From the NCBI RefSeq assembly GCF_000430045.1, contig NZ_KE387023.1, positions 134,961-198,960 of the forward strand: a DNA stretch of 64,000 nt, given 5' to 3'. The position numbers and the translations under genes were made by a program. The stretch is from Calidithermus chliarophilus DSM 9957. GTDB lineage: Bacteria; Deinococcota; Deinococci; Deinococcales; Thermaceae. Below, piece after piece: positions 1 through 64,000 of this stretch. The notes under the pieces are model-generated. The model worked only from the letters and a program-made list of their open reading frames with translations, was not told the origin of the DNA and ran no database searches. Numbering within the stretch: the first letter of the stretch is position 1; every line of letters begins with the position of its first letter.

Positions 1-202
1 TGCGCCACCCCGCCCACCCCCTCCCGCGTGAGCCGCACACCCCGGCCGGGGCACGGCAGCAACCACCGAGCGGGTGTCCACTGGGGCGTGGGGCTGTAGT
101 TGGCCTGCGGGGCGGGGCACAACCCCAGCGGATGATTTATCCCAACAAGGCGTTTGGCGTTCAGCTATCGGCGTTCGGCTATCGGCTATCGACCATCGAC
201 AT
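1..202. other. Intergenic stretch with repeat copy A
   Basis: No gene is seen between the window edge and the stop codon of the caspase gene at 203. It holds a perfect 12-bp palindrome CCCCGGCCGGGG at 40-51 and, from about 85, one copy of a dispersed repeat that ends in degenerate 7-bp units. Confidence 0.5.
85..200 (+). repeat. Dispersed repeat, copy A (inverted partner near 12,275-12,377)
   Basis: About 100 bases here match the reverse complement of 12,275-12,377 with few changes; both contain GGATGATTTATCCCAACAAG or a one-base variant, followed by runs of 7-bp units such as GGCTATC and GGCGTTT. This copy runs up to the stop codon of the caspase gene at 203. The two copies are inverted relative to each other and could recombine. 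Confidence 0.75.
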
Positions 203-2485
203 TCACCTCACCCGCACCAGCGCAAAACTCGTCCCCGAGAACTGCTGCTGCGGCGTCTGCTTTCCGTCCGTGAGCTGCTGCACGCGGCGCACCACGTAGT
301 CGAAGAGGCGGGCGGGGGTGACTTCGCCCCTCGAGTCCACGGCGTCGGCGGCCTTGCCGCTCAGGGCCTCGACGAGGGCGAGGGTGAAGGCCCCGTTGCC
401 CCAGCGCTCGTCCTCGAGGGCGAACTCGCTGCCCGAGCTCGCGGCCATGATCATGCGGTCGCCCAGGGCGCTGGCGTTGAGGCCCTGGACCAAGGAGTTG
501 GGGCTGCTGCTCTTGACGTCGCGCACGCCGATGGCGCCGCCCGAGTAGCAGGTGTCGATGAAGACCATGATGCGGCCCTGCACCCCGCGCATGAAGAACT
601 CGAGGTCGCGCTGGGGGAGCGCGGTGGCCGAGAGGCGGTCGTACTTGGAGTCGTGCATGGGGATGTAGTAGTCGGGGCCGTCGTTGAAGCCGTGGCCGGA
701 GAAGAAGAGGATGGTGGTGTCGTTCTTGCTCGAGGTCTTGCGGAAGGTGTCGAGGGCGAACTTGACGTCCTCGAGGCGGGCCTTCTCGTTGGTGAAGAGC
801 TGGACCTCCACCTCGTCGTAGAGGCGGCCCTTCTGGCTCTGGAACAGCCGGGTGAAGTCGGCGGCGTCCTTGGCCGAGTAGCGCAGCGGCCGGATCACCG
901 GGTCGCTGTAGCGGTCGATCCCCACCGCCAGGACGCGCAGGCGGCGGGCGACGGCCTGGGGCTGGGCGCGGGGTTTGTAGGTGACCTGCAGGGGCTGGGG
1001 CTCGCTGGGGGCGCCGCCCTTGGGGGTGACGATCACCGTCAGGAACACCACGCCCTCGGGGGTGCCGGGGGGCAGCCGCACGGTCACGTTGACGGTGCTG
1101 GCGGCCTGGGGGGCGATGTTGCGGGCCTCGAGCTTGGTCAGGGGCTGGCCGCCGGCGTCGAGCACCTCGATGTCGAGCGGGGCGCCCGAAGGGTTGAGGA
1201 TGCGCAGGCTGAGGCTGAACTCCAGGCCCTCCACCTCGCTGCGGGGGGCGGGGGCCACCACCCGCACCACCGGGGCCTGGGCCACGGGCGCGGGGCCAGA
1301 GGCGGCGGCCTGGAGGGCGAGGCTGACGGTGCTGGTCTTGCCGGGCTGGAGCGCGACGGTCTGGGTCTTGGTCTGGTAGCCGGGGGCGCTCACCACCACG
1401 GTGGCGCTGGGGGTGTTCAGGCTGACCTTGAGCCCGCCCGGCGGGATGGCCCCGTAGGCCTGGCCGTTGACCGTGGCGGTGGCCCCGGGGGTGGGGCTCT
1501 GCACCACCAGCGTGGCGGGCTGGGGGGCCGCCGCCTGCAACGCCGCCGTGACCTGGGCGGTCTGGCCGGCCTGCACGGTGACGGTGGTCTTGTAGAGCCG
1601 GTAGCCGTCGCGGCGCACCTCGAGCGAGTACTTCCCGGGCTTGAGCTGGAGGGTGAGCGGGGTGGTGCCCACCGCCTTGCCGTCGAGGAGGACCTGGGCC
1701 CCGCTGGGGCTGGAGCGCACCGCCAGGGTGCCGGGGCGCTCGAGGCGGGCGAGGGTGGGGGCGAGGCGGGTGGTCTCCCCGGCCTTGACGGTGACGGCGA
1801 CCTTGTAGGTCTGGTGGCCCTCGAGCCGCACCTCGACCTCGGCGCGGCCCGCCGCCAGGCTGAGGGTGAGGGGGGTGGTGCCGGCGAACTTGCCGTTGAC
1901 GAAGACCTGCGCCCCCCTGGGCGTGGACTCCACCACCAACTTGCCGGTGGCGGCCTGGGGGGCGGGCGGGCCCCGGGCGGCAACGTACTCGGCCCCGCCC
2001 AGGCCGTAGTCGGCCTCGCCGAGCCCGGCGGCCAGGATCAGCACGCCCAGCGCCTCGCCGAGCTCCTGGGCGCCGCTGACCATCACCTCGCCGCGCTCGA
2101 CGTCGGCGATCTCTTCCAGCGCGATGGGCCGGCGCGTGGCGAGCACCAGGATGGCGCTCTCCCCCTCGGGCTCGCCGACGGTGATGGCCCAGCTCGCCCC
2201 CTTGGGCGGGATCTGGAAGGTCTGGTTGGCCCGGGCGAGGTTGCGCTTGTCGAGGGCGTTGGGCAGGACGAGGTCGATGCTCTCGTCGGAGTTGACGTTG
2301 AAGACGTAGAGGTAGGCGTCCTTGGCGACGCGCACGAAGATCTGGCCGTTCTCCCCGATGCGGTAGGTGGGGACGGGCACCGCCGCGGTGGCCTTGTCGA
2401 GGCTGACCTGCACCGCCAGCCCCCCGAACTGCGCCAGGGCCAGGCCCCACCCCAGGCCCAGCAGCAGGACTAGCCAGCGTCTCAT
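203..2485 (-). CDS. Secreted caspase-like (C14) protein with DUF4384-type N-terminus and three PEGA repeats
   Basis: The 760-aa protein starts with a signal peptide (MRRWLVLLLGLGWGLALAQ). A DUF4384-like domain follows (about residues 30-150), then three PEGA repeats (about 170-390; motifs such as GTTPLTL), then a linker and a C-terminal caspase/metacaspase fold (about 510-760). The catalytic dyad is visible: His in FFSGHGF near 594 and Cys in FIDTCYSGG near 644. C14 proteases cut after basic or acidic residues, but the substrate here is unknown; the signal peptide suggests envelope or export. It is the last gene of a minus-strand string with the 260-aa protein, the CHASE2 protein and another caspase-like protein upstream. 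It shares its plan with the gene at 6111-8465, so they look like duplicates. Confidence 0.88.
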   Translation of the reverse strand: MRRWLVLLLGLGWGLALAQFGGLAVQVSLDKATAAVPVPTYRIGENGQIFVRVAKDAYLYVFNVNSDESIDLVLPNALDKRNLARANQTFQIPPKGASWAITVGEPEGESAILVLATRRPIALEEIADVERGEVMVSGAQELGEALGVLILAAGLGEADYGLGGAEYVAARGPPAPQAATGKLVVESTPRGAQVFVNGKFAGTTPLTLSLAAGRAEVEVRLEGHQTYKVAVTVKAGETTRLAPTLARLERPGTLAVRSSPSGAQVLLDGKAVGTTPLTLQLKPGKYSLEVRRDGYRLYKTTVTVQAGQTAQVTAALQAAAPQPATLVVQSPTPGATATVNGQAYGAIPPGGLKVSLNTPSATVVVSAPGYQTKTQTVALQPGKTSTVSLALQAAASGPAPVAQAPVVRVVAPAPRSEVEGLEFSLSLRILNPSGAPLDIEVLDAGGQPLTKLEARNIAPQAASTVNVTVRLPPGTPEGVVFLTVIVTPKGGAPSEPQPLQVTYKPRAQPQAVARRLRVLAVGIDRYSDPVIRPLRYSAKDAADFTRLFQSQKGRLYDEVEVQLFTNEKARLEDVKFALDTFRKTSSKNDTTILFFSGHGFNDGPDYYIPMHDSKYDRLSATALPQRDLEFFMRGVQGRIMVFIDTCYSGGAIGVRDVKSSSPNSLVQGLNASALGDRMIMAASSGSEFALEDERWGNGAFTLALVEALSGKAADAVDSRGEVTPARLFDYVVRRVQQLTDGKQTPQQQFSGTSFALVRVR

Positions 2486-2501
2486 CCCCGCCTCCTCCGC
2501 C

Positions 2502-3284
2502 TCACGGCGCCGACCCGCCGAAGGCCGCGCGGATCTGGGCCTCGATCACCGCGGCCAGCTCGCGCTCCCCGGCGGCCAGCAGGTAGCTGTAGGCCGCGGG
2601 CGCGAAGCCGACCTGTTCGCTGAGCAGCAGCCGCAGGCCCTGCTCGCGGGGCTTCTGGGCGATGCCGTCGGCCTCGAGCGCCACCCACACCACGGGGGCG
2701 GCGTAGACCACCCCGCCGGGGCCCGCGACCTCGAGGCGCTGGGCGAAGCGCAGGGCGCTGGTGGGGAGGGTGAACACCCCCGTGGCCGCCTCCTGGCTGA
2801 AAAGCTCCTCGCCGCCCGCGCCCAGCAGCCGCACCCGCCGCCCGCCCGCGACGGGCAGGCGCAGCTCGGGCAGGGCGTAGTCGGTGGGCAGGTAGAGCGC
2901 GGGGGCGTCGCCGTTGCCCCGGCTGGTGGCCGGCTTGGCGAAGGCCCGCGCCGCCTCGTCCTTGCAGATGCCCACGTCCTTGCACGCCTCCGTCAGCCGC
3001 TGCCACAGGCTGGGGGAGGGGGCCAGTTGGAAGCAGGCGGTGGCCGCGCCCAGGTTGTACACCCGCACCCCGTAGGTCAGGCGGGCCTCGCCCCGCTCCA
3101 CGCACAGCCGGTCGCCCGGCTGCAGGTCGAGGGTCAGGGGGCTGCCCCCGGCGCGCTCGTAGGTCTGGGCCACGCCGCCCTTGCGCTCGAGCCGGGCCTT
3201 GCCGTTGAGCTCGAGCTTGACCTGTGCCCCCAGCGCCAGGCCCAACACCGCCATCAACGCGACACTAATCCGCCGGTGCGTCAT
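2502..3284 (-). CDS. Secreted protein of unknown function in the caspase/CHASE2 string
   Basis: A 260-aa protein with an N-terminal signal peptide (MTHRRISVALMAVLGLALGA) and a beta-rich body; the part before residue 80 (LDLQPGDRLCVERGEARLTYG) resembles the small barrel of FecR-like ligand domains, which is only a guess. Three cysteines sit near residues 62, 84 and 100-107. It overlaps the CHASE2 gene by 20 bp and lies 16 bp before the caspase gene at 2485, so co-transcription is likely. In cyanobacteria FecR-like, CHASE2 and caspase genes often sit together, which fits this context. No firm family is recognised. Confidence 0.7.
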   Translation of the reverse strand: MTHRRISVALMAVLGLALGAQVKLELNGKARLERKGGVAQTYERAGGSPLTLDLQPGDRLCVERGEARLTYGVRVYNLGAATACFQLAPSPSLWQRLTEACKDVGICKDEAARAFAKPATSRGNGDAPALYLPTDYALPELRLPVAGGRRVRLLGAGGEELFSQEAATGVFTLPTSALRFAQRLEVAGPGGVVYAAPVVWVALEADGIAQKPREQGLRLLLSEQVGFAPAAYSYLLAAGERELAAVIEAQIRAAFGGSAP

Positions 3285-4572
3285 GCCCTTTCGCCCCCCT
3301 CCACACCTTGAGCCCCAGCAGGGCGAAGTGCATCGCCACGACCGGGAAGAGATAGTCGAGGAAATAGCCGAAGCGGTTGACGATGAACGCCCCCACCCAA
3401 AACAGCAGCCACACGATGATGGTGGGCTCCAAGAGCCCGTTGATCACCTTGCGGAACCTCGAGCGGCCCAGCAGCCCGTCGGTGATGGCGTAGGTGAGGA
3501 AGAGCGCGACGAAGACCAGGGTGGGGACCATGAACACCAGCAGCCAGCGGTTGAGCCCGGCGCTGAAGTGGCCGTAGGTGACCAGCGTCATGAGGGCGTT
3601 GACGTGGATGTCGATGCCCTGCAGCCCCGAGGAGGCCGCCCGCACCGGCACGAAGTGCTGGTCGGAGTCCAGCGGCCAGGTGCGGCCCAGCAGGAAGACG
3701 GCGCCCTCGGTGCTCTCGCTGCGCACCAGCCCCCCGCGCAGGAATTCGGCGGCGCTGATCACGGCGAGGCCCTTCCACAGCTGCTCCCCCTGGACGCCGC
3801 TGCCGAAGCGCCGGATCTCGCGGAAGACGATGCGCTCGCCCACCCCGAAGGGCCCCACGCTCAGGCGGCGGCAGGCCTCGAGGTCCTCCGGGCGGCTCAG
3901 GTCGCGCCCGACGCCCAGGCAGTACAGCGCCAGCGCCGCCGGCAGCGGCTGGCCGGGCTCGGCCTTGGGCACCCAGCGGGTCACGCCGTCGCTGTCGTAG
4001 AGCACGAAGGCGTTGACCGGGAAGATCTGCGGGTTGAGGCGGCCCATGGGCCGGCCCAGCACGCTGGGCTCGGGCACCTCGGCGTCGGAGAGGACCTCCG
4101 GGGAGCGGCCGTCGGCCAGCAGCAGCGGGTAGGGGAAGCGGGCGAGCACCCGCAGCAAGCGCTCGTCGCCCTCCGAGAGCGCGGCCTGCTCGTTGGAGCC
4201 GAAGGAGAGGTCGAAGTCGACGAGCACCCCGGCCGGGCGGTACTCCGCCACGCGCAGGAGCAGGTCGGCCATGCGGCCGCGGTGGAAGAGGTAGCCCTGC
4301 ACCCTGAGCGCCTCGAGGCTCTGCCGGTCCACCTCGACGAGCACCACCGGGGGGAAGGCCTGGCGCGGGGGCGGGGCGTCCCAGCGGTAGACCACGCGGG
4401 TGAGCTGGTCGAGCGGGGCGTTCTGCTCGACGTCGACCAAGAACCCCAGCGGCCCCAGCAGGTCGTAGCGGTGGATGAGCTGCAGCGCCCCCATCACCAG
4501 CAGGATCAGCGCGGTGCGGTGCAGGGCCTTGCGGGCGACGGGGCTTTGCCAGAAGCGGGACAGCGGGCGCAT
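3265..4572 (-). CDS. CHASE2-domain membrane protein without an output domain
   Basis: The 435-aa protein has one N-terminal membrane segment (about 20-35), a long extracytoplasmic CHASE2 domain (about 45-335; motifs such as VVLVEVDRQSLEALR and PAGVLVDFDLSFG), then three membrane segments (about 345-425), and stops within 15 residues of the last one. CHASE2 proteins normally continue into a kinase, adenylate cyclase or GGDEF domain; here nothing follows. It may sense an outside signal and act on partner proteins through the membrane. It starts 6 bp after the caspase gene at 4579 ends and overlaps the next gene by 20 bp, so all four genes look like one operon. Confidence 0.85.
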   Translation of the reverse strand: MRPLSRFWQSPVARKALHRTALILLVMGALQLIHRYDLLGPLGFLVDVEQNAPLDQLTRVVYRWDAPPPRQAFPPVVLVEVDRQSLEALRVQGYLFHRGRMADLLLRVAEYRPAGVLVDFDLSFGSNEQAALSEGDERLLRVLARFPYPLLLADGRSPEVLSDAEVPEPSVLGRPMGRLNPQIFPVNAFVLYDSDGVTRWVPKAEPGQPLPAALALYCLGVGRDLSRPEDLEACRRLSVGPFGVGERIVFREIRRFGSGVQGEQLWKGLAVISAAEFLRGGLVRSESTEGAVFLLGRTWPLDSDQHFVPVRAASSGLQGIDIHVNALMTLVTYGHFSAGLNRWLLVFMVPTLVFVALFLTYAITDGLLGRSRFRKVINGLLEPTIIVWLLFWVGAFIVNRFGYFLDYLFPVVAMHFALLGLKVWRGAKGHDAPAD

Positions 4573-4578
4573 CCGGAC

Positions 4579-6030
4579 CTACTTCACCACTTCCACCACC
4601 ACCTCGGCGGCGCCGTGCTCGAGCGCCGCCTGGCGGTTGCGGTCGGGGTCGGCGGCGGGGGGAGGGGGGTTCTGGGCGGCCGGGGGGGCCGCCACGCCGA
4701 TGTTGCGGCTCATGGTGGCGGCGAGGTCGGGGAGCTGGCGGCCGGTGAAGTCGAGGGTCTTGAACTGGCCGCTGAGGCTGCCCGGCCCGGAGCGGTAGAG
4801 GTTGAGCGGGGCGGTGGTGACGATGGCGAGCACGCGGCTCGTGCCCGCCGGCTCGACGGCGCGGAAGTTGAAGCTGCCCACCTTGCGCCCCGGCACCTCG
4901 ACGAGCTCGTTCTCCTCGACGCGGTTGTCGGAGTTGAACTCGTTGGGGAAGATCACCGTGAGCTTGCCGTCGGCGCCGAGGTCGATGAGGTTGAGGTAGC
5001 CGGCCTTGGAGCTCACCAGCCGGAAGCTCACCTCCTCCCCCAGCTTGTAGGTGCGGCTGGGCTTGTTGGCCGCGATTTCCACGCGGAACTGGCTGTTGCG
5101 CAGGATGCGGTCGAGGAGTTCGGCGGGGGTGGCGGCCTGTTCGACCGCGCCGGTGTAGGGCTGGGCCGGGGTGGCGGGCTGGTCCAGCTTGCCGAAGGCG
5201 TAGATGTCCTTGGCCAGCCAGGCCGGGGGGCCGTCGAGCTGGGGGGTGTGGGGCAGGTAGCGCTGCAAGCGGCTCACCGCCAGGCGGATGGCGTCGGCGC
5301 TGCGGTCGCGCAGTTGCAGGAAGGAGAGGTTGGCCCCCTGCTGCATCACCAGGTTGTAGAGCGCCTGGGTGAAGGCGCTGCCCTGCCCCACCGCCAGCGC
5401 CCCCAGCGCCACCTCGTTCTGCGCGGCGGCGCTGAGGCTGATGACGCGGGGGCCGGCCTTGTCCTGTTCGACGCCGATGGAGCGCACGTTGGCGGGCTTG
5501 GCGCAATTGGGCTGCTGGGCGGGCTTGGGCCACAGCTTGCCCTCGATCTCCCCGAACAGGGCCGACTTGGTGGCGGTGCCGCTGAAGCAGCTATCCAGGA
5601 TCACCCAGATCTCGCTGGCCGCCACCTTCTGCAGCAGCCCGTCTATCTCGTCGTCGCTGACCACCCGCCCGTCCTGCCCCACGATGGCCTCGTCGCAGCC
5701 GTCGTCCTCGTCGCCGTTGAGGTCGCGCAGTTGGGTGCCGTGGCCGCTGAAGTAGAAGATGGCGCGGTCGCCGGCCTTGGTGCCCCTCACCAGCCACTCG
5801 TCGGCGGCCTTGAGGATGCCCTCGCGGGTGGCCTCGCGGTCCTTGAGCAGCCGGACCTGCGCGGGCTGGAAGCCGAGCTTGAGGGCCACCTGGCGCATGA
5901 GCTCGAGGTCGCGGTCGGGGCCGGGGAGGGGCTTCTCGTACTCGCGGATGCCGATGATCAGGGCCCGGTCCTCGGCCAGGGCCGCACTCGCCAACGCCAG
6001 CGCCAACACCGCCAATGCCCATCGCCTCAT
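4579..6030 (-). CDS. Secreted metacaspase-like (C14) protein with C-terminal DUF4384-type domain
   Basis: The 483-aa protein has a signal peptide (MRRWALAVLALALASAALA), an N-terminal caspase fold (about 20-265) with catalytic His in FYFSGHGTQ near 94 and Cys in ILDSCFSG near 147, and an acidic loop (DLNGDEDDGCDEAI) typical of metacaspases, where it can bind calcium. The C-terminal half (about 315-440) looks like DUF4384 (LGEEVSFRLVSSKAGYLNLI). The ATG at 6030 is chosen over an in-frame ATG at 6066 because an AGGAGG ribosome site lies just before it and the signal peptide starts there. Domain order is the reverse of its neighbours' (protease first). First gene of the four-gene string. Confidence 0.88.
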   Translation of the reverse strand: MRRWALAVLALALASAALAEDRALIIGIREYEKPLPGPDRDLELMRQVALKLGFQPAQVRLLKDREATREGILKAADEWLVRGTKAGDRAIFYFSGHGTQLRDLNGDEDDGCDEAIVGQDGRVVSDDEIDGLLQKVAASEIWVILDSCFSGTATKSALFGEIEGKLWPKPAQQPNCAKPANVRSIGVEQDKAGPRVISLSAAAQNEVALGALAVGQGSAFTQALYNLVMQQGANLSFLQLRDRSADAIRLAVSRLQRYLPHTPQLDGPPAWLAKDIYAFGKLDQPATPAQPYTGAVEQAATPAELLDRILRNSQFRVEIAANKPSRTYKLGEEVSFRLVSSKAGYLNLIDLGADGKLTVIFPNEFNSDNRVEENELVEVPGRKVGSFNFRAVEPAGTSRVLAIVTTAPLNLYRSGPGSLSGQFKTLDFTGRQLPDLAATMSRNIGVAAPPAAQNPPPPAADPDRNRQAALEHGAAEVVVEVVK

Positions 6031-6110
6031 ACGCCCAGCCTCCTGTAATGCGCTCGTGCAGCCCATTGTGGGCCGCCCACGGTTAATCCGGCGTTACACG
6101 TTCGCTGCCA

Positions 6111-8465
6111 TTATCGCACCCGGGCCACCGGGAAGTCCTCCCCCACGAAGCGCTGCTGGGGGATCTGCTGGTTCTGGGTCAGCTCGCGCACCCGGCGGCT
6201 GACGTAGGCGAAGAGCTGGCTCGAGGTCACCATCCCGCTGCTGTCGGCGGCGCCGCCCTCGAGCGCCTCCAGCAGCGCCTTGGTGAAGGCCCCGTTGCCC
6301 CAGTCGGGCTTCTCGAGCGCCGGCTGCCCGCCCCGCGAGGCCGCCATCACCAGCCGGTCGCCCGAGCCGGCCGCCAGGCTCTGCACGAAGCGGTCGGGGT
6401 CGGGGTTGTTGCTGCGCCCGCCCACCACCGCCCCCGAGTAGCAGGTGTCGATGAAGACCATCACCCGGCCGCGGGCCTTGCTCACGAAGTCCTCCACGTC
6501 CGACTGGCGCAGCGAGTCGCTCTCGAGGTCGCTCAGGCGGCTGTTGTACATGGGGATGAGGTAGACCTGCCCGTCGTTGAAGCCGTGGCCGGAGAAGAAG
6601 AGCACGGTGGTGTCGGCCTCGCCGGCGTTTCGGCGGAACTCGCCCAGCGTGCTCTTGACCTTCGACAGCAGGGCGTCCTTGCCCAGCAGCCGCACCACCT
6701 GCACCTCGTCGTAGGCGCGGCCCTTCTGCCGCTCGAAGACCCGCGCGAGGTCGGAGGCGTCCTTCTCGGCGAGGCCCAGGGGGCGGATGTTGGGGTCTTC
6801 GTACTTGTTGATCCCCACCACCATCACCCGCAGCCGCTTGAGCACGGCCTGGGGCTGGGAGGGGCGGGCGGGCTGGTAGTTGACGGTGGCGTAGAGGGTC
6901 TGGGGGACGCCGCCCCTGGGCGTGACCACGATGGTGAGCTGCACGACCCCCGGCGGGGTGTCGGGCGGCAGGCGGAAGTTGTAGGTGCGGGTCTCGGAGG
7001 CCGCCACCCCCACGTTGCGGGCCTCGATCTTGGTGAGGGTTCGCCCGGTGCTCGCGTCGACGAGCTCGATGTCGAGGGGCACCCCCGAGGGGTTGGCGAT
7101 GCGCAGCACCACCGAGAAGTCGAGGCTGTCGATCTCGCGGCTGGGCGGGGAGATGAGGGCCACGGTGGGGGCCGCGGCGACGGGGGGCGGGCCGGGCTGG
7201 GGTTGCGGTTGGGGTTGCGGTTGGGGCTGCGGCTGGGCGGCGGCCGCCTGGGTCAGGCGGGCCTCCACGGCCTGGACCCCGCCCGCCGGGACCGTCACGC
7301 TCACCTCCTCGCTCGCGTAGCCCTGTAGCCGCAGGGTGAAGCGGTAGGTGCCGGGCTCGAGGCCCTCCAGCGTCAGGGGGGTGGTGCCCAGCACCTTGCC
7401 GTCGCGCAGCACGGTAGCCCCGCTGGGGGTGCTGGTGATGCGGACCCCGCCCTTCTGCGGCTCGGGCGGGCCGGCCTGCACCGCGCCGGCCCGGAACACC
7501 GCCGTAGGGGCCACCCAGGTGAAAACCTGCGTGCCGGAGGCGGCCACCAGCCCCGTCCCCGAGGGCAGGAAGGCCAGGGCGGCCACGTCGCGCGGGTCGC
7601 CCCAGGCCGGGAGCAGCTTGCGGCTGGCGACCTCGAGCAACTGCACCCCTGCCCCCCGCACCGCCACCCCCACGTAGGCCCCGCCCGGCGCGAAGGCGAG
7701 GGCCTGCACCCCGCCGGGGGCCCGCGCCGCGCTGTTCTGGCTGAAGGCGTTGGCCGGGTGGAGGTAGACCAGCCCGTTCTCCAGGCTGTAGGCCAGCCGC
7801 TGCCCTGCCGGGTCGAAGGCCACCCCAGAAACCGGGACCCCCTCGCTCTTGGAGGCCAGGGAAGCCCCCTTGGCCGCGTCCCACAGCCGCACCGTTCCGT
7901 CCCTCGAGCCCGACAGCAGCACGCTGCTCCCCGGCTTGAAGGCCAGGCCGCGCACCTCGCCGCTGTGGCCCTGGAGCTGCGCGACGGCCTCGGCCCCGCC
8001 CTGCCGGAGCTGGAACACCTGGATGCGCCCGTTGTCGGTGCCCACCGCCAGCAGGCCGCCGCTGGCCGCCAGCGAGCGCACCCGCCCCTGGGTCCGCAGC
8101 ACCTGCTGCTCGGAGGCGCTCCTGGTCTCGAGCACGCGCACGCTCTGGTCGTCGGAGCCGGTGAAGAGCAGGCTCCCGTCGGGGCTGAAGGCCACCGCCG
8201 TCACCGAGTCGGCGTGCGCCCCGATGGTCTTCTGCAGCTTGCCCGAGACCCCCGCCCACAGCTTGCCGGTCTCGTCCACCGAGCCCGTGGCGATGAGCCC
8301 GTCGGCGCTCACCGCCAGCGCCAGTACCGGGCGCAGGTGGGCCCCCCACGACCCCGCCTTGAACACCCCCAGGTTCAGGGCAGCATTCTGCGCCCGGGAC
8401 GAGGGCAACCCCCAGGCCAACACGGCTACGGCGAATAAAAAGCCCAATACCCCTGCGCCACGCAT
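6111..8465 (-). CDS. Secreted WD40-like/PEGA/caspase-like (C14) fusion protein
   Basis: The 784-aa protein has a signal peptide, a WD40-like beta-propeller (about 45-330; repeats such as VTAVAFSPDGSLLFTGSDD and GSRDGTVRLWD), one PEGA repeat (about 342-415), a Gln-Pro run (about 420-435), a beta-sandwich spacer also found in the gene at 203-2485, and a C-terminal caspase domain with His in FFSGHGF near 625 and Cys in FIDTCYSGA near 674. The propeller probably binds the substrate or a partner. The ATG at 8465 has a GGAGGT site just upstream. It lies 80 bp upstream of the caspase/CHASE2 string and is probably part of the same system. Confidence 0.88.
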   Translation of the reverse strand: MRGAGVLGFLFAVAVLAWGLPSSRAQNAALNLGVFKAGSWGAHLRPVLALAVSADGLIATGSVDETGKLWAGVSGKLQKTIGAHADSVTAVAFSPDGSLLFTGSDDQSVRVLETRSASEQQVLRTQGRVRSLAASGGLLAVGTDNGRIQVFQLRQGGAEAVAQLQGHSGEVRGLAFKPGSSVLLSGSRDGTVRLWDAAKGASLASKSEGVPVSGVAFDPAGQRLAYSLENGLVYLHPANAFSQNSAARAPGGVQALAFAPGGAYVGVAVRGAGVQLLEVASRKLLPAWGDPRDVAALAFLPSGTGLVAASGTQVFTWVAPTAVFRAGAVQAGPPEPQKGGVRITSTPSGATVLRDGKVLGTTPLTLEGLEPGTYRFTLRLQGYASEEVSVTVPAGGVQAVEARLTQAAAAQPQPQPQPQPQPQPGPPPVAAAPTVALISPPSREIDSLDFSVVLRIANPSGVPLDIELVDASTGRTLTKIEARNVGVAASETRTYNFRLPPDTPPGVVQLTIVVTPRGGVPQTLYATVNYQPARPSQPQAVLKRLRVMVVGINKYEDPNIRPLGLAEKDASDLARVFERQKGRAYDEVQVVRLLGKDALLSKVKSTLGEFRRNAGEADTTVLFFSGHGFNDGQVYLIPMYNSRLSDLESDSLRQSDVEDFVSKARGRVMVFIDTCYSGAVVGGRSNNPDPDRFVQSLAAGSGDRLVMAASRGGQPALEKPDWGNGAFTKALLEALEGGAADSSGMVTSSQLFAYVSRRVRELTQNQQIPQQRFVGEDFPVARVR

Positions 8466-8594
8466 CCCGGACCTCCGACCCGGTCTCCGAACCCACGCCC
8501 CGCGAAATGCCGAACCCCTTAAGTGTAGTGCAATTCACCCCCTGCAGCGATTCCGGCGCCGCAGCCGGGTGCTACCCGCAATAGGCGGTCGTCC

Positions 8595-8904
8595 GTGACA
8601 AGCGGTCAGCGGTCAGCGAAAGGCTAGTGGCTCGTGGCGACCCCTCCCCAACCCTCCCCGCACGCGGGGAGGGGGTATCCCCCCCAGCCCCCCTTGTTAA
8701 GGGGGGTGAAGAAAAGGCGTTTAGCGTTTGGCGTTTGGCGTTTAGCGTTTAGCGTTTGGCGTTTGGCGTTTGGCGTTTGGCGTTTGGCGTTTGGCGTTTG
8801 GCGTTTGGCGTTCGGCGTTTTGCGTTTGGCGTTTGGCGTACGACGTAGGACGTACAACGCACGACCCGCGCCCGGCTATCGGCCACCGACCATCGACTAT
8901 CGAC
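8595..8904 (-). repeat. Composite repeat module: 7-bp tandem units flanking a C-rich hairpin (module 1)
   Basis: The module starts with units such as AGCGGTC and GGCTCGT (about 8600-8640), continues through a C-rich stretch with a perfect hairpin (CCCCCCTT at 8688-8695, GTT loop, AAGGGGGG at 8699-8706), and then has about 18 units of GGCGTTT or GGCGTTTA-like heptamers (about 8716-8840) followed by other heptamers (GTACGAC, GTAGGAC, GACCATC). It runs into the stop codon of the ligase gene at 8897. A second module in the opposite orientation is at 18,095-18,292. Unit length, not sequence, is kept at seven. Confidence 0.8.
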
Positions 8905-10405
8905 GTTCCCGGCACATCTCCCGCAGCTTCGGATAGTCCACCTTGGTGGCGAGCCTCGAGTCCAGCGGGATCCGTGCGACCGAGCGCACCTCGTGCAGGC
9001 CGGCCCACTCGAGCGCCCCCGCCAGGCCCGCCTCGTCCGGCGTGCCGCGCCACTCCACGAACAGCACCCGCCGCTCCCCGCAGCCCGCCAGCGCCGCCCG
9101 CTCCACGCCGGGGAAGAACTGGGCCGCCACCTCCACGGCGAAGGGGTAGAGGTCGCCCGCGCGGGCCGAGCAGCGCCCCAGCAGCCACAGCCGACCCTGC
9201 GCGTCGAAGTAGCCCGCGTCGCCGGTGCGGTGCCAGACGGTGCCGGTGGCCGGGTCGCGCCACTTGGTCTCGGCGTCGCCCACGCCCCCCACGTAGCCCT
9301 CCAGCACGTGGCCCCCGCTCACCACGATCTCGCCGGGCTCCCCCGGCGGCAGGGCGCCGGCCAGGAGTTCGGCCTCGCAGGCGTAGGGCAGCGGCTGGCC
9401 GAAGCGGTCGGGGAGCACCCGCAGCCGCACCTGGGGCACCGGGAGTCCGGCGACCAGGCCCCCGCCCCGGCGCATGTGCCCGAGGTCGGCCTCCCCGACC
9501 CCCGCCCAGTCCTGGTGGGCCATCGGCTCGGCTTCGGTGGAGCCGTAGACCAGCGTGGGCCGGGCCTGGGGGGCGGCTTCGCGCAGGCGCTCGAGCACCT
9601 GCGGCCACACCGGCCCCCCGCCGATGAACACCCGCCGGAAGGGCAGCCGCCGGCCCCGCGCCAGGGCCCCCCGCACCAGCTTGTCGAGGTAGGCGGGCGT
9701 GGCGGCCAGCACCTCGGCGGGGTGGGCCTCGAGCTGCCGCAGCACCCGCTCGGGCCGCAGCCTGGGGGGCTGGGTGGCGTGGGGCAGCAGCGCGGTCCCG
9801 CCCGAGGCCAGCACGGTGAGGGCCACGATGGGCAGGGTGCACAGCTCGAGCTCGCCCTTCGCCCCCAACAGGTCCTGCAGCGCCGCGTGCTGGGCCAGCA
9901 GGAAGCCGTGGGTGCGCTCGGCGGCCTTGGGCTTGCCGGTGGAGCCTGAGGTGAAGGTGACGAGCGCGGGGGCGGAGGGCTCGAGGGGGAGGAGCCCAGG
10001 GGCATCCCCCCTGGCCGGGCGGGTCGCCAGCAGCTTGAGCGGCACCCGGCGGAAGCCCGGCGAGAGCGGCCACAGCAGGAAGGCTTTGGGGACCCCGATC
10101 AGGGCCCTGGGCCGGGCCAGCCCCAGGGCGTGTTCGAAGGCGGGCCGCCCCAGGCCGGGGTCCACGAACACCACCACCGCCCCCAGCGACCACAGCGCGG
10201 CCAGGGTCAGGTAGAGCTGCCCGCTCATCGGCACCAGCACCAGCACCCGGTCGCCCTGGCCGATGCCCCTCGCCCGCAGGTGCGCCGCCAGCCCCGCCGC
10301 CCGCGCCACGAGCTCCCCGTAGCTCAGCGTGCCCCCCTCCTCGAGGATGGCGGGCTTGTCGGGGTGGGCACGGGCGCGCTCGAGCAGCAGTTCGACGAGG
10401 TTCAT
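8897..10405 (-). CDS. AMP-dependent synthetase/ligase (acyl-adenylate forming)
   Basis: The 502-aa protein is an ANL-superfamily enzyme: it would activate a carboxylate with ATP. Visible motifs are the phosphate-binding loop TFTSGSTGKPKAAERTH (about 165-180), YGSTEAEPMAH (about 290), and HRTGDAGYFDAQGRLWLLGR (about 390-410). The late part is short and the residue pattern around YGSTEAEP recalls OleC-like beta-lactone synthetases and acyl-AMP ligases, not acetyl-CoA synthetases; which of these it is cannot be settled. The ATG at 10405 overlaps the stop of the GNAT gene (ATGA), so the two are translationally coupled. The stop codon lies inside the heptamer repeat, so its last residues may have been reset by that repeat. 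Confidence 0.85.
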   Translation of the reverse strand: MNLVELLLERARAHPDKPAILEEGGTLSYGELVARAAGLAAHLRARGIGQGDRVLVLVPMSGQLYLTLAALWSLGAVVVFVDPGLGRPAFEHALGLARPRALIGVPKAFLLWPLSPGFRRVPLKLLATRPARGDAPGLLPLEPSAPALVTFTSGSTGKPKAAERTHGFLLAQHAALQDLLGAKGELELCTLPIVALTVLASGGTALLPHATQPPRLRPERVLRQLEAHPAEVLAATPAYLDKLVRGALARGRRLPFRRVFIGGGPVWPQVLERLREAAPQARPTLVYGSTEAEPMAHQDWAGVGEADLGHMRRGGGLVAGLPVPQVRLRVLPDRFGQPLPYACEAELLAGALPPGEPGEIVVSGGHVLEGYVGGVGDAETKWRDPATGTVWHRTGDAGYFDAQGRLWLLGRCSARAGDLYPFAVEVAAQFFPGVERAALAGCGERRVLFVEWRGTPDEAGLAGALEWAGLHEVRSVARIPLDSRLATKVDYPKLREMCRERR

Positions 10406-11307
10406 AGTTCGCGTGCGAACAGCGCGTAGCGCCGGATCACCCGCCCGTGGCCCTGCAGGTTGGTCGAGCGGTTGGACTCCCACATCAGCGCGTGGATCAC
10501 GCGCCGGAAGCCCGCCCCGAAGGCCTGGCGGTAGAAGCACTCGGCCAGCCAGCGCCCCAGGCCCGCGTACTCCCGCCCCGGCGCGATGGCGAGGGTCTTG
10601 GCGAGGAGGGTTCCAGGCTGGGTGGGGTCGGGCAGGCTCAGCAGGAAGCCCACCGTGCGGCCCCCGTCCTCGGCGATCCAGACCCACTCCGGCGGCACCC
10701 TGCTCACCAGCGGGCGGTAGAGGGCCTCGAAGGAGGGCCAGTCCAGCGGGCTGAACAGCGGGTTACCCACGAAAGCCGCGTTGGAGAGGGCGTGGATGCC
10801 GCGCAGATCGGCCTCGAGCGTCTGGGGCGCGGGGTGGCGCAGGCCGAGCCGGGCGAAGCGGGCCTCGAGCTCCGCCGCCCGGGGGTCGGGGACGTGGACG
10901 GTGTGCAGCGTCGAGCGGTAGGTCTGCCAGGCCGTGAAGCCCGCCTCCCGCGCCCAGCCGGCGTACTCGAGCGGGTTGCGCGGCTCGAGCAGGAAGGGCG
11001 GCTCGTCCGAGGTCTCGACCACCCAGCGGTAGCCGAACCAGGTGCTCCCGTCCAGCGGGGCCACCGCCCGCACGCAGCCCTGCTGCCTCAGGCGCTCGCA
11101 GGCCGCCCGCAGCAGGCGCACCCCGCTCTCCCGGCCTACTGCGGCGAAATGCCCGATGGCCCCCAGCCCGCCCTGGCCCCACAAGCCGGCCCGGGCCACC
11201 AACACCCCCTCCTGCACCACGCCCAGGTAAGCCGGGGCCGGAGGAAGGGGCTCGAAGGGCGGCAAACCGGGGTGCGGCGGGTAATCCAGGCCTGAAACGA
11301 TCTGCAT
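10402..11307 (-). CDS. GNAT-family acetyltransferase-like protein
   Basis: A 301-aa protein with a C-terminal GNAT fold (about 140-300): the acetyl-CoA loop region reads TLAIAPGREYAGLGRWLAE, and the end (LMWESNRSTNLQGHGRVIRR) matches the helix that carries the N-x-A/S motif. The N-terminal half also resembles a GNAT fold, so it may be a double-GNAT protein. The acceptor is unknown. It lies between a lipid-kinase-like gene (16 bp upstream) and an AMP ligase (4-bp overlap), which suggests an acyl or aminoacyl transfer step in the same pathway. Confidence 0.75.
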   Translation of the reverse strand: MQIVSGLDYPPHPGLPPFEPLPPAPAYLGVVQEGVLVARAGLWGQGGLGAIGHFAAVGRESGVRLLRAACERLRQQGCVRAVAPLDGSTWFGYRWVVETSDEPPFLLEPRNPLEYAGWAREAGFTAWQTYRSTLHTVHVPDPRAAELEARFARLGLRHPAPQTLEADLRGIHALSNAAFVGNPLFSPLDWPSFEALYRPLVSRVPPEWVWIAEDGGRTVGFLLSLPDPTQPGTLLAKTLAIAPGREYAGLGRWLAECFYRQAFGAGFRRVIHALMWESNRSTNLQGHGRVIRRYALFAREL

Positions 11308-11323
11308 GGCGCGTCTCCTGCGT

Positions 11324-12232
11324 TCAACCTTTGGCCCCGGGCTTGCGCATGGGCGCGGGCCAGCGGAAGGTCCAGCCGTACCACCAGCCCCACAGCCCCG
11401 CCAGCGCCCCCAGCCCCAGCATCCCCGGCCAGCCCAGCCACACCAGCCCCAGCAAAGCCCCCAGGATCAGCGCCACCCGCGCCGGGGCGTTGCGCTCGGA
11501 GCGGGTCATGGTCCAGGCCACCAGGCCCGCCAGCACCACCGCCAGCAAGGCCATGAGGGCCAGCTCGCCCAGCCCCGGCTGCTGCTGCAAGACGCCCAGG
11601 CTGATCACCGGGACCAGCAGGTTATCCAGCCCCTCCACCGAGACCCCCTCCATCAGCGTGCTCACGCTGGCGACGAGCAGCGCGTAGAGGCTGGCCTCGA
11701 GCACGCCCTTCTCGAAGAGCAGGTAGCCGTAGCCCAGCCCGAAGGCCACCAGGAAGAACATCAGGCTGCCCTCGAGGCTCTTGTACCGCCCCTCGGTGCC
11801 GTAGCGCACACGCCCGTACGCCACCCCCACCAGCGCCGCCAGCCCGTCGGCGAAGGTCAGCACCAGCAGCGGCAGGTAGTACTCGACCGGGTTGTGGGCG
11901 AAGGCGAAGAGCAGCGCGATGCTCAGCAGGAAGTACACCTCGCCCCACCCCTGCCGCTCCACCGAGCTCAGCACGCTCCCCAGCACCGCCCTCGCCGAGC
12001 GCAGGAAGCGCAGCGCCACCATGGTCAGGACCGCCACGCCACACACCCACAGCACGGGCTCGAGGTTGCCCCACCCGAACAACCGGGGAAAGGCCAGCGC
12101 GATCACCCCCACCCCGATGTGCATGACCTTGCGCGCCACCTCCGCGTGCGGCTGCACCCGCCGCTGCCAGAGCTTGACCCCCACCAGCAAAGCCCCCAGC
12201 GCGAGCATGACGGCGAAGGCGGTCCAGGTCAT
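11324..12232 (-). CDS. Phytol/dolichol-kinase-like integral membrane protein (VTE5/SEC59/CdsA-like)
   Basis: A 302-aa protein with about eight membrane helices. The family signature is seen in ARKVMHIGVG (near 30) and, later, in FADGLAALVGVAYGR and SLEGSLMFFLVAF, residues that in the DGK1/VTE5/CdsA group bind the CTP nucleotide. Such enzymes phosphorylate prenyl alcohols or make CDP-lipids. The ATG at 12232 is chosen because the longer in-frame start at 12337 is inside the repeat and its translation is low complexity. First gene of the three-gene string ending with the AMP ligase. Confidence 0.78.
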   Translation of the reverse strand: MTWTAFAVMLALGALLVGVKLWQRRVQPHAEVARKVMHIGVGVIALAFPRLFGWGNLEPVLWVCGVAVLTMVALRFLRSARAVLGSVLSSVERQGWGEVYFLLSIALLFAFAHNPVEYYLPLLVLTFADGLAALVGVAYGRVRYGTEGRYKSLEGSLMFFLVAFGLGYGYLLFEKGVLEASLYALLVASVSTLMEGVSVEGLDNLLVPVISLGVLQQQPGLGELALMALLAVVLAGLVAWTMTRSERNAPARVALILGALLGLVWLGWPGMLGLGALAGLWGWWYGWTFRWPAPMRKPGAKG

Positions 12233-12557
12233 GGGCGGCCTCTGGCGGCGAGGGACAGCCGAACGCCGGACGCCCGACGCCGATAGCCGAACGCCGATAG
12301 CCGAACGCCAAACGCCTTGTTGGGATAAATCATCCACTGGGGTTGTACCCAGCCCGACAGCCGACTACAGCCCCACTTCCCCGTGGAAGGGCGCCCGACC
12401 CGCGGGCCCGTCCCCGGCCGTGAATCGGTGGCTTGCTCGTGGGGGGTGGTGGGGGTGTCGGGGGTGGCAGGGGGGCGGGGGGCGAACCCCGCCCCCATAC
12501 ACCCCTGACGGCGGAGCGATCCCCGCCAAACCAAAGCACCAAGCCCCGCCCTCTCCC
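12233..12557. other. Intergenic stretch with repeat copy B
   Basis: About 325 bp without a gene between the kinase-like gene and the BtaA-like gene. The left third is degenerate 7-bp repeats and the conserved repeat copy; the right part (about 12,400-12,557) is GC-rich with no recognised signal. It separates two gene strings that otherwise read as one pathway. Confidence 0.5.
12240..12400 (-). repeat. Dispersed repeat, copy B (inverted partner at 85-200)
   Basis: Read on the minus strand it matches copy A over about 100 bases, including GTGGGGCTGTAGT, CAACCCCAG, and ATTTATCCCAACAAGGCG, and likewise ends in 7-bp units (GGCTATC, GGCGTTC). It lies just upstream of the kinase-like gene. Confidence 0.75.
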
Positions 12558-13667
12558 TCATTTCCGCTCCTCAATCACCAACCGGGAGTAGAAGAACGCC
12601 TTGTCCTGCCGGTGCAACCGCTCGGCCTCCTCGAGCCTCGGCTCCAGCAGGTGCGCCAACGACTCCGGCCGGCTGCGCGGCACGATCATGTTCCAGTACA
12701 CCAGCCGCCCGCCCGGCCTCAGGTGCGCCGCCAGCGCCCCCAGCAGAGCCTCGGTCGCCTCCTCCGACATGTACTCGAAGACGTCGGAGAGGTTGGCCCG
12801 GTCGAAGCCCTCGGGGTGCTGGGCGAGGTAGTCCTCGAGGCTCAGCCGCTCCCAGCTCAGCCGGTCGAGGTTGGCCCGGATGGTGGCGAAGTGCTCGGGC
12901 CGCAGGTACAGCGGCAAAACCGAGTCGTGGCGGCCGAGCAGGATCCAGTGGAGGTAGGGGTTGTGGGCGGGCTCGAGCTCGGTGAGGGCGTGGCGGGCGC
13001 GGGCCTTGACCTGCGCCGAGACGCTGCCCTCGGCGTGGTAGAAGAAGGCCGGGTCGCGCCCCAGGCGGCCCATCACGAAGCGCGAGAAGAAGAGCTTCAT
13101 GAGCAGCCGGTAGCGCCCTGTGTTGAAGTGCCGCTCGAAGAAGGCCACCCGCTCAGCCTCGGGCTTGGGCGTGAGCAGCTCGCGCACCCTGGCCCCTGAG
13201 AGCAGGAAGGGCAGCACGAAGCGGCGGAAGAGCGCGAAGTAGCGCTCGAACTTGCCCAGCCTGCCGATGCCCTCCTCCACCGGCTGCGCGTCCCAGAAGC
13301 GCCGGGCCTCCGGCGAGAGCAAGGGGCGGCAGCGCTGGTAGAGCCCTCGCCGCCGCGCGCTGGGCACCGAGCCGACGAGCTCGAGCAGCTCGGGGTGTTC
13401 GAGCGCCCGGAAAGCCGCCACCCGCAGCTCGAGGCAGTGAATCTGCGGCGCGCTCAGGTCGAGGGCCACCACGCTGGCGGGGTTCTGGGTGAGCATCGCC
13501 AGGGCGTTGTCGCCCGCCGAGGCGATGGAGAGGCAGCGGTCGCCGGGCCGGATCCGGAGGGCCTCGAGCAGCACGTCGGCGTCCTCCCAGACCTGGGCGT
13601 AGCGGATGCGCGAGAAGTCGGCCTTGGCCTGCACCTCGCTGCGGGGCCGCCCTAAGCGGCGGATCAC
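12558..13667 (-). CDS. BtaA/DUF3419-family S-adenosylmethionine 3-amino-3-carboxypropyl transferase-like protein
   Basis: A 369-aa protein of the DUF3419 family. BtaA moves the aminocarboxypropyl group of AdoMet to diacylglycerol in betaine-lipid synthesis. Visible motifs are IRYAQVWEDADVLLEAL (near 20-35), the AdoMet-fold stretch RPGDRCLSIASAGDNALAML (near 40-58) and VVALDLSAPQIHCLELR (near 65-80). No BtaB-like methyltransferase is in the window, so the product need not be a betaine lipid. The start is a GTG at 13667 that overlaps the previous stop (GTGA) and is preceded by GGAGGTGA. Confidence 0.85.
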   Translation of the reverse strand: MIRRLGRPRSEVQAKADFSRIRYAQVWEDADVLLEALRIRPGDRCLSIASAGDNALAMLTQNPASVVALDLSAPQIHCLELRVAAFRALEHPELLELVGSVPSARRRGLYQRCRPLLSPEARRFWDAQPVEEGIGRLGKFERYFALFRRFVLPFLLSGARVRELLTPKPEAERVAFFERHFNTGRYRLLMKLFFSRFVMGRLGRDPAFFYHAEGSVSAQVKARARHALTELEPAHNPYLHWILLGRHDSVLPLYLRPEHFATIRANLDRLSWERLSLEDYLAQHPEGFDRANLSDVFEYMSEEATEALLGALAAHLRPGGRLVYWNMIVPRSRPESLAHLLEPRLEEAERLHRQDKAFFYSRLVIEERK

Positions 13668-16141
13668 GGGCTCACCTCCGCCTTCAACAGCCGCACCGTG
13701 CCCGCGCTGCCGTCGAGCTCGACCTCGTCGCCGTCGCGCAGCCAGCGGGTGGCCCCGCCCAGGCCCACCACGCAGGGGATGCCCAGCTCCCGCGCCACGA
13801 TGGCCGAGTGCGACAGCAGGCTGCCCCGCTCGACGATCAGGCCCCGCGCCAGCGGCAGGACCAGGATCCAGCCGGGGTCGGTGCGGGGAGCGACCAGGAT
13901 GGCGGGTTCTTCGAGCCGCGCCGCGCGGGGGTCGAGGATCACCCGCACCCTGCCCCGCACGCGCCCCGGCGAGCAGGCCAGGCCCTCGCGGAGGTCGGCC
14001 GCCTGCCCCTCGGCCTCCTGGCCCACCGGCTCGGCCTCGTACACGCTCCCCAGGCTGCGGAAGCGGCCGGGCGGCTCGCCCGCGGCCCGGTGGCGCTCGA
14101 ACTCGGCCTTGCGCAGCGCGACCAGGCCCCGCAGGTCGAGGCTGACGGCGGTGCCCTCGGCGTAGCCCAGGATCTCTTCGACCGTCAGGTAGAACACGTC
14201 GCCCTCGTGCTCGAGCCGCCCCATCTCCCGCAAGCGCTGCCCCATCGCCCGGAACAGGCGGCGGGCCTCGCCGAAGACCCGGGTGCGCTCGAAGCGCAGG
14301 TTCTCCCGGCCCCGCACCCGCGCCCGCGCCTCGCGCAGCACGTAGGCGAAGATCCGGCGCCGCCACCCCGAGAGCTGCCCCAGCGCCCGCGCCTCGGCGG
14401 CCCGGCGGCGGGCCTCGGCCTCGCGGAGGGGGGGCTCGGGGGTGCGGGCCAGCTGCGCGACCGTCCGGGCCAGCAGTTCGGGCTGGTCGGTGAGGGTGGG
14501 GCTTTCGAGCTTGAGCTCGTCCAGGCAGCGGTCGCCGAAGCGCTCGAGGTAGGCCCGGAACTCGCGCCCCAGCTCGGGGTGCTCGTGCAGCGCGGAGGCG
14601 GGGTCGGCCTCGAGGCGGCCGATCAGCCCCGGGTTCCCCCGCACCAGCGCGGCCATGGCCTGCAAGCGCTGGGCGGGCTCCGCGCTGACCATGCCCCCCT
14701 CCCCCGCCACCAGGTCGTTGTGCAACGCGCCCTCCTCGCCCAGCCAGCGCTGGCCCAGGCGGCGCAGCAGGCCGTAGAAGACCATGCAGAAGAAGTCGTT
14801 GATCAGGGGCGCGTCCCAGCGGTTGAGCAGGCTGGCCTCGAGCCGCCGGTAGCGCCGGGCCAGGCCCACGAAGTCCAGGCGCGAGAGGTCGGCCTTGTCG
14901 AGCGCGGCCTCCAGGCGGGCGTAGAAGGCCCGCTCGTAGCGGGGGAGCAGGAGGTAGCTGGTGAGGAGCCCCAGCACGGTCCGGGCCAGGTAGAGCGCGT
15001 CCTGGGCCCTCGAGCGGCTCACCTCCACCCGCAGGCCCTCGGGCATCCCCTCGGCCACGCCCATCATCTGCTCCATGAAGCCCCGGTTGACCGAGAAGCC
15101 CGGCAGCAGGGCCAGCGCCTTGTACCAGTGGCTGAGGTTGTAGTACACCCGCCCCTTCACCAGCCCGATCATGCCGTCGAAGACGTGGCCGTTGGCCTCG
15201 ATGAGGCCCTGCGGCACCCCGAACAGGCGCACCAGGCGGCGGTAGACCTGCCGGTAGGCCCGGCTGGCGAAGGAGAAGGTGAGGGGGGTGGTCACGCCGC
15301 TGTAGCTCTCGATGATGTTGGAGTTGTCCCACCAAGTGGGCTCGCCCGCCTCTGGTTGCGCCGCGGGCAGCGTGGTGATGGGGCGCGACTGGAGCAGGTA
15401 GAGCCTGCCGCCCTGCATCGCCCACTCGATGTCCTGGGGGCTGCCGAAGTGGGCCTCGCAGCGCAACGCCAGCGCGGCGACCTCGAGCGCCCCCTCCCGG
15501 CTGAGCAAAGCCCCCTCGGGCATCTCTACCGCCCCGTCCTGCACGCGGTAGGTCTGGCCCTCCGCCTCGCCCGAGACCAGCTTGTCGCCCAGCCCCGCCA
15601 CCGCCGCGATCACGCAGGCCCTCGAGCCGTCCAGCGGGTCGCGGCTGAAGCAGACCCCGGCCACCTCCGCCGGCACCATGGCCTGCACCAGCACCGCCGG
15701 GGGCTTACCGCCCGGCGGCAGGCCCCGCGCCTCGCGGTAGGCCCGGCTGCGCTCGCCGAAGCCCGAAGCCCACACCTTCACCACGAACTCGGGCACCTGC
15801 TCGCGGGGCACGCTCAGGAAGGACTCGAACTGCCCGGCGAAGGAGTGCCCCGGTGCGTCCTCGTCGGCGGCGGAGGAGCGCACCGCGTAGGACCCGGCCT
15901 CGGGGAGGGCCCCCAGCAGCGCCTTCGCCAGGCCGGGCTCGAGCCGCAGGCCCTCGAACAGCGCTTCGAACCGCCCGGCCTCGAGGAGCTCGAGCTGCCG
16001 CGGGCCCAGGCTGCGGGCGAAGGCCTCGGGCGTCACGACCACGAAGGGCGGGACGGGGAAGCCCTCGAGCCGGCTCAGGGCCCAGGCCTTGCCGCCTAAG
16101 CTCGAGCGTTCTGCGGGGGAATCCGGGGGAATGAGCTTCAT
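13664..16141 (-). CDS. PEP-synthase/PPDK-like phosphotransferase lacking the PEP-binding barrel
   Basis: The 825-aa protein has an N-terminal PPDK ATP-grasp domain (about 10-310; AVRSSAADEDAPGHSFAGQ), a helical middle (about 310-730) and a C-terminal swivelling His domain with the catalytic His in GSLLSHSAIVARELGIPCVVG (near 780). The C-terminal PEP/pyruvate TIM barrel of true PEP synthase is absent. This order and length match rifampin phosphotransferase, in which the middle domain binds the acceptor. The acceptor here is probably a lipid or alcohol of the same pathway, which is an inference. The ATG overlaps the UbiA stop (ATGA) and its own stop overlaps the BtaA-like start. Confidence 0.82.
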   Translation of the reverse strand: MKLIPPDSPAERSSLGGKAWALSRLEGFPVPPFVVVTPEAFARSLGPRQLELLEAGRFEALFEGLRLEPGLAKALLGALPEAGSYAVRSSAADEDAPGHSFAGQFESFLSVPREQVPEFVVKVWASGFGERSRAYREARGLPPGGKPPAVLVQAMVPAEVAGVCFSRDPLDGSRACVIAAVAGLGDKLVSGEAEGQTYRVQDGAVEMPEGALLSREGALEVAALALRCEAHFGSPQDIEWAMQGGRLYLLQSRPITTLPAAQPEAGEPTWWDNSNIIESYSGVTTPLTFSFASRAYRQVYRRLVRLFGVPQGLIEANGHVFDGMIGLVKGRVYYNLSHWYKALALLPGFSVNRGFMEQMMGVAEGMPEGLRVEVSRSRAQDALYLARTVLGLLTSYLLLPRYERAFYARLEAALDKADLSRLDFVGLARRYRRLEASLLNRWDAPLINDFFCMVFYGLLRRLGQRWLGEEGALHNDLVAGEGGMVSAEPAQRLQAMAALVRGNPGLIGRLEADPASALHEHPELGREFRAYLERFGDRCLDELKLESPTLTDQPELLARTVAQLARTPEPPLREAEARRRAAEARALGQLSGWRRRIFAYVLREARARVRGRENLRFERTRVFGEARRLFRAMGQRLREMGRLEHEGDVFYLTVEEILGYAEGTAVSLDLRGLVALRKAEFERHRAAGEPPGRFRSLGSVYEAEPVGQEAEGQAADLREGLACSPGRVRGRVRVILDPRAARLEEPAILVAPRTDPGWILVLPLARGLIVERGSLLSHSAIVARELGIPCVVGLGGATRWLRDGDEVELDGSAGTVRLLKAEVSP

Positions 16142-16965
16142 AAGCGGAGTGCCAGCGCGAGATACAGCACGACCACCCACAGCGCGGAGATAGCACTGAT
16201 TGTAGACAGCCCGCGCTCAGGACGCTGGTATATCTGCAAAATCGCTAGCAAAAGACCGGCCAGCGCGAAAAAGGGCCAAGCTCGCCCGCTGGCCCAGGCC
16301 GCCGCCATCGCCCCCGCCGTCGCCACCCCGGCCCACACCGCCAGTGCCCGCCGCCAGCCCCACAGGGCGCTGTAGGTCTGGACCCCGGCCTCTTCCTCCT
16401 GAGGCAGCCGGATCTTGCGGCCCAGCTCCATCAGCGCCCCGGCGCAGAGGCTCAGTGCCACCAGCCCCGGCACCCCTTCGGCCCGCAGGCCGCCCCACAG
16501 CCCCACGAAGACCTGCATCAGCGGCACGACGAGCAGGTGGCTCAGCAGGTAGGCCACCGGGCGGGCCACCAGCCAGCGGTGGGCGAAGAACTCCTTGCCC
16601 ATCAGCGCCATGTAGGCCCACACCAGCGCCAGCATGGGCAGCGCCGACGGCATGAGCCAGGCGCACAGCAGGGCTTGCAACGCCGCGGCCCCCAGGCCCA
16701 GCCAGGCCAGCTCGCCCAGGCGGATCAGGCCCCGCGCCACCGGGCGGTAGGGGCGGTGGGCCAGGTCGTCGCGGTAGTCCTTGAACTCGTCGAGGACGCG
16801 CAGTTGCAGGTAGAGCAGCAGGCTGACGAGGCTCACGGCGAGGTAGGGCAGCCAGCCGGGGAAATCGCCCGCGTAGCGCAGCACGCAAAAGCTGGTGACG
16901 AGCACCAGCGGCGCGTACTGGGCCAGGGGGAAGCGCTCGCGTTGGTAAGTGAGCCAGCGCTGCAT
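16138..16965 (-). CDS. UbiA-family prenyltransferase
   Basis: A 275-aa integral membrane protein with about eight helices. The first aspartate-rich motif reads RVLDEFKDYRDD (near 57-68), which binds the prenyl diphosphate with Mg2+; the second is the weaker stretch GRKIRLPQEEEAGVQTYS (near 195). UbiA enzymes attach a prenyl chain to an aromatic or glycerol acceptor. It is the first gene of a three-gene string with 4-bp overlaps. No ribosome site precedes the ATG; a CATAAT box ends 8 bp upstream, so the mRNA may be leaderless. Confidence 0.87.
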   Translation of the reverse strand: MQRWLTYQRERFPLAQYAPLVLVTSFCVLRYAGDFPGWLPYLAVSLVSLLLYLQLRVLDEFKDYRDDLAHRPYRPVARGLIRLGELAWLGLGAAALQALLCAWLMPSALPMLALVWAYMALMGKEFFAHRWLVARPVAYLLSHLLVVPLMQVFVGLWGGLRAEGVPGLVALSLCAGALMELGRKIRLPQEEEAGVQTYSALWGWRRALAVWAGVATAGAMAAAWASGRAWPFFALAGLLLAILQIYQRPERGLSTISAISALWVVVLYLALALRL

Positions 16966-16980
16966 TGGAGGTGATTATGA
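16966..16980 (-). promoter_or_regulatory. Possible leaderless -10 box of the UbiA gene
   Basis: On the minus strand TCATAAT lies 8 bases before the ATG at 16965 with no purine-rich ribosome site between. This matches other close -10 boxes in the window. No clear -35 box was found. Confidence 0.35.
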
Positions 16981-17034
16981 GGGGTCGGGGTACAGCGGGG
17001 CTACAGGAAAATTACTCAGCACGCCCGGGCCGTT

Positions 17035-18009
17035 TCAGCCGCCGATGCCCACCATCACCCGCTCGCGCAGCGTCGGCAGGGTGTTGCCGAAGGCGGGCTT
17101 GCGGTCGGTGGCGATGAGGATGGCGTCCACGAGGGCCTCGAGCGGGTTGGGCGCTTCGAAGGCCCAAGCGATGTCCATCTCGAGGTCGGTGAGCAGGCAG
17201 GGCCGCAGCTTCTTGTCGGAGGTCAGGCGCAGGCGCGAGCAGTTGGAGCAGAAGGGCTCCATCACCGGGTTGATGAAGCCGACCGTGCCCACCGCGCCGG
17301 GGATCCGGTAGAGCCGCGCCGGGGCGCTGGGGTCGTCCTCGAGCTTCTCCAGCGGGCCGAAGTGCCGCTCGATGACGGTCTTGGTCTCGCTCCCGGCGAT
17401 GAAGCGCTGCCGGTAGAGTTCGGGGTTGGAGTTATCGAGGTGCATGTACTCGAGGAAGCGCACGTGCAGCGGCTTGTCCAGCGAAAGCAAGGCCAGGGGG
17501 ATCACCTCGCCCTCGTTCATGCCCCTGATCATCACCGCGTTGAGCTTGACGGGCCCCAAGCCCAGCTCAAAGGCGGTCTCGATGGCCTCCCAGACGCGCC
17601 GGACGTCGCCCCCGCGGGTCATGGTGCGGAAGACCTCGGGGGTCACCGAGTCCATGGAGAGGTTCATGCGCTTGAGGCCAGCGTCCTTGAGCTCCTTGGC
17701 CTTGCGCTTGAAGAGCATGCCGTTGGTGGTGATGGCGATGTCCTCGATGCCCAGCTCGCGGGCCGCCGCGATCATCTCGGGCAGCTCCTTGCGCACCAGC
17801 GGCTCCCCGCCGGTAAAGCGCACCGACTCGAGGCCCAGCAGCCGCATGGCCCCCAGGAAGTTGCGCACGTCCTCGACGCTAATGGTGCCGGGCGGCTCGG
17901 TCATCTCCCAATCCAGCGGGTGACAGTACAGGCAGTGCAGGTTGCAACGCGGCGTCACCGACAGGCGCAAATCCTTGATGAGGCGGCCATAGTTATCGAA
18001 TAGTTTCAT
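17035..18009 (-). CDS. moaA: GTP 3',8-cyclase MoaA (molybdenum cofactor biosynthesis)
   Basis: A 324-aa radical-SAM enzyme that turns GTP into 3',8-cyclo-GTP, the first step of molybdopterin synthesis. The N-terminal cluster motif is CNLHCLYC (near 23-30), the GGEP motif is VRFTGGEPL (near 66), and the second cluster is CSNC plus a Cys 14 residues on in SRLRLTSDKKLRPCL (near 265-285). The protein ends in GIGG; the C-terminal Gly-Gly is needed for activity in MoaA. Length is as usual for the family. No other Moco gene lies in the window. Confidence 0.95.
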   Translation of the reverse strand: MKLFDNYGRLIKDLRLSVTPRCNLHCLYCHPLDWEMTEPPGTISVEDVRNFLGAMRLLGLESVRFTGGEPLVRKELPEMIAAARELGIEDIAITTNGMLFKRKAKELKDAGLKRMNLSMDSVTPEVFRTMTRGGDVRRVWEAIETAFELGLGPVKLNAVMIRGMNEGEVIPLALLSLDKPLHVRFLEYMHLDNSNPELYRQRFIAGSETKTVIERHFGPLEKLEDDPSAPARLYRIPGAVGTVGFINPVMEPFCSNCSRLRLTSDKKLRPCLLTDLEMDIAWAFEAPNPLEALVDAILIATDRKPAFGNTLPTLRERVMVGIGG

Positions 18010-18094
18010 GCCGGTCGCTCCCTGGGTCGTGTCGCATGATACTGCAACACGCTCAGCTTAGGGGGTTGGGGGGGTTACAAATATCCCGTGAGGG

Positions 18095-18292
18095 GGTTGA
18101 TGGTCGATGGTCGATGGTCGATAGCTGATAGCCGATAGCCAAACGCAAAACGCGGGTCGTACGTCGTACGCAAGACGCAAAACGCAAGGCGCCTTGTTCC
18201 CCCCTTAGCAAGGGGGGCTAGGGGGGATATTCCTTCCCCGCCCGCGGGCAGGGCCGGGGAGGTTGAACCACGAGCCGCGAGCCACGAGCCTC
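18095..18292 (+). repeat. Composite repeat module: 7-bp units and C-rich hairpin (module 2, inverted to module 1)
   Basis: The stretch upstream of the DCC gene has three GATGGTC units, then GATAGCT, GATAGCC twice, AAACGCA-type and GTACGTC-type heptamers (about 18,098-18,192), then a perfect hairpin (CCCCCCTT at 18,199-18,206, AGC, AAGGGGGG at 18,210-18,217), and ends in GAGCCGC/GAGCCAC units near 18,270-18,292. The parts come in reverse-complement order to module 1 at 8595-8904. Apart from this, 18,010-18,356 holds only the moaA upstream region. Confidence 0.78.
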
Positions 18293-18356
18293 AGGCTTCC
18301 CACCCTCTACCCCTCGAGCCACTTTTCCACGCCCCAAACCGCGCTAAGCTCGAGCC

Positions 18357-18755
18357 ATGGAGACCATCGTGCTCTTCGACGGGGTGTGCAACCTCTGCAA
18401 CGGCACGGTGCGGTTCATCCTCGAGCGCGACCCGCGGGGGCGGTTCCGCTTCGCTGCGCAGCAGTCGGAGGCGGGGCAGGAGCTCTTGCGCGAGCACGGG
18501 CTGCTCGAGCGGGGCGGCCTGGCCGACAGCGTGGTGGTGCTGGAAGGGGGGCGGGTGTACCTCGAGTCCGACGCGGCCTTGCACATCCTCCGCCGGCTGG
18601 GCGGGGTCTGGCGGCTGGCTTATGCCCTGTGGGTCATCCCCAAGCCGCTGCGGGACAGGGTGTACCGGCTCGTCGCCCGGCACCGCTACCGCATCTTCGG
18701 CAGGCGGGAGCAGTGCATGGTGCCTACGCCCGAGCTGAAACGGCGCTTTTTGTAG
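18357..18755 (+). CDS. DCC-family thiol-disulfide oxidoreductase-like protein (DUF393)
   Basis: The 132-aa protein begins METIVLFDGVCNLCNGTVRF; the DGVCNLC motif with its CxxC pair is the mark of the DCC (DUF393) family, whose members are small thioredoxin-like proteins often beside membrane or redox proteins. Length is normal for the family. Its redox partner is unknown. It stands alone on the plus strand between a heptamer module and a MITE-like repeat. Confidence 0.88.
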   Translation: METIVLFDGVCNLCNGTVRFILERDPRGRFRFAAQQSEAGQELLREHGLLERGGLADSVVVLEGGRVYLESDAALHILRRLGGVWRLAYALWVIPKPLRDRVYRLVARHRYRIFGRREQCMVPTPELKRRFL

Positions 18756-18760
18756 GGTTT

Positions 18761-18973
18761 ATACCGGATTCAAAAAGATAATCATCCGATCCGAAGAGCC
18801 CCAGAGGCTATCTTTTTGAACCCTAGAGCACACCCCTCCCCGGCGGCCGGCGAAGAAAGCGTATCCCTTCCAAGGGGCGCTACCGCCCTCCGCCACGCGG
18901 ATAACTTCGGTCGGCCGCCCCGCCAAGGCGGGGCGGCGTCACCGAACGGTGACGGACCAACCGAATCTGGTAT
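18761..18973. repeat. MITE-like element A (11-bp terminal inverted repeats)
   Basis: A 213-bp stretch bounded by ATACCGGATTC (18,761-18,771) and GAATCTGGTAT (18,963-18,973), which are inverted copies with one difference. Its left 80 bases (with AAGAGCCCC and GAGGCTATCTTTT) recur inverted in element B at 19,693-19,832. No coding potential is seen. No clear target duplication was found. Confidence 0.55.
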
Positions 18974-19659
18974 TATTTATCCTTGGGCTCAGGGCCGCCC
19001 AGGCGGCTCTTGAGGAAGAGCATGAGGTCCTCGAGCTGCGCCCGCAGGGCCCGCTGTTCGCGGATGAGGGCCTCGATGCGGTCTTCGGGGGCGCTGAAGG
19101 TGAGGGTTTTGTACAGCAGGGTGGTGTTGCCGCACTTGGGGCAGGGCAGCCCGGAGGCCGAGACGCCGGGGGCGTAGAAGAGGCGGGTGTTGTCGCGGGG
19201 GCACAGCAGGTACTTCGCCCCCACCGCCTCGCCCTTGCGGATGGCCTCGGCGAGGTCGCGGGCCTCGTTGCGGCTGAAGCCCAGGAAGAAGTCCCCGCCG
19301 ATCTCCTCCACCCCGCCCACCATCTCGCGGGTGGCGGTGAGGTCGGCCTTGAAGCCGCGGGGGGCCACCCAACTGATGCCGTTCCACTTGAAGTGGCGCA
19401 GGTGGCGGCGGCGGCTCTTGTCCTCCACCTCGACGATGAGGGTGACCTCGGGGTCTTTGGGGTAGTAGAAGAAGCGCACGGCGTTGACCCCCTCGAGCCC
19501 GTTGTCCTTGGGCAGGCTGTAGGAGAGGGGGCCGTCGCTGCGGCCGGGGAAGCCGACGAGCTCTTGCAGGTCGTAGAGGGTCAGGCCGGGGTGCTCGAGG
19601 TCGCCCTCGAGGATCGCCCGGACCTTCTCAAAAGCCCGGTCCAGCCCGGCATCCACCAT
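18973..19659 (-). CDS. Zinc-ribbon protein with C-terminal coiled coil, function unknown
   Basis: The 228-aa protein has a mixed N-terminal domain, a half zinc ribbon (CPRDNTR near 153 and CPKCGNT near 173, giving up to three cysteines), and a charged helical tail (about 190-220) likely to form a coiled coil. No family is recognised. It is alone on the minus strand and is framed on both sides by inverted copies of the same MITE-like repeat; its stop codon overlaps the end of element A by one base. It may be a cassette moved with these repeats, or a resident gene with insertions on both sides. Confidence 0.7.
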   Translation of the reverse strand: MVDAGLDRAFEKVRAILEGDLEHPGLTLYDLQELVGFPGRSDGPLSYSLPKDNGLEGVNAVRFFYYPKDPEVTLIVEVEDKSRRRHLRHFKWNGISWVAPRGFKADLTATREMVGGVEEIGGDFFLGFSRNEARDLAEAIRKGEAVGAKYLLCPRDNTRLFYAPGVSASGLPCPKCGNTTLLYKTLTFSAPEDRIEALIREQRALRAQLEDLMLFLKSRLGGPEPKDK

Positions 19660-19692
19660 GAGGCCAGTCTAGCATGGGCTCTAGGGGGCCTG

Positions 19693-19832
19693 ATACTGGA
19701 TTCGGTCAGCCCGGCGCCGGACGGCGGCGGGCTTGCAGGGCCGAAGGGAGTGCTCTGGGATCCCAAAAGATAGCCTCCGGGGCTCTTTGGTTCGGGTGAT
19801 CATCTTTCTGGACCTGTTTTTGAACCCGGTAT
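19693..19832. repeat. MITE-like element B (inverted copy of element A, shorter)
   Basis: A 140-bp stretch bounded by ATACTGGATTC (19,693-19,703) and GAACCCGGTAT (19,822-19,832). Read on the minus strand it carries GATGATCACCCGA, AAGAGCCCC, GAGGCTATCTTTT and CAGAGCAC in the same order as element A. It lies between the zinc-ribbon gene and the foldase terminator. Confidence 0.55.
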
Positions 19833-19856
19833 GAAAGGACGAAACACCCCGGGGGC

Positions 19857-19887
19857 GACGAAAAAGGGCGGCCCGGAGGCCGCCCAA
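19857..19887 (-). terminator. Rho-independent terminator of the foldase gene
   Basis: On the minus strand the hairpin GGGCGGCC-TCCG-GGCCGCCC is followed by TTTTTC, about 20 bases after the stop codon at 19,908. Stem of 8 G-C pairs. Confidence 0.85.
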
Positions 19888-19907
19888 AGGGTCGCCGAGC
19901 GAAGCGC

Positions 19908-21773
19908 TCAGGGCTTGGCGGGCGTGGCGGGCTTCTCTTCGGGTTTAGGGGCGGTCTGGCCGCCGGGCTGCTTGGGGTCGGCGGGCTTTTCTTCCTTCTT
20001 GGCCGGGGGCGGGGTGAGCTGCTTGAGCACCTCCTGCAGCTTGTTCTCCACCTTGGCCGTCTTCTTCAGGCTCTCGACCCACTTGCTGCCCGCCTCGACC
20101 TTCTTGGTGCGGATCACGTTGTCGCGGGCCTCCTGGGCCACCTCGGCGAAGGGCTTGACCCGTTCGGGGGTGCGGGCCTTGATCAGGAGAACCTGGAAGC
20201 TGCCGTCCTCGAGCTTGACCACCTCGCTGACCTCGCCCAGGCTGCTCTTGGGGAAGGTGGCCTTGGTCTCGAAGACCAGTTTGTTGGAGACGGGGGGCAG
20301 GGTGCCGGAGGTCACCACGCCGTAGTCCTGCACGTTGCCGCCCTGGGCCTTGGCGAGGTCCTCGAGCTTGCCGCCCTTGAGCGCCGCCGCGCGGAAGGCC
20401 TTGGCCTTGGCCTCCTGGTCCTTGGTGAAGTTGACGACGGTGACGGTGGCGGTGGCGGGCTCGGTGAAGAGGATCTTGTTCTCGTTGTAGTACTTGCGGG
20501 CTTCCTCGTCGGTGGCGGTGACGCCGCGTGCCTGGTAGCTCTCGGCCTGCTGCACGATGGAGTCCTTGGTGCCGAAGAAGGGCTGGCCCATCTTCTTGGC
20601 CTCGGCCAGCACCACCTCGCGGGTGATGAGCTGGTCGAGGGTCTGCGGCAGGAAGAACTGAACGGCCAGGTCGCCCAGGCCCTGCGCGACGAAGTTGGGG
20701 AACTGCGGGTTGGCGAAGGCCGGCTGCAGCACCTGCGAGAGCTTGATCTCGCTGTCGCCCACCTTAGCCACCACGGGGTCGCTGAGCTTGATGCTGGAGC
20801 CCTTGGCCGGCTCGACCTTGGCCTTGGCCCGCACCTCCTCGATGTAGCGCTCGAGCGCCCCCTCCTTGAGCAGGTTCTTCACGTCCTCGGTCACGCGGTC
20901 CTTGACCTCCTCGAAGGAGGACTCGCCCGCCGGGAGGTACTGCTCGACCTTGACGATGTAGTAGCGGCCCGCCGACTCGACGGGCTGGGTGATGCCGCCC
21001 TGCTTGAGCTTGAACACGGCCTCGCCCACGGCGGTCGGGAAGATCACCTTGGTCACCGGCTTGGGCTCGCTCTTGCCGGTCTCGGCGCCCAGCGCGCCCG
21101 ACTGGTCGGCGCCCACCTTCGAGTTCTTCTTGGCCAGCTCGGCGAAGTCGGCGCCGGCCTTGGCCTCCTCGTAGAGCTTCTGGGCGGTGGCCTTGTCGTC
21201 GACGACGATCTGGCGGGCGATGACCCGCTCGTCGTTGCGGTAGGTGGTCTTGTTGAGCTCGTAGAAGAGCTTGAGCTGCTCCTCGGTGGGCTTAATGTCG
21301 CCCTGCACCTGCTCGATGCGCTTGTTGATGCGGATCTGGTCGCGCAGCTCGTTGCGCACCTGGGTCTCGGTGTAGCCGATGCGCTGCAGGGTCTCCTGCC
21401 ACTGCTTGTCGCTGGTGATGCCCAGTTGTTGCTTGATGCGCTCGAGCTCCTTACGCAGCTCGTTGCTGGAGACGCGGATGCGCGAGGCGTCCTGGGTCAC
21501 GGCCTGGTAGAGCACGAGGTTGTTGTAGAAGTTCTGCTCGGCCAGGACCTTGAGCACGCCCTCCTGGTCGGCGGTAGCCGAGAGCACCTGATCGCTGGAG
21601 CGGAAGCGCACCAGCTCGGTCTCGTAGATCGGCTTGCCGTTGACGGTGAGCTCGACCTTGCCCTTAGCCTGTTGCTGGCCCTGCGGGGTGAACAGCAGGA
21701 TGGCCCCGATGGCGAAAGCCACCACGAGCAATCCGAAGATGACGGCGACGACCCTTTTACTGATTCCAAACAC
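19908..21773 (-). CDS. Membrane-anchored SurA/PpiD-type peptidylprolyl isomerase (parvulin)
   Basis: The 621-aa protein has one N-terminal membrane anchor (about 8-30), a SurA_N-like helical region (about 40-170), a parvulin domain (about 180-290, starting near RNDERVIARQIVVDDKATA and ending PVESAGRYYIVKVEQY), a second diverged parvulin-like part (about 430-560) and a Pro/Lys-rich tail. Such proteins help fold envelope proteins outside the inner membrane. It starts with GTG, chosen because AAGGAGG lies 7 bases before it. It is divergent from the tRNA gene. Confidence 0.88.
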   Translation of the reverse strand: MFGISKRVVAVIFGLLVVAFAIGAILLFTPQGQQQAKGKVELTVNGKPIYETELVRFRSSDQVLSATADQEGVLKVLAEQNFYNNLVLYQAVTQDASRIRVSSNELRKELERIKQQLGITSDKQWQETLQRIGYTETQVRNELRDQIRINKRIEQVQGDIKPTEEQLKLFYELNKTTYRNDERVIARQIVVDDKATAQKLYEEAKAGADFAELAKKNSKVGADQSGALGAETGKSEPKPVTKVIFPTAVGEAVFKLKQGGITQPVESAGRYYIVKVEQYLPAGESSFEEVKDRVTEDVKNLLKEGALERYIEEVRAKAKVEPAKGSSIKLSDPVVAKVGDSEIKLSQVLQPAFANPQFPNFVAQGLGDLAVQFFLPQTLDQLITREVVLAEAKKMGQPFFGTKDSIVQQAESYQARGVTATDEEARKYYNENKILFTEPATATVTVVNFTKDQEAKAKAFRAAALKGGKLEDLAKAQGGNVQDYGVVTSGTLPPVSNKLVFETKATFPKSSLGEVSEVVKLEDGSFQVLLIKARTPERVKPFAEVAQEARDNVIRTKKVEAGSKWVESLKKTAKVENKLQEVLKQLTPPPAKKEEKPADPKQPGGQTAPKPEEKPATPAKP

Positions 21774-21802
21774 TTGACTGCCTCCTTGAGCGGTGCTACC
21801 CT
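21774..21802 (+). promoter_or_regulatory. Promoter of the tRNA-Arg gene
   Basis: TTGACT (21,774-21,779) and TACCCT (21,797-21,802) are 17 bp apart, and the mature tRNA starts 13 bases after the -10 box. It overlaps the 5' leader of the divergent foldase gene. Confidence 0.65.
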
Positions 21803-21814
21803 ACATTTCTGCGT

Positions 21815-21891
<77 letters not shown>

Positions 21892-22129
21892 CTTCTTTTT
21901 AATCGCCCTTGCTTAGGTCCGGATTAGCGTGGTCGAGCGAGGCCGCATGCAGTACCGCAACCTCCGGGATTGTAGCACAAACCCTCGGGGCCTGATGCCG
22001 CCCCCCGAGCGCGAGGAATTGCCTCCTTGAACGGGCAATTCCTCCGTGCCAATTTCACCCGGGGCCGCCAGCCTAGAATAGTCCCTTGTTGACAATCCGC
22101 CTCCCCCACCGGGGGGTATGCTCGGCGGC

Positions 22130-23287
22130 ATGTTGCCCTTGCTGCTCTCCTGGCTTCACGCCACCAACGACCTCTTCGGGGCCTTCCTCACCCCGCTGCT
22201 GCCCAAGCTGCAGGCCGCCTTCGGGGTGAGCTACGGGACGGTGTCGGTGCTGGTGGCGGTGTACTCCCTCACCAGCAGCCTGCTGCAGCCCGTGGCGGGC
22301 CTCATCGCCGACCGCTTCGACCGCCGCCTGCTGGCCGCGCTGGGCCCGGTGCTGGTGGCGCTGGGCGGGGGCCTGATGGGCTTCTTCCCCACCCCTTTGG
22401 CCCTGGCGGTGGCTTTGGGCGTCTCGGGGCTGGGCTCAGCGCTGTTCCACGCCGCCGGCGCGGCGCTGGTGGGGCAGTACGCCAGCCCGGAGCGGCGGGG
22501 CTTCTGGCTGAGCACCTTCGGCTCAGGGGGCTACCTGGGCCTCTCGCTCGGGCCCATCGTCTCGCTGGGGGTGGTCAACGCGGGCGGGCTCCAGGCGCTG
22601 GCCTGGCTGATCCCCGTCGTGCTGGTCCCGGCCTTCCTGCTGCTGCGGCAGGCCCCGCCCGCCGCCGTGAAGGGCAAGCCCTCGAGCTTCACCGACCTGG
22701 CGCGGGTCTTCCGCGGCCAGGTGGCCCGGCTGTGGGCGGTCTCGACGCTGCGCAGCATCACCTTCATGAGCTTCTCCACCACCATCCCCTTCTGGTTCGC
22801 CCAGCGCGGGCTCTCCGACGCCCAGACCGCGCTGGCGCTGTCGGTGTACAGCTTCTCGGCCACCGCCGGAGCCTTCTTAGGCGGCACCCTCTCCGACCGC
22901 TTCGGGCGGCGCAACGTGCTGGTGGGAACCATGGCCTTCGCCATCCCGCTCTACGTGGGGCTGCTCAGCCTCCCGCCCGAGAGCCTGTTCTACGTGCCGC
23001 TGCTGGCCGTGACCGGCGCCCTGATGAACGCGGGGATCCCGGTGGCGGTGGTGATGGCGCAGGAGCACGAGCCCACCCAGATGGCCACCGTCTCCGGGCT
23101 GCTGATGGGCTTCACCTGGGGCTTCGCCGGGCTGCTGTACGGGGTGGTGGGGCCGATCATCGAGCGGGTGGGGGTCATCCCGAGCCTCGCCGCGCTGGGC
23201 CTGCTGCTGGTGCCCGCGCTCACCCTCTCGCTGGCGGTGCGGGAGGCGAAACCCCGCGGCACCCCGGCGCGGAGCCCCAACGCCTGA
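22130..23287 (+). CDS. MFS transporter (12-helix drug/metabolite exporter type)
   Basis: The 385-aa protein has 12 predicted membrane helices and the MFS loop motif GLIADRFDRR between helices 2 and 3, repeated as GTLSDRFGRRNVL in the second half. The N-terminus (LLSWLHATNDLFGAFLTPLLP) is like the fosmidomycin-resistance group, but substrate cannot be told. The start is unsure: ATG at 22,118 has only a G-run before it; ATG at 22,130 has a TATGCT box 7 bases upstream and would be leaderless. The stop overlaps the next start (TGATG). Confidence 0.85.
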   Translation: MLPLLLSWLHATNDLFGAFLTPLLPKLQAAFGVSYGTVSVLVAVYSLTSSLLQPVAGLIADRFDRRLLAALGPVLVALGGGLMGFFPTPLALAVALGVSGLGSALFHAAGAALVGQYASPERRGFWLSTFGSGGYLGLSLGPIVSLGVVNAGGLQALAWLIPVVLVPAFLLLRQAPPAAVKGKPSSFTDLARVFRGQVARLWAVSTLRSITFMSFSTTIPFWFAQRGLSDAQTALALSVYSFSATAGAFLGGTLSDRFGRRNVLVGTMAFAIPLYVGLLSLPPESLFYVPLLAVTGALMNAGIPVAVVMAQEHEPTQMATVSGLLMGFTWGFAGLLYGVVGPIIERVGVIPSLAALGLLLVPALTLSLAVREAKPRGTPARSPNA

Positions 23288-23805
23288 TGGTCGTCCTCGA
23301 GACCCGCCGCCTGCTCCTGCGGCACCTCGAGCCCCGCGACGCGCCCGCCCTGCTCGCGGTCTTCGGCAACCCCGAGGTGATGCGCTTCAGCGACCACGGG
23401 GTGCGCGACCTGCCCTGGGTCGAGGGCTGGCTGGCGGGGTGCCTCGAGAGCTACCGCCAGCGGGGCTTCGGCCCGTACGCGGTGGTCGGGCGGGAGAGCG
23501 GCGAGGTGGTCGGGTACTGCGGGCTCACCCATCACCCCGACCTGGGGGGAAGGCCCGAGGTGGCGCTGGGCTACCGCCTGGCGCGCTCGAGGTGGGGACG
23601 GGGCTACGCCAGCGAGGCGGTCACGGCGCTCCTGGCCTACGCGCTCCATACCCTACGGCTGCGGCGCGTGGTCGCCCAGATCGACCCGCACAACCTGGCC
23701 TCGGTCCGCGTGGCCGAGAAGGCAGGGATGCGCTACGAGCGCGACCTGCTGCTCGAGGGCTACACCCACCCCGACCGCCTCTACGTCGTCACCGCCCCGT
23801 CCTGA
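23287..23805 (+). CDS. GNAT acetyltransferase, RimJ/RimL type
   Basis: A 172-aa protein that starts LETRRLLLRHLEPRDAPALL, typical of the RimJ/RimL group, with the acetyl-CoA loop region SRWGRGYASEAVTALLAYA (near 98-115) and NLASVRVAEKAGM (near 136). Such enzymes acetylate protein N-termini or small amines. One-base overlap with the MFS gene suggests co-expression. Confidence 0.88.
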   Translation: MVVLETRRLLLRHLEPRDAPALLAVFGNPEVMRFSDHGVRDLPWVEGWLAGCLESYRQRGFGPYAVVGRESGEVVGYCGLTHHPDLGGRPEVALGYRLARSRWGRGYASEAVTALLAYALHTLRLRRVVAQIDPHNLASVRVAEKAGMRYERDLLLEGYTHPDRLYVVTAPS

Positions 23806-23922
23806 GCCCCGCCGCCCCAGGCTTTGCTAAACTGGGAAGCACCAAAAGCCTGAGATCGCGCGTCGTCCCAGAGGCCACGGCCTCCCGTCGCCCGCCCCGC
23901 TCAGGCAGAGGAGGTTTTGGGT

Positions 23923-24360
23923 ATGACCTCGAGCGTGCGGCAACTCATCCTGGCCAAAGGCAACCGGGTCCACACCATCAGCCCCGACGCTACCGTGTTC
24001 GAGGCGCTCGAGCGCATGGCGATGTACGACATCGGGGCGCTGGTGGTGATGGAGGACGAGCGGGTGGTGGGCATCTTCTCCGAGCGCGACTACGCCCGCA
24101 AGGTGGTGCTGGTGGGCCGGGTCTCGCGCGAGACCAAGGTGCGGGAGATCATGACCGACGAGGTCATCACGGTCAGCCCCGACACCACCGTGGGCGAGTG
24201 CATGGCGCTCATGACCGGCAAGCGCATCCGCCACCTGCCGGTGCTCGAGGGGGGGAACCTGGTGGGCCTGATCTCCATCGGCGACGTGGTCAAGGCCATC
24301 ATGAGCGAGCAGGAGTTGATGATCGCCGAGCTCGAGTCCTACATCACGGGCTCGCGTTAG
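23923..24360 (+). CDS. Two-CBS-domain protein
   Basis: The 145-aa protein is made of two CBS motifs (about 8-65 and 72-130) with the adenosyl-ligand signatures GIFSERDYARK and GLISIGDVVKA. It has no catalytic domain, so it probably senses AMP, ATP or AdoMet and acts on a partner. ATG at 23,923 is preferred to TTG at 23,917 because GAGGAGG lies 8 bases before it. Confidence 0.92.
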   Translation: MTSSVRQLILAKGNRVHTISPDATVFEALERMAMYDIGALVVMEDERVVGIFSERDYARKVVLVGRVSRETKVREIMTDEVITVSPDTTVGECMALMTGKRIRHLPVLEGGNLVGLISIGDVVKAIMSEQELMIAELESYITGSR

Positions 24361-24400
24361 GCCTGAAAGACCGCGCCGGAGGGTCCGGGGTGCCCGCAGG

Positions 24401-24754
24401 CTACCGCTTGTCCCCGAAGACCAGGTTGAGGAAGTAGCTCACGACCGTCAGGAGCACCGCCCCGACTAAGGCCGAGATGAACCCCCCGACGTCGAGCGAG
24501 GTGAAGGCCGCGACGATCATCAGCACCACGGCGTTGATCACCAGCGTGAACAGCCCCAGCGTCAGGAGGTTGATGGGCAGCGTCAGCAGCAGCAGGATGG
24601 GCCGGATAAAGGTGTTGACCAGGCCCAGCACCAGCCCTGCCAGCAGGTAATCCCCCAGGCCGCTGCCCGGGGCGAACCTCACCCCGCCGTACACCGAGCT
24701 GACGACCCACAAGGCCACCGTGTTGACGATCAGGCGAATCAGGAGGTTGCGCAT
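24401..24754 (-). CDS. DUF360/phage-holin-4-like membrane protein
   Basis: The 117-aa protein begins MRNLLIRLIVNTVALW and has four membrane helices with the family pattern GLVNTFIRPILLLLTLPIN. These are common small bacterial inner-membrane proteins of unknown role; the holin name comes from sequence likeness only. The ATG at 24,754 is supported by a TACCCT box 7 bases upstream. Confidence 0.87.
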   Translation of the reverse strand: MRNLLIRLIVNTVALWVVSSVYGGVRFAPGSGLGDYLLAGLVLGLVNTFIRPILLLLTLPINLLTLGLFTLVINAVVLMIVAAFTSLDVGGFISALVGAVLLTVVSYFLNLVFGDKR

Positions 24755-24761
24755 GGATCTT

Positions 24762-24767
24762 AGGGTA
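24762..24767 (-). promoter_or_regulatory. -10 box of a leaderless promoter (DUF360 gene)
   Basis: On the minus strand TACCCT is followed by seven bases and the ATG at 24,754; there is no ribosome site between them. Confidence 0.5.
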
Positions 24768-24881
24768 ATACGGGGTGGCGGGGCGGGCGCAATGGGTGTC
24801 GGGTAAAGGCTGATGGGGAGGGGGATCGGGTGTCGGGCAGCCCGTGGCCCGTGCAAAGCCTGGGCCATAGCCCGGATAGCC

Positions 24882-26315
24882 CTAAGGCACCTTGAACCAC
24901 GGCCTGAGTTGCTCCGTACAGGCGGCATCGGGCCGGGCAGACGGGTCGCTCAGGAAAGCCCTGATGACAGAGTGCCCGCACTCGCTGCCCAGTCCTGCCC
25001 CGTGCGACTGGCCCGGCAACTCGAAGGCGTAGGCGTTGGACAGTCCCTCGGCAGCCAGCGCGAGCCAGCGTGGGGGGGTCACCGGGTCGAACTGGCCCGC
25101 TAGCAGCAGGGTAGGCACGTCGCTTTTCACCGGGCTGTTCTCCTCGCCGCTCGGCTGGGTCAGGCCCCAGGCCCGGCACGCGGCGAAGCCCCGCTCGCTC
25201 GAGACGCCGGGCCTAGTGCCCAGTGAGCCCCGCCAGCGGGGGAACTCGGCATAAGCCGCCCGCAGTCCCTCGAGGCTGCTGTAGGCCATCTCGCCCCGGC
25301 ACTCGTGGGCGAAGAAGGCCCCGACAGTGATGACCCCAGAAACGATCTGAAGAAACCGCCAGACGGTCGAACGGGCCAGGGCCGCCGTCTGGCCCTCGCG
25401 CAGGGCGTAGACCAGGCTCGGCAGCTCGGCGATGGTCAGGGGGCTATAGAGGGAGAGGAGGACGAGTGACTGGAATCCGCCACCGTCGATTTGGACGGTA
25501 GAACTGCCATAGGGCACGGTGAGGGGCTGGCGGTTGAGCCGGTCATAGACCTCGGCGTGGGCCTGCTCGAGGTCGGGGTAGGCCGCCTGGCACCGCGCGT
25601 CGGCACGACAGGCGGCCAGCACGCCCAGGAAAGCCTCCTCGACGGCACGGACGGTCTCGACGGGGCGGTCTACCTGCGGCGGGATCACCGCGTCGAGCAC
25701 CACCGCCCGCAGGGCACCGGGGAAGCGGCGCATGACCTCGAGCGCCAGCCGGGTGCCGTAGGAGCCCCCGACCAGGTTGATCTTCCCATAGCCCAGCGCC
25801 CGGCGGACATCCTCCACGTCGGCGGCGCTCTCGGTGGCGTTGTAGGCGGAAAGGTCGACGCCCGCCGCGCGCAGCCGCCGCCCGCAGGCCTCGAGGGCCC
25901 GCAACGCCTCCTCCGCCTCCTCGCCGCCGGGGAAGCTCGGGCTCGAGCCCGCGTATTCTTCGGTACAGTCCAGGGCAGGCTGCGACCGCCCCACCCCGCG
26001 CTGGTCGAAGGTCACGAAGTCGCGGTCGTCGAACAACCCTGCCAGGACGGTGTACATCGCGGCATGCTCCCCCGGCCCGCCCGCCAGGAAAAACACCGGA
26101 TCGGGCGCCTTTCCAGGGGAGCGGTTCTCCACCACGTAAACGGACAGCCGGATGGTCCGGACAGGGTTGGCCCGGTTCTCCGGAACCCGCACGTAGCCGC
26201 AACGCGTAGCCCGGATCCCCTTTGGGCAAGGGACGGCCTCGAAGGCGGGGGCTTGGGCGAGGGCTCCGGTTGCCAGGATCACGAACAGCAGGGTCAACCA
26301 CATCCGGTTCGGCAT
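24882..26315 (-). CDS. Secreted alpha/beta hydrolase of the TAP/proline-iminopeptidase type (S33)
   Basis: The 477-aa protein has a signal peptide (MPNRMWLTLLFVILATGALA), an alpha/beta-hydrolase core with oxyanion motif FFLAGGPGE, nucleophile Ser in GGSYGTR (near 185), Asp in LLLAGQFDPVTPPR (near 405), and His in LPGQSHGAG (near 435), so the triad is complete. The C-terminal part matches the TAP-like domain of secreted tripeptidyl aminopeptidases. Six cysteines may form disulfides outside the cell. ATG at 26,315 has GAGAGGA upstream. Confidence 0.87.
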   Translation of the reverse strand: MPNRMWLTLLFVILATGALAQAPAFEAVPCPKGIRATRCGYVRVPENRANPVRTIRLSVYVVENRSPGKAPDPVFFLAGGPGEHAAMYTVLAGLFDDRDFVTFDQRGVGRSQPALDCTEEYAGSSPSFPGGEEAEEALRALEACGRRLRAAGVDLSAYNATESAADVEDVRRALGYGKINLVGGSYGTRLALEVMRRFPGALRAVVLDAVIPPQVDRPVETVRAVEEAFLGVLAACRADARCQAAYPDLEQAHAEVYDRLNRQPLTVPYGSSTVQIDGGGFQSLVLLSLYSPLTIAELPSLVYALREGQTAALARSTVWRFLQIVSGVITVGAFFAHECRGEMAYSSLEGLRAAYAEFPRWRGSLGTRPGVSSERGFAACRAWGLTQPSGEENSPVKSDVPTLLLAGQFDPVTPPRWLALAAEGLSNAYAFELPGQSHGAGLGSECGHSVIRAFLSDPSARPDAACTEQLRPWFKVP

Positions 26316-26405
26316 GATGAGTCCTCTCGGGCGGCGCAGCACTGCACACGCCGCCACCGGCCCGGCGTGGGATGGAGTATGTCCAGCAGCCGGCTATTTA
26401 GAGAG

Positions 26406-26426
26406 GAATTCTAGTCGAATTCTAGA
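26406..26426. promoter_or_regulatory. Repeat/palindrome upstream of the secreted hydrolase gene
   Basis: GAATTCTAG occurs twice (26,406-26,414 and 26,418-26,426), and each copy holds the palindrome GAATTC. The surrounding 60 bases are AT-rich and lie upstream of the minus-strand hydrolase gene, so this could be an operator; no regulator is known. Confidence 0.3.
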
Positions 26427-26447
26427 AGAAAATAAAGGGGGTCTAAA

Positions 26448-27110
26448 TTACCCGCTCGGCACATCACCACAGAGTTTTTCCAGGCACTCCCACAGCCGCC
26501 CGTCGCTGAAGTCCCGGATCAGCAGGAAAGCCCCGGCCTCCTCGAGCCCCCTCGGGTCGTGGCCGGTGGTCAGGCCCACGGTGGGGATGCCCGCGCCCAC
26601 GGCCGAGCGCACGCCGGAGGGGGAGTCCTCGAAGGCCAGGGCCTCGGCGGGAGCCAGCCCCAGCCGCTCGAGGGCGGTGCGGTAGGGCAGGGGGTCGGGC
26701 TTGCCGGTGGGCAGTTCTTCGGCCAGCACCACGAGGTCGAACTCGAGGGACAGGGCCCGCAGCAGGAAGTCGACGTTGCGGCGCGGGGCGTTGGTCACCA
26801 GGCCCCGCGCCACCCCGCGCTCGCCGGCCCACCGCCACAGCTCGGGCAGCCCGGGCAGGCCCTCGAGGCCCTGCGCCAGCTCGCGGAAGCGGTGCTCCTT
26901 GGCCTCGACCAGCGCGGCGCGCTCGGCCTCGGGGAGGTGGGGCAGCAGCCGCGCCGCGATCTCGGGGTTGAGGCCGCCGCTGATGTGCTCCTGGTAGAAG
27001 GCGTGGTCGCCCTCGATGCCGTAGGGGCGGAGGGACTCGAGCCAAGCCCGCTCGTGCAGGCGGTCGGTGTCGGCCAAGGTGCCGTCGAGGTCAAAGAGCA
27101 GTGCGCGCAT
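26448..27110 (-). CDS. HAD-superfamily phosphatase/phosphoglucomutase-like protein
   Basis: A 220-aa HAD hydrolase with motif I DLDGTLADTD (residues 7-16), motif II VTNAP (near 104), and motif III/IV GKPDPLPYRTAL and AFEDSPSGVRSA (near 137 and 160). The alpha-helical cap is of the beta-phosphoglucomutase type. Substrate unknown. It overlaps the upstream MFS gene by 20 bp. Confidence 0.9.
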   Translation of the reverse strand: MRALLFDLDGTLADTDRLHERAWLESLRPYGIEGDHAFYQEHISGGLNPEIAARLLPHLPEAERAALVEAKEHRFRELAQGLEGLPGLPELWRWAGERGVARGLVTNAPRRNVDFLLRALSLEFDLVVLAEELPTGKPDPLPYRTALERLGLAPAEALAFEDSPSGVRSAVGAGIPTVGLTTGHDPRGLEEAGAFLLIRDFSDGRLWECLEKLCGDVPSG

Positions 27111-28158
27111 CGAGCCTCCTCAGGCGCTGGGTGAGGGCCAGCAGGGCCAGCCCCACCAGCAGCAGGCCCCAGGGGATCCCCGCCACGGGCAGCAGGGCGA
27201 ACAGCGCAGGCACCAGGGTGCTCCCGCTGGCCCCGGCGTAGAGCGCGTAGGCCACCGCGGCGTTGCCCACCCGGCCCTGCCCCAGGGCCATCAAGGTGGT
27301 GAACACCGGGCCGATGAGGAAGCCCGCCAGGGGAAAGAGCAGCGGCAGGGGCGGCAGGAAGTACAGCAGGGCCACCCCCACCGCCCCGCAGACCAGCCAG
27401 GTGAGGTGGCGCAGGGGGTCGCGGGCCACCCAGTAGGCCATGAGCAGCCGGCCCGCCGTGAAGGCCACCCAGTAGGCCGAGAGCAGGGCCCCGGCCAGGG
27501 CCGTGGGGTAGCCCAGCTCGGTCAGGTAGGCCCCGGAGAAGGTGGCGAAGCCCTGCTCGAGCCCCGCGTACAACCCGATGGCGAGCACCAGCAGCCACAG
27601 CCAGCCGTTCCCGGGGTGCCCCCCATCCGGCGCCGGGGGGCTGCTGGCGGGGGCCTTCCACACCAGCGCCGCGCCCAGGAAGGCCAGCACGGCGAAGGCC
27701 GTCAGCACCTCCCGCCAGGGGAAGAAGCTCACCAGGAAGGGCGTGGCGATGGCGCCCACCCCGAAGGCCGCGTTGACCTGGCTCAGCACGATCATGCGCC
27801 GCTCGGGGTAGAGGTCGCCGGGCAGGCTGTTGCCGCTGAGGTTGATCGCGCCCACGCCCAGCCCCAGCGGGAAGGCCGCCCAGAGGACGGCGTCGAAGCT
27901 CTGCGCCGAGGCCACGCCCAAAAGCCCCAGCCCCGCCAGCACCATCGCCATCGGGAACCAGGGGTGCCGCACCGGGGTGAGGCGGGCCAGGGTCAGGCCC
28001 AGCAGCAGCCCGCCCAGGTACAGGTTGAAGTAGAGCGAGAGCCTCGAGCCCGGGTCGAAGACCTCCTGCCACTGCGGCAGCAGGCCGCCCGGGCTCGCGG
28101 CGATGATGCCCGAAAGGAGCAGGGAGAGGGCACTTCCGAGGGTCAGCCGAAGGCGCAT
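27091..28158 (-). CDS. MFS transporter
   Basis: The 355-aa protein has 11-12 hydrophobic helices and an MFS-like first half (LYFNLYLGGLLLGLTLARLT; INLSGNSLPGDLYPERRMI). It resembles FucP/sugar-type MFS carriers; with the HAD phosphatase that follows, sugar uptake is possible but not shown. Confidence 0.82.
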   Translation of the reverse strand: MRLRLTLGSALSLLLSGIIAASPGGLLPQWQEVFDPGSRLSLYFNLYLGGLLLGLTLARLTPVRHPWFPMAMVLAGLGLLGVASAQSFDAVLWAAFPLGLGVGAINLSGNSLPGDLYPERRMIVLSQVNAAFGVGAIATPFLVSFFPWREVLTAFAVLAFLGAALVWKAPASSPPAPDGGHPGNGWLWLLVLAIGLYAGLEQGFATFSGAYLTELGYPTALAGALLSAYWVAFTAGRLLMAYWVARDPLRHLTWLVCGAVGVALLYFLPPLPLLFPLAGFLIGPVFTTLMALGQGRVGNAAVAYALYAGASGSTLVPALFALLPVAGIPWGLLLVGLALLALTQRLRRLDARTAL

Positions 28159-28201
28159 CCCGCCATTCTACTGAGCCCGCGCGCCCCATCAAGGACCGCG
28201 C

Positions 28202-28582
28202 TTACTTCTCGAGCCACTCCCGCAGATAATCGGCCACCATCGCGCTGGGGTTCCGCCCCTCCCGCAGCGCCTGCATCTTCTCGAGCAGCCGCTCCTTCTC
28301 CTCCAGGCTCAGCGGCAGCCACATCGCCACGTGCTCCCGGCCGTTCTCCACCTTGTACTCCCCGCCGAACTTGTCGAGCTGCACCACGCCTTCCTTCACG
28401 CCGTCCTCCTTCGCCGGAGCCCTGAGCCACTCCAGCAGCGCCGAACGCAGGAAACGCCACTCCCGCCCCACCTTGCGCCCCGGCAGGCTGCCCGAGCGCG
28501 CGAGCTGGTACACCAGCGTCTCGCTGACCTTGAGCAGGGCCGCGGCTTCCTCGAGGGTCAGCACTTCGTCATCCATCATCAA
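28202..28582 (-). CDS. Excisionase-type helix-turn-helix DNA-binding protein
   Basis: The 126-aa protein starts with an HTH_17 domain (LTLEEAAALLKVSETLVYQLARSG, then GRKVGREWRFLRSALLEWL, about residues 7-53), as in MerR/excisionase-type proteins, followed by a charged C-terminal domain. It is divergent from comM by 100 bp and could regulate it, or be an accessory of the mobile element that later entered comM. It is outside the element, so the first is more likely. Confidence 0.8.
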   Translation of the reverse strand: MMMDDEVLTLEEAAALLKVSETLVYQLARSGSLPGRKVGREWRFLRSALLEWLRAPAKEDGVKEGVVQLDKFGGEYKVENGREHVAMWLPLSLEEKERLLEKMQALREGRNPSAMVADYLREWLEK

Positions 28583-28681
28583 AACCCCCTTTTCGGCAAT
28601 TAAATTGCACTATCCGATATTATCTGTCAATATCCTCACAGAGCGACAGGGCGGCATCTTTCGGATAAACTCTGGAATCGG
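28583..28681. promoter_or_regulatory. Divergent promoter region of the HTH gene and comM
   Basis: This AT-rich spacer has TTGACA and TAATAT on the minus strand and TAAACT on the plus strand 10 bases before the comM ATG. Assignment of boxes is tentative. Confidence 0.3.
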
Positions 28682-29728
28682 ATGCTTGCCCAAGTACGAA
28701 CCTATAGCCTTTACGGCCTCGAGGCCGTTCCCGTCACCGTCGAGGTGGACGTATCCGCGGGGATGCCCAGCTACACCGTCGTCGGCCTGCCCGACAAGGC
28801 CGTGGAAGAGTCGCGCGAGCGGGTGCGGGCGGCGCTGAAGAACGCGGGGCTCCCCTACCCGCAGGGGCGGGTGGTGGTCAACCTGGCCCCCGCCGAGCAG
28901 CGCAAGGAGGGCAGCCACTACGACCTGCCCATCGCCTTGGGGCTGCTGTGCGCCCAGGGGGTGGTGCCGCAGGCCAGCCTCGAGGGCGTCGCGGCGGCCG
29001 GCGAGGTGGGGCTCGACGGGGAGCTGCGCCCGGTGCCCGGCGCGGTCAACCTGGCCCTGGGCGCCCTGGCCGAGGGCTTCAGGCTGCTGATGCCCGCCGC
29101 GTCGGCCCGGGAGGCGGCCCTGATCGAGGGCGTCGAGGTCTATGGCCCCCAGAGCCTGCGGCAGGTGGTCGAATTCCTCACCGGGGAGCGCCCCCTTGAG
29201 CCCACCCCGCCCCCCGACGCCGTGGAGTCGCTCGAGGCCGTCCCCGACCTGCTCGACGTCAAGGGGCAGGCCAAGGCCAAACGGGCGCTCGAGATCGCCG
29301 CCGCCGGGGGCCACCACCTGCTGATGGTCGGCACGCCGGGCTCGGGCAAGACCATGCTCGCCAAGCGGATGCCCGGCCTGCTGCCGCCGCTGGGGCGGGA
29401 GGAGGCGCTCGAGGTCACCCGCATCCACTCGGCCGCGGGCAAGCTCGTGGGCGGGGGGCTCATCCGCACGCCCCCCTACCGCGCGCCCCACGCCACCATC
29501 TCCGACGTCGGGCTCATCGGCGGGGGCTCGGTCCCCAAGCCGGGCGAGATCTCGCTGGCCCACCGGGGCGTGCTGTTCATGGACGAGTTCCCCGAGTTCT
29601 CGCGCGACGCGCTGGAAGTCCTGCGCCAGCCCCTCGAGGACGCGGTCGTCACGGTGTCGCGGGCCAGGGCCAGCTTCACCTTCCCGGCCCGGTTCCTGCT
29701 CCTGGCCGCGATGAACCCCTGCCCGTGT
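28682..29728 (+). pseudogene. comM: comM (YifB, Mg-chelatase-like) 5' part, cut by an integrative element
   Basis: ComM is a ring helicase that extends branch migration of incoming DNA in natural transformation. The remaining 349 residues include the N-terminal ChlI-like domain, Walker A ([10 protein letters not shown] near 217) and Walker B ([11 protein letters not shown] near 297), and stop matching at AAMNPCPC. Family members are about 500 aa and continue with a Cys-rich linker and the Mg_chelatase_C part. After codon 349 the frame runs 38 more codons into element DNA and stops at 29,845. The second half should lie beyond the right end of the element, outside this window. Excision would restore the gene. 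Confidence 0.9.
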
Positions 29729-31214
29729 GAGGTGCAATCTGCCCAAACCGGTAACGCACCTCTACCTGAACCTCACCCCTGCCCGGGCGCACCGTCACCA
29801 CCTCTACAAGCTCCCGTGCCACCGCCTGCCTCTCTTCCGGGGTGAGCATGTCTATCCTCTCCCGCAGGTGAGAGGCCAGCTCCTCGAGGGTAGCCAGGGA
29901 CTCCTGGCGTCTATGCTCTTCGATCACCTGCCGACGGGCCTCGTCCAGAGCCGCCTGGACTTCTTTGACCCGGGTGTCCAGCTCCTCGAGGCGGCCATAG
30001 TAGCTCTCCTTGTCCACACCTCCCTCCAGGTACAGGTCCAGCAGCCGGGCGCGGGCATCGAGGAGGGAGCGCAGGCGTTTCTCCAGCAGCGCGGCCTCGT
30101 TCTCCTCGCGAGACTCCCCTTTCAGAAAAGCCTGAAGCGCCTCACCGGGGTTGAGCAGAAACGAGCGGATGTCACGCCAGATGGCCTCCTCCAGGTCTTT
30201 CCGGCGCACGTGGGGAGCGGTGCAGCGCATGGAGGGGATAGGTGAGGCCTGGCGGCTAACCCGCCCCACGCAGGCGTAGTAATCCGTTGAACCGACGTAA
30301 GCGCGTCCGCAGGTTCCACAGCGGATGAGCCCCTTGAGCATGTACACGCTGCGGGCGTTGCGGGCGGCGAAGAGGGCGTTGCGGGAGAGCTGTTCCTGCA
30401 CGGCCTCGAAGAGAGCAGGTTCCACGATGGGCGGCACGGCGACCTTCACCAGTTCCGGCTGGGTTTTGCGGGTTCGCTTGCCATAGGTGTACTCGCCAAT
30501 ATAGGTGCGGTTCTTGAGCAGCCGTAGCACCCCGCCCCCTCGCCAGACTCCGGCGGTGCGCTTACCCCGTACCCCGCGACCGTCTCGCCGGTATTTGGGG
30601 GGGATGCCCAGGCGGTTGAGCTCCCTGGCCACCCGCTCGGTGCTCCAGCCCCGTTCGGCCACCCAGGTGAACATCTGCTGCACCACCACCGCCTCCTCGG
30701 GGTGGGGGCTGAGGCGGCCACCTTCGACCGTGTAGCCATAGGGCACGATACCCCCCAGGTACTTCCCGCTCTGGGCGGCCTTGCGCAGTCCCAGGCGGCT
30801 GCGCTCGGCAAAGGTGTCCCGCTCCCACTCAGCGAACACGGCCATGATCCCCAGCACCGCCTTGCCGATGGGGGTGGTGGTGTTGATGTTCGGCTCGGAG
30901 TAGCTCATGAGCCCCACCCCGCAGGCCTCCAGGCGCTCGATGAGGTCGTAGGCCAGGCGCACCTTGCGGGCCAGGCGGTCAAGCCGGTAGACCAGCACCA
31001 CACTGAAACGCCCTTCCCGTGCGTCGGTGAGCAGGCGGGCCAGGCCGGGCCGGTCCTCCTGGGCTCCTGAGTAGCCGGGGTCAGTATAGGTGTCAGCGAC
31101 CTCGTACCCCAGCGCCCCTGCCCAGCGCTCCAGGACCTCGCGCTGGGCCTCGAGGGAGTAGCGCTCGACCTGCTCCTCGGTGGAGACGCGGGTGTAGAGG
31201 GCACAGCGCTTCAT
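29676..31214 (-). CDS. Large serine recombinase (integrase) of the element
   Basis: The 512-aa protein has the resolvase domain with catalytic Ser11 in YTRVSTEEQ, the Arg-rich active site stretch [15 protein letters not shown] (near 75), a recombinase domain (about 160-270), a zinc ribbon ([10 protein letters not shown] then YYAC and MRC, near 300-335) and a long coiled coil (about 365-470). Such enzymes join attP and attB without host factors and need a directionality factor to excise. The last 17 codons lie in comM DNA, so the C-terminus differs between integrated and excised forms. Its start overlaps the repressor stop (ATGA). Confidence 0.93.
29711..29731. other. Left attachment site (attL) of the integrative element in comM
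   Basis: The comM frame reads ATG AAC CCC TGC CCG TG and then leaves the family sequence; ComM proteins continue with Cys-Gly. The crossover is therefore in or next to CCCCTGCCCGTG (29,716-29,727). The right site should repeat this core. The 3' end of the integrase gene crosses it. Confidence 0.7.
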
Positions 31215-31924
31215 AACGAGCGAAACTCCCCGTGGACGACGCCCACTGGGACGGGATATATGGCGGCTTTCTTACCGGCGGGGAGCTGGAGGGCGCCGTC
31301 CGGCAGGAGCCAATACACCTCTCCTACCCCACTGACCGGCCGTACCAGACAGGGCTCAGTGGGCAGGCGGTACAGTAGAGGCCGCCGGGTACCCTCGATA
31401 AGGCTGAGCAGGACGATGCCCCGCTCTCTGGCAGGCCTACGCTCTACTACCAAAACCGAGCCCTCTTTGATTGATAAATCCTCGCTACAGAGGGCATCCC
31501 GCCCCAGCTTGGCCAGGAAGAAGTCGGTATAGCTGGAACGGGTAGGAAGGAACCGGGCATCAATGTGACCATGACCGGGCGCTGCCTCTCCAACGCAGGC
31601 TGGAAGCAGCGCTGGGTAGTAGGACAGCAAAGCAACGCCAGGAGTGGAGGGTGTGAACTCATTGGAATTGTCTTCGCTGAGCAGGAAATCCACTGAAGGG
31701 AGGTGGAGCGCCTGCAGCAGCGAATGCAATCGGCCCACGCTCACATCACGAATGTCGTGAACACCGCGCTCCAGCTTGGCTACGAGGGAAGGGGAAATGC
31801 CCGCAGCCAGGGCTAACCCCTCACGTGAAAGGCCGAGCTTTTCTCGTCTTGTTTGTAGGAGGCGTGCCCAGTTGGGGGTTGTGAGTGAGGGGGTGGTGGA
31901 GGTGCGAAAGCTTTTTTTTGCCAT
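31211..31924 (-). CDS. CI-like repressor: XRE helix-turn-helix plus S24-like domain without catalytic Ser
   Basis: The 237-aa protein has an XRE HTH (about 18-75; LGLSREGLALAAGISPSLVAKLERG) and a C-terminal S24/LexA-like fold (about 125-230). Where LexA and CI have Gly-x-Ser-Met, here the stretch is GRDAL, so the nucleophile is Ala, and no Lys is seen where the second catalytic residue should be. Self-cleavage is thus unlikely; induction must work otherwise. It is translationally coupled to the integrase and divergent from the Cro-like gene. ATG at 31,924 lies 6 bases after a TAGAAT box, so its mRNA should be leaderless. Confidence 0.82.
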   Translation of the reverse strand: MAKKSFRTSTTPSLTTPNWARLLQTRREKLGLSREGLALAAGISPSLVAKLERGVHDIRDVSVGRLHSLLQALHLPSVDFLLSEDNSNEFTPSTPGVALLSYYPALLPACVGEAAPGHGHIDARFLPTRSSYTDFFLAKLGRDALCSEDLSIKEGSVLVVERRPARERGIVLLSLIEGTRRPLLYRLPTEPCLVRPVSGVGEVYWLLPDGALQLPAGKKAAIYPVPVGVVHGEFRSL

Positions 31925-31930
31925 GAGGGG

Positions 31931-32007
31931 ATTCTATTACAAAGAGTTACCAGTAACTCATTACTGGTAATGTATTGTTTACAAAAAATAATAACGTATT
32001 GTAAAGT
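31931..32007. promoter_or_regulatory. Operators and divergent leaderless promoters of the element's switch
   Basis: Two 12-bp inverted repeats, GTTACCAGTAAC (31,946-31,957) and ATTACTGGTAAT (31,960-31,971), are centred 14 bp apart. On the minus strand TAGAAT ends 6 bases before the repressor ATG, and the operators lie over its -35 region. On the plus strand TTTACA (31,978-31,983) and TAAAGT (32,002-32,007) are 18 bp apart and the Cro-like ATG is 6 bases on. Both genes would be leaderless. Confidence 0.7.
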
Positions 32008-32013
32008 GAGCGC

Positions 32014-32256
32014 ATGGCAAATGTTGTGCGGCAATTGCGGGTTCAGGCGGGTTTAAGTCGGGAAGCGCTGGCAAGGGCTTCCGGAATTACGGTCTCATTG
32101 CTGACCAAATGGGAGCGGGGGGAGGTACGCAGTCCATCGCTCGTGTACAGCCGTCAGTTAGCGAGGGTGCTGGCAGGGCGTTTGGGTGTGAGCGAGGAGC
32201 GGTTGCTGCTCCAGATCGCGGAGGGATTTGAGTGCCCGCCCAGCCACGGCGCATAG
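32014..32256 (+). CDS. Small XRE-type HTH protein (Cro-like)
   Basis: The 80-aa protein is one XRE helix-turn-helix domain (VRQLRVQAGLSREALARASG, ITVSLLTKWERGE). Its size and its position divergent from the CI-like repressor over shared operators fit a Cro-type antagonist that starts the transfer or replication programme. Confidence 0.85.
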   Translation: MANVVRQLRVQAGLSREALARASGITVSLLTKWERGEVRSPSLVYSRQLARVLAGRLGVSEERLLLQIAEGFECPPSHGA

Positions 32257-32452
32257 CTCTGGTGCGCCGGTTTTCTACAAACGAGGGGGACTTGACGGCT
32301 CAGGTGCGGGCAGTCGGGATTGTCCTCGGCAGAGAATGGCGCGCGAGTGGGTTTGCAAACCAGAACCAGGGTGCGTGTGACGCACCAAAAGAGCAAAAGG
32401 CGGTTTCTCATAAATCAAAAAAGATGAGAAGCCTTGAGGCTACATTGGAACT
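32257..32452 (+). promoter_or_regulatory. Spacer with two palindromes and a leaderless promoter
   Basis: It holds GTTTGCAAAC (32,351-32,360) and GTGCGT-GTG-ACGCAC (32,371-32,385), both perfect inverted repeats, and TACATT (32,441-32,446) 6 bases before the next ATG. The palindromes may be operators of this early operon. A 74-codon frame from 32,232 crosses it but is not convincing. Confidence 0.45.
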
Positions 32453-32863
32453 ATGACCGAGCGAGAATTTTTCTTGGCATCCCCGCGTGAGTGCGGCATC
32501 GCGATCTCGCTGCCTGTGGGGACGGTTGAGGGGTTGCGGCGCTTTGCCAGGGAAGTTCCGTTCCCCGCGGAAGGTCCCAGGCTCGAGGTCGCCTTTGAAC
32601 TCGAGGGAATGGGAGTCCGGCTGCACCCGCTGTCATTGCTCCCTGACCGCCTTCAGGACGTGCTGGAGATGGGAGGAAGGGCCCGGTGGGCCTCGCAGGG
32701 CATCTGCGGCATGGAAGCGGGGGGGCGGCTGCTGGTCATTGAGAGGCTGGCCTGGCTCGAGGTGCAGATCCGGCGAGGAGGGAGGATGGAAGTGCTGATC
32801 CACGAACTGGAGGAGGAAGGGGATGACGAGCGACGCCCTGACGCGCTGCATCGAGACGGTTGA
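32453..32863 (+). CDS. Hypothetical protein, first gene of the replication operon
   Basis: A 136-aa protein of unknown family with an acidic C-terminus (HELEEEGDDERRPD). Its start is fixed by a TACATT box 6 bases upstream. It overlaps the primase gene by 41 bp, so it is likely made with it. Confidence 0.65.
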   Translation: MTEREFFLASPRECGIAISLPVGTVEGLRRFAREVPFPAEGPRLEVAFELEGMGVRLHPLSLLPDRLQDVLEMGGRARWASQGICGMEAGGRLLVIERLAWLEVQIRRGGRMEVLIHELEEEGDDERRPDALHRDG

Positions 32864-33779
32864 CCTCCCCGGCCTGGTGGCCCGGCTGTGGCCGGAATCA
32901 GGGGCCAGGCCAGGGCGGGCCGGGGTGTGCCGGGCGGTGTGGCGGGGGGATCGGAACCCCTCGCTCTCGCTCTTTGTGGCCCGTGGCATGTGGTTCTGGA
33001 AGGACCATGCGACGGGGGAAAGTGGTAACGCATTCCACCTGCTGCTCGCGGCGGGCTTGAGCAGGGAGGAGGCGGCAGAGCTGATCAAAGAGGCCGCTCG
33101 GTCCACACCTGCCACCCCGCAGGTTCTACGCCGCAGCCTGCCCGAACCCGCGCACGGCCACAAGGTACGGGCTACGCCCGTGACCAGCAACAGGGAGAAA
33201 GCCGCGCTCCGGGCAGCCCAGATGCGGCTTGACGGGGAGGCCATCCGGGGGCGGGGCATCACCCTCGAGCAGGCCCGGCGGGTGGGGCTGGGGAGGAGCA
33301 GAAAGGGCGACCTGGTGATCCCCATCCTGGGGCCCTCGGGCGAGATTCAGGCCATCAAGGTGCGGCTGAAAGAACCCAAAGACTACCGCTACCGTTACCT
33401 CACCCCTGGCCGGGGTGCTCCGGCGTGGCACTCGCCCGGCTTCGGCCAGGGGGCCGGGCGACCGGTGCTGGTGGTGGAGGGTGAGCTCAACGCGATGGCC
33501 GCCTGGTTCGCCCTCGAGGGGGAAGCGGACGTGCTGGGTATCCCCGGCGTTGAGGGGCACATCCCCTGGGGACACCTGGAGGGGCGGAAGGTCTATTTGC
33601 TGGCCGACGGCGATGAGGCCGGGCGGGAGGCCCTCACGCGCTGGAGGGAGGAAGCCCGGCAGGCGGGGGTTGCGGCCTTCCCTCTCCTGCCCCTGGCGGA
33701 GGGCCTGGACGCCTGCGAGCACGCGGAGCGCTACGGCCAGCGGGCGCTGGGGGAGGCGCTGAGGAGACGCATGAAATAA
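32823..33779 (+). CDS. Primase-like protein with Toprim domain
   Basis: The 318-aa protein has an N-terminal CHC2-like region (GVCRAVWRGDRNPSLSLFV and DHATGESGNAFHLLLAA, about 38-80) in which the zinc Cys/His set is incomplete, and a Toprim domain (about 195-290) with the catalytic Glu in VLVVEGELNAMAAW and the Asp pair in YLLADGDEAGREA. Such proteins prime DNA synthesis in plasmids and elements. With the helicase gene that follows it suggests that the element can replicate after excision. Confidence 0.82.
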   Translation: MTSDALTRCIETVDLPGLVARLWPESGARPGRAGVCRAVWRGDRNPSLSLFVARGMWFWKDHATGESGNAFHLLLAAGLSREEAAELIKEAARSTPATPQVLRRSLPEPAHGHKVRATPVTSNREKAALRAAQMRLDGEAIRGRGITLEQARRVGLGRSRKGDLVIPILGPSGEIQAIKVRLKEPKDYRYRYLTPGRGAPAWHSPGFGQGAGRPVLVVEGELNAMAAWFALEGEADVLGIPGVEGHIPWGHLEGRKVYLLADGDEAGREALTRWREEARQAGVAAFPLLPLAEGLDACEHAERYGQRALGEALRRRMK

Positions 33780-33780
33780 A

Positions 33781-33800
33781 CCCCACCTGGCGGGGTGGGG
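33781..33800 (+). promoter_or_regulatory. Hairpin between primase and helicase genes
   Basis: CCCCAC and GTGGGG pair around a short loop just after the primase stop and end 14 bases before the helicase GTG, next to its AGGGAGG ribosome site. No T-run follows, so it is more likely an mRNA stabiliser or attenuator than a terminator. Confidence 0.4.
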
Positions 33801-33814
33801 CAAGGGAGGTTGGT

Positions 33815-35860
33815 GTGGAGAGGATTATACCACCTGAGCGTCAGGGGGTTGTGGAGGGGGATGAAATCCTGCCCGGCTATCCCCGCTACCGCATCCACCG
33901 GGGGCGCATCGAGATGGCCCGGCTGGAGGGCCGGGGCGAAGACCGCGCGGTGACCTATGTGCCCCTGGCCAACTTCGCCTGCACCATCCGCCGCGAGGTG
34001 CGGCGCACCGATGGGGTGCAGGAGGAGCTCCTGTTCGAACTCGAGGGCCACACCCCGGCAGGCCCCCTGCCCGCTGTGCGGGTGCGGGCGGCGGAGTTTT
34101 CCGCCATGGCCTGGCCGGTGCGGGAGTGGGGGGCCAGGGCTATCGTGTCCCCGGGGAACGGGGTGCGGGATCGCCTCCGGGCCGCCATTCAACATCTGAG
34201 CAACCCCGAGCGCACCACGGTCTACGCCCATACCGGCTGGATACGGAGGGGGACGGAGTGGGTCTACCTGCACGCTGGGGGAGGCATTGGGCAGCGAGGG
34301 AGCATAGAGGGGATTGAGGTGGATTTGCCCCCCGAACTGGCCGGGTTTATTCTGCCTGACCCACCCACTGGCGAGGCCGAGCGGGAGACCCTTTCGCTCC
34401 TTCTGAGTATGCTCGAGGTGGCCCCCCGTCGGGTGACCTGGCCGCTGCTGCTCTACGCCCTGGCCGCCCCCATCGGCCACCCGATGGGCAGCGTGTACCT
34501 CTCGGGCCGCACCGGGGCTCGCAAGACCAGCCTGGCCCTGCTGGTGCAGGCCCTGTGGGGCCACACCGCTCCGCACCCCCCGACCAACTGGGAGGGGACG
34601 GCCAACGCCCTGGAGGCCCTGGCGTTTGCAGCCAAGGACGCGCTCTTGCTGGTGGACGACTACGCCCCCACCGGGCACGAGGGGAAGCAGAAGGAGCTCC
34701 AGGCTAAAGCCGCACGGCTCCTGCGCAACCAGGGCAACGCCACCGGGCGGGCGCGGATGCGCTCGGATGGCCGGATGCAGCCCGACCGGGCTCCCATGGG
34801 CAGCCTGCTGGTCACGGGCGAGGACCTGCCCCCCGGCCACAGCGTGCGGGCGCGGTGCCTGTTCCTGGAACTCAACCCCGGAGAGGTCAACCTGGCAGAG
34901 CTTTCACGGTTGCAACTCGAGGCCGCCCGCCTATCAGAGGCCTATGCCGCCTGGATACGCTGGCTGGCGGGGCGGCTCGAGGAGGTACGGCCGTTGGTCA
35001 GGGCACGGATCGCCGAGCTCCGCCCACACTACCCCGCGCCCCACGGACGTACCACCGATGCCCTGGCTCGGCTGCATGCGGTGTGGGAGGCCGTACAGCA
35101 GCACTGGCTGGAGGTGGGCCTCATCACCCCCGCTGAGGCCAGCCGGTTGACCCTGGAGATGGAGGGCGCGTTGCGGCAGGTAGCCGCCCAGCAAACCGGA
35201 TACCAGCAGGACACCGACCCGGTGGAGCGGTTCATCCCGCTCTTGCTGGCCCTGCTCGCGAGCGGACGGGCCCACCTGGCCCACCGGCACAGCGCCGAGG
35301 AGCCTCCCCCAGCCCCTGAACGTTGGGGCTGGCGGGTGCAGGCGGGTCAGTGGATACCCCAGGGGCCGCAGGTGGGGTGGGTGGACGGACAGGGGGTTTA
35401 CCTCGAGCCTACCGCCCTCTACGCCGCCCTGAACCGCCTGGCCATGGAGTCCGGTGAACCCCTCCCCACCCCCCGCACGCTGTGGAAGCGATTGGGCGAG
35501 CGCGGGGTGATCCGTACCCAGGAGCGGGGTGGACGGGTGCGCTACGGGGTGGGGGTGCGGATCGGGGGGGTGGTGCGCGATGTGGTGCAAATCATAGACC
35601 CCCATATCGCCAGAACTCCCAACAGTCCCAACGGGGCAGAAAACCCTGTCCAGGACGATGAAAAAGGTGTTGGGAAAAATCCGCCTGTTGGGAATTCCGT
35701 TTTCCCAACAGAAGCAGATGGGCTCTGGAGTCCCGGCGGAGAAAACAGCGTTCTGCGCGATAGAAAAGCGCCGGTAGCGGTGGGTGTTGGGAGGGTTGGG
35801 AGTCCTGAGGAGGGAGGCTATGAGGTCGAACTCGGAGAGTCCCTGGGGGGCCCTGATTGA
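33815..35860 (+). CDS. DUF927-type replicative helicase/ATPase
   Basis: The 681-aa protein has a DUF927-like core (about 90-390) with Walker A variant SVYLSGRTGARKTSLAL (near 230), Walker B ALLLVDDYAP (near 278) and Arg-rich sensor stretch RNQGNATGRARMRSDGR (near 305-325). DUF927 ATPases follow primase/Toprim genes in many mobile elements and probably unwind the replication origin. Residues beyond 600 are low complexity. Start is GTG, with AGGGAGG at proper distance. Confidence 0.8.
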   Translation: MERIIPPERQGVVEGDEILPGYPRYRIHRGRIEMARLEGRGEDRAVTYVPLANFACTIRREVRRTDGVQEELLFELEGHTPAGPLPAVRVRAAEFSAMAWPVREWGARAIVSPGNGVRDRLRAAIQHLSNPERTTVYAHTGWIRRGTEWVYLHAGGGIGQRGSIEGIEVDLPPELAGFILPDPPTGEAERETLSLLLSMLEVAPRRVTWPLLLYALAAPIGHPMGSVYLSGRTGARKTSLALLVQALWGHTAPHPPTNWEGTANALEALAFAAKDALLLVDDYAPTGHEGKQKELQAKAARLLRNQGNATGRARMRSDGRMQPDRAPMGSLLVTGEDLPPGHSVRARCLFLELNPGEVNLAELSRLQLEAARLSEAYAAWIRWLAGRLEEVRPLVRARIAELRPHYPAPHGRTTDALARLHAVWEAVQQHWLEVGLITPAEASRLTLEMEGALRQVAAQQTGYQQDTDPVERFIPLLLALLASGRAHLAHRHSAEEPPPAPERWGWRVQAGQWIPQGPQVGWVDGQGVYLEPTALYAALNRLAMESGEPLPTPRTLWKRLGERGVIRTQERGGRVRYGVGVRIGGVVRDVVQIIDPHIARTPNSPNGAENPVQDDEKGVGKNPPVGNSVFPTEADGLWSPGGENSVLRDRKAPVAVGVGRVGSPEEGGYEVELGESLGGPD

Positions 35861-36194
35861 AGCGGCCCCGAGGCTGGTGGAGCGGTTGAGGCGGACAGGC
35901 TGCCGGAGGGTGCGGCTGGTGGTGGACGGCGAGGTGGTCTACTGGGGGCTGCTGGTGCCGAGCGAGGCGGAACTCGAGGCGCATGGGCGATGGCCGGGAA
36001 TGCCCCGGTGGACGCTTCAGGACTGGTTGCTGGACACCCTGCGGCGCTTCGAGAGGGGCTGGACCCAGGCGAAGACGGTGGAAATACTGGCGGTTGGTCA
36101 AGAGCGCACCGAGCGGCTGGCGCGGGTCTTCCCCAAAGGCGTATCCACGGAAGAGAAGGGGGTTTTTCCTTCCGAGGAGAGGGGCCCATGCTGA
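35820..36194 (+). CDS. Hypothetical protein
   Basis: A 124-aa protein (MRSNSESPWGALIEAAPRL) with no recognised family. The ATG at 35,820 has GGAGGGAGG just before it and overlaps the helicase gene by 41 bp; an earlier in-frame start at 35,784 lacks a ribosome site. Confidence 0.6.
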   Translation: MRSNSESPWGALIEAAPRLVERLRRTGCRRVRLVVDGEVVYWGLLVPSEAELEAHGRWPGMPRWTLQDWLLDTLRRFERGWTQAKTVEILAVGQERTERLARVFPKGVSTEEKGVFPSEERGPC

Positions 36195-36541
36195 TCCGGC
36201 CCAGGGCCAGAATCGTGGCCCTTTCCCTGAAGATGCCGCCGGGAGCGGTCGTGGTGCGGGCCTGTCATGACCGCGAGCTTTTCCTCTCGAGGGCCGTGGA
36301 AGCGGGAGGGGAAGTCTGGCGCGAGGTGCGGGTGCGGGAAGCAGGGGGCTTTCGCACGCTCTACGAGCTGGTGGCCGAGAGCCCCTTTGAGGAAGCGCTG
36401 CTGAGGAGCCGACCCCAGTTCGAGAAAATACAGGAAGGTTCCAGGGTACACTACGTGTGGCGGCTTGGGCGACCCCGTGGGGTGAGCGACAGGGAGGTGG
36501 ACGGTGATCATACGAATGAACGGGATGATCCGAGAGCGTGA
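36188..36541 (+). CDS. Hypothetical protein
   Basis: A 117-aa protein that starts MLIRPRARIVALSLKMPPG with no recognised family. GAGGAGAGG precedes the ATG, and it overlaps its upstream neighbour by 7 bp. Confidence 0.6.
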   Translation: MLIRPRARIVALSLKMPPGAVVVRACHDRELFLSRAVEAGGEVWREVRVREAGGFRTLYELVAESPFEEALLRSRPQFEKIQEGSRVHYVWRLGRPRGVSDREVDGDHTNERDDPRA

Positions 36542-36755
36542 GGTCTTCCAGTCCTACCGGGGGAAGGGGGTATGGTTCGTGCGCCAGCCGGATATCCACA
36601 CCTTCCAAGCCGTGCACCGCAGCGAGGAGGGCCTCGAAACGGTGCTGGGAAGCTATGGCAGCTTCGACGAGGCCTTCTGGGAGGCTACCCGGCTGGCCGA
36701 CGAGGCCCACCTGGAGTTTGCCGGGGAGGAGTGGGGCGATCCGGAGATAACGTAG
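36504..36755 (+). CDS. Small hypothetical protein
   Basis: An 83-aa protein with GTG start after AGGGAGGTGG; an internal ATG at 36,516 is possible. Acidic C-terminus; no family recognised. Overlaps the previous gene by 38 bp. Confidence 0.55.
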   Translation: MIIRMNGMIREREVFQSYRGKGVWFVRQPDIHTFQAVHRSEEGLETVLGSYGSFDEAFWEATRLADEAHLEFAGEEWGDPEIT

Positions 36756-36759
36756 CAAC

Positions 36760-38325
36760 ATGCAGAGCGTCAACGACATCGCCGTTGGGTACGGCCGGCA
36801 GGTAGAAGCCCTGCTCGAGCGGCTGGGAGCCAGGGGCCCGGTCAAGGGAGCCGGGGAGCTTCTGGATCAGGTTAAGCACCTCATAGACCCCGAGGGTCTG
36901 CGCAAGGTGCGCTGGTTCCTGAAGCTGCGCAACCGGGTGGTGCACGGCAAACCCGTGGAGATGCCCCTGCCCTCGAGGGAGGAGGTCGAACGGGCCGGAC
37001 GGGCGGCGGTGGCGGTACTCGAGGGGGTGCTGGCGGCCAGGGCTAGGCAGGCGAATGCGACTTTCCGCCTACCGCAGGAGAACGAACGGCAGGCTTCAGG
37101 GAAAGGGTTTGAAGAACCCCCCGGCCCGGTCTACCGCATCCAGGAGCGGGACGGGGCGTATGAAATCTGGGTAGGCCCTGGCGGGGTATGGGTGGTGGCA
37201 GAAACGCGAGAGGCCCTCGAGCAGGCCCGGCTGGACGCGGAGGTCCGGTTGGTCCCCCGTTTCCCCCGGCTCGCGGTGAGGGGTGCCCTGCGGATGCGGC
37301 GGGAGACCCTGGAGGCCCGTGTCCGCTGCGGCAGGAGACGGCTCTCCCCGGAGGAGACCCTGGAGGCGGTGCGGATGCTCTCCCGCAGAGAGCCGGTACA
37401 GCGTGGGGACGATCCCCTATCGGGACGGGTTACGCCCATACACCAGAAAGCACGGTCTTCCGATGGTGCGAAGGGGCAGGAGCATCGGATGCGCCAGGTG
37501 ACGCTGGAGAGGGTTCCCGCCACCTTCTACGTAGGCCCGGCGGGGGTGCTGGTGGTCGCGGAGTTCCCCCTTATCGCTGAGACCGAGGCCAGGCGGGTCT
37601 GGGAAGGCTCAGGGAGGGCGATCTCCGCCCTGCCGGTGGTGCTGAACCCCAAGCTGAAGGAACCCCAGGGCCGGGTGGACGGCGTGCTGGCCCTACGCGA
37701 CGAGGGGGCCATCAAGGACTACCTGCGGGGAAAGCGCCTGCTGGACAACGACGAGGTAGACCTGGTGGCGGGTTGGTTGCAAAACCGCACCTGCCCGGCG
37801 CCCTCCATCCGCCCCAAGGGAGGGCGGTATCGCCTGCGGGAAGAGGAGGTGACGGAGGGGCGCACGAAGGCCCCGCCTGCGTTCGTGGTGGAGCTCGTGC
37901 CGCCAGGGGCTCCGCCCAGACCCCACCTCGGGCAGGTCGCTTGGAGGGCCTTGGGCTGGCGGGTGGTGTTCCTGCCCGAGTTGGCGATGTTCGTGCTCCC
38001 GGCACTGGATAAACGCGGCGCTGAAAGTCTTTTGCTGTGGTTGCTGGTAGGCGGGCTGCTGTTGCGCTTTTGGGCCTCCTTCGGGAACGATGATCTTCTG
38101 GGGTGGAAGCGGCGGGTGCTGCTCGCGGCAGGGGTGCTGGAATTGGCTTTTGTCTGGACAGCGATGTCTGACGTGGCCGCGCATCCGGGGAAGCTGCTCT
38201 CGATGTGGTACTGGGTGGTGATCCTCGTGCCGGGCCTGATCTCCCTCTTCCGGGGAATCTGGCTCTTCTGGTCGGGTAGGAAACCCTTCAGGGTGTACTT
38301 CCCTCCCCGCAGCCGAGTGCGCTAG
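36760..38325 (+). CDS. HEPN-like membrane protein with internal repeats
   Basis: The 521-aa protein has an N-terminal helical domain with LRKVRWFLKLRNRVVHGKP (about 46-64); Arg-Asn-x3-His is the HEPN nuclease motif. Two copies of a VGPxGVxVVAE unit follow (about 130-165 and 255-290), with one palindromic repeat element translated between them (DDPLSGRVTPIHQ, near 218). The C-terminus has four membrane helices (about 405-505). HEPN domains are RNases in toxins and defence; a membrane-bound one on a conjugative element could serve in host takeover or entry exclusion, but that is a guess. Confidence 0.6.
   Translation: MQSVNDIAVGYGRQVEALLERLGARGPVKGAGELLDQVKHLIDPEGLRKVRWFLKLRNRVVHGKPVEMPLPSREEVERAGRAAVAVLEGVLAARARQANATFRLPQENERQASGKGFEEPPGPVYRIQERDGAYEIWVGPGGVWVVAETREALEQARLDAEVRLVPRFPRLAVRGALRMRRETLEARVRCGRRRLSPEETLEAVRMLSRREPVQRGDDPLSGRVTPIHQKARSSDGAKGQEHRMRQVTLERVPATFYVGPAGVLVVAEFPLIAETEARRVWEGSGRAISALPVVLNPKLKEPQGRVDGVLALRDEGAIKDYLRGKRLLDNDEVDLVAGWLQNRTCPAPSIRPKGGRYRLREEEVTEGRTKAPPAFVVELVPPGAPPRPHLGQVAWRALGWRVVFLPELAMFVLPALDKRGAESLLLWLLVGGLLLRFWASFGNDDLLGWKRRVLLAAGVLELAFVWTAMSDVAAHPGKLLSMWYWVVILVPGLISLFRGIWLFWSGRKPFRVYFPPRSRVR
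37407..37444 (+). repeat. Intragenic palindromic element, copy 1
   Basis: A 38-bp unit GGACGATCCCCTATC... ending in ATACACC. The second stem reads ACGGG-TTACG-CCCAT with one mismatch. It lies in frame in a linker of the HEPN-like protein and encodes DDPLSGRVTPIH. Confidence 0.85.
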
Positions 38326-38326
38326 C

Positions 38327-38362
38327 ATTTTCGGCAACGAGTTGTTGTCATATAATGCCTCC
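38327..38362 (+). promoter_or_regulatory. Leaderless promoter of the transfer operon
   Basis: A perfect TATAAT (38,351-38,356) lies 6 bases before the ATG at 38,363, with no ribosome site. The -35 region (near TTTTCG) is weak. Confidence 0.7.
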
Positions 38363-39187
38363 ATGAAGGCAATAAATTACCGCAAGCGGCTGATCTTCCT
38401 GTCCATGGTGCTGGCCGTCGGTCTCGCCCTGGGTCAGTCGGTGCTAAAGACCTACTACGCCGATGACCTGGTGCGCGTACCCGGGGTCATCGAGGTCTCC
38501 CCTGGTTTCACCACCGTGATGGACTTCTGGGACACGGTGAGCACCCTGGCCTCGGCCAAGGGGGAGCTTTTGCGGGTGGAGAGCGCCGGGCCGCGCATCC
38601 TGATCTCGGCCACCCAGAAGGCCGGGCAGACCGATTTGGTGGTGGAGGTGGCCGGGCGCACCCTGCTCTTCACCCTCAAGATCGGGCCGGGAGTGGGGCC
38701 ACGTCGGTACGTGATCGAGCTCAGCCGGGCCAGAACCCAGGCACCGACTCCCACCTACGTCCCGCCGGTGAGCAGCGCCCCGGCCCCAACCCCGCAGCCC
38801 CAGGCGAGCGGCCCTGCTCCGCAGGCGGCCCCGGTGAATCCCGAGCTGGTGCGGTTCACCACCACGGCACAAGTACCTTCGGACGGGAAGGGCACGGTGA
38901 CGATCTTCTTCACCCTGGAGAACCGGGGGAACCGCACCATCGCGGCAGACCCTGGCCGCCTCGCCATCACCCAGGGGGGCAACCGGCTCTCCTACAGCCT
39001 CAAGCGGGAGCCGCTGAAGACCCTCATCAACCCCGGTGAGGCCCTCTCGGGCCTCATCACCCTCGAGGGGGCCCGTCCGGGCGAGATCAACCTGGAGTGG
39101 GGGCTGGTGGAGATCGGGAGCGGGCGGCAGTTTGCCCTCAAGCGCTCGGTGATGGCCGGGACGCGGATCGAGCTCGAGGGGCGATGA
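38363..39187 (+). CDS. Secreted VirB9-like beta protein of the T4SS
   Basis: The 274-aa protein has a signal peptide, an N-terminal beta domain (about 30-125) whose end, ATQKAGQTDLVVEVAGRTLLFTLKIG, recalls the VirB9/TrbG strand pattern, a Pro-rich linker, and a second beta-sandwich (about 165-270) of the DUF4352 type. VirB9 helps form the channel across the outer envelope. The match is by pattern and position only. Start fixed by the TATAAT box. Confidence 0.5.
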   Translation: MKAINYRKRLIFLSMVLAVGLALGQSVLKTYYADDLVRVPGVIEVSPGFTTVMDFWDTVSTLASAKGELLRVESAGPRILISATQKAGQTDLVVEVAGRTLLFTLKIGPGVGPRRYVIELSRARTQAPTPTYVPPVSSAPAPTPQPQASGPAPQAAPVNPELVRFTTTAQVPSDGKGTVTIFFTLENRGNRTIAADPGRLAITQGGNRLSYSLKREPLKTLINPGEALSGLITLEGARPGEINLEWGLVEIGSGRQFALKRSVMAGTRIELEGR

Positions 39188-39783
39188 GCCCTGGGGATTC
39201 CCCACCGGTACGCCTGGCGGAGAAGCATCAACGCTTTATCCGCAACCTCCATCTGCGGGGGCCGATGTTGATAGACGAGGCCCTGGAGTGCATCCCCAGG
39301 GCTACGTTTTACGACCTGGTGCGGCGACGATACCTGGCAATCATCCCCACCGTGCTGGGCAGGGCGGTGGTGGTGGGCTCCAGGGGACGGGTGGAGGTGC
39401 TCGCGATGACCCGCTTCTACCGCCCCAGGGCCACGGCGGTGGCCGATGCGGTGCTGCTGCGCCGCGCAATCCGCATCGCGGAGCGGGAGGGTTGGCGCTT
39501 CGGGGGGCGCAACCCCAGGGGACGCATCGCGTTCATGAGCCGGAGGGTTGAAGAAGTTTCTGAGGGGGCCGGGCTGCGCAGCGAACAGATGATGGTGGTC
39601 GCGAGCTTGCGGGCCTACACCACCCGCAGCCTCAGGAACACCCTGCTGCGTATGGGGTGGTACAGCCGGAGGAGGCTCGGGCAGGCTGAGTTCATACGGG
39701 TGTACCACCCCTATCCCCGTCGCTTCGAGCGCATGGAGCAGGAGGGTGGGCTGGAGGCCAGGGATGTGAAGGAGCTCTTATAG
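39184..39783 (+). CDS. Hypothetical basic protein, possible winged-helix
   Basis: The 199-aa Arg-rich protein starts MSPGDSPPVRLAEKHQRF by a 4-bp overlap with the VirB9-like gene. The part LIDEALECIPRATFYDLVRRRYL could be a winged helix. A nucleic-acid role is likely from charge; nothing more is seen. Confidence 0.6.
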   Translation: MSPGDSPPVRLAEKHQRFIRNLHLRGPMLIDEALECIPRATFYDLVRRRYLAIIPTVLGRAVVVGSRGRVEVLAMTRFYRPRATAVADAVLLRRAIRIAEREGWRFGGRNPRGRIAFMSRRVEEVSEGAGLRSEQMMVVASLRAYTTRSLRNTLLRMGWYSRRRLGQAEFIRVYHPYPRRFERMEQEGGLEARDVKELL

Positions 39784-40127
39784 TGCTTCACCAAGGTGGG
39801 CTGGCCAACCATGTCAGCAGGCTGGACATAGCTGCAGTTAGCTTGGTTGACCCACACGACCGACTCATAGCAGGCGTCGGTCATGCGCCCGAGGATGCCC
39901 ACCCATCTGCCCCAGCAGCCCCTGGGGCAGCGCGGCGGGGCTGTGGCGGCCGAGCGGCTCCGCTGGACGGCGACTCCAGGGCTCGCGCTGCCGCCATAGC
40001 GGGCCAGCTTGGGCTTGGTCGCGCCCACAGTTCCTCCCAAAGGCGCACGGGTTCTGGCGCATCCGAATGGAATCTGCCTGCGGTCCAGGGGCCGTGGCCC
40101 TCTCCTGCCCGGCAACAGGAGAAGGAG
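39784..40127. ncRNA. Highly structured non-coding region (candidate RNA or single-strand DNA site)
   Basis: No convincing gene in this 340-bp stretch. It holds a row of perfect inverted repeats: ATGTC/GACAT (39,811/39,825), GACCGAC/GTCGGTC (39,858-39,864/39,876-39,882), CTGCCCCAG/CTGGGGCAG (39,907-39,915/39,922-39,930), and a nested hairpin of TGGCGGC/GCCGCCA (39,944/39,990) around CGAGC/GCTCG and CTGGA/TCCAG. This could be a small RNA, or an origin of transfer or of single-strand replication beside the Replic_Relax gene. Strand is not known. Confidence 0.35.
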
Positions 40128-40154
40128 AAAACCCCGGTCCCCCGCGGACCGGGG
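40127..40154 (-). terminator. Rho-independent terminator of the Replic_Relax gene
   Basis: On the minus strand CCCCGGTCC-GCGGG-GGACCGGGG is followed by TTTTC. The 9-bp stem lies 33 bases after the stop codon at 40,187. Confidence 0.85.
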
Positions 40155-40186
40155 CTCGGGTCCGGGGGTCCACTCGGCGGCGAAGT

Positions 40187-40774
40187 CTACCACCACGGGG
40201 CCACGATGACGAAACGCGGCTCCAACCCATACCCCCCCAGTTTCGCCCTGAGGCTCGCGGCCTTCTTCTCCGTGGGAACCCCCCAGTACTGCCCCACGAA
40301 GCGCAGGGCGAAGGTCTGTACCTTGCGCTGAAGCAGGGGCAGGGCGTAGCTGCCCGCGTCGTACTCGATGGCGATGGGGCCGATCTTGCTGTACCAGTAG
40401 GCATCCGGCTGCTCGCGGTAGTGGACGCGGTGGGTGTCGGTGCGCCACTCGTGGGTTGGCACCCCCAGGAGGTGGCGCATCTCCCCCACCCCGGCCAGGT
40501 GGCGCAGCAGGGGCGGCCCCAGGCGGCTCACCCAGAGGTGGGAGGTGAAAAAGCGCACCTCCATGAGCCGGTTGGCGTGGTGCGAGGGGTTCAGGACCGC
40601 CCTCACCACAAAGAGGCCCACGCCCTGGGCCTCTTTCTCCGAGGGAACCATCCCAAAGTGGCGCAGGAGCTGGCCCTCGGTGAGGGCCAGGTCGCAGCGC
40701 AGGGCAAGGGCGATGCGCTCGAGGGCCCCCTCACGCTCACTTCCCCGCAGCGGGGTCCTGGTTGGGGACAACAA
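40187..40774 (-). CDS. Replication-relaxation (Replic_Relax) family protein, relaxase candidate
   Basis: A 195-aa protein. The C-terminal core has the family pattern QPDAYWYSKIGPIAIEYD then AGSYALPLLQRKVQTFALR, with Asp, Glu and Asp residues in nuclease-like places. Replic_Relax proteins are tied to plasmid and ICE DNA processing. It may nick or bind the transfer origin; no MOB-type relaxase with a His triad was found elsewhere in the window. No ATG is in frame; the TTG at 40,774 is chosen because GGAGGTG lies about 9 bases before it. It overlaps the VirB10 gene by 38 bp. Confidence 0.7.
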   Translation of the reverse strand: MLSPTRTPLRGSEREGALERIALALRCDLALTEGQLLRHFGMVPSEKEAQGVGLFVVRAVLNPSHHANRLMEVRFFTSHLWVSRLGPPLLRHLAGVGEMRHLLGVPTHEWRTDTHRVHYREQPDAYWYSKIGPIAIEYDAGSYALPLLQRKVQTFALRFVGQYWGVPTEKKAASLRAKLGGYGLEPRFVIVAPWW

Positions 40775-42563
40775 GGATCACCACCTCCGTTCCTTTATCG
40801 GCCTGGGCCACCCGCACCACCGCCTTCTTGTCCTGCTGGAGGGCGAAGAGGTTGGCCAGGCTACCGGCCATGAAGAGCTCGAGGGGTGGGGTTTGCGAGG
40901 ACTGGGCCACCCCGCCCCCCGGCAGCACGGTCACGCTCTTGGCCTGTGAGGCGGCGGTGACGTAATCGCTCACCCCCCGCAGGCTTCCCCGGATGAGGTC
41001 AGCGGCGATGGAGGGGGCTTCCTCGCGCACCTTAGCCGCCACACCGAGCGTCCCCTCGGCATCGAGCAGGGTGGCATTGACCGCATACTCCCGGCCGTCC
41101 TTGATGACCCGCATGAGCCGCCCCTTGAGGCGGCGGGTCTCATCCAGGGTGACCTCCCCCACCCAGGTCGAACCGTCCTCGGCGTCTATCGCCACCGCCC
41201 CTGGAGTCCGCTCGGCAATCAGCACCCCCACCCCCAGCCGTCCCTTGAGGCGGGTGCCCAGGGTGTAGGGGGCAGCCGGTAGGGTTGGAGCGGCTTGCGC
41301 CTGTGTCGGCGCTGACGCGGGCGGCGCAAAGGGTGGGGAGGAGGCAGGGAAAGCGGGAGTCGGGGTGTTGGTTAGATTAGGTGCCCCGCTGCCCTGGGGG
41401 GAGGCATTCTGCGGAGCCTGAGCCTGAGCAGGCCCCCCTACCAGATAGAAGCTCCCGCCCTGGCCGCCCTGTCCCTCAACTGCCCGTACCGCGAAGGTGG
41501 ATTGGGTCTCCTTCCCCAGGGTCAGGCCCCCGCCCTTCGCCCCGGCCGCGGCTGAGGCAGAGGGCGCAGGAGCCCCCTGGAGGGTGGCGGCCACGTCATC
41601 GGCCACGCTGCCCGTGACGGGGCGGGAAGAGGAGGTAGCCGCACCGGACGGACGAGCGCCCAGGGTGAGGGGACGATCCCCTGTCGGGACGGGACTCATG
41701 TCCCGTGCACCCGGGGGCCCTGCGGAAGCCTGAGTGCTCCCACTGCTGGCCAGGGTGAGGGGCGCAGGGGTAGCCGCAGCCTGCGCGGCCCGGGGGCTGT
41801 AGGCGTAGAGGGTGAGGGGAGGGGGGGCCGCCTGGGGAGTGGGGCTGCCCGCCCCCGAGGGGGCCGCGCCGGCGGAAGGATACCCCGCAGAGGAATAGCC
41901 AGGAGGCGGTGGGGGCACCTCGGAGTAGCCGGAGGGAGGCGGGGGCGTGGGGGCGGCAGATTCCCCTTGAGTGCTGGGATCGGCGGACGCCGGTGTGCTG
42001 GAGGGGGCAGGCTCAGGCTGAGCCCCCTGAGTACCGGCATCGCCGGGGGCCTGGCGGCCCTCCACTTGAGCTTGAGTACCGGCATCGCCCAGGTTACCGG
42101 CAAAGCCGGGATCGCCTTTGGCGACCCCCTCGGGTCGCTGGGGTGACACGGGCTTCTGGCCCGTGGCAGAGGCCACGGGCACGGGCAACCCTCCCGAGGC
42201 GGGCTTCGTCTCGCGGGTGGAGAAGGCGAACCACAGCGAGGTGGCCAGCACCAGCCCCACGAAGCCCACCGCGACCTGCTTGGGCCGCGAGGGAACCCAC
42301 TCCCCGGTGAGCTCGTCGTAGCGGTCGAGGAGGCGGTGCTTCAGGAGGCGCAGGCCCTCCCGCCGGGATACCGCCCGCTGGGTCTCCTCCTCCGGGGTGG
42401 GGAGGTCGTCGAAGATCACCCCGGATTCGAGCAAATCTGCCAGTTCGGGGTTCTCCTTGCGTAAGCGGAGCAACAGCTCATCAAACTCGGGCTCGGTAGG
42501 CGAAGGAACGGGCCCTTTAAGCGCGGCTTCCACCTGCTTCTTGACTTCCGGGTCGAGGCGCAT
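40737..42563 (-). CDS. VirB10/TrbI-like T4SS channel protein
   Basis: The 608-aa protein has a cytoplasmic N-terminus, one membrane helix (about 95-112; VAVGFVGLVLATSLWFAF), a very long Pro/Ala/Ser-rich periplasmic linker (about 120-430) and a C-terminal beta domain of VirB10 type (about 430-540; LGTRLKGRLGVGVLI, DGSTWVGEVTLDETRRLKGRL). VirB10 spans both membranes and gates the channel. The linker is longer than in proteobacterial forms, maybe for the thicker Thermaceae wall. One palindromic element lies antisense in the linker. It is on the minus strand, divergent from virB2. Confidence 0.82.
   Translation of the reverse strand: MRLDPEVKKQVEAALKGPVPSPTEPEFDELLLRLRKENPELADLLESGVIFDDLPTPEEETQRAVSRREGLRLLKHRLLDRYDELTGEWVPSRPKQVAVGFVGLVLATSLWFAFSTRETKPASGGLPVPVASATGQKPVSPQRPEGVAKGDPGFAGNLGDAGTQAQVEGRQAPGDAGTQGAQPEPAPSSTPASADPSTQGESAAPTPPPPSGYSEVPPPPPGYSSAGYPSAGAAPSGAGSPTPQAAPPPLTLYAYSPRAAQAAATPAPLTLASSGSTQASAGPPGARDMSPVPTGDRPLTLGARPSGAATSSSRPVTGSVADDVAATLQGAPAPSASAAAGAKGGGLTLGKETQSTFAVRAVEGQGGQGGSFYLVGGPAQAQAPQNASPQGSGAPNLTNTPTPAFPASSPPFAPPASAPTQAQAAPTLPAAPYTLGTRLKGRLGVGVLIAERTPGAVAIDAEDGSTWVGEVTLDETRRLKGRLMRVIKDGREYAVNATLLDAEGTLGVAAKVREEAPSIAADLIRGSLRGVSDYVTAASQAKSVTVLPGGGVAQSSQTPPLELFMAGSLANLFALQQDKKAVVRVAQADKGTEVVILVVPNQDPAAGK
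41671..41711 (+). repeat. Intragenic palindromic element, copy 2 (antisense to its gene)
   Basis: 41-bp unit with second stem ACGGGAC-TCAT-GTCCCGT, a 7-bp perfect stem. Unlike the others it is opposite to the coding strand of the VirB10 gene, so its conservation is not at the protein level. Confidence 0.85.
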
Positions 42564-42620
42564 ATGGTAGTATTATATTGCCCACAAAGGGTAATAAAAG
42601 ATCGCAATGAGGTGAGTGAG
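42564..42620. promoter_or_regulatory. Divergent promoters of virB10 and the virB2 operon
   Basis: On the minus strand TATAAT (42,572-42,577) lies 8 bases before the virB10 ATG. The plus-strand reading has TATATT nearby and a GAGGTGA ribosome site before the virB2 ATG at 42,621. The two transcription units share about 57 bp. Confidence 0.5.
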
Positions 42621-42962
42621 ATGCGCAAGATCGGAGCTACGGTGAAGAAGCTGGCGGCCCTGCCGGAGGTGCGCGGTCTCTTGATGGGCCTGTTGCTGGT
42701 GGGCCTGGGCAACGTGGCCCACGCCCAGGCAGACCAGGCCTTCAACAACCTGACCACTGCCATCTGCAACATCTACAACGCCATGAAGGGCCCCTTCGGG
42801 CTGGCGCTGGTGATCATCATGTTCGCCATCGGCGGCATTTCGCTCATGATCGGCGGCAAGAAGGCCGTGCCGCTGATGATCGGCGCCGCGGTGGGCGGGG
42901 TGATCCTGGCGGCGGCCCCCTCGTTCGCGCGGATCTTCGTGAGCAGCACCTCTCAGTGCTAA
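42621..42962 (+). CDS. VirB2/TrbC-like major pilin
   Basis: The 113-aa protein has a long leader ending AHAQ (about residue 36) and two membrane helices (about 58-78 and 83-100) with the short basic loop GGKKAVP between them, the plan of VirB2 pilins. Two cysteines (near 47 and at the C-terminus) might form a disulfide. First gene of the plus-strand T4SS operon. ATG at 42,621 has GAGGTGA upstream. Confidence 0.85.
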   Translation: MRKIGATVKKLAALPEVRGLLMGLLLVGLGNVAHAQADQAFNNLTTAICNIYNAMKGPFGLALVIIMFAIGGISLMIGGKKAVPLMIGAAVGGVILAAAPSFARIFVSSTSQC

Positions 42963-42971
42963 GGGGGTAAC

Positions 42972-43280
42972 GTGCGCCGCCGGGTGTACCGCCTCTACCA
43001 GCCCATCACCATCGTGGGCCTGGAGCTATGGCAGCTTCCGGTCATCGGGATGGGTTTCGTGGTCGGGCTGCGGCTCATGGAGGGGATGCACCCGGCGGCA
43101 GGGCTGCTGGCCGGTGCGGTGACGGGATACCTGGCGCTGGTGCTGGCAGAAAAGCTCAGGGAGCGCTACCCCGGAGCCTCCCTGCTGCACGAGGCGCTGT
43201 GGCTCACGCAGAGCGACCGCTACGCGCCGGGGAAGGACCAGGAGACCACGCCACTCTTCACGCGAGATCATGACGGCTAA
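42972..43280 (+). CDS. VirB3/TrbD-like inner-membrane protein
   Basis: The 102-aa protein has two adjacent membrane helices (about 20-60) after a short basic N-terminus (MRRRVYRLYQPITIVG), the size and pattern of VirB3. GTG start. It overlaps the VirB4 gene by 11 bp, as usual for this pair. Confidence 0.8.
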   Translation: MRRRVYRLYQPITIVGLELWQLPVIGMGFVVGLRLMEGMHPAAGLLAGAVTGYLALVLAEKLRERYPGASLLHEALWLTQSDRYAPGKDQETTPLFTRDHDG

Positions 43281-45795
43281 GAGCGCAAATCTTCTCAACC
43301 GGCCTCGGGAGCGCTCGCTCACCGAGGAGTTTCCTTACTGGGAAATCCACGAGGGGGTGATGTTCCTCGAGGACGGGCGGTGCGAGGTGGGGGTGGAACT
43401 CCTGCTCAAGCCCACCCTGCTCCTGCCGCAGAGCGAGCTCGAGGGGCTGCTCTTCATGGTGCGCAGCGTCCTCAGGAACGGGGTGCCCCAAGGGGCACGG
43501 GCGCGGCTCATCGTTGAGGCGTCCCCGGCTCCTGAAGCCGAGGTGGAGGCGTACCGGGAGGCCTTCAACCCCACTCACCCGGTGGCCCGCGCCATCGGGG
43601 AGGAGCGCTACCGCCACTGGCGGGGTCTGTGGGAGCGCGGGGAGGTGATGGGTCGGCGGGCCTTCCTCACCGTGGCCTACGGCCACAAGCGCCCCCGGCG
43701 GCTCCCCTTCGGGGGGGCCGAGCTTACTGAGCGGGTGAAGGAGGGGGCCAAAATCCGCGAGCGCATCCGCATGATCGCCAGGGGGCGGGGGGTGGAGGTG
43801 CGGGAGATGGACTCCCAGGAGGTCTTCGGCCTGGTCTACCGCTACCTCAACCCCGGCCTGCGGCAGGCCGGGGTGCCCCGCTACCGCCCCACCTGGCAGC
43901 GCTACCCGAGGAGGGCGGTGGAGCGGATGCCGGGCCTGCGGCCCCCCACCCTGCGCACCCAGCTCCTCCGGAGCGAGGTGGACAACTCCCGGCGTGACGC
44001 ACTCTACGTGGGCGGGCGCTGGCTCTCGCTGTTCACCCTCTACACCATCCCCGACGAGACCTACACCGAGATGGGCGACGTGCTGGCGCTGGCCGGAGGG
44101 GGGGAGTTCTACCTGGTGGTGGACTTCCACCACGAGCCCTACGAGCGGGCCCTGAAGGCCCTCAAGGCCAGGGCGCGGCGCTTCTACGCGGCCAGCGCCA
44201 ACACCGAGACCTATGTGGACCCCAACATCATCGTGGGGCAGAAGGAGACCGAGGGGGCCATCGCCCACATCTCCCAGACCGGCGACCACGTGTACCGGGT
44301 GGGGGTGGCGCTGGTGCTCATCGAGCGGGAGCGGGAGGTCCTCGAGCGGCGGGCCAGCCAGATCGTGGGCAAGCTCTCGGAGATCCCCGGCAACCCCTTC
44401 CGTCAACTCAAAAACGGCCTCTTCGAGCCCTGGAAGAGCCGGGCCCCCTTCGGCGGGGGGACGAGCGACGAGGTGGTGAGCCTCTTAGAGTCCAACGCCG
44501 CCGACCTGGTGCCCCTCACGGGGGCCTGGCGGGGGCACGAGAGGGCGGTGGTGCTCTTTCACAACCGATTCCGCTCGCTCACCCGCTTCGACCCCTTCAC
44601 CCCTGTCACGACCAACTGGAACGGGATCATCGCCGGGGGATCGGGCTCAGGGAAGACCTTCTTCACCCAGTACGTGCTCGCGGATTTGCTGCGCCGGGAC
44701 GAGGTGGACGTGGTGATCCTGGACCGGGGGCGCAACTACGAGGCGCTGGTGGAAGCCTTCGGGGGGGCCTTCATCGACGTCCGCCCCGGCGGGCAGACAG
44801 CGGTGAACATGTTCGACCTGGAGGAGGGCGAGGCCGAACCCGGCCCTGAGAAGCTCCAGGACGTGCTGCGTTTCCTCAGGGCCACCCTCCCTCCGGGGGA
44901 CGATAAAACCGAGGAGGCGGTGGAGAACGCCATCCTCGAGGCGGCCATCCTCCAGACCTACAAGAGAGCGAGCCCCGACCTGCCCCAGCCCGACGGGAGC
45001 TACAGGAAGGTCTACGGGGGAGCGAGGCTTTCCGACCTGGTGCAGACCCTCGTGCTGCTGGACGAGGTGGGCAGCCGCCCGGCCTCACCCTCGGAGAAGG
45101 AAGTGGCCCGCAACCTGGCGCTCAGGCTCCAGTCCTGGGTGGGGGATAGCCCCAAGGGGCAGTTCCTCGACCGGCCCACCAGCGTGCCCCTGGCCGAGGC
45201 GCGGGTGGTGTGCTACGAGCTCGAGGGCCTCAAGGACGACCTGGAGATCATCGGCACCCTCCTGATCGCGGACCTGGTGTGGAAGCGGGCCAGGCGGGGG
45301 CAGGGGCGGCGGGTGCTGGTGGTGCTCGACGAGGCCTGGAAGGTTTTCCAGAGCCCCTACGCCAGCGCCCTCATCGAGGAACTCTACCGCCGTTTCCGCT
45401 TCCTGGGCGGCGGCATCTGGAGCATCACCCAGAGCCTGGCGGACTTCGCCGGGGAAGGGCCCAGGGCGCTGTTGCAAAACACCAGCTTCCACTTCCTGCT
45501 GCGCCTGTCGCGCAGCGAGGCCGAGCTAGCGGTGATGCGGGAGGTGCTGGGGATGCCCGACCGGGCCATCGCCGTACACGGCGGGCTCACCGGGGTCAGG
45601 GGGGTCTACTCCGAGGCCCTGGCCTGGATCCGCACCGGGGAAGGCCGCGAGGGGGAGGTCATCGTGGTGCGTCCCAGCCCGGCGGACTACTGGCTGTTCA
45701 CCTCGACCAGGGAGGAGGTGGCCCGGCGGCGCGAGGCGGTAGAGCGCTACGGGGACGTGATGCGGGCGGTGCGGGCGCTGGCCTATGGAGAGTGA
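43270..45795 (+). CDS. VirB4-like T4SS ATPase
   Basis: The 841-aa protein has Walker A in IIAGGSGSGKTFFTQ (near 457), Walker B in VLVVLDEAWKVF (near 685), and the Gln-containing motif GGIWSITQSLADF (near 713), the set of VirB4/TrbE ATPases that drive pilus assembly and transfer. It sits after virB3 and before the VirB5-like gene in standard order. Confidence 0.95.
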   Translation: MTAKSANLLNRPRERSLTEEFPYWEIHEGVMFLEDGRCEVGVELLLKPTLLLPQSELEGLLFMVRSVLRNGVPQGARARLIVEASPAPEAEVEAYREAFNPTHPVARAIGEERYRHWRGLWERGEVMGRRAFLTVAYGHKRPRRLPFGGAELTERVKEGAKIRERIRMIARGRGVEVREMDSQEVFGLVYRYLNPGLRQAGVPRYRPTWQRYPRRAVERMPGLRPPTLRTQLLRSEVDNSRRDALYVGGRWLSLFTLYTIPDETYTEMGDVLALAGGGEFYLVVDFHHEPYERALKALKARARRFYAASANTETYVDPNIIVGQKETEGAIAHISQTGDHVYRVGVALVLIEREREVLERRASQIVGKLSEIPGNPFRQLKNGLFEPWKSRAPFGGGTSDEVVSLLESNAADLVPLTGAWRGHERAVVLFHNRFRSLTRFDPFTPVTTNWNGIIAGGSGSGKTFFTQYVLADLLRRDEVDVVILDRGRNYEALVEAFGGAFIDVRPGGQTAVNMFDLEEGEAEPGPEKLQDVLRFLRATLPPGDDKTEEAVENAILEAAILQTYKRASPDLPQPDGSYRKVYGGARLSDLVQTLVLLDEVGSRPASPSEKEVARNLALRLQSWVGDSPKGQFLDRPTSVPLAEARVVCYELEGLKDDLEIIGTLLIADLVWKRARRGQGRRVLVVLDEAWKVFQSPYASALIEELYRRFRFLGGGIWSITQSLADFAGEGPRALLQNTSFHFLLRLSRSEAELAVMREVLGMPDRAIAVHGGLTGVRGVYSEALAWIRTGEGREGEVIVVRPSPADYWLFTSTREEVARRREAVERYGDVMRAVRALAYGE

Positions 45796-45797
45796 AT

Positions 45798-47165
45798 ATG
45801 CGTAGGGGAATCGCCCTTTTCCTGCTGCTGGGCCTGGGAATGGCCCAGAACTACTTCATCGACCTCTCCCCCACCCCGGTGAGCATGGCACCGGGGAAGG
45901 GGGCCAAAGCCACCCTGGCGGTGCTGCCGGAGGGATTCACCGGGACGCTCCCCATCACCATCACCGGGCTGCCCCAGGGGTTGACCTACAGCCCCACCAG
46001 CATCACCGTGGCCGACCCCAAGAAGAACGCCACGGTGGAGGTGGTCTTCACGGCGGCGGCGAACACCCCGACCGGCTCGGGGATGGCTACCCTCACGGTG
46101 GGGCAGAAAACCTACCTCTTCAGCGTGGTGGTGGACCCGGCGGCGGAGCCCCCCTCCCAGAACCCCGCCTCGCTGGAGGCCATCTGGTCGCAGGTGCGGC
46201 AGTGGGGCAGCGCGACCTGCGCCACCATCAACAGCTTCAGCCTGGAGAGCGTGCGCTGGGTGTGCACCCTCTACCGCACGCTCGACCGGGCGGTGGGGAT
46301 GTGGGACGAGGTGAAGGCCGACTTCGAGATGCTCAAGAAGGAGGGCTTCATCACCGGGGTGAGCTACATCGCCAACGCCCTGGGAGCGGAATTGGGGCTG
46401 GCGCAGGCCAACGTGCAGACCGACGAGCTCGAGCGGGACTTCCTCAGCCTGCGGCGCAACTACCGCCAGATGGTAGCCAAGATTTCCAACTGGATGGCGC
46501 AGGTACGTGACAGGCAGGTGCAGGCCATCCGTGATAACCCCTACCCCAACGGCAGCCCCTCGTGGTGGGCGGTGGAGGCCCTCAAGCTCAACCCCAACCT
46601 CATCGGGGCGGAGGTCATTACCAGCCAGCAGGCCGAAGGGCTGGCCCAGCTACGGGGCAAAGTCGAGGCGGTCAAGTCGGCGGCGGAGGATCAGATCGAA
46701 AAGTCCAGCACGGGCCGCACCCAGGAAGAACTGGCGAAGGCCCTGCAGGTCACCAACCCCCTGCCTGCTCAGGAGGGCGAGGCCGAGCAGGTGGTGCGGC
46801 GGGCCAAAGAGGCCAACTCCACCCGCGAGGTGCTGGAGATTCTGGTGGACGCCCAGGCCAAGATCATGCGGCAGAACCTGGCCAACACCCAGGACGTGAC
46901 GCAGGCGGTGCGGGAGGGGGCGGTGCAGCAGGCCTACACCACCCAGCAACTCTCCAACCTCATCGAGATCGAGCTCCAGCGGCGGGCCGACGAGATCGCC
47001 GCCTGGAAGGGCGAGGTGGAGCGGACCATGGCCCAGGTGAGCGAGGAGGCCGAGAGCCAGACCGCCAACCTCAGGATGCTGGCCACCCTCTCCCGCACGG
47101 TGGCCTGCCCCGACGGGGTGCTGGGGCCGGGGCAGGACGGGAACATCACCTGCCTCCGTCCATAG
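45798..47165 (+). CDS. Secreted coiled-coil protein in the VirB5/TrbJ position
   Basis: The 455-aa protein has a signal peptide (MRRGIALFLLLGLGMAQ), an N-terminal Ig-like beta domain (about 20-110), and a long helical part (about 120-430) with Gln/Glu-rich coiled coils. Four cysteines occur, two at the end. Place and helical nature fit VirB5/TrbJ, the pilus-tip or assembly protein, but the Ig-like domain is not usual. The ATG lies 2 bp after the VirB4 stop. Confidence 0.6.
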   Translation: MRRGIALFLLLGLGMAQNYFIDLSPTPVSMAPGKGAKATLAVLPEGFTGTLPITITGLPQGLTYSPTSITVADPKKNATVEVVFTAAANTPTGSGMATLTVGQKTYLFSVVVDPAAEPPSQNPASLEAIWSQVRQWGSATCATINSFSLESVRWVCTLYRTLDRAVGMWDEVKADFEMLKKEGFITGVSYIANALGAELGLAQANVQTDELERDFLSLRRNYRQMVAKISNWMAQVRDRQVQAIRDNPYPNGSPSWWAVEALKLNPNLIGAEVITSQQAEGLAQLRGKVEAVKSAAEDQIEKSSTGRTQEELAKALQVTNPLPAQEGEAEQVVRRAKEANSTREVLEILVDAQAKIMRQNLANTQDVTQAVREGAVQQAYTTQQLSNLIEIELQRRADEIAAWKGEVERTMAQVSEEAESQTANLRMLATLSRTVACPDGVLGPGQDGNITCLRP

Positions 47166-47174
47166 GAGGGTAGT

Positions 47175-48605
47175 GTGCACAGGATCAGGATTCTTCCCTT
47201 ACTCGTTCTGGTTCTGGCCCTGCTCGCGGGGCTGGCCCTGGCCGAGGAGCCTCAGATACCCCCCCCCAGCGGCACGGCGCAGCAGCAGAACCTCTTCCAG
47301 GCCTTCTTCGACCTCTCGCGCTGGTTGCAGAGCATCAGCCGGGACATGACCCGCCTCGCGGGGGGTATCTCGGGGCTGGCCCTGGCCCTGGTGATGCTGG
47401 GCTTCGTCTACGGCATTGTGCAGGGCATCGTGGGCGGCGGCCTGGAGGCCATCAAGGGGGCCTTCGTGCGGCTGGCGGTGGTGGGACTCCTGCTCTCGCT
47501 GTGGAACAGCGGCTTCGTGGGGGGAACCCTCGACCGGGCCATGACCGCAGCGAGGGAGTGGGGCACCGACGCCTCCGCCGCCACCCTCTCCGAGGCGGCG
47601 GACAACCTCGACGCGCTGGCCTTGCGGGTGGTGCCCTTCATGGGGGCAGTGGGGGCGCTCAAGGTCATGGCCGCGAGGACCGCCGAGAACGCGGCCAAAA
47701 ACGCGGCTGCCAGGACGCTCGCCTCCGGGACGAGCGCGGGAGCGGCCAGGGCGCTCCAGTACCTGAACTGGGCCACGCTGCTCCTGATCCCGATGATGCT
47801 GTTCTTCTTCGTCATCATCGTGGTGGCCTCCTTCACGGTGGAGGTGGGGGTGGCCCTCTTTCCGCTGGCGGCGGCCTTGCTGATCTTCCCCAAAGGCGCG
47901 GCGGCGGACTGGTTCGGCCGGTGGGTGGCGGCGGTGATGGGGGCCCTCCTGATCGTGATCCTGCTGCCGGTGGGCTTCAAGGCGGCGGTGGATTTGGGGG
48001 TGAACCGCCCGGTGTACCAGGTCAACGCCTACGTGGACCAGGCCCTCGACCGCATCGAGGCTCAGAAGGACGCGGGTCTGGCGGCGATGGAGGGGGCCAT
48101 GGATAAGTGTGGCTTCGGGGACGTGGGCTGCGTTCTCGGGAACAATCTGAATGCCCTGTGGACGCAAGTCACCGCCGTGCTGCAACAGATTGGCACGGCG
48201 CTGCAAGCCTGGCTGCTGGGGGTCATCCTCATGCTCTCGGGCATGGCGGCGGCGGCCTACATCCTGTTCAACGTCGAGCGGGTGGCCATGAGCTTCATCG
48301 GCGGGTTCGTGGCCACCGGCGTGCGGCAGGTGATGGGCACGGCGAGCCTGGGTGGGCGAATCTACAGCGGAACTCCGGCGGCCAGGGCGAGCGTGGAGGG
48401 AGCGGCAGGGGCGCAGGGCGGGACCGCAAGCCAGCCTGTGGCTGCCCAGACGATCCATCCGCGCCCGGTGGCCTACGACATCCAGCCCTACTACGGTGGG
48501 GGTTACCACCCGCAGGGCGAGGTGATCGAGGCCGAATGGCGGCAGGTGAGCGGGCGGGAGTTGTCCGCGCCGCGCGGGATGCCCAGTCCCTCCAGCGACG
48601 ACTGA
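47175..48605 (+). CDS. VirB6/TrbL-like polytopic channel protein
   Basis: The 476-aa protein has a signal-like N-terminus, a first membrane helix group (about 55-115), a central cluster (about 195-275) and a last one (about 335-375), with an extracellular loop holding two cysteines (MDKCGFGDVGCVLG). The C-terminus is hydrophilic. This layout is that of TrbL/VirB6, the inner-membrane translocation channel. GTG start after AGGAGGG. Confidence 0.85.
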   Translation: MHRIRILPLLVLVLALLAGLALAEEPQIPPPSGTAQQQNLFQAFFDLSRWLQSISRDMTRLAGGISGLALALVMLGFVYGIVQGIVGGGLEAIKGAFVRLAVVGLLLSLWNSGFVGGTLDRAMTAAREWGTDASAATLSEAADNLDALALRVVPFMGAVGALKVMAARTAENAAKNAAARTLASGTSAGAARALQYLNWATLLLIPMMLFFFVIIVVASFTVEVGVALFPLAAALLIFPKGAAADWFGRWVAAVMGALLIVILLPVGFKAAVDLGVNRPVYQVNAYVDQALDRIEAQKDAGLAAMEGAMDKCGFGDVGCVLGNNLNALWTQVTAVLQQIGTALQAWLLGVILMLSGMAAAAYILFNVERVAMSFIGGFVATGVRQVMGTASLGGRIYSGTPAARASVEGAAGAQGGTASQPVAAQTIHPRPVAYDIQPYYGGGYHPQGEVIEAEWRQVSGRELSAPRGMPSPSSDD

Positions 48606-48619
48606 GACGAGGAGTAAAA

Positions 48620-48859
48620 GTGGAACTGAACGCATTGAACGCATCGGACCTGATCGAAGGGAAGGAGCTTCTTGGACGCTGGTTCACCCACCGGGGCCGC
48701 GACTGCGTGGTGCGGGCGGTGGGCGAGGTGCGGGAGGCCCCCGGCAGGGCCGGGCGGGAGGTGGGCACCTGGCAGCTAGAGGTGGACGGGCGTCCCCTCG
48801 AGCGGGTCTACGGCAGCCTGGACGCGGCCACCCGCAGGCTGGTGGAGCACCTGGGGTGA
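48620..48859 (+). CDS. Small hypothetical protein before virD4
   Basis: A 79-aa protein with GTG start (GAGGAG 6 bases before). It begins ELNALNASDLIEGKELLG and contains an Arg-rich middle. No family recognised; it sits 4 bp before virD4 and may be a coupling-protein accessory. Confidence 0.65.
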   Translation: MELNALNASDLIEGKELLGRWFTHRGRDCVVRAVGEVREAPGRAGREVGTWQLEVDGRPLERVYGSLDAATRRLVEHLG

Positions 48860-48863
48860 GGCC

Positions 48864-51191
48864 ATGAGCGTCGCACGCCGTCCGGGCTCGCTGCTCGAAG
48901 TCCGCGCCTCCCACAAGCTCCTGCGCCTGGGAGGCGGGTTGGTGATGCTGTCCACCCTGGCCCTGGTGGGCTGGCTCGGCTATCAGGCGGCGATGGAGGT
49001 GGCTCGGGAAATGCTCCGGGCCGGGTGGGGGGCGGCGCTGAAGGCGGCCACGCCGGGCGAGCTCCTCCTGCGCTGCTATGGCGACTTCATGGGTGGCTGT
49101 ACCCAGGTCTTCAACAGCCTGTGGCAGAAGGCCCTTCCCCTGGACACCCTGCGGCTGGTGGTGGCGGGGGGCTTTGCCCTGGGGATGCTGCCCTTCCTCA
49201 TCCGCCCCCACCGCCCGCGCAAGCTGCCGGGGCAGGGGCGATGGGCCACCGCCAGAGACCTGGCGGGTTACCTGGGCGAGAAGGGAACCGGCTGGTACGG
49301 CCTGTTTGAGGGCAAGCCCCTGCGGGTGCCGCACATGGAGCGGCGCACCGGGACGCTGGTGGTGGGCAAGCCCGGCGGGGGTAAAACGACGGGCTACTTC
49401 CAGCCCAACCTCCTGCTCGACGCACGCGACGGCTGGAGCGCCGTCGTCTTCGACCTGAAGTGGCCCGACGAGGGCGGGCTGATGGAGGCCGGGCGCTACT
49501 ACCGCTACTTTGGCCGCCCGGTGTACGCCTATACGCCCTTCGCCGCAGGCTCGGCCCGGATCGTGCTCCTGGAGGGGGCCGAGAACCCCCAGGAGGCGAG
49601 CCACATCGCGGACATCATCGTGCCTCGAGGGGCCGACGGGGGGGCGGAGTTCTACGCCAACCTCGAGCGGATGCTGCTGGCCGGGCTGATCTGGGTCGAG
49701 GGGCAGGAGGGGCGCTACTCCCTGCGGCACATCCTGGAGGTGTTGCGCCAGGGCAAGGAGGAGCTCAAAGCCTACGCTGAGGTCAGGCCCCACCTCAAAG
49801 AGCGCATCGGAGCAGTGCTCCAGACCCGCGAGGACATCATCGCCGGGGTGGTGGCGGGGCTGGCGGGGAAGCTGGCCCTGTTCGAGAACGACCACCTGGA
49901 TCGCTCGAGCCTGCCCGGTGAGGGGGCTATCCCCTGGGAGCGCTTCTTCAGCGAGCCCAGCCTGCTGTACATCGGGATTCCCCAGGAGCACCTGGAGGGC
50001 GGGAAGGGCACGGCCCTCCTGTGGCTGGTCAAGCGGATCATGGACCGGGAGATCCACCGCGCCGCAGCCCGGAACGGGGGGACGCTGAAGACGCTGACCT
50101 CGGTCTACCTCGACGAGTTCACGGCCTTTGGGAAGCTCCCCGGCATCGAGGACAACCTCAAGACCATGCGCTCGAAGGGGGCCGCCTTCCACGTGAGCGT
50201 GCAGAACCTGGCGAACGGGCGCTCGGTGTACGGGCGGGACGTGTGGGAGAGCATCCAGGGAACATTTGGGCAGCAGGTGTATCTGCTCGAGCGGCTCTCG
50301 GAGGAGGATCGCAAGTGGCTCGCGCGCACCCTGGGCTATGAGACGGTGGTGGGCTACTCCCGGAGCTCTTCCAGGAGCGGCTTCCTCTCGGGCAGCGAGG
50401 GCGAGGGGGAACGGGAAGAGGCCCGCTTCCTCTTATCCGCTGAGGAGATGCGGGAGGTGAAGAAGGGCGAGACCGTGGTCATCCTCGACGGCAAGCCGCC
50501 GGTGCGTACCTACCTCGGAGGGATGTGGGAGAAAAAGCACCCGCTGCACGGGCTGTACGAGAAAGCCCGGAAATCGGGCGAGCGCCCGGCCACCGCAAGC
50601 CCAGCCGTAACCGCAACGGTTTCCTCTTCCGAGGCTTCTCCTCCAGCGGCCACGGACGATCCCCTGGTGGGACGGGCTGTGCCCGTACATCGAACGGACG
50701 ATGCCCTATCGGGACGGCCTCCGGCCGTACACCGGACGGTAAAACCGCAGCCCGCCGCAATCGAGGCCAGTGACCCGCGCAGCCTCGAGGACTACATCCG
50801 CCGACTGACTTCGGTCATGCCGGTATTCCAGCGTTACTACCACAAGAAGACCACCACGGGCCTCCGCTTCGTCCTGCCGGAGGGCTTCCCCCCACCCAAG
50901 ACCGCCTGGGTGCGGGAGGGATGGGTGGAGGTCAAGGGGGCCAGGGAGCTCTCGGTGAACCTCACCAGCAAGGGGCTGGAAGTGCTGGAGAAGGGCTTCG
51001 TGGCCGCCTTGGTGCGCTGGTGCAGGGTACGGGAATGGGCGAGGCGGCAGGGCCTGGACGGCCAGGCCGAGGTGATGATGAGCGAGGCGGAGGCCGAGAC
51101 CGTCCTGCGGGAGTTTGCCAAGCGGCTGCCCAGGGTAGAGGGGCGGGTGCGGGTGGCGGTTTCGTTGGAGGCGCTGGGCGATGAGGCTTGA
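48864..51191 (+). CDS. VirD4/TraG-like type IV coupling protein
   Basis: The 775-aa protein has two N-terminal membrane helices (about 24-45 and 95-110), Walker A GKPGGGKTTG (near 167), Walker B in TSVYLDEFTAFG (near 412) and the ATPase stretch FHVSVQNLANG (near 440). It would bring the DNA-protein complex to the channel. The C-terminal 190 residues are extra: they hold two tandem palindromic elements (near 600-625) in a linker and a further helical domain that may bind the relaxosome. Confidence 0.93.
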   Translation: MSVARRPGSLLEVRASHKLLRLGGGLVMLSTLALVGWLGYQAAMEVAREMLRAGWGAALKAATPGELLLRCYGDFMGGCTQVFNSLWQKALPLDTLRLVVAGGFALGMLPFLIRPHRPRKLPGQGRWATARDLAGYLGEKGTGWYGLFEGKPLRVPHMERRTGTLVVGKPGGGKTTGYFQPNLLLDARDGWSAVVFDLKWPDEGGLMEAGRYYRYFGRPVYAYTPFAAGSARIVLLEGAENPQEASHIADIIVPRGADGGAEFYANLERMLLAGLIWVEGQEGRYSLRHILEVLRQGKEELKAYAEVRPHLKERIGAVLQTREDIIAGVVAGLAGKLALFENDHLDRSSLPGEGAIPWERFFSEPSLLYIGIPQEHLEGGKGTALLWLVKRIMDREIHRAAARNGGTLKTLTSVYLDEFTAFGKLPGIEDNLKTMRSKGAAFHVSVQNLANGRSVYGRDVWESIQGTFGQQVYLLERLSEEDRKWLARTLGYETVVGYSRSSSRSGFLSGSEGEGEREEARFLLSAEEMREVKKGETVVILDGKPPVRTYLGGMWEKKHPLHGLYEKARKSGERPATASPAVTATVSSSEASPPAATDDPLVGRAVPVHRTDDALSGRPPAVHRTVKPQPAAIEASDPRSLEDYIRRLTSVMPVFQRYYHKKTTTGLRFVLPEGFPPPKTAWVREGWVEVKGARELSVNLTSKGLEVLEKGFVAALVRWCRVREWARRQGLDGQAEVMMSEAEAETVLREFAKRLPRVEGRVRVAVSLEALGDEA
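50654..50691 (+). repeat. Intragenic palindromic element, copy 3
   Basis: 38-bp unit with second stem ACGGGC-TGT-GCCCGT (perfect), encoding DDPLVGRAVPVH in the VirD4 linker. Copy 4 follows 4 bp later. Confidence 0.88.
50696..50733 (+). repeat. Intragenic palindromic element, copy 4
   Basis: 38-bp unit with second stem ACGGCC-TCC-GGCCGT (perfect): both arms differ from copy 3 in a matched way. Encodes DDALSGRPPAVH. Confidence 0.88.
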
Positions 51192-51390
51192 GGCGCGGGA
51201 GTTCTGGCGGCTCCTGGAGGACGCCACCTGGGTGGTGTGGGACGAGACGTTGCAGCACTGTCTGGTCGGGGTGGCCGGGGAGGGCTACCGCCTGTACCGC
51301 TACGGGAGGGAGTGGGTGCAGGTGGTGGCCGAGGGCCAGGAGGCCGAGCGGATCGCGCGGGCGGTGGGGGTGGGGGATGCTGCGGCCTAG
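51181..51390 (+). CDS. Small hypothetical protein
   Basis: A 69-aa protein (MRLEAREFWRLLEDATWVVW) overlapping virD4 by 11 bp and the next gene by 14 bp. No family recognised. Confidence 0.6.
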   Translation: MRLEAREFWRLLEDATWVVWDETLQHCLVGVAGEGYRLYRYGREWVQVVAEGQEAERIARAVGVGDAAA

Positions 51391-51922
51391 GCTGACGGTG
51401 GCCCTCCTGATGGGCCTGAGCGTTGCCCTGAGCGCTTCCATGGACGATCCCCTATCGGGACGGGCTTCGCCCGTACACCAGGAGGCCCCTACCCTCTCCG
51501 AGGCGGAGGTGACCCGCCTGATCGCCACCGCCCGCAGCGAGGTGCTGCTGGAGATGGGCGTCTTCGACGACCGGGCTATTGCCGAGGGCTACCGCGTCGC
51601 GGTGGTCGAGCGGGGGGCTAAGGGCTACATCCTCACCCGAGCGGATACGGCGGAGATCGGGGCCTCTTACCTCCCCTGGGCTTCTGTTCTAAGCGGAACG
51701 GGGGCAAGATTGTTAGCCTATACCCGAGGGGACTACGCGGTGGTGGATCGCCGGGTAGCGGTCATCCGCGAACAGCGGATGGGCCTGCCGGTCTACCGCC
51801 TGGAGGAGAACCCCAAGCGGGTGGCCGCGCTGGTGCGGCAGTTTGTAGAGGCCTATGGGGTAGCCCGCCCCTACTCGGTGGAGGGCCTGGTGCGGCGGGC
51901 CGCGCAGAAATATCTGAGGTGA
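51377..51922 (+). CDS. Secreted T4SS-associated protein of unknown function
   Basis: The 181-aa protein has a signal peptide (MLRPRLTVALLMGLSVALSA) directly followed by a translated palindromic element (DDPLSGRASPVHQ), then a compact alpha/beta domain. The role is unknown; its place between virD4 and virB1 suggests the transfer machine. Confidence 0.65.
   Translation: MLRPRLTVALLMGLSVALSASMDDPLSGRASPVHQEAPTLSEAEVTRLIATARSEVLLEMGVFDDRAIAEGYRVAVVERGAKGYILTRADTAEIGASYLPWASVLSGTGARLLAYTRGDYAVVDRRVAVIREQRMGLPVYRLEENPKRVAALVRQFVEAYGVARPYSVEGLVRRAAQKYLR
51442..51479 (+). repeat. Intragenic palindromic element, copy 5
   Basis: 38-bp unit with second stem ACGGGC-TTC-GCCCGT (perfect). It is placed right after the signal-peptide cleavage region. 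Confidence 0.88.
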
Positions 51923-51924
51923 CG

Positions 51925-52185
51925 ATGGAGCGTGCGATACGGGTCATCGGTTGGGCAGGCGTGATCGTCGGCCTTTCGGGCGTGCTGCCGGGGATTTTCC
52001 TCCTCCGGGGCAGCATGATCGAGTTCGGGATGCTGGTGCTGCTGCTCTCGGCCCTGGTGCTTCTGGGGCTGGGGGCGCTGGAGGAGCTCCGCCACATCCG
52101 GCGGGGGATTGCGCGGCTGGCGGTGCGGGCCGAGCAGGTTGCTTCCCCGTCAGGGGAACACTCGGAGGAGCAGCGTGCGGAATAA
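51925..52185 (+). CDS. Small membrane protein
   Basis: An 86-aa protein with two membrane helices (about 7-27 and 33-53) and a charged cytoplasmic tail. ATG at 51,925 has GAGG 5 bases before; a GTG at 51,919 overlapping the previous stop is the alternative. Confidence 0.6.
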   Translation: MERAIRVIGWAGVIVGLSGVLPGIFLLRGSMIEFGMLVLLLSALVLLGLGALEELRHIRRGIARLAVRAEQVASPSGEHSEEQRAE

Positions 52186-52203
52186 CTGGCGGCTGGAGGG
52201 GGG

Positions 52204-52668
52204 ATGCGCGGCCTGATGGTGAGTCTGGTGCTGAGCCTGGGGATGGGCCTGGCCTGTGGCCGCATTCCCCCCGACCTTGCAGGATGGGCGGCCTACTACG
52301 CCAGAGGCTACGGCCTCGACCCCGACCTGCTCATCGCGCTGGTCTGGGTGGAAAGCCGTTTCTGCCCGGATGCCGTCTCCCCTGACGGAGCGGTAGGGCT
52401 GGGGCAGATCATGCCCGCCACGGGGCGGGCCATCGGCATCTCGCGGGAGCGGCTTTTCCATCCGCAGTGGAACCTGTGGGGCGCAGCCAGGCACCTTCGG
52501 CAGTTGTGGAACAGCTTCAGGGACTGGCCCCTGGCCCTGGCCGCCTACAACGCCGGGAGCGGGGCGGTTCGCAAGTACAGAGGGATTCCCCCTTATCCGG
52601 ATACGCAGAAGTACGTGAGGGACGTGCTATGGGTGTACCGGTGGTTGAAGCGGAACAGAAAAGCGTAG
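52204..52668 (+). CDS. VirB1-like lytic transglycosylase (SLT domain)
   Basis: The 154-aa protein has a signal peptide and an SLT domain (about 25-130) with catalytic Glu in ALVWVESRF (near 50), GLGQIMPATG (near 65), and the Tyr in LALAAYNAGSGAV (near 113). It opens peptidoglycan for the T4SS. It overlaps the ATPase gene that follows by 40 bp. Confidence 0.93.
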   Translation: MRGLMVSLVLSLGMGLACGRIPPDLAGWAAYYARGYGLDPDLLIALVWVESRFCPDAVSPDGAVGLGQIMPATGRAIGISRERLFHPQWNLWGAARHLRQLWNSFRDWPLALAAYNAGSGAVRKYRGIPPYPDTQKYVRDVLWVYRWLKRNRKA

Positions 52669-53597
52669 TGCGGGTACACGAGCGCTTCCCCGAGGAGTTC
52701 GCCCGCCTCATGGAGCGGCTGCCCCCGTGGGTGCGGGTGGAGGTGGAGGGACATCGGGACAGCCTGGACGAGATCGTGCTGGACCTGGGGAAGCCCCTGA
52801 TCTACACGGCGGGGGATCAGGTTCATGTCCTGGAGGGCCGGGCGGTGGGCAAGGACGACCTCTCCTACCTCACCCACCGCCTGGGCGGGTTCAAGGAGAA
52901 CAACCGGGCCGGCCTCGAGGGCACCCTGCACCGCATCAGCCGCATCCAGGACGCCCACGGCGAGACCGTGGGGGTGACGGTCCGCATTGGCCGCTTCGTG
53001 ATGGGGGTGGCCGAGGCCCTGAGGCCCTGGCTCGAGCAGACCGGCTCGCTGCTGGTGGTGGGGCCCCCCAGGACGGGCAAAACCACCCTGCTGCGCGACA
53101 TCGTGCGCATCCTGGCCCAGCGCTTCGGCCCCCGGGTGGCGGTGGTGGACACGAGCAACGAGATCGGGGGCGACGGGAAACTCACCCACCCCGGCATCTC
53201 CCCGGCCCGGCGCCTCCAGGTACCCGACCCGCCCTCGAAGAACCAGGGCTGGGTGATCTACCAGGCCATCGCCAACCACTCCCCGGAGGTGGTGGTGGCC
53301 GACGAGATCGGCTACAACGAGGACGTATTCCAGTGCTTGACGGCCTCGAGGCGGGGGGTGCGGGTGGTGGCCACCGCCCACGGCGAGACCATCCTGGACC
53401 TGCTGGAGAACCCGGTGCTGCTGCCCATTTTGGGCGACCCGGTGGAGGGGAAGCGCAGAAGCCGCCCGTCCTTCGCCATGTGCCTGGAGGTGCGGGGCAA
53501 GGGGAAGTTCGTGCTGTACCCCGACTTTGCCGAGGCCCTGGACACCCTGCTCACAGGGGGTGAGCCCGAGGGCCTGCGTTTGGGGAGGTGGGATTGA
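52629..53597 (+). CDS. SpoIIIAA/Ycf45-like ATPase in the VirB11 position
   Basis: The 322-aa protein has an N-terminal domain (HRDSLDEIVLDLGKPLIY...) and an AAA-type core: Walker A GPPRTGKTTLLRDIVR (near 144), VAVVDTSNEIGGDG (near 175) and Walker B-like EVVVADEIGYNED (near 222). This pattern is that of SpoIIIAA/Ycf45 proteins, distant relatives of VirB11/GspE hexameric ATPases. No other VirB11 is seen, so it probably powers the same step. Start is ATG at 52,629, inside the virB1 gene. Confidence 0.75.
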   Translation: MGVPVVEAEQKSVVRVHERFPEEFARLMERLPPWVRVEVEGHRDSLDEIVLDLGKPLIYTAGDQVHVLEGRAVGKDDLSYLTHRLGGFKENNRAGLEGTLHRISRIQDAHGETVGVTVRIGRFVMGVAEALRPWLEQTGSLLVVGPPRTGKTTLLRDIVRILAQRFGPRVAVVDTSNEIGGDGKLTHPGISPARRLQVPDPPSKNQGWVIYQAIANHSPEVVVADEIGYNEDVFQCLTASRRGVRVVATAHGETILDLLENPVLLPILGDPVEGKRRSRPSFAMCLEVRGKGKFVLYPDFAEALDTLLTGGEPEGLRLGRWD

Positions 53598-55219
53598 TGC
53601 GGTGGATCTGGATGGCGGTTTTGTTGGTGGGGGTGGCGCTGGCCCAGGACCCGCGCTACCCCGAGACCACGCGCTATCTGGTGAGCGCACCGGACTACCG
53701 ACTGGATCGGCTCACCCTGCTCAAATGGCCCTTCGTGGAGGTGCTCAGGACCGACCGCTGGAAGGAGAACCAGGCAGCCCGCGAGGGCGGGAAAGCGCCG
53801 GTGGCCCACGAGTGGCGGCTGCCCATGAGCGACCTCGCCACCACCCAGGAGGTGGCCCGCGACCTGAGGCGAGCCTGGCAGCGCTTCGAGGAGCGCTACT
53901 ACTGGCACGTGATCACCCGGCTCAACAACCCCGCGCTGTACGCGGTGTACTGCTGGGCCGGGCTCAAGGGGCCTGACCTGAACCCGCCCCTGCCGGAGGT
54001 ACGGGTGGACGTGCCCTCGGGGAGCGTACCCCAGGGGTTCGACCCAGGACTCGGCTGGCCGCAGCCCGCCGCCCAGGGGCAGCACATGCTGGACGCCTAC
54101 TGGCCGGTGCCGCAGGTGGACCCTGATGACTTCTGCGACGACCTCAGCCTGCAAATCCTGCCCCTGATGTACGTGCCGGGGTTCTGCATCGACATCGACG
54201 CCATCGGCTTCTCCTGGTGCACGCCGGGGTACGAGGGGGGCGAGCCCCTGTGGTTCAACGACGCCGAGGCGCAGAAGCGGGCCTCGGACGGCATCGCCCA
54301 CGCGGTGAGCGCCTACTACCCGGACTACCAGAAGGATGTGCTCACCGCGTTGCGGCCTCGAGTACCCACCGACCTCTCCGACCCCACGCGGCTGCGGGTC
54401 TTCGCCCCCATGCCCTGGCAGGCCCACGTGCTCGAGGGGGGTGCGGTGGTCACGCCGGTGATGCGGACGCTGGACGGCCTCACGCCGCAGAACCTGGTGA
54501 ACGAGGCCCAGGGGATTCTGCAAACCCTACGGCAGGGGCTCCCCCGGCTCCCCGAGGCCGAGCGGCTGGCGGGGACGGCCTACTACTACCAGGCGGTGCG
54601 GGGCCTGGCCCGGCTGCCCTTCTTGCAGCCGGTGAGCGGGCAACTCACGGGCCTTATCGCCGAGATGGACGAGAAGGTGATGAATCAGGTCTTGCAAACC
54701 CTGGCCGCCACCGACGAGGGGAGCAAGCTGGTCCAGCGCGACCTCTTCATCAACGCCAAGAACGCCCCCGGTGCCTGGCGGCTGGAGGAGCTCAAGCGCT
54801 GGTTCCCGCCCTCCAACCCCTACATCTACGAGCGATTCGGCTACCTGAGCTTCTTCCAGGTGTGGGACCGGGCTGAGGTGACCACGGTGCCCGACTTCCG
54901 CGCCGACCGCAACCCGCTGGGGGTGGCCGCCAGCCTGGGGATGCGGGCGCTGTTCTACTGGTGGGTGCCGGTACGGATCAAGATCACCCTGATGCCCAGC
55001 CCGCCTTTTATTTCGCTGTCAGGGGCGCTGGACTGGCCCAAACCCGTCCCGGTGCCCCCTTACGTGCTGCCCTTCGCGGGGGAGCGCACCTACTGGGGTT
55101 GGGTGAGCGTACCGGAGGGCTATGAGGTTCCCAGGGTCAAGGGCGTACCGGGGCTGGGGGTGAGCGGGGTGAGCATCCCCGGATTCGGGCCGGAGGTTTA
55201 CAACCTGCTGCTGAGGTGA
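53597..55219 (+). CDS. Secreted TraU/TIGR03756-like conjugation protein (tentative)
   Basis: The 540-aa protein has a signal peptide (MRWIWMAVLLVGVALA) and Cys pairs in VYCWAG, DDFCDD, PGFCID and FSWCTPG. The stretch LPLMYVPGFCIDIDA and the Trp/Pro-rich C-terminus recall TraU-type proteins that occur in F-type and SXT/PFL systems. The assignment is weak. ATG overlaps the previous stop by one base and has GGGGAGGTG before it. Confidence 0.45.
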   Translation: MRWIWMAVLLVGVALAQDPRYPETTRYLVSAPDYRLDRLTLLKWPFVEVLRTDRWKENQAAREGGKAPVAHEWRLPMSDLATTQEVARDLRRAWQRFEERYYWHVITRLNNPALYAVYCWAGLKGPDLNPPLPEVRVDVPSGSVPQGFDPGLGWPQPAAQGQHMLDAYWPVPQVDPDDFCDDLSLQILPLMYVPGFCIDIDAIGFSWCTPGYEGGEPLWFNDAEAQKRASDGIAHAVSAYYPDYQKDVLTALRPRVPTDLSDPTRLRVFAPMPWQAHVLEGGAVVTPVMRTLDGLTPQNLVNEAQGILQTLRQGLPRLPEAERLAGTAYYYQAVRGLARLPFLQPVSGQLTGLIAEMDEKVMNQVLQTLAATDEGSKLVQRDLFINAKNAPGAWRLEELKRWFPPSNPYIYERFGYLSFFQVWDRAEVTTVPDFRADRNPLGVAASLGMRALFYWWVPVRIKITLMPSPPFISLSGALDWPKPVPVPPYVLPFAGERTYWGWVSVPEGYEVPRVKGVPGLGVSGVSIPGFGPEVYNLLLR

Positions 55220-55222
55220 AGG

Positions 55223-55819
55223 ATGCGTTGGAGCTATGCGCTCATCCTGACGGTGACGGTTTTCCTCGGAGGAGGAAGCCTCGCCCTGGATGCGAAAGAC
55301 TACAAGACCGCCTACGACCTGTTGCGAAACGGGCTGTGCAGCCTCAAGATCACCTGTTTGCTCCCGGCGGACATGATCTACCCGGCGGACTGGAAGGGTG
55401 ACGTGGAGGCGCGGCTTTCGCGCTCGAGGGAGGTGCTCCTCATCGGGGACGTGCAGTCTTTCCAGCCGGTGATCTCCTACCTGGACGCCTGGCTTCGCAC
55501 GACCGACCCCACCCGTCAGCAGAACCGGCCCCAAATCTTCGCGGTAGTCCCGCAGGAGCAGATGGTCTGGTTCCGGGGGTGGACGGAGAACCCCGAGCTC
55601 GCGGGCTTCGTGAAGGTGGCTGCCAGCAGCAACGAGAACGAACCCCTCTCGGTGGTGGGGCGCACCGGGCTGCCCCTGCTCATCCTGGACAACCAGGCGG
55701 TCTATATGCCCACCTGGTGGCAACTGGACGGCCCCACCATGCGCCAGGTGCTCACCTGGGGGTGCTTGCTGGTGGACCAGATCAGGGCCGCCAACCTACG
55801 CAAGCAGGAGGTCAAATGA
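55223..55819 (+). CDS. Secreted hypothetical protein of the transfer block
   Basis: The 198-aa protein has a signal peptide and a thioredoxin-like feel (VLLIGDVQSFQPVISYLDAWL; LPLLILDNQ), perhaps TrbC/TraW-like, but no sure family. Three cysteines. It lies 3 bp after the TraU-like gene and overlaps the next by 4 bp. Confidence 0.55.
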   Translation: MRWSYALILTVTVFLGGGSLALDAKDYKTAYDLLRNGLCSLKITCLLPADMIYPADWKGDVEARLSRSREVLLIGDVQSFQPVISYLDAWLRTTDPTRQQNRPQIFAVVPQEQMVWFRGWTENPELAGFVKVAASSNENEPLSVVGRTGLPLLILDNQAVYMPTWWQLDGPTMRQVLTWGCLLVDQIRAANLRKQEVK

Positions 55820-56226
55820 GATTCCTGGCCCCCTTCCTTCTTCTGTGGATGGGTTTGGGGCTGGCCCAGCAGCCGCAGCAGATTCTCTTCCAGACGGCCA
55901 GCCTCCCCCAGGCGGTGGGGTGGGTGAGCAGCGTGGGGGGGCAGGACGCCCTGGTCATTGGTGACCTGCCCGATCCGGCCTTTGCCCGCGCCCTGCCCCC
56001 ACGCACCCGCGTCCTGGTCTCCGGGGCGCTGCCCTCGTGGGTCAGGACCGGGATGGAGGTGCGGTATCTGAAGGGCTTGCGGGGCAAGGGGATGCTCCTC
56101 ATTGACCGGAGGTACTTCGTGGTGAAGGACGGCAAAGGGCTGTGGACGGTGCTGGCGAGCCCGGAGGTGGGGATGCAGGTGGCGTACTACCTCGAGCAGC
56201 TGTGGCAGATGGGGGTGCGGGGATGA
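55816..56226 (+). CDS. Secreted hypothetical protein of the transfer block
   Basis: A 136-aa protein with signal peptide (MRFLAPFLLLWMGLGLAQ), possibly related to the C-terminal half of TrbC/TraW-like proteins. ATGA overlaps with both neighbours. Confidence 0.55.
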   Translation: MRFLAPFLLLWMGLGLAQQPQQILFQTASLPQAVGWVSSVGGQDALVIGDLPDPAFARALPPRTRVLVSGALPSWVRTGMEVRYLKGLRGKGMLLIDRRYFVVKDGKGLWTVLASPEVGMQVAYYLEQLWQMGVRG

Positions 56227-57176
56227 GAGCGCTGATCGCTTTAGCCACCACGGGGGTCATGGGCCTGGCTATGGCCCAGGGGCCCGACTGCTCGAGCGTT
56301 TCCCCCTCGCTCGTCCCCAGCCTCAGCGCTCGGCCCGCGATGAGCGTGAGCGTAGCCCCAGGGGGATTGGCCGCACCAGGGACCTTCTCCGTACAGGCCG
56401 ACGCACGTGCCTACGTAATGAGCGCGACCCTCTCAGTGCGGGGGGCGTTGCGCTGGGGCGACTACGGCCCGGTGGTGCTCACGTCCTGGACAGGCTCGTC
56501 TACCGCGGAAGCGGGATTCGGCCCACTCTCCTCGAGCGCCAACGGGATGTACACCTTCACCCTCACCGCCACGGTCTGCTACCGGCTGAACGGGGTGGTG
56601 ATGGGGGAAACCCTCACTCAGGAAACCCGCGTGCCTGTGTACATCCCCTGGAGCACCGCCGACCTGCCCTGGCTGTTGTGGAAGGAGGCGGAAGCCACCA
56701 ACTACATCAGAGGGATCCTGAACGACGTGGCCGGAGGCCAGCCCATGTTCATCGAGGGCCTGGTCACCGGCCTGGCCGAAGGGGTGCGGGCGGTGCTGCG
56801 CGACTACCTGGCGAAGGGCTACCTCAACCAGGGGAACTACCCGCCGTCGTGCTCGGGGTTGTGCTACTCCATCGCGCCGGTGCAACTGCGGCTTTACGCG
56901 GTGCAGGGCGTGGGGGGGCTCTTCCAGCAGGGCTGGGCCAGCCTGGGAGTCTACGGCGGGATGAAAGACAGCCGCTCCTACGAGCTCGGCACCAAAGGGG
57001 TGGCGGGGGTGCTCATCGTGCGCGGCTACCGCCACGACTACATCCTGCTGTCGGGGAAAGGAGATTTCTCCGATACCGTCCAGGTGATCGAGATGCCCAA
57101 AGGCGGGGCGGAGCTCTTCCGCAAGGCCCTCTCCCTCTCGGCCTTGCAGTCCCAGGCGCGGGAGGTGCGGCCATGA
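56223..57176 (+). CDS. Secreted hypothetical protein of the transfer block
   Basis: The 317-aa protein has a signal peptide, a beta-sandwich N-terminal half (about 35-150), and a C-terminal domain with two cysteines (CSGLC). Unknown family. ATGA coupled to both neighbours, so it should be made in step with them. Confidence 0.55.
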   Translation: MRALIALATTGVMGLAMAQGPDCSSVSPSLVPSLSARPAMSVSVAPGGLAAPGTFSVQADARAYVMSATLSVRGALRWGDYGPVVLTSWTGSSTAEAGFGPLSSSANGMYTFTLTATVCYRLNGVVMGETLTQETRVPVYIPWSTADLPWLLWKEAEATNYIRGILNDVAGGQPMFIEGLVTGLAEGVRAVLRDYLAKGYLNQGNYPPSCSGLCYSIAPVQLRLYAVQGVGGLFQQGWASLGVYGGMKDSRSYELGTKGVAGVLIVRGYRHDYILLSGKGDFSDTVQVIEMPKGGAELFRKALSLSALQSQAREVRP

Positions 57177-58399
57177 GGTGGACCGTCGGTGTATTTCTGG
57201 CTCTGGGGGTGGGGATGGCTCAGACCACCAGCGGCAGCCTCAGCGACCTGTCCGGCCTCAGGAGCGTGCTGAACGCGCCGGGGGAACTGCACCTGGTGGT
57301 GCCGCAGATTACCCCGTGGGCGCTCAGGCTGCGGGAGTGGCGCACGGCGGGGCCCACGACCTTCTACATCCCGCAGTCGGAGGCCCGCAAATACTGCGGC
57401 AGCACGCTCCCCATCCGGGTGCTCCCCGGCGGCGTGAAGGAGCCGGTGGGCTTCATCGTGGGGCAGGGAGGCACCCTGGAGGGCATCGCCCTCCGGGGCC
57501 TGGGGCTCATCTACGACCCGGGGTGGGCCGAGAACGACCGCATCGCCCTGTGGATGGGCCTCTCGGGGCCGAGGGCGGGGCGGGCCTGGGTGGAGGGGAG
57601 CTGGACGGGCGGCCTCACCGCGCGGGTGGAGTTCCAGGTCACCGAGCGCTACCTGGGCGACCCCGTCACGACGAGCTACCTGTTCAATCACGTCTGGGAC
57701 GGGCGCATCCAGGACGTGCGGGCGCAGGGGTATGACCCCTACCGCGTCTACAGCGGGGAGAGCCTCACCCTGGTGGAGGCCAGCGGGACCGCGCGGGGCG
57801 ACTGCACGCTGCGCTCGCGCACGGCGCTGGTGGAGGCGGGGGTGGACACCGGCCGCACCACCACCTCCGCCAAGGTCGCCTGCTGCGGGGGTGACGGGGG
57901 GGCGACCTTCAGCTTCGACCCCGGCAGCGGGGTGGAGACCTTCCGCAGCGTGCAGACCTCCAAGCAGTGCGGCTGGCTCGGCTGTACCCGCCGGGACTAC
58001 GTCATCTACGACCTCCAGGGGCGCAGCCGGGGCTACGGGGTGGGCTGGCAGTGCGGGTGGGGCTGGTGCCAGGAGGTGGGCATCCACCCCCTGAGGTACG
58101 AGACCCGCAAGACGGGCGAGGAGGTCACCGCCCGCATCCGGCCCTGGCTCGAGCGCGTGGTGTGGCAGCCCCAGGGCACCTTCCCGGTGGAGCCGGGGGG
58201 CTTTGTGCGGGTGAACGGAGAGGTGTACCAGATACCGGGCCTTGAGGGCTACGGCAAAAGGCCCCAGGGAGTGGGGATCGAGTGGATACGTGGGGAACCT
58301 TTTGTCAGCAACCTGGCCATAGCGACCGGCCTCATGGGGGGGCAGGTTTACCGGGGTCAGGTGATGAGCTTGCAGGAATATTGTGCAGATGTAAGGTAA
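57173..58399 (+). CDS. Secreted Cys-rich beta protein of the transfer block
   Basis: The 408-aa protein has a signal peptide and a beta-rich body with ten or so cysteines, including CCGGDG and CGWLGC / CGWGWC pairs near 235-300. It may be an outer-envelope or pilus-associated part stabilised by disulfides. No family recognised. It is the last gene of the long operon that starts at virB2. Confidence 0.55.
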   Translation: MRWTVGVFLALGVGMAQTTSGSLSDLSGLRSVLNAPGELHLVVPQITPWALRLREWRTAGPTTFYIPQSEARKYCGSTLPIRVLPGGVKEPVGFIVGQGGTLEGIALRGLGLIYDPGWAENDRIALWMGLSGPRAGRAWVEGSWTGGLTARVEFQVTERYLGDPVTTSYLFNHVWDGRIQDVRAQGYDPYRVYSGESLTLVEASGTARGDCTLRSRTALVEAGVDTGRTTTSAKVACCGGDGGATFSFDPGSGVETFRSVQTSKQCGWLGCTRRDYVIYDLQGRSRGYGVGWQCGWGWCQEVGIHPLRYETRKTGEEVTARIRPWLERVVWQPQGTFPVEPGGFVRVNGEVYQIPGLEGYGKRPQGVGIEWIRGEPFVSNLAIATGLMGGQVYRGQVMSLQEYCADVR

Positions 58400-58411
58400 T
58401 ATGTTATTGCT
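58400..58411 (+). promoter_or_regulatory. Leaderless -10 box of the SLH protein gene
   Basis: TATGTT (58,400-58,405) lies 6 bases before the ATG at 58,412 with no ribosome site. Confidence 0.5.
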
Positions 58412-59812
58412 ATGCCTTCACGAGAAAAGCGTTTGCGTCTCACTAAAGCCGCCCTTTCTGTTTGGAGCGCCAGTCTAGGATTGGCCCTGGCCCAACAGGC
58501 TCCCTTCAAGGATGTTCCTCCCACGCTAGAGGACATCCGTTTTCTTTACCAGAAGGGGATCGTCCAGGGGTATCCCGACGGCACGTTTCGGGGTAAGGAG
58601 TATATGACGCGATACCAGGCCGCCGCGATGCTCTACCGCACCTATCTGGTCTTTGCCGACGACGTGGCGAAGCGGGTGCGGGAGGCGCTGGCCCAGGACT
58701 CTCAGGCCCGCCTCGAGGAGGCCCTGGCCGCCATCAAGGACTTACAGGAAGCCGTGCAGATCGTGCAGGAGGCGATGGCGGACTACCCCGAGGTCAGGGC
58801 CAGTCTGGAGGAAACCCGCAAGAACGTGGAGGGCCTGGCCGAGGAACTGGCCCAGGTCTCCAGCCAGATGGTCACGCGGGAGGAGATCGGGGATTTGATT
58901 TCATCGGTCGGGGCCCTGGAGAACCTGATCAAACGCTCGGAGGACGGCCTGAAGGCCCTCCAGGCCAGGGTAAGCGTGCTCGAGGGGGCTCTGCGTGACC
59001 TCGAGGGGCGCTATCAGGCCGGTCAGGGGGAGCTCAACAAGAAGGTCTATGACCTCGGCGGGCGGGTGGACGCGCTGGAGAAAAAGGGCAAGAACGCCCC
59101 AAAGCTCACCGTAGGGGGGTCGGTCGGCCTCTCGGACGGACAGCCGGACGGCGAGGTGTTCGTCCGGGGTGAGGCGAACGGCGTCCGGCTGGACGGTCGG
59201 CTGACCTCGGACGGGGTGCAGGTGCGGGCTGAACAGGGCGGCCTCACCCTCGAGCACCGCGCCCAGGGCGGGCTGTCGGAGAGCCGGGCCGGGTATCGGC
59301 TGTTCGAGGGGGTGGCCCTGGGGCTGGAGTTGGGGTATGGCGACTCGGCCTTCGGGGTGGTGCGGATCGTGCACGAGCCGGACGGGGGCCTGATCCCCGG
59401 CGTGGTGGCGGAGGCCGGGGTGGGGGCCGGGTTTCACGAGGGCAACCTCTCGCGCAACCTGCTCTTCGCGCGGGCGGGCTACCGCTTCGGGGCGGTGACC
59501 CCCAGCGTGGGCTACTACCGTTACCAGGGGGAGGAGCCCTACAGCCTGCTGGAAGGGCGGCTGGACTGGGGGGCCGACTTCGGCAGCCTCGGGGGGTACT
59601 ACCGGCTGGTGGCCTTCCCCGGAAGCGGAAACAGGGGCAGCGAGTGGGGGGTGCGCTTCACCTCGAGCTCCAACCCCTTCGTGGAACTCGGGCTGCGGGG
59701 AGCGAACGGGCTGGTGGCGGGCGAGCCGGGCAGCTTCAGCTTCCGCTACCAGAACGCCACGGCCAGCCGGACGGACTTCACGGTGCGGGTGGGGTACAGG
59801 CTGGAGTTCTAG
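58412..59812 (+). CDS. SLH-domain outer-envelope porin-like protein (SlpA/OmpM-type)
   Basis: The 466-aa protein has a signal peptide, one SLH domain (about 30-80; FKDVPPTLEDIRFLYQKGIV, GYPDGTFRG, MTRYQAAAMLYR), a long coiled coil (about 85-225) and a C-terminal beta barrel (about 230-466) ending in the aromatic residue F (VRVGYRLEF), as in Thermus and Deinococcus SlpA and Firmicute OmpM proteins that tie the outer membrane to the cell wall. Carried on the element, it may alter the surface for mating or exclusion. Confidence 0.85.
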   Translation: MPSREKRLRLTKAALSVWSASLGLALAQQAPFKDVPPTLEDIRFLYQKGIVQGYPDGTFRGKEYMTRYQAAAMLYRTYLVFADDVAKRVREALAQDSQARLEEALAAIKDLQEAVQIVQEAMADYPEVRASLEETRKNVEGLAEELAQVSSQMVTREEIGDLISSVGALENLIKRSEDGLKALQARVSVLEGALRDLEGRYQAGQGELNKKVYDLGGRVDALEKKGKNAPKLTVGGSVGLSDGQPDGEVFVRGEANGVRLDGRLTSDGVQVRAEQGGLTLEHRAQGGLSESRAGYRLFEGVALGLELGYGDSAFGVVRIVHEPDGGLIPGVVAEAGVGAGFHEGNLSRNLLFARAGYRFGAVTPSVGYYRYQGEEPYSLLEGRLDWGADFGSLGGYYRLVAFPGSGNRGSEWGVRFTSSSNPFVELGLRGANGLVAGEPGSFSFRYQNATASRTDFTVRVGYRLEF

Positions 59813-59821
59813 GAGGCAGCG

Positions 59822-60448
59822 GTGAAAAAGTCTGTGCTTCTCGGGGGGGCCTTGCTGGCCCTCCTGGTCTCTGGATGCGACGTAATCTCAGGGGTGGCCG
59901 GGGAGTTCCAGCCTGCCGCCCTGGTGGAGGTGACGGGGGCGCTCGAGGGGGCCTGTGTCCGACTCGAGGCCATCAAGGACAACCGGACGGCGGGAAGCTG
60001 GACGGGCTGTACGGCTCCGTACACCTTCCGGGTGGACCTGCCGGACGGGGCGTACACCCTGGTCGGACAGGCCGGACGGGACGGGCTGGTCTATCAGGAG
60101 GGCCGGACGGACGCCACGTTGAAGAAGGGTGGCCGGACGGGGGTGGCCCTCTCCCGCAAGCGGGTGAACGTCCAGGTGACGGCGGCCTGGCTCGACCCGG
60201 CGCAGGGGGGCTTGGCCGAGGCCTGGATGCTCCCCCAGGAGGCGGCGGGCGTGCCTACCTACGCCGACCCCCCGCCGGCCAGCCTGAACGGGCGGGTGCT
60301 GGTGGCCCGTGAGGTGGTGGCCCAGGGTAAGGCCACTCTCTCCGTGCCCACCGGACGGGACGTGGCCTTCCGGCTGGTGCAGGGGGAGAGCGAAGGGGTG
60401 ACGAGGGTCAGCCGGTTGGAGGCGGACGGGAAGGTGGTGGTTCCCTGA
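59822..60448 (+). CDS. Lipoprotein of unknown function
   Basis: The 208-aa protein has a lipobox (LLVSGC, Cys near 19) after a typical signal, then beta-rich repeats with many Gly and Arg; the gene uses CGG ACG very often, as does the array that follows. GTG start with AGGAGG upstream. Could be an entry-exclusion lipoprotein (TrbK-like by place), unproven. Confidence 0.65.
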   Translation: MKKSVLLGGALLALLVSGCDVISGVAGEFQPAALVEVTGALEGACVRLEAIKDNRTAGSWTGCTAPYTFRVDLPDGAYTLVGQAGRDGLVYQEGRTDATLKKGGRTGVALSRKRVNVQVTAAWLDPAQGGLAEAWMLPQEAAGVPTYADPPPASLNGRVLVAREVVAQGKATLSVPTGRDVAFRLVQGESEGVTRVSRLEADGKVVVP

Positions 60449-60870
60449 TGGAATGGAAGGATGAACCGAACGAACGGACGGACGGACAGGGGCGGACAGA
60501 GACGGGCAGGCGAATCCCGGTCCTGGTTGTACGGTCGAGGGCATGGACGCTGTGGGTACTGGCGGGGCTGACCTACCTGGGGTACGTGGCGATGGCGGCG
60601 ATGGAAGCGCCCACCCTGCCGGTGGCGGCGGGGCTGGCCCTGCTGCCCCTCTTGCGGCTGTTGCCGGAGCGGACGCTGGTAGGGGTGGGCATAGGGACAG
60701 GCTGGTTCGTGGGTGGGCTGTTCGAGGCTGTCAGCGCGTACACCCTGTTCGCCCTGATACTGGCCTCGGGGATGCTGGCCCTGGCCGCTGGCCGGGTCGA
60801 GCGGTGGGGCTGGCTCATCGGGGTGGTGGCGGGCTACGTGGCTGGAATCTGGTGGGAGGTGTCCCGATAG
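60448..60870 (+). CDS. Small integral membrane protein
   Basis: The 140-aa protein has a hydrophilic N-terminus (about 30 residues) and four membrane helices. ATG overlaps the lipoprotein stop (TGATG). No family recognised. Confidence 0.6.
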   Translation: MEWKDEPNERTDGQGRTETGRRIPVLVVRSRAWTLWVLAGLTYLGYVAMAAMEAPTLPVAAGLALLPLLRLLPERTLVGVGIGTGWFVGGLFEAVSAYTLFALILASGMLALAAGRVERWGWLIGVVAGYVAGIWWEVSR

Positions 60871-61370
60871 GACACCCCGGACAGGTCAGGGTGGACACCC
60901 CCCTGTCCGGTCTAGCCTGGACAGGGTTGGGACACCCCGAACGAGGGACGAGTGTTGCTGGAGTATCCCAACTTCCCCACCCCCCGGACACCCCCTGTCC
61001 AAACCGCTTGAGGACGAGAAAAATCGCAGATGGCGGTGAGGTCGAAAATGTCCAGCGAGGATAGAGAAAATAGCGTGCAGGAGAGAAGAAAGGGCGCTGA
61101 ACCCCCTCAATCGGACAGGGTGGAGGGACAGGGTGGACACCCCCTGGACACCCCCCCTGTCCTGTCCGTGGACACCCCTGAAGGACAGGTCGGACAGGGC
61201 AGGGACACCCCGGATGGACACCCTGGGACACCCAGGGTGGACAGGGTGGGACACCCCCCGGACACCCTGAAGGACACCCCCCCTGTCCCGGCAGAGAGGG
61301 TAGGGACACCCCCCGGACAGCCTGGTGCGGACACCCCGGACACCCCGGACGCCCTGTCCGGCAAGACCCG
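60857..61370. repeat. GGACA/TGTCC repeat array (candidate origin, partition or transfer site)
   Basis: About two dozen GGACA and about eight TGTCC words lie in ~510 bp, mostly as GGACACCCC and GGACAGG. Several form inverted repeats: CCGGACAGG/CCTGTCCGG (60,877/60,902), GGACA-CCCCC-TGTCC (60,986), TGTCC-GT-GGACA (61,163). The left part is intergenic; the right part is read through as the N-terminus of the next gene and yields a Pro/Asp/Thr-rich tract. The pattern fits binding sites of one protein, probably the next gene's product. Confidence 0.7.
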
Positions 61371-62538
61371 GACCCGCTGGAAGGAGGCGTACCGGAAGGT
61401 GTTTGGGGAGGTGGATGGCCTCTTCGAGGCGCGGGTGCGCCGGGCGATGGGCTTGATGGAGCGGGGTGAGGCCAGGAGCCGGGTGGAGGCGCTGGAAGCG
61501 GTGCGTCCCTGGAACCCGGACCACGAGTTCGACCCCCTGGTCCTGGGGCCGGGCGGCAGGCCGGTAGAGGCGGGGCGCATCCTGCCCCCGTCACCGGACG
61601 AGGAAGGGGAGCCAGGGGGCAAGACTGCCCCCATGAGCGAGGGGGAGGCACAGCCGGACAGGCCTGTTTCCTCTTCCGAGGACGATCCCCTGTCGGGACG
61701 CTCTGCGAGCGTACACCGGGAGGACACTCGAGCGAATCGAGTGAGGATTGAAACCGAGGAAACTCAGAACCGCAATCGGGCGAAGTGGCACGAGGCCTAC
61801 CGGACGGTGTTCGGGGAGGAGCCGGACGGCCCGCTGGCCGAGGCCCGCATCCGTGCGGCCATGAACTTCTACGACCCCGGACGCTCGGTCGGACGGCGGA
61901 AGGCCCTCGAGGCCGTCCGGGCGTCCGAAGAGGAAGCCGCCGGACGGACGAGGGAGCTCACGGAGGTCCTGGGGCCGGACGATCCCCTGGTGGGACGGGG
62001 TTCACGCCCCGTACACCGGACGGACGAACCGGACGAGGAACCGGAGTTGGGTGGGACCGCGTACCTCCCCCTGCCGAGCGAGGAGGCCCTGACCCTGGGG
62101 GCGGCGCTGATGAAGATCGGACGCCTCGAGGCCGAGGTCGAGGAGCTTCGCCGGGCAGTGGCCCGGCTGGAGGCGGGCCTGCACCGCACCGAGACCCGGC
62201 TGGGGGGGATGGCCCCAGGGCTTCGGGCGTTGCGGGAGGCCGCCCGGGAGGCCCGCGACCTGGCCCTGAAGGTGAGCCATAGGGTAGACACCCTCGCGCC
62301 TGCTTCCTCTTCCGAGGAAAAGTCCGCGCCTCCGGGCAAGAAGGAGATACGGGAGCTCCGGGCACGGATGGACGAGGAGCGCGGGCGGATACTGCTGGAG
62401 GTGGAGAACCGGCTGGAGGAGGCCGAGGAGCTCATGCGGCGCTCGACGGAGAGCCGCATCGCGGCGCTGGAGTCGTGGGTGCGGCGGGTGAGCCGGTATC
62501 TTGGAATGGGTAAGAAAGGAGGACTGTTCGGAAGATGA
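61048..62538 (+). CDS. Two-repeat plus coiled-coil protein next to the GGACA array (possible array-binding protein)
   Basis: The 496-aa protein has a low-complexity N-terminus made from the array (about 20-100), two copies of a ~45-aa unit (RTRWKEAYRKVFGEVDG... about 110-155 and RAKWHEAYRTVFGEEPDG... about 248-290), linkers with two palindromic elements, and a long coiled coil (about 350-490). It has the look of a partition or relaxosome protein, but no family is recognised. ATG at 61,048 has GGTGAGGT before it; ATG at 61,030 is an alternative without a ribosome site. Confidence 0.6.
   Translation: MSSEDRENSVQERRKGAEPPQSDRVEGQGGHPLDTPPVLSVDTPEGQVGQGRDTPDGHPGTPRVDRVGHPPDTLKDTPPVPAERVGTPPGQPGADTPDTPDALSGKTRTRWKEAYRKVFGEVDGLFEARVRRAMGLMERGEARSRVEALEAVRPWNPDHEFDPLVLGPGGRPVEAGRILPPSPDEEGEPGGKTAPMSEGEAQPDRPVSSSEDDPLSGRSASVHREDTRANRVRIETEETQNRNRAKWHEAYRTVFGEEPDGPLAEARIRAAMNFYDPGRSVGRRKALEAVRASEEEAAGRTRELTEVLGPDDPLVGRGSRPVHRTDEPDEEPELGGTAYLPLPSEEALTLGAALMKIGRLEAEVEELRRAVARLEAGLHRTETRLGGMAPGLRALREAAREARDLALKVSHRVDTLAPASSSEEKSAPPGKKEIRELRARMDEERGRILLEVENRLEEAEELMRRSTESRIAALESWVRRVSRYLGMGKKGGLFGR
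61680..61717 (+). repeat. Intragenic palindromic element, copy 6
   Basis: 38-bp unit with second stem ACGCTC-TGC-GAGCGT: three positions per arm differ from copy 5, all in matched pairs. Encodes DDPLSGRSASVH. Confidence 0.88.
61977..62017 (+). repeat. Intragenic palindromic element, copy 7
   Basis: 41-bp unit with second stem ACGGGG-TTCACG-CCCCGT (perfect, longer loop). The loop has three extra bases, so the frame is kept. Encodes DDPLVGRGSRPVH. Confidence 0.88.
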
Positions 62539-62966
62539 GAAAGCCTATTTTGATCGGACTGGTGATCGCGGCAATGGGTACGGGTTTGGGTCTTGCGCAG
62601 AGTGGCGATAGGGCTTTCTATGTAGTCCCGCCGGGCATCCCCCTACCCCTTGCCAAGTCCCTGGCAGAGGGCGCGTGCAAGGGGTTGCTGGATCGCGCCG
62701 TCAAGCTTGTGGGCGCGGGGCCAAAGGATGTGGGTTGCTACAGCTTCTCCCGGAGAAAGGGCGACACCCTGGTCAATCAACTCGCGAGCGGGTGGGCGCT
62801 TAGCCTTTCGGCCACGCCTGTGCGCCTGGTTGCTGCCTACGAGGTGGAGGGGATCTTCGTAGCGTCTTTCGTGGACACTCTGAACCCTTCGCGCGGCTAC
62901 TACCTGGCGGCGGGTGAGGTTGACCCCTCCACGGCGCAGGTGGTGATCTGGAGCATCTCCCGATGA
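62535..62966 (+). CDS. Secreted hypothetical protein
   Basis: The 143-aa protein has a signal peptide (MRKPILIGLVIAAMGTGLGLA) and a small alpha/beta body with two cysteines. ATGA coupled to both neighbours. No family recognised. Confidence 0.6.
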   Translation: MRKPILIGLVIAAMGTGLGLAQSGDRAFYVVPPGIPLPLAKSLAEGACKGLLDRAVKLVGAGPKDVGCYSFSRRKGDTLVNQLASGWALSLSATPVRLVAAYEVEGIFVASFVDTLNPSRGYYLAAGEVDPSTAQVVIWSISR

Positions 62967-63094
62967 CCCTCGAGCACGTGGCACTGATCTGGCAGCAGGG
63001 GGTGGGCTTCGGCTTCAAGGCCGGAGTCGCAGTCGGGGTGGTGGCGGGCGTGGCCCTGGCCTGGCTGTGGGGCCGGTGGGTGCGCTCGAGGTAG
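62963..63094 (+). CDS. Very small one-helix membrane protein
   Basis: A 43-aa frame that starts MTLEHVALIWQQGVGFGF and has one membrane helix (VAVGVVAGVALAWLW) and a basic end. The ATG overlaps the previous stop (ATGA) and a terminator follows the TAG, so it looks like the true last gene of this string. Confidence 0.55.
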   Translation: MTLEHVALIWQQGVGFGFKAGVAVGVVAGVALAWLWGRWVRSR

Positions 63095-63112
63095 AAGCAA
63101 GCCGGAATGTAG

Positions 63113-63135
63113 GGGGGCGGATAGCCCCCTTTCTC
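63113..63135 (+). terminator. Rho-independent terminator
   Basis: GGGGGC (63,113-63,118), loop GGATA, GCCCCC, then TTTCT. It closes the string of genes ending at 63,094. A second perfect hairpin, GCCTCCC/GGGAGGC (63,151-63,168), follows. Confidence 0.75.
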
Positions 63136-63257
63136 GCATTAAGCACTTCAGCCTCCCTTGCGGGAGGCCTCGGTGCAGGAAGTAAAACCACCAGCATCAG
63201 CCGAGTGGTGCCTTCACAGGCAGCTTCAGTATAGCACGGATGGCCGCACTTTATTGA
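63136..63257. other. Leader region of the sigma-factor gene
   Basis: Contains the second hairpin and, near 63,178, AGGAAGTAAAACCACCAGCA, which resembles the translation start region of the next gene (AGGAGGTAAAACC and then AGCATC). It may be a decayed duplicate of that start. TATAGC near 63,228 is the best -10 candidate. Confidence 0.35.
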
Positions 63258-63300
63258 TCGTACATGGTAATCTGTTCCCAGGAGGTAAAACCATGTACGA
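63258..63300 (+). promoter_or_regulatory. Inverted repeat over the start codon of the sigma-factor gene
   Basis: TCGTACATGGT (63,258-63,268) and ACCATGTACGA (63,290-63,300) are perfect inverted copies of 11 bp. The 21-nt loop holds the AGGAGG ribosome site and the right arm holds the ATG. As RNA it could block or time translation; as DNA it could be an operator. Confidence 0.7.
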
Positions 63301-64000
63301 CAGCATCCGGCTGATGGTCGGCGGCCTGGCGGTCGCTAAAGCGAGCCCTCTTGGGCTTTTGTCGCGGGAGATGGTCATGCGGAACTACATCGCTTACAAG
63401 CACGGGGATGGCCAGGCTTTCGAGGCCCTGGTGGCCCACTACGGCTACCTGGCGTTCGAGAAGGCTTTCCGGCTGTTCCACCGCCTCGGCGACGAGGCCC
63501 GTGACCTGGCCCAGGAACTCCACTGGGAAGTGGTGGAGGTGCTGAAGAAGCCCCTCCCCTCCGGCTCCAAGAACCTCACCTTCTGGGTGAACGTGGCCCT
63601 CGACCGCAAGGTCCGGGAGCGGCTGACCCAGGACGGCGTGGGCACGTACCGCGAGAACCGGCTTCTCAAGAAGCTGGTGGCGGTGCGGCTGGAGCGGGAA
63701 GGGGAACTGGGCCGTGCCCCCACTCCCCCCGAGCTGGCGCAGGCCCTCGGGGTCGATGAGGAGACCCTCGAGCGCCTGCTCTACCTGGAGGAGGCGAACC
63801 GCATCCTCAGCCTCTCGGCTCCCCACCCGGAGACCGGTACCCGGCTTGAGGAGATGGTGGCGGTTGAGTTTGAGGATGAGCTCGAGGAGGCTCTGGAGAA
63901 AGCCCGACTGGGGCTGAAGGCTGAGGAACTCTCTACCCTCGACCGCTTCCTGGCGGGAGAGGAAGTCTCCCAGGCCAATCTGGACGCCCTGGCGGCGACG
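63293..64000 (+). CDS. Sigma-70-family factor of the element (3' end outside window)
   Basis: The 236 residues seen are open to the window edge. Residues 38-80 (HGDGQAFEALVAHYGYLAFE, then LGDEARDLAQELHWEVVEVL) look like sigma region 2, and residues 138-175 (LGRAPTPPELAQALGVDEET, then NRILSLSAPHPETG) match sigma region 3 closely. Region 4 should follow. It would direct RNA polymerase to transfer genes, or it is a sigma-like regulator. AGGAGG lies 8 bases before the ATG in the loop of the inverted repeat. Confidence 0.72.
   Translation, partial: MYDSIRLMVGGLAVAKASPLGLLSREMVMRNYIAYKHGDGQAFEALVAHYGYLAFEKAFRLFHRLGDEARDLAQELHWEVVEVLKKPLPSGSKNLTFWVNVALDRKVRERLTQDGVGTYRENRLLKKLVAVRLEREGELGRAPTPPELAQALGVDEETLERLLYLEEANRILSLSAPHPETGTRLEEMVAVEFEDELEEALEKARLGLKAEELSTLDRFLAGEEVSQANLDALAAT

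Follow-up and report, generated by a model that had tools for sequence, protein, structure and literature searches.

Among described systems, those closest to the locus analyzed here are drawn from both lipid and natural-product metabolism: the BtaA–BtaB route to the betaine lipid DGTS; the archaeal ether-lipid enzyme DGGGP synthase of the UbiA superfamily; bacterial sphingolipid synthesis, whose genes for ceramide synthase, Spt, and CerR are frequently found in one cluster (PMC11334938); the OleABCD and mevalonate pathways; and the phosphotransferases and ligases exemplified by PEP synthase, rifampin phosphotransferase, and PigC–RedH. The locus lies in a stretch of 64,000 nucleotides of the Calidithermus chliarophilus genome, hereafter the window, where six adjacent genes had been predicted, from the letters alone, to make a lipid by a mix of enzymes that matches no known pathway. 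Computation establishes a conserved and co-inherited unit, the families of its enzymes, and a frequent HMG-CoA reductase partner in genomes without the mevalonate pathway. Our preferred reading, to which we assign a probability of about 40%, is that of a horizontally mobile operon that builds an amino-acid-containing, N-acylated lipid of the homoserine-ether type.

A conserved six-gene unit

Positions 8897–16965 are filled by six genes, all on the minus strand, in agreement with the single direction originally predicted, and lettered A to F here in order of transcription. Gene A (16138..16965; 275 aa) encodes a divergent UbiA-type intramembrane prenyltransferase; gene B (13664..16141; 825 aa) a protein like PEP synthase and rifampin phosphotransferase, with ATP-binding and swivelling His domains; gene C (12558..13667; 369 aa, GTG start) a BtaA-like SAM 3-amino-3-carboxypropyl transferase of the DUF3419 family; gene D (11324..12232; 302 aa) a polytopic protein like phytol and dolichol kinases; gene E (10402..11307; 301 aa) a tandem-GNAT acyltransferase; and gene F (8897..10405; 502 aa) an AMP-forming ligase of the PRK09274/OleC clade. 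The 4-bp couplings claimed for the first three genes can be read from the sequence, as an ATGA between A and B (A stop at 16138, B ATG at 16141) and a GTGA between B and C (B stop at 13664, C GTG at 13667). E and F share another 4-bp ATGA (E stop at 10402, F ATG at 10405), and D and E are spaced by 16 bp. Between C and D lies a 325-bp gap (12233..12557, minus strand) containing 7- and 14-bp tandem repeats. The earlier picture of two coupled strings is thus true of this genome, but the break is a local one, as C and D overlap by 4 bp in many relatives. A regulatory role for the gap is unsupported: a simple scan, with other promoter types outside its reach, found no promoter-like site in it, and short tandem repeats are common in the genome.

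Just past gene F, at 8716–8839, is a 7-bp tandem array of GGCGTTT with 17.7 copies. Matches to three such units, allowing at most two mismatches and counting overlapping registers, number 142 forward and 345 reverse across the genome against 0 for a reversed-pattern control, so heptamer arrays of this sort occur throughout the genome. Next after the cluster, and also on the minus strand, come two genes for caspase-like (Peptidase_C14) proteins; the product of the first (6111–8465) has WD40 repeats and a PEGA domain, and that of the second (4579–6066) has DUF4384. Upstream of gene A, moaA (17035–18009; NCBIfam moaA, 1.4e-94) is not conserved with the cluster.

Scanning 84,980 species genomes with gene C gave 78 loci, a lower bound because the scan used short peptide patterns. 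A Roseinatronobacter plasmid, four loci of the window's phylum, and five Verrucomicrobial loci found via gene E bring the collection to 88, the gene content of which was determined by tblastn with all six proteins. Of the 88, 70 have the full set of six on a single strand, and 69 of these 70 share one circular order, read either as ABCDEF or as CDEFAB, the same circle opened at another point. With H denoting HMG-CoA reductase, the orders are HABCDEF (33 loci), CDEFAB (27), ABCDEF (9), and EFHABCD (1). Most incomplete loci stop at a contig edge. Two look like real variants: locus L079, in which the cluster is split over two strands, and L135, from a metagenome-assembled genome (MAG), which holds E-F-A-B only, without C and D, and suggests that gene C may not be obligatory for the unit. 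Drawing the sample with E rather than C recovered all six genes in four of five fetched loci, and in Roseinatronobacter the six are contiguous with every junction overlapping. The cluster is present in at least ten bacterial phyla, among them Verrucomicrobiota, Pseudomonadota, Cyanobacteria, Planctomycetota, Acidobacteriota, Elusimicrobiota, Campylobacterota, and Bacillota; by record title, the carriers are Verrucomicrobia, Alpha- and Gammaproteobacteria, Cyanobacteria, Phycisphaeraceae, Acidobacteria, Elusimicrobia, Sulfurimonadaceae, Clostridia, Rubrivirga, and Myxococcota. The original prediction had proposed asking whether the genes stay together across phyla and had named their scattering in relatives as evidence against it. 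Scattering was looked for and is not what was found. That the six genes form one functional and biosynthetic unit is strongly supported.

Over the 70 complete loci, the six genes resemble one another in their pairwise distances, with correlations (r) between 0.74 and 0.96. In a tree of B, C, and F combined, the window genome and a second genome of its phylum (G001) group with Rubrivirga near Phycisphaeraceae, and the other three carriers of the phylum (G083, G096, and G097) fall elsewhere, beside a cyanobacterium (with a weak local support of 0.41) and Gammaproteobacteria. Because host phyla are intermixed in this tree, we conclude that the module moves horizontally; the correlated distances and the tree placement together indicate a unit inherited as a block that passes between phyla. 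The synteny rules out chance neighbourhood, and a lipid serving as a lineage marker for the window's phylum is ruled out by the rarity there of gene C, of which a homologue of any kind occurs in 7 of 111 genomes, and of the cluster, which occurs in the five just named. That a pathway of six to seven enzymes has stayed intact in many phyla implies a molecule worth making for many unrelated bacteria, and carriers that have names and are not metagenome bins, such as Rhodovulum robiginosum and Roseinatronobacter sp. S2, in which the cluster lies on plasmid NZ_CP121116.1, make its product testable.

Proposed chemistry and the membrane enzymes

A lipid product would fit the enzyme families of the cluster as well as the sphingolipid-type neighbours of gene E's distant relatives. 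In the pathway that we infer, together with the order of its steps, its acceptor, and its product, A, whose closest solved relative is DGGGP synthase, would transfer a prenyl group to an acceptor. B would phosphorylate or otherwise activate an acceptor with ATP, and C would attach the 3-amino-3-carboxypropyl group of SAM to a hydroxyl. F would convert an acyl, possibly hydroxyacyl, group to an acyl-AMP or thioester, from which E would acylate the newly introduced amino group as an amide, and D would phosphorylate a lipid alcohol or a related intermediate. In loci with HMG-CoA reductase, that enzyme would furnish a building block, namely mevalonate or something similar obtained by reducing a thioester, and would not serve isoprenoid synthesis. 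Gene fusions tie some of these steps together: a MAG of the Sulfurimonadaceae (L039) has D joined to E, and L073 has B joined to both an AMP ligase and an acyl carrier protein. An aminocarboxypropyl head with an acyl cap is indirectly supported by the DUF3419 protein C, by the tandem GNAT E, which is related to GNATs encoded in lipid gene clusters, and by a second pairing of DUF3419 with an E-like GNAT. A bolder formulation, of an undescribed lipid class, horizontally spread over at least ten phyla, that combines a SAM-derived aminocarboxypropyl group, an acyl amide, a prenyl or other group transferred by the UbiA-type enzyme, and often a non-isoprenoid mevalonate unit from HMG-CoA reductase, is one that we offer only tentatively and would not bet on.

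Gene A itself has no significant Pfam match, but it matches UbiA-type NCBIfam models (8.7e-19), and its orthologue in L023 matches PF01040 at 5e-12. Its AlphaFold model (pLDDT 94) matches UbiA structures at a TM of about 0.55–0.7 (0.69 for Aeropyrum UbiA), such that models and predicted fold agree on the UbiA call made originally. DGGGP synthase is nearest both by profile (1.1e-7) and by fold (2.1e-6). The first Asp-rich motif is retained (R56..D59-E60..K62-D63...D67) and the second is changed (E180..R183-K184...E191..G194-V195..Y198): R183-K184 is invariant in the aligned members versus Lys-Asp in DGGGP synthase. Prenyl transfer by A may thus be altered, a Lys replacing the Asp of the second metal motif. 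The polytopic protein D conserves the motifs R.S.G, D...A..G, KS.EG, and E.....G.DN...P, which we take to be those of phytol and dolichol kinases. These motifs favor the earlier kinase-like call, but no significant Pfam, NCBIfam, or PDB match accompanies them. Gene D is also shorter here than in most relatives (302 versus about 440 aa), its C-terminal membrane part missing.

Rival readings of the cluster

The main rival reading is a small diffusible natural product, for instance a prenylated amide or lactone, in the making of which B would resemble the PigC/RedH prodigiosin ligases and F would resemble OleC. Both earlier family calls are borne out, B as a PEP-synthase-like phosphotransferase (PPDK_N, 2.3e-48; PEP-utilizers, 1.2e-25) and F as an AMP ligase (AMP-binding, 9.6e-55). 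The invariant His778 of B lies in the swivelling domain. RedH (6.7e-87) and PigC (6.9e-74) are good matches to B, yet a generic PEP-synthase-like model (4.8e-207) is a better one, and B stays below every NCBIfam cut-off. Structures of the 5FBS type (presumably rifampin phosphotransferase, recorded as PEP synthase) align with its N- and C-terminal domains only; the middle, about 230 residues at about profile positions 258–487, does not align to 5FBS and should be the substrate-binding part, distinct from that of the named enzymes. Gene F falls in the PRK09274/OleC clade in 32 of 32 members, conserves the TSGSTGKPK loop and the C-terminal Lys488, and counts OleC among its nearest named relatives, though with 168.8 of 900 bits, far under the curated OleC cut-off. 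The patchy, horizontally spread distribution is typical of specialized metabolites, and some Clostridial loci have an extra AMP ligase with an acyl carrier protein, as also befits a diffusible product. In L073 (Clostridia; 6879–11132), the domains of which were checked, both are fused to B; the extended B of L050 (12464–16729) is of the same fusion type judging from its length, and L049, L051, L056, and L064 have a separate AMP-ligase-like gene after B, as judged by eye from the sequence. Against this reading, a comparison of flanks across loci found no exporter, regulator, or tailoring gene conserved beside the cluster, the families of C, D, and E are typical of lipid metabolism, and the cluster is retained in a small Clostridial genome of about 1.5 Mb. 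We regard a diffusible product as unlikely, albeit a rival to be taken seriously.

The next alternative turns on the donor used by gene E. Its assignment as a GNAT, made in the original prediction, is confirmed by a match to Acetyltransf_1 (2.6e-7) and by a predicted model (pLDDT 95) with a tandem GNAT fold, which is like that of acetyl-CoA-dependent as well as aminoacyl-tRNA-dependent GNATs (MshD, MprF, FemX). E could conceivably draw on aminoacyl-tRNA in the manner of MprF or FemX to yield an aminoacylated lipid or cell-wall precursor, leaving F to activate something else. Foldseek does retrieve MprF, FemX, and Sba18/Sbb17, but CoA-dependent tandem GNATs match better. In many loci, moreover, E and F share a 4-bp overlap, and the correlation between their distances is 0.96, suggesting that F supplies the donor of E. 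The distant homologues of E likewise speak against tRNA dependence: in Verrucomicrobia, they adjoin serine-palmitoyltransferase-type and CDP-alcohol phosphotransferase genes, or a fusion of a PKS with a serine-palmitoyltransferase-like protein. Since the genes for ceramide synthase, Spt, and CerR often cluster (PMC11334938), these relatives are plausibly lipid N-acyltransferases. An aminoacyl-tRNA-dependent E is, on balance, improbable. One such fusion, of a ketosynthase/PKS protein to a serine-palmitoyltransferase-like domain, is found at L129:2645-7746 with an E-like GNAT directly after it.

Gene C matches DUF3419 at 1.6e-70, in keeping with the BtaA-like call, and agrees on the SAM side with a BtaA-like rhizobial DUF3419 protein at Y23, Q25, W27-E28-D29, G52, N54, and D70. 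Only 11 of its 37 cluster-invariant columns are common to the rhizobial protein, for which reason its acceptor is probably different. Membership of the BtaA family would also suit a variant of DGTS-type betaine lipid synthesis, with C making diacylglyceryl-homoserine and the other genes supplying or decorating diacylglycerol; we disfavor this as very improbable, since the cluster has beside it no conserved methyltransferase gene, such as the one that overlaps the rhizobial DUF3419 gene in an arrangement expected of btaA–btaB, the acceptor-side residues of C differ, and the UbiA, phosphotransferase, GNAT, and ligase would be superfluous for DGTS. A separate locus in G083 (L113:6187-11019) comprises a YegS-type lipid kinase fragment, a PEMT–DUF3419 fusion, an E-like tandem GNAT, and a PLP decarboxylase, and is possibly another undescribed aminolipid operon. 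The PEMT–DUF3419 fusion there is coupled directly to the GNAT, a single case; with the cluster itself, aminocarboxypropyl transfer and an E-like GNAT are thus paired in two settings.

The seventh gene, HMG-CoA reductase, went unmentioned in the original prediction and is absent from the window genome. It occurs in 36 fetched loci and in three further genomes of the window's phylum, directly upstream of A in nearly all loci that have it, and is the usual neighbour in most Gram-negative relatives. PF00368 (5e-110) and TIGR00533 (1e-93) both recognize the protein, which keeps its catalytic segments across 37 sequences and is the sole HMG-CoA reductase of most of these genomes. It is also missing from G001 and the Clostridial loci; as the window genome and G001 both sit inside a clade that bears it, it was probably lost in these two. 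The position of the gene and its conserved catalytic segments might seem to favor mevalonate-fed isoprenoid synthesis, with A, B, and D processing prenyl phosphates, but that reading, to which we give as little credence as to the betaine lipid, is rejected because none of 18 genomes tested has HMG-CoA synthase or a mevalonate-diphosphate decarboxylase above cut-off, 17 of the 18 have DXR (positive controls were detected throughout), and some carriers lack the reductase altogether. The reductase is therefore not there for mevalonate-pathway isoprenoids. Orphan HMG-CoA reductases with DXR and without HMG-CoA synthase are seen in G083, G096, G097, G111–G118, G121, and G123, and pose the question of why genomes with the DXP route yet retain the enzyme in an operon.

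Comparison with described systems

Set beside betaine-lipid synthesis, the cluster shares the DUF3419/BtaA family and its conserved SAM-side motif, but no BtaB-type N-methyltransferase is among its conserved neighbours, the acceptor-side residues of C differ, and it has five extra genes. With DGGGP synthase, the nearest solved structure, gene A shares the UbiA fold and the first Asp-rich motif; it differs in having a Lys for the second-motif Asp and in a setting without archaeal lipid genes among the conserved neighbours. The likeness to bacterial sphingolipid synthesis runs through gene E, distantly homologous to Verrucomicrobial tandem GNATs, putative ceramide synthases, that are encoded beside serine-palmitoyltransferase-type genes, whereas the cluster is without a reductase of that pathway and serine palmitoyltransferase is not among its conserved neighbours. 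Gene F likewise shares a ligase clade with the beta-lactone synthetase OleC, yet lies far below OleC cut-offs, and OleA, OleB, and OleD are not among the conserved neighbours. Rifampin phosphotransferase, PEP synthase, and PigC–RedH align with gene B in the N-terminal ATP-binding and C-terminal His domains, and differ in the unaligned middle and in gene context. As for the mevalonate pathway, the extended operon of the relatives includes its HMG-CoA reductase, but the carriers tested lack HMG-CoA synthase and the decarboxylase and nearly all have DXR of the DXP route instead. By these comparisons, the cluster belongs to none of the betaine-lipid, mevalonate, sphingolipid, and Ole pathways, and the open-access literature yielded no description of such a cluster (an account in a subscription journal or preprint is possible), in keeping with the original view of a mix that matches no known pathway. 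Within the open-access literature, it is the pathway as a whole that is new, and it is assembled from enzymes of known families.
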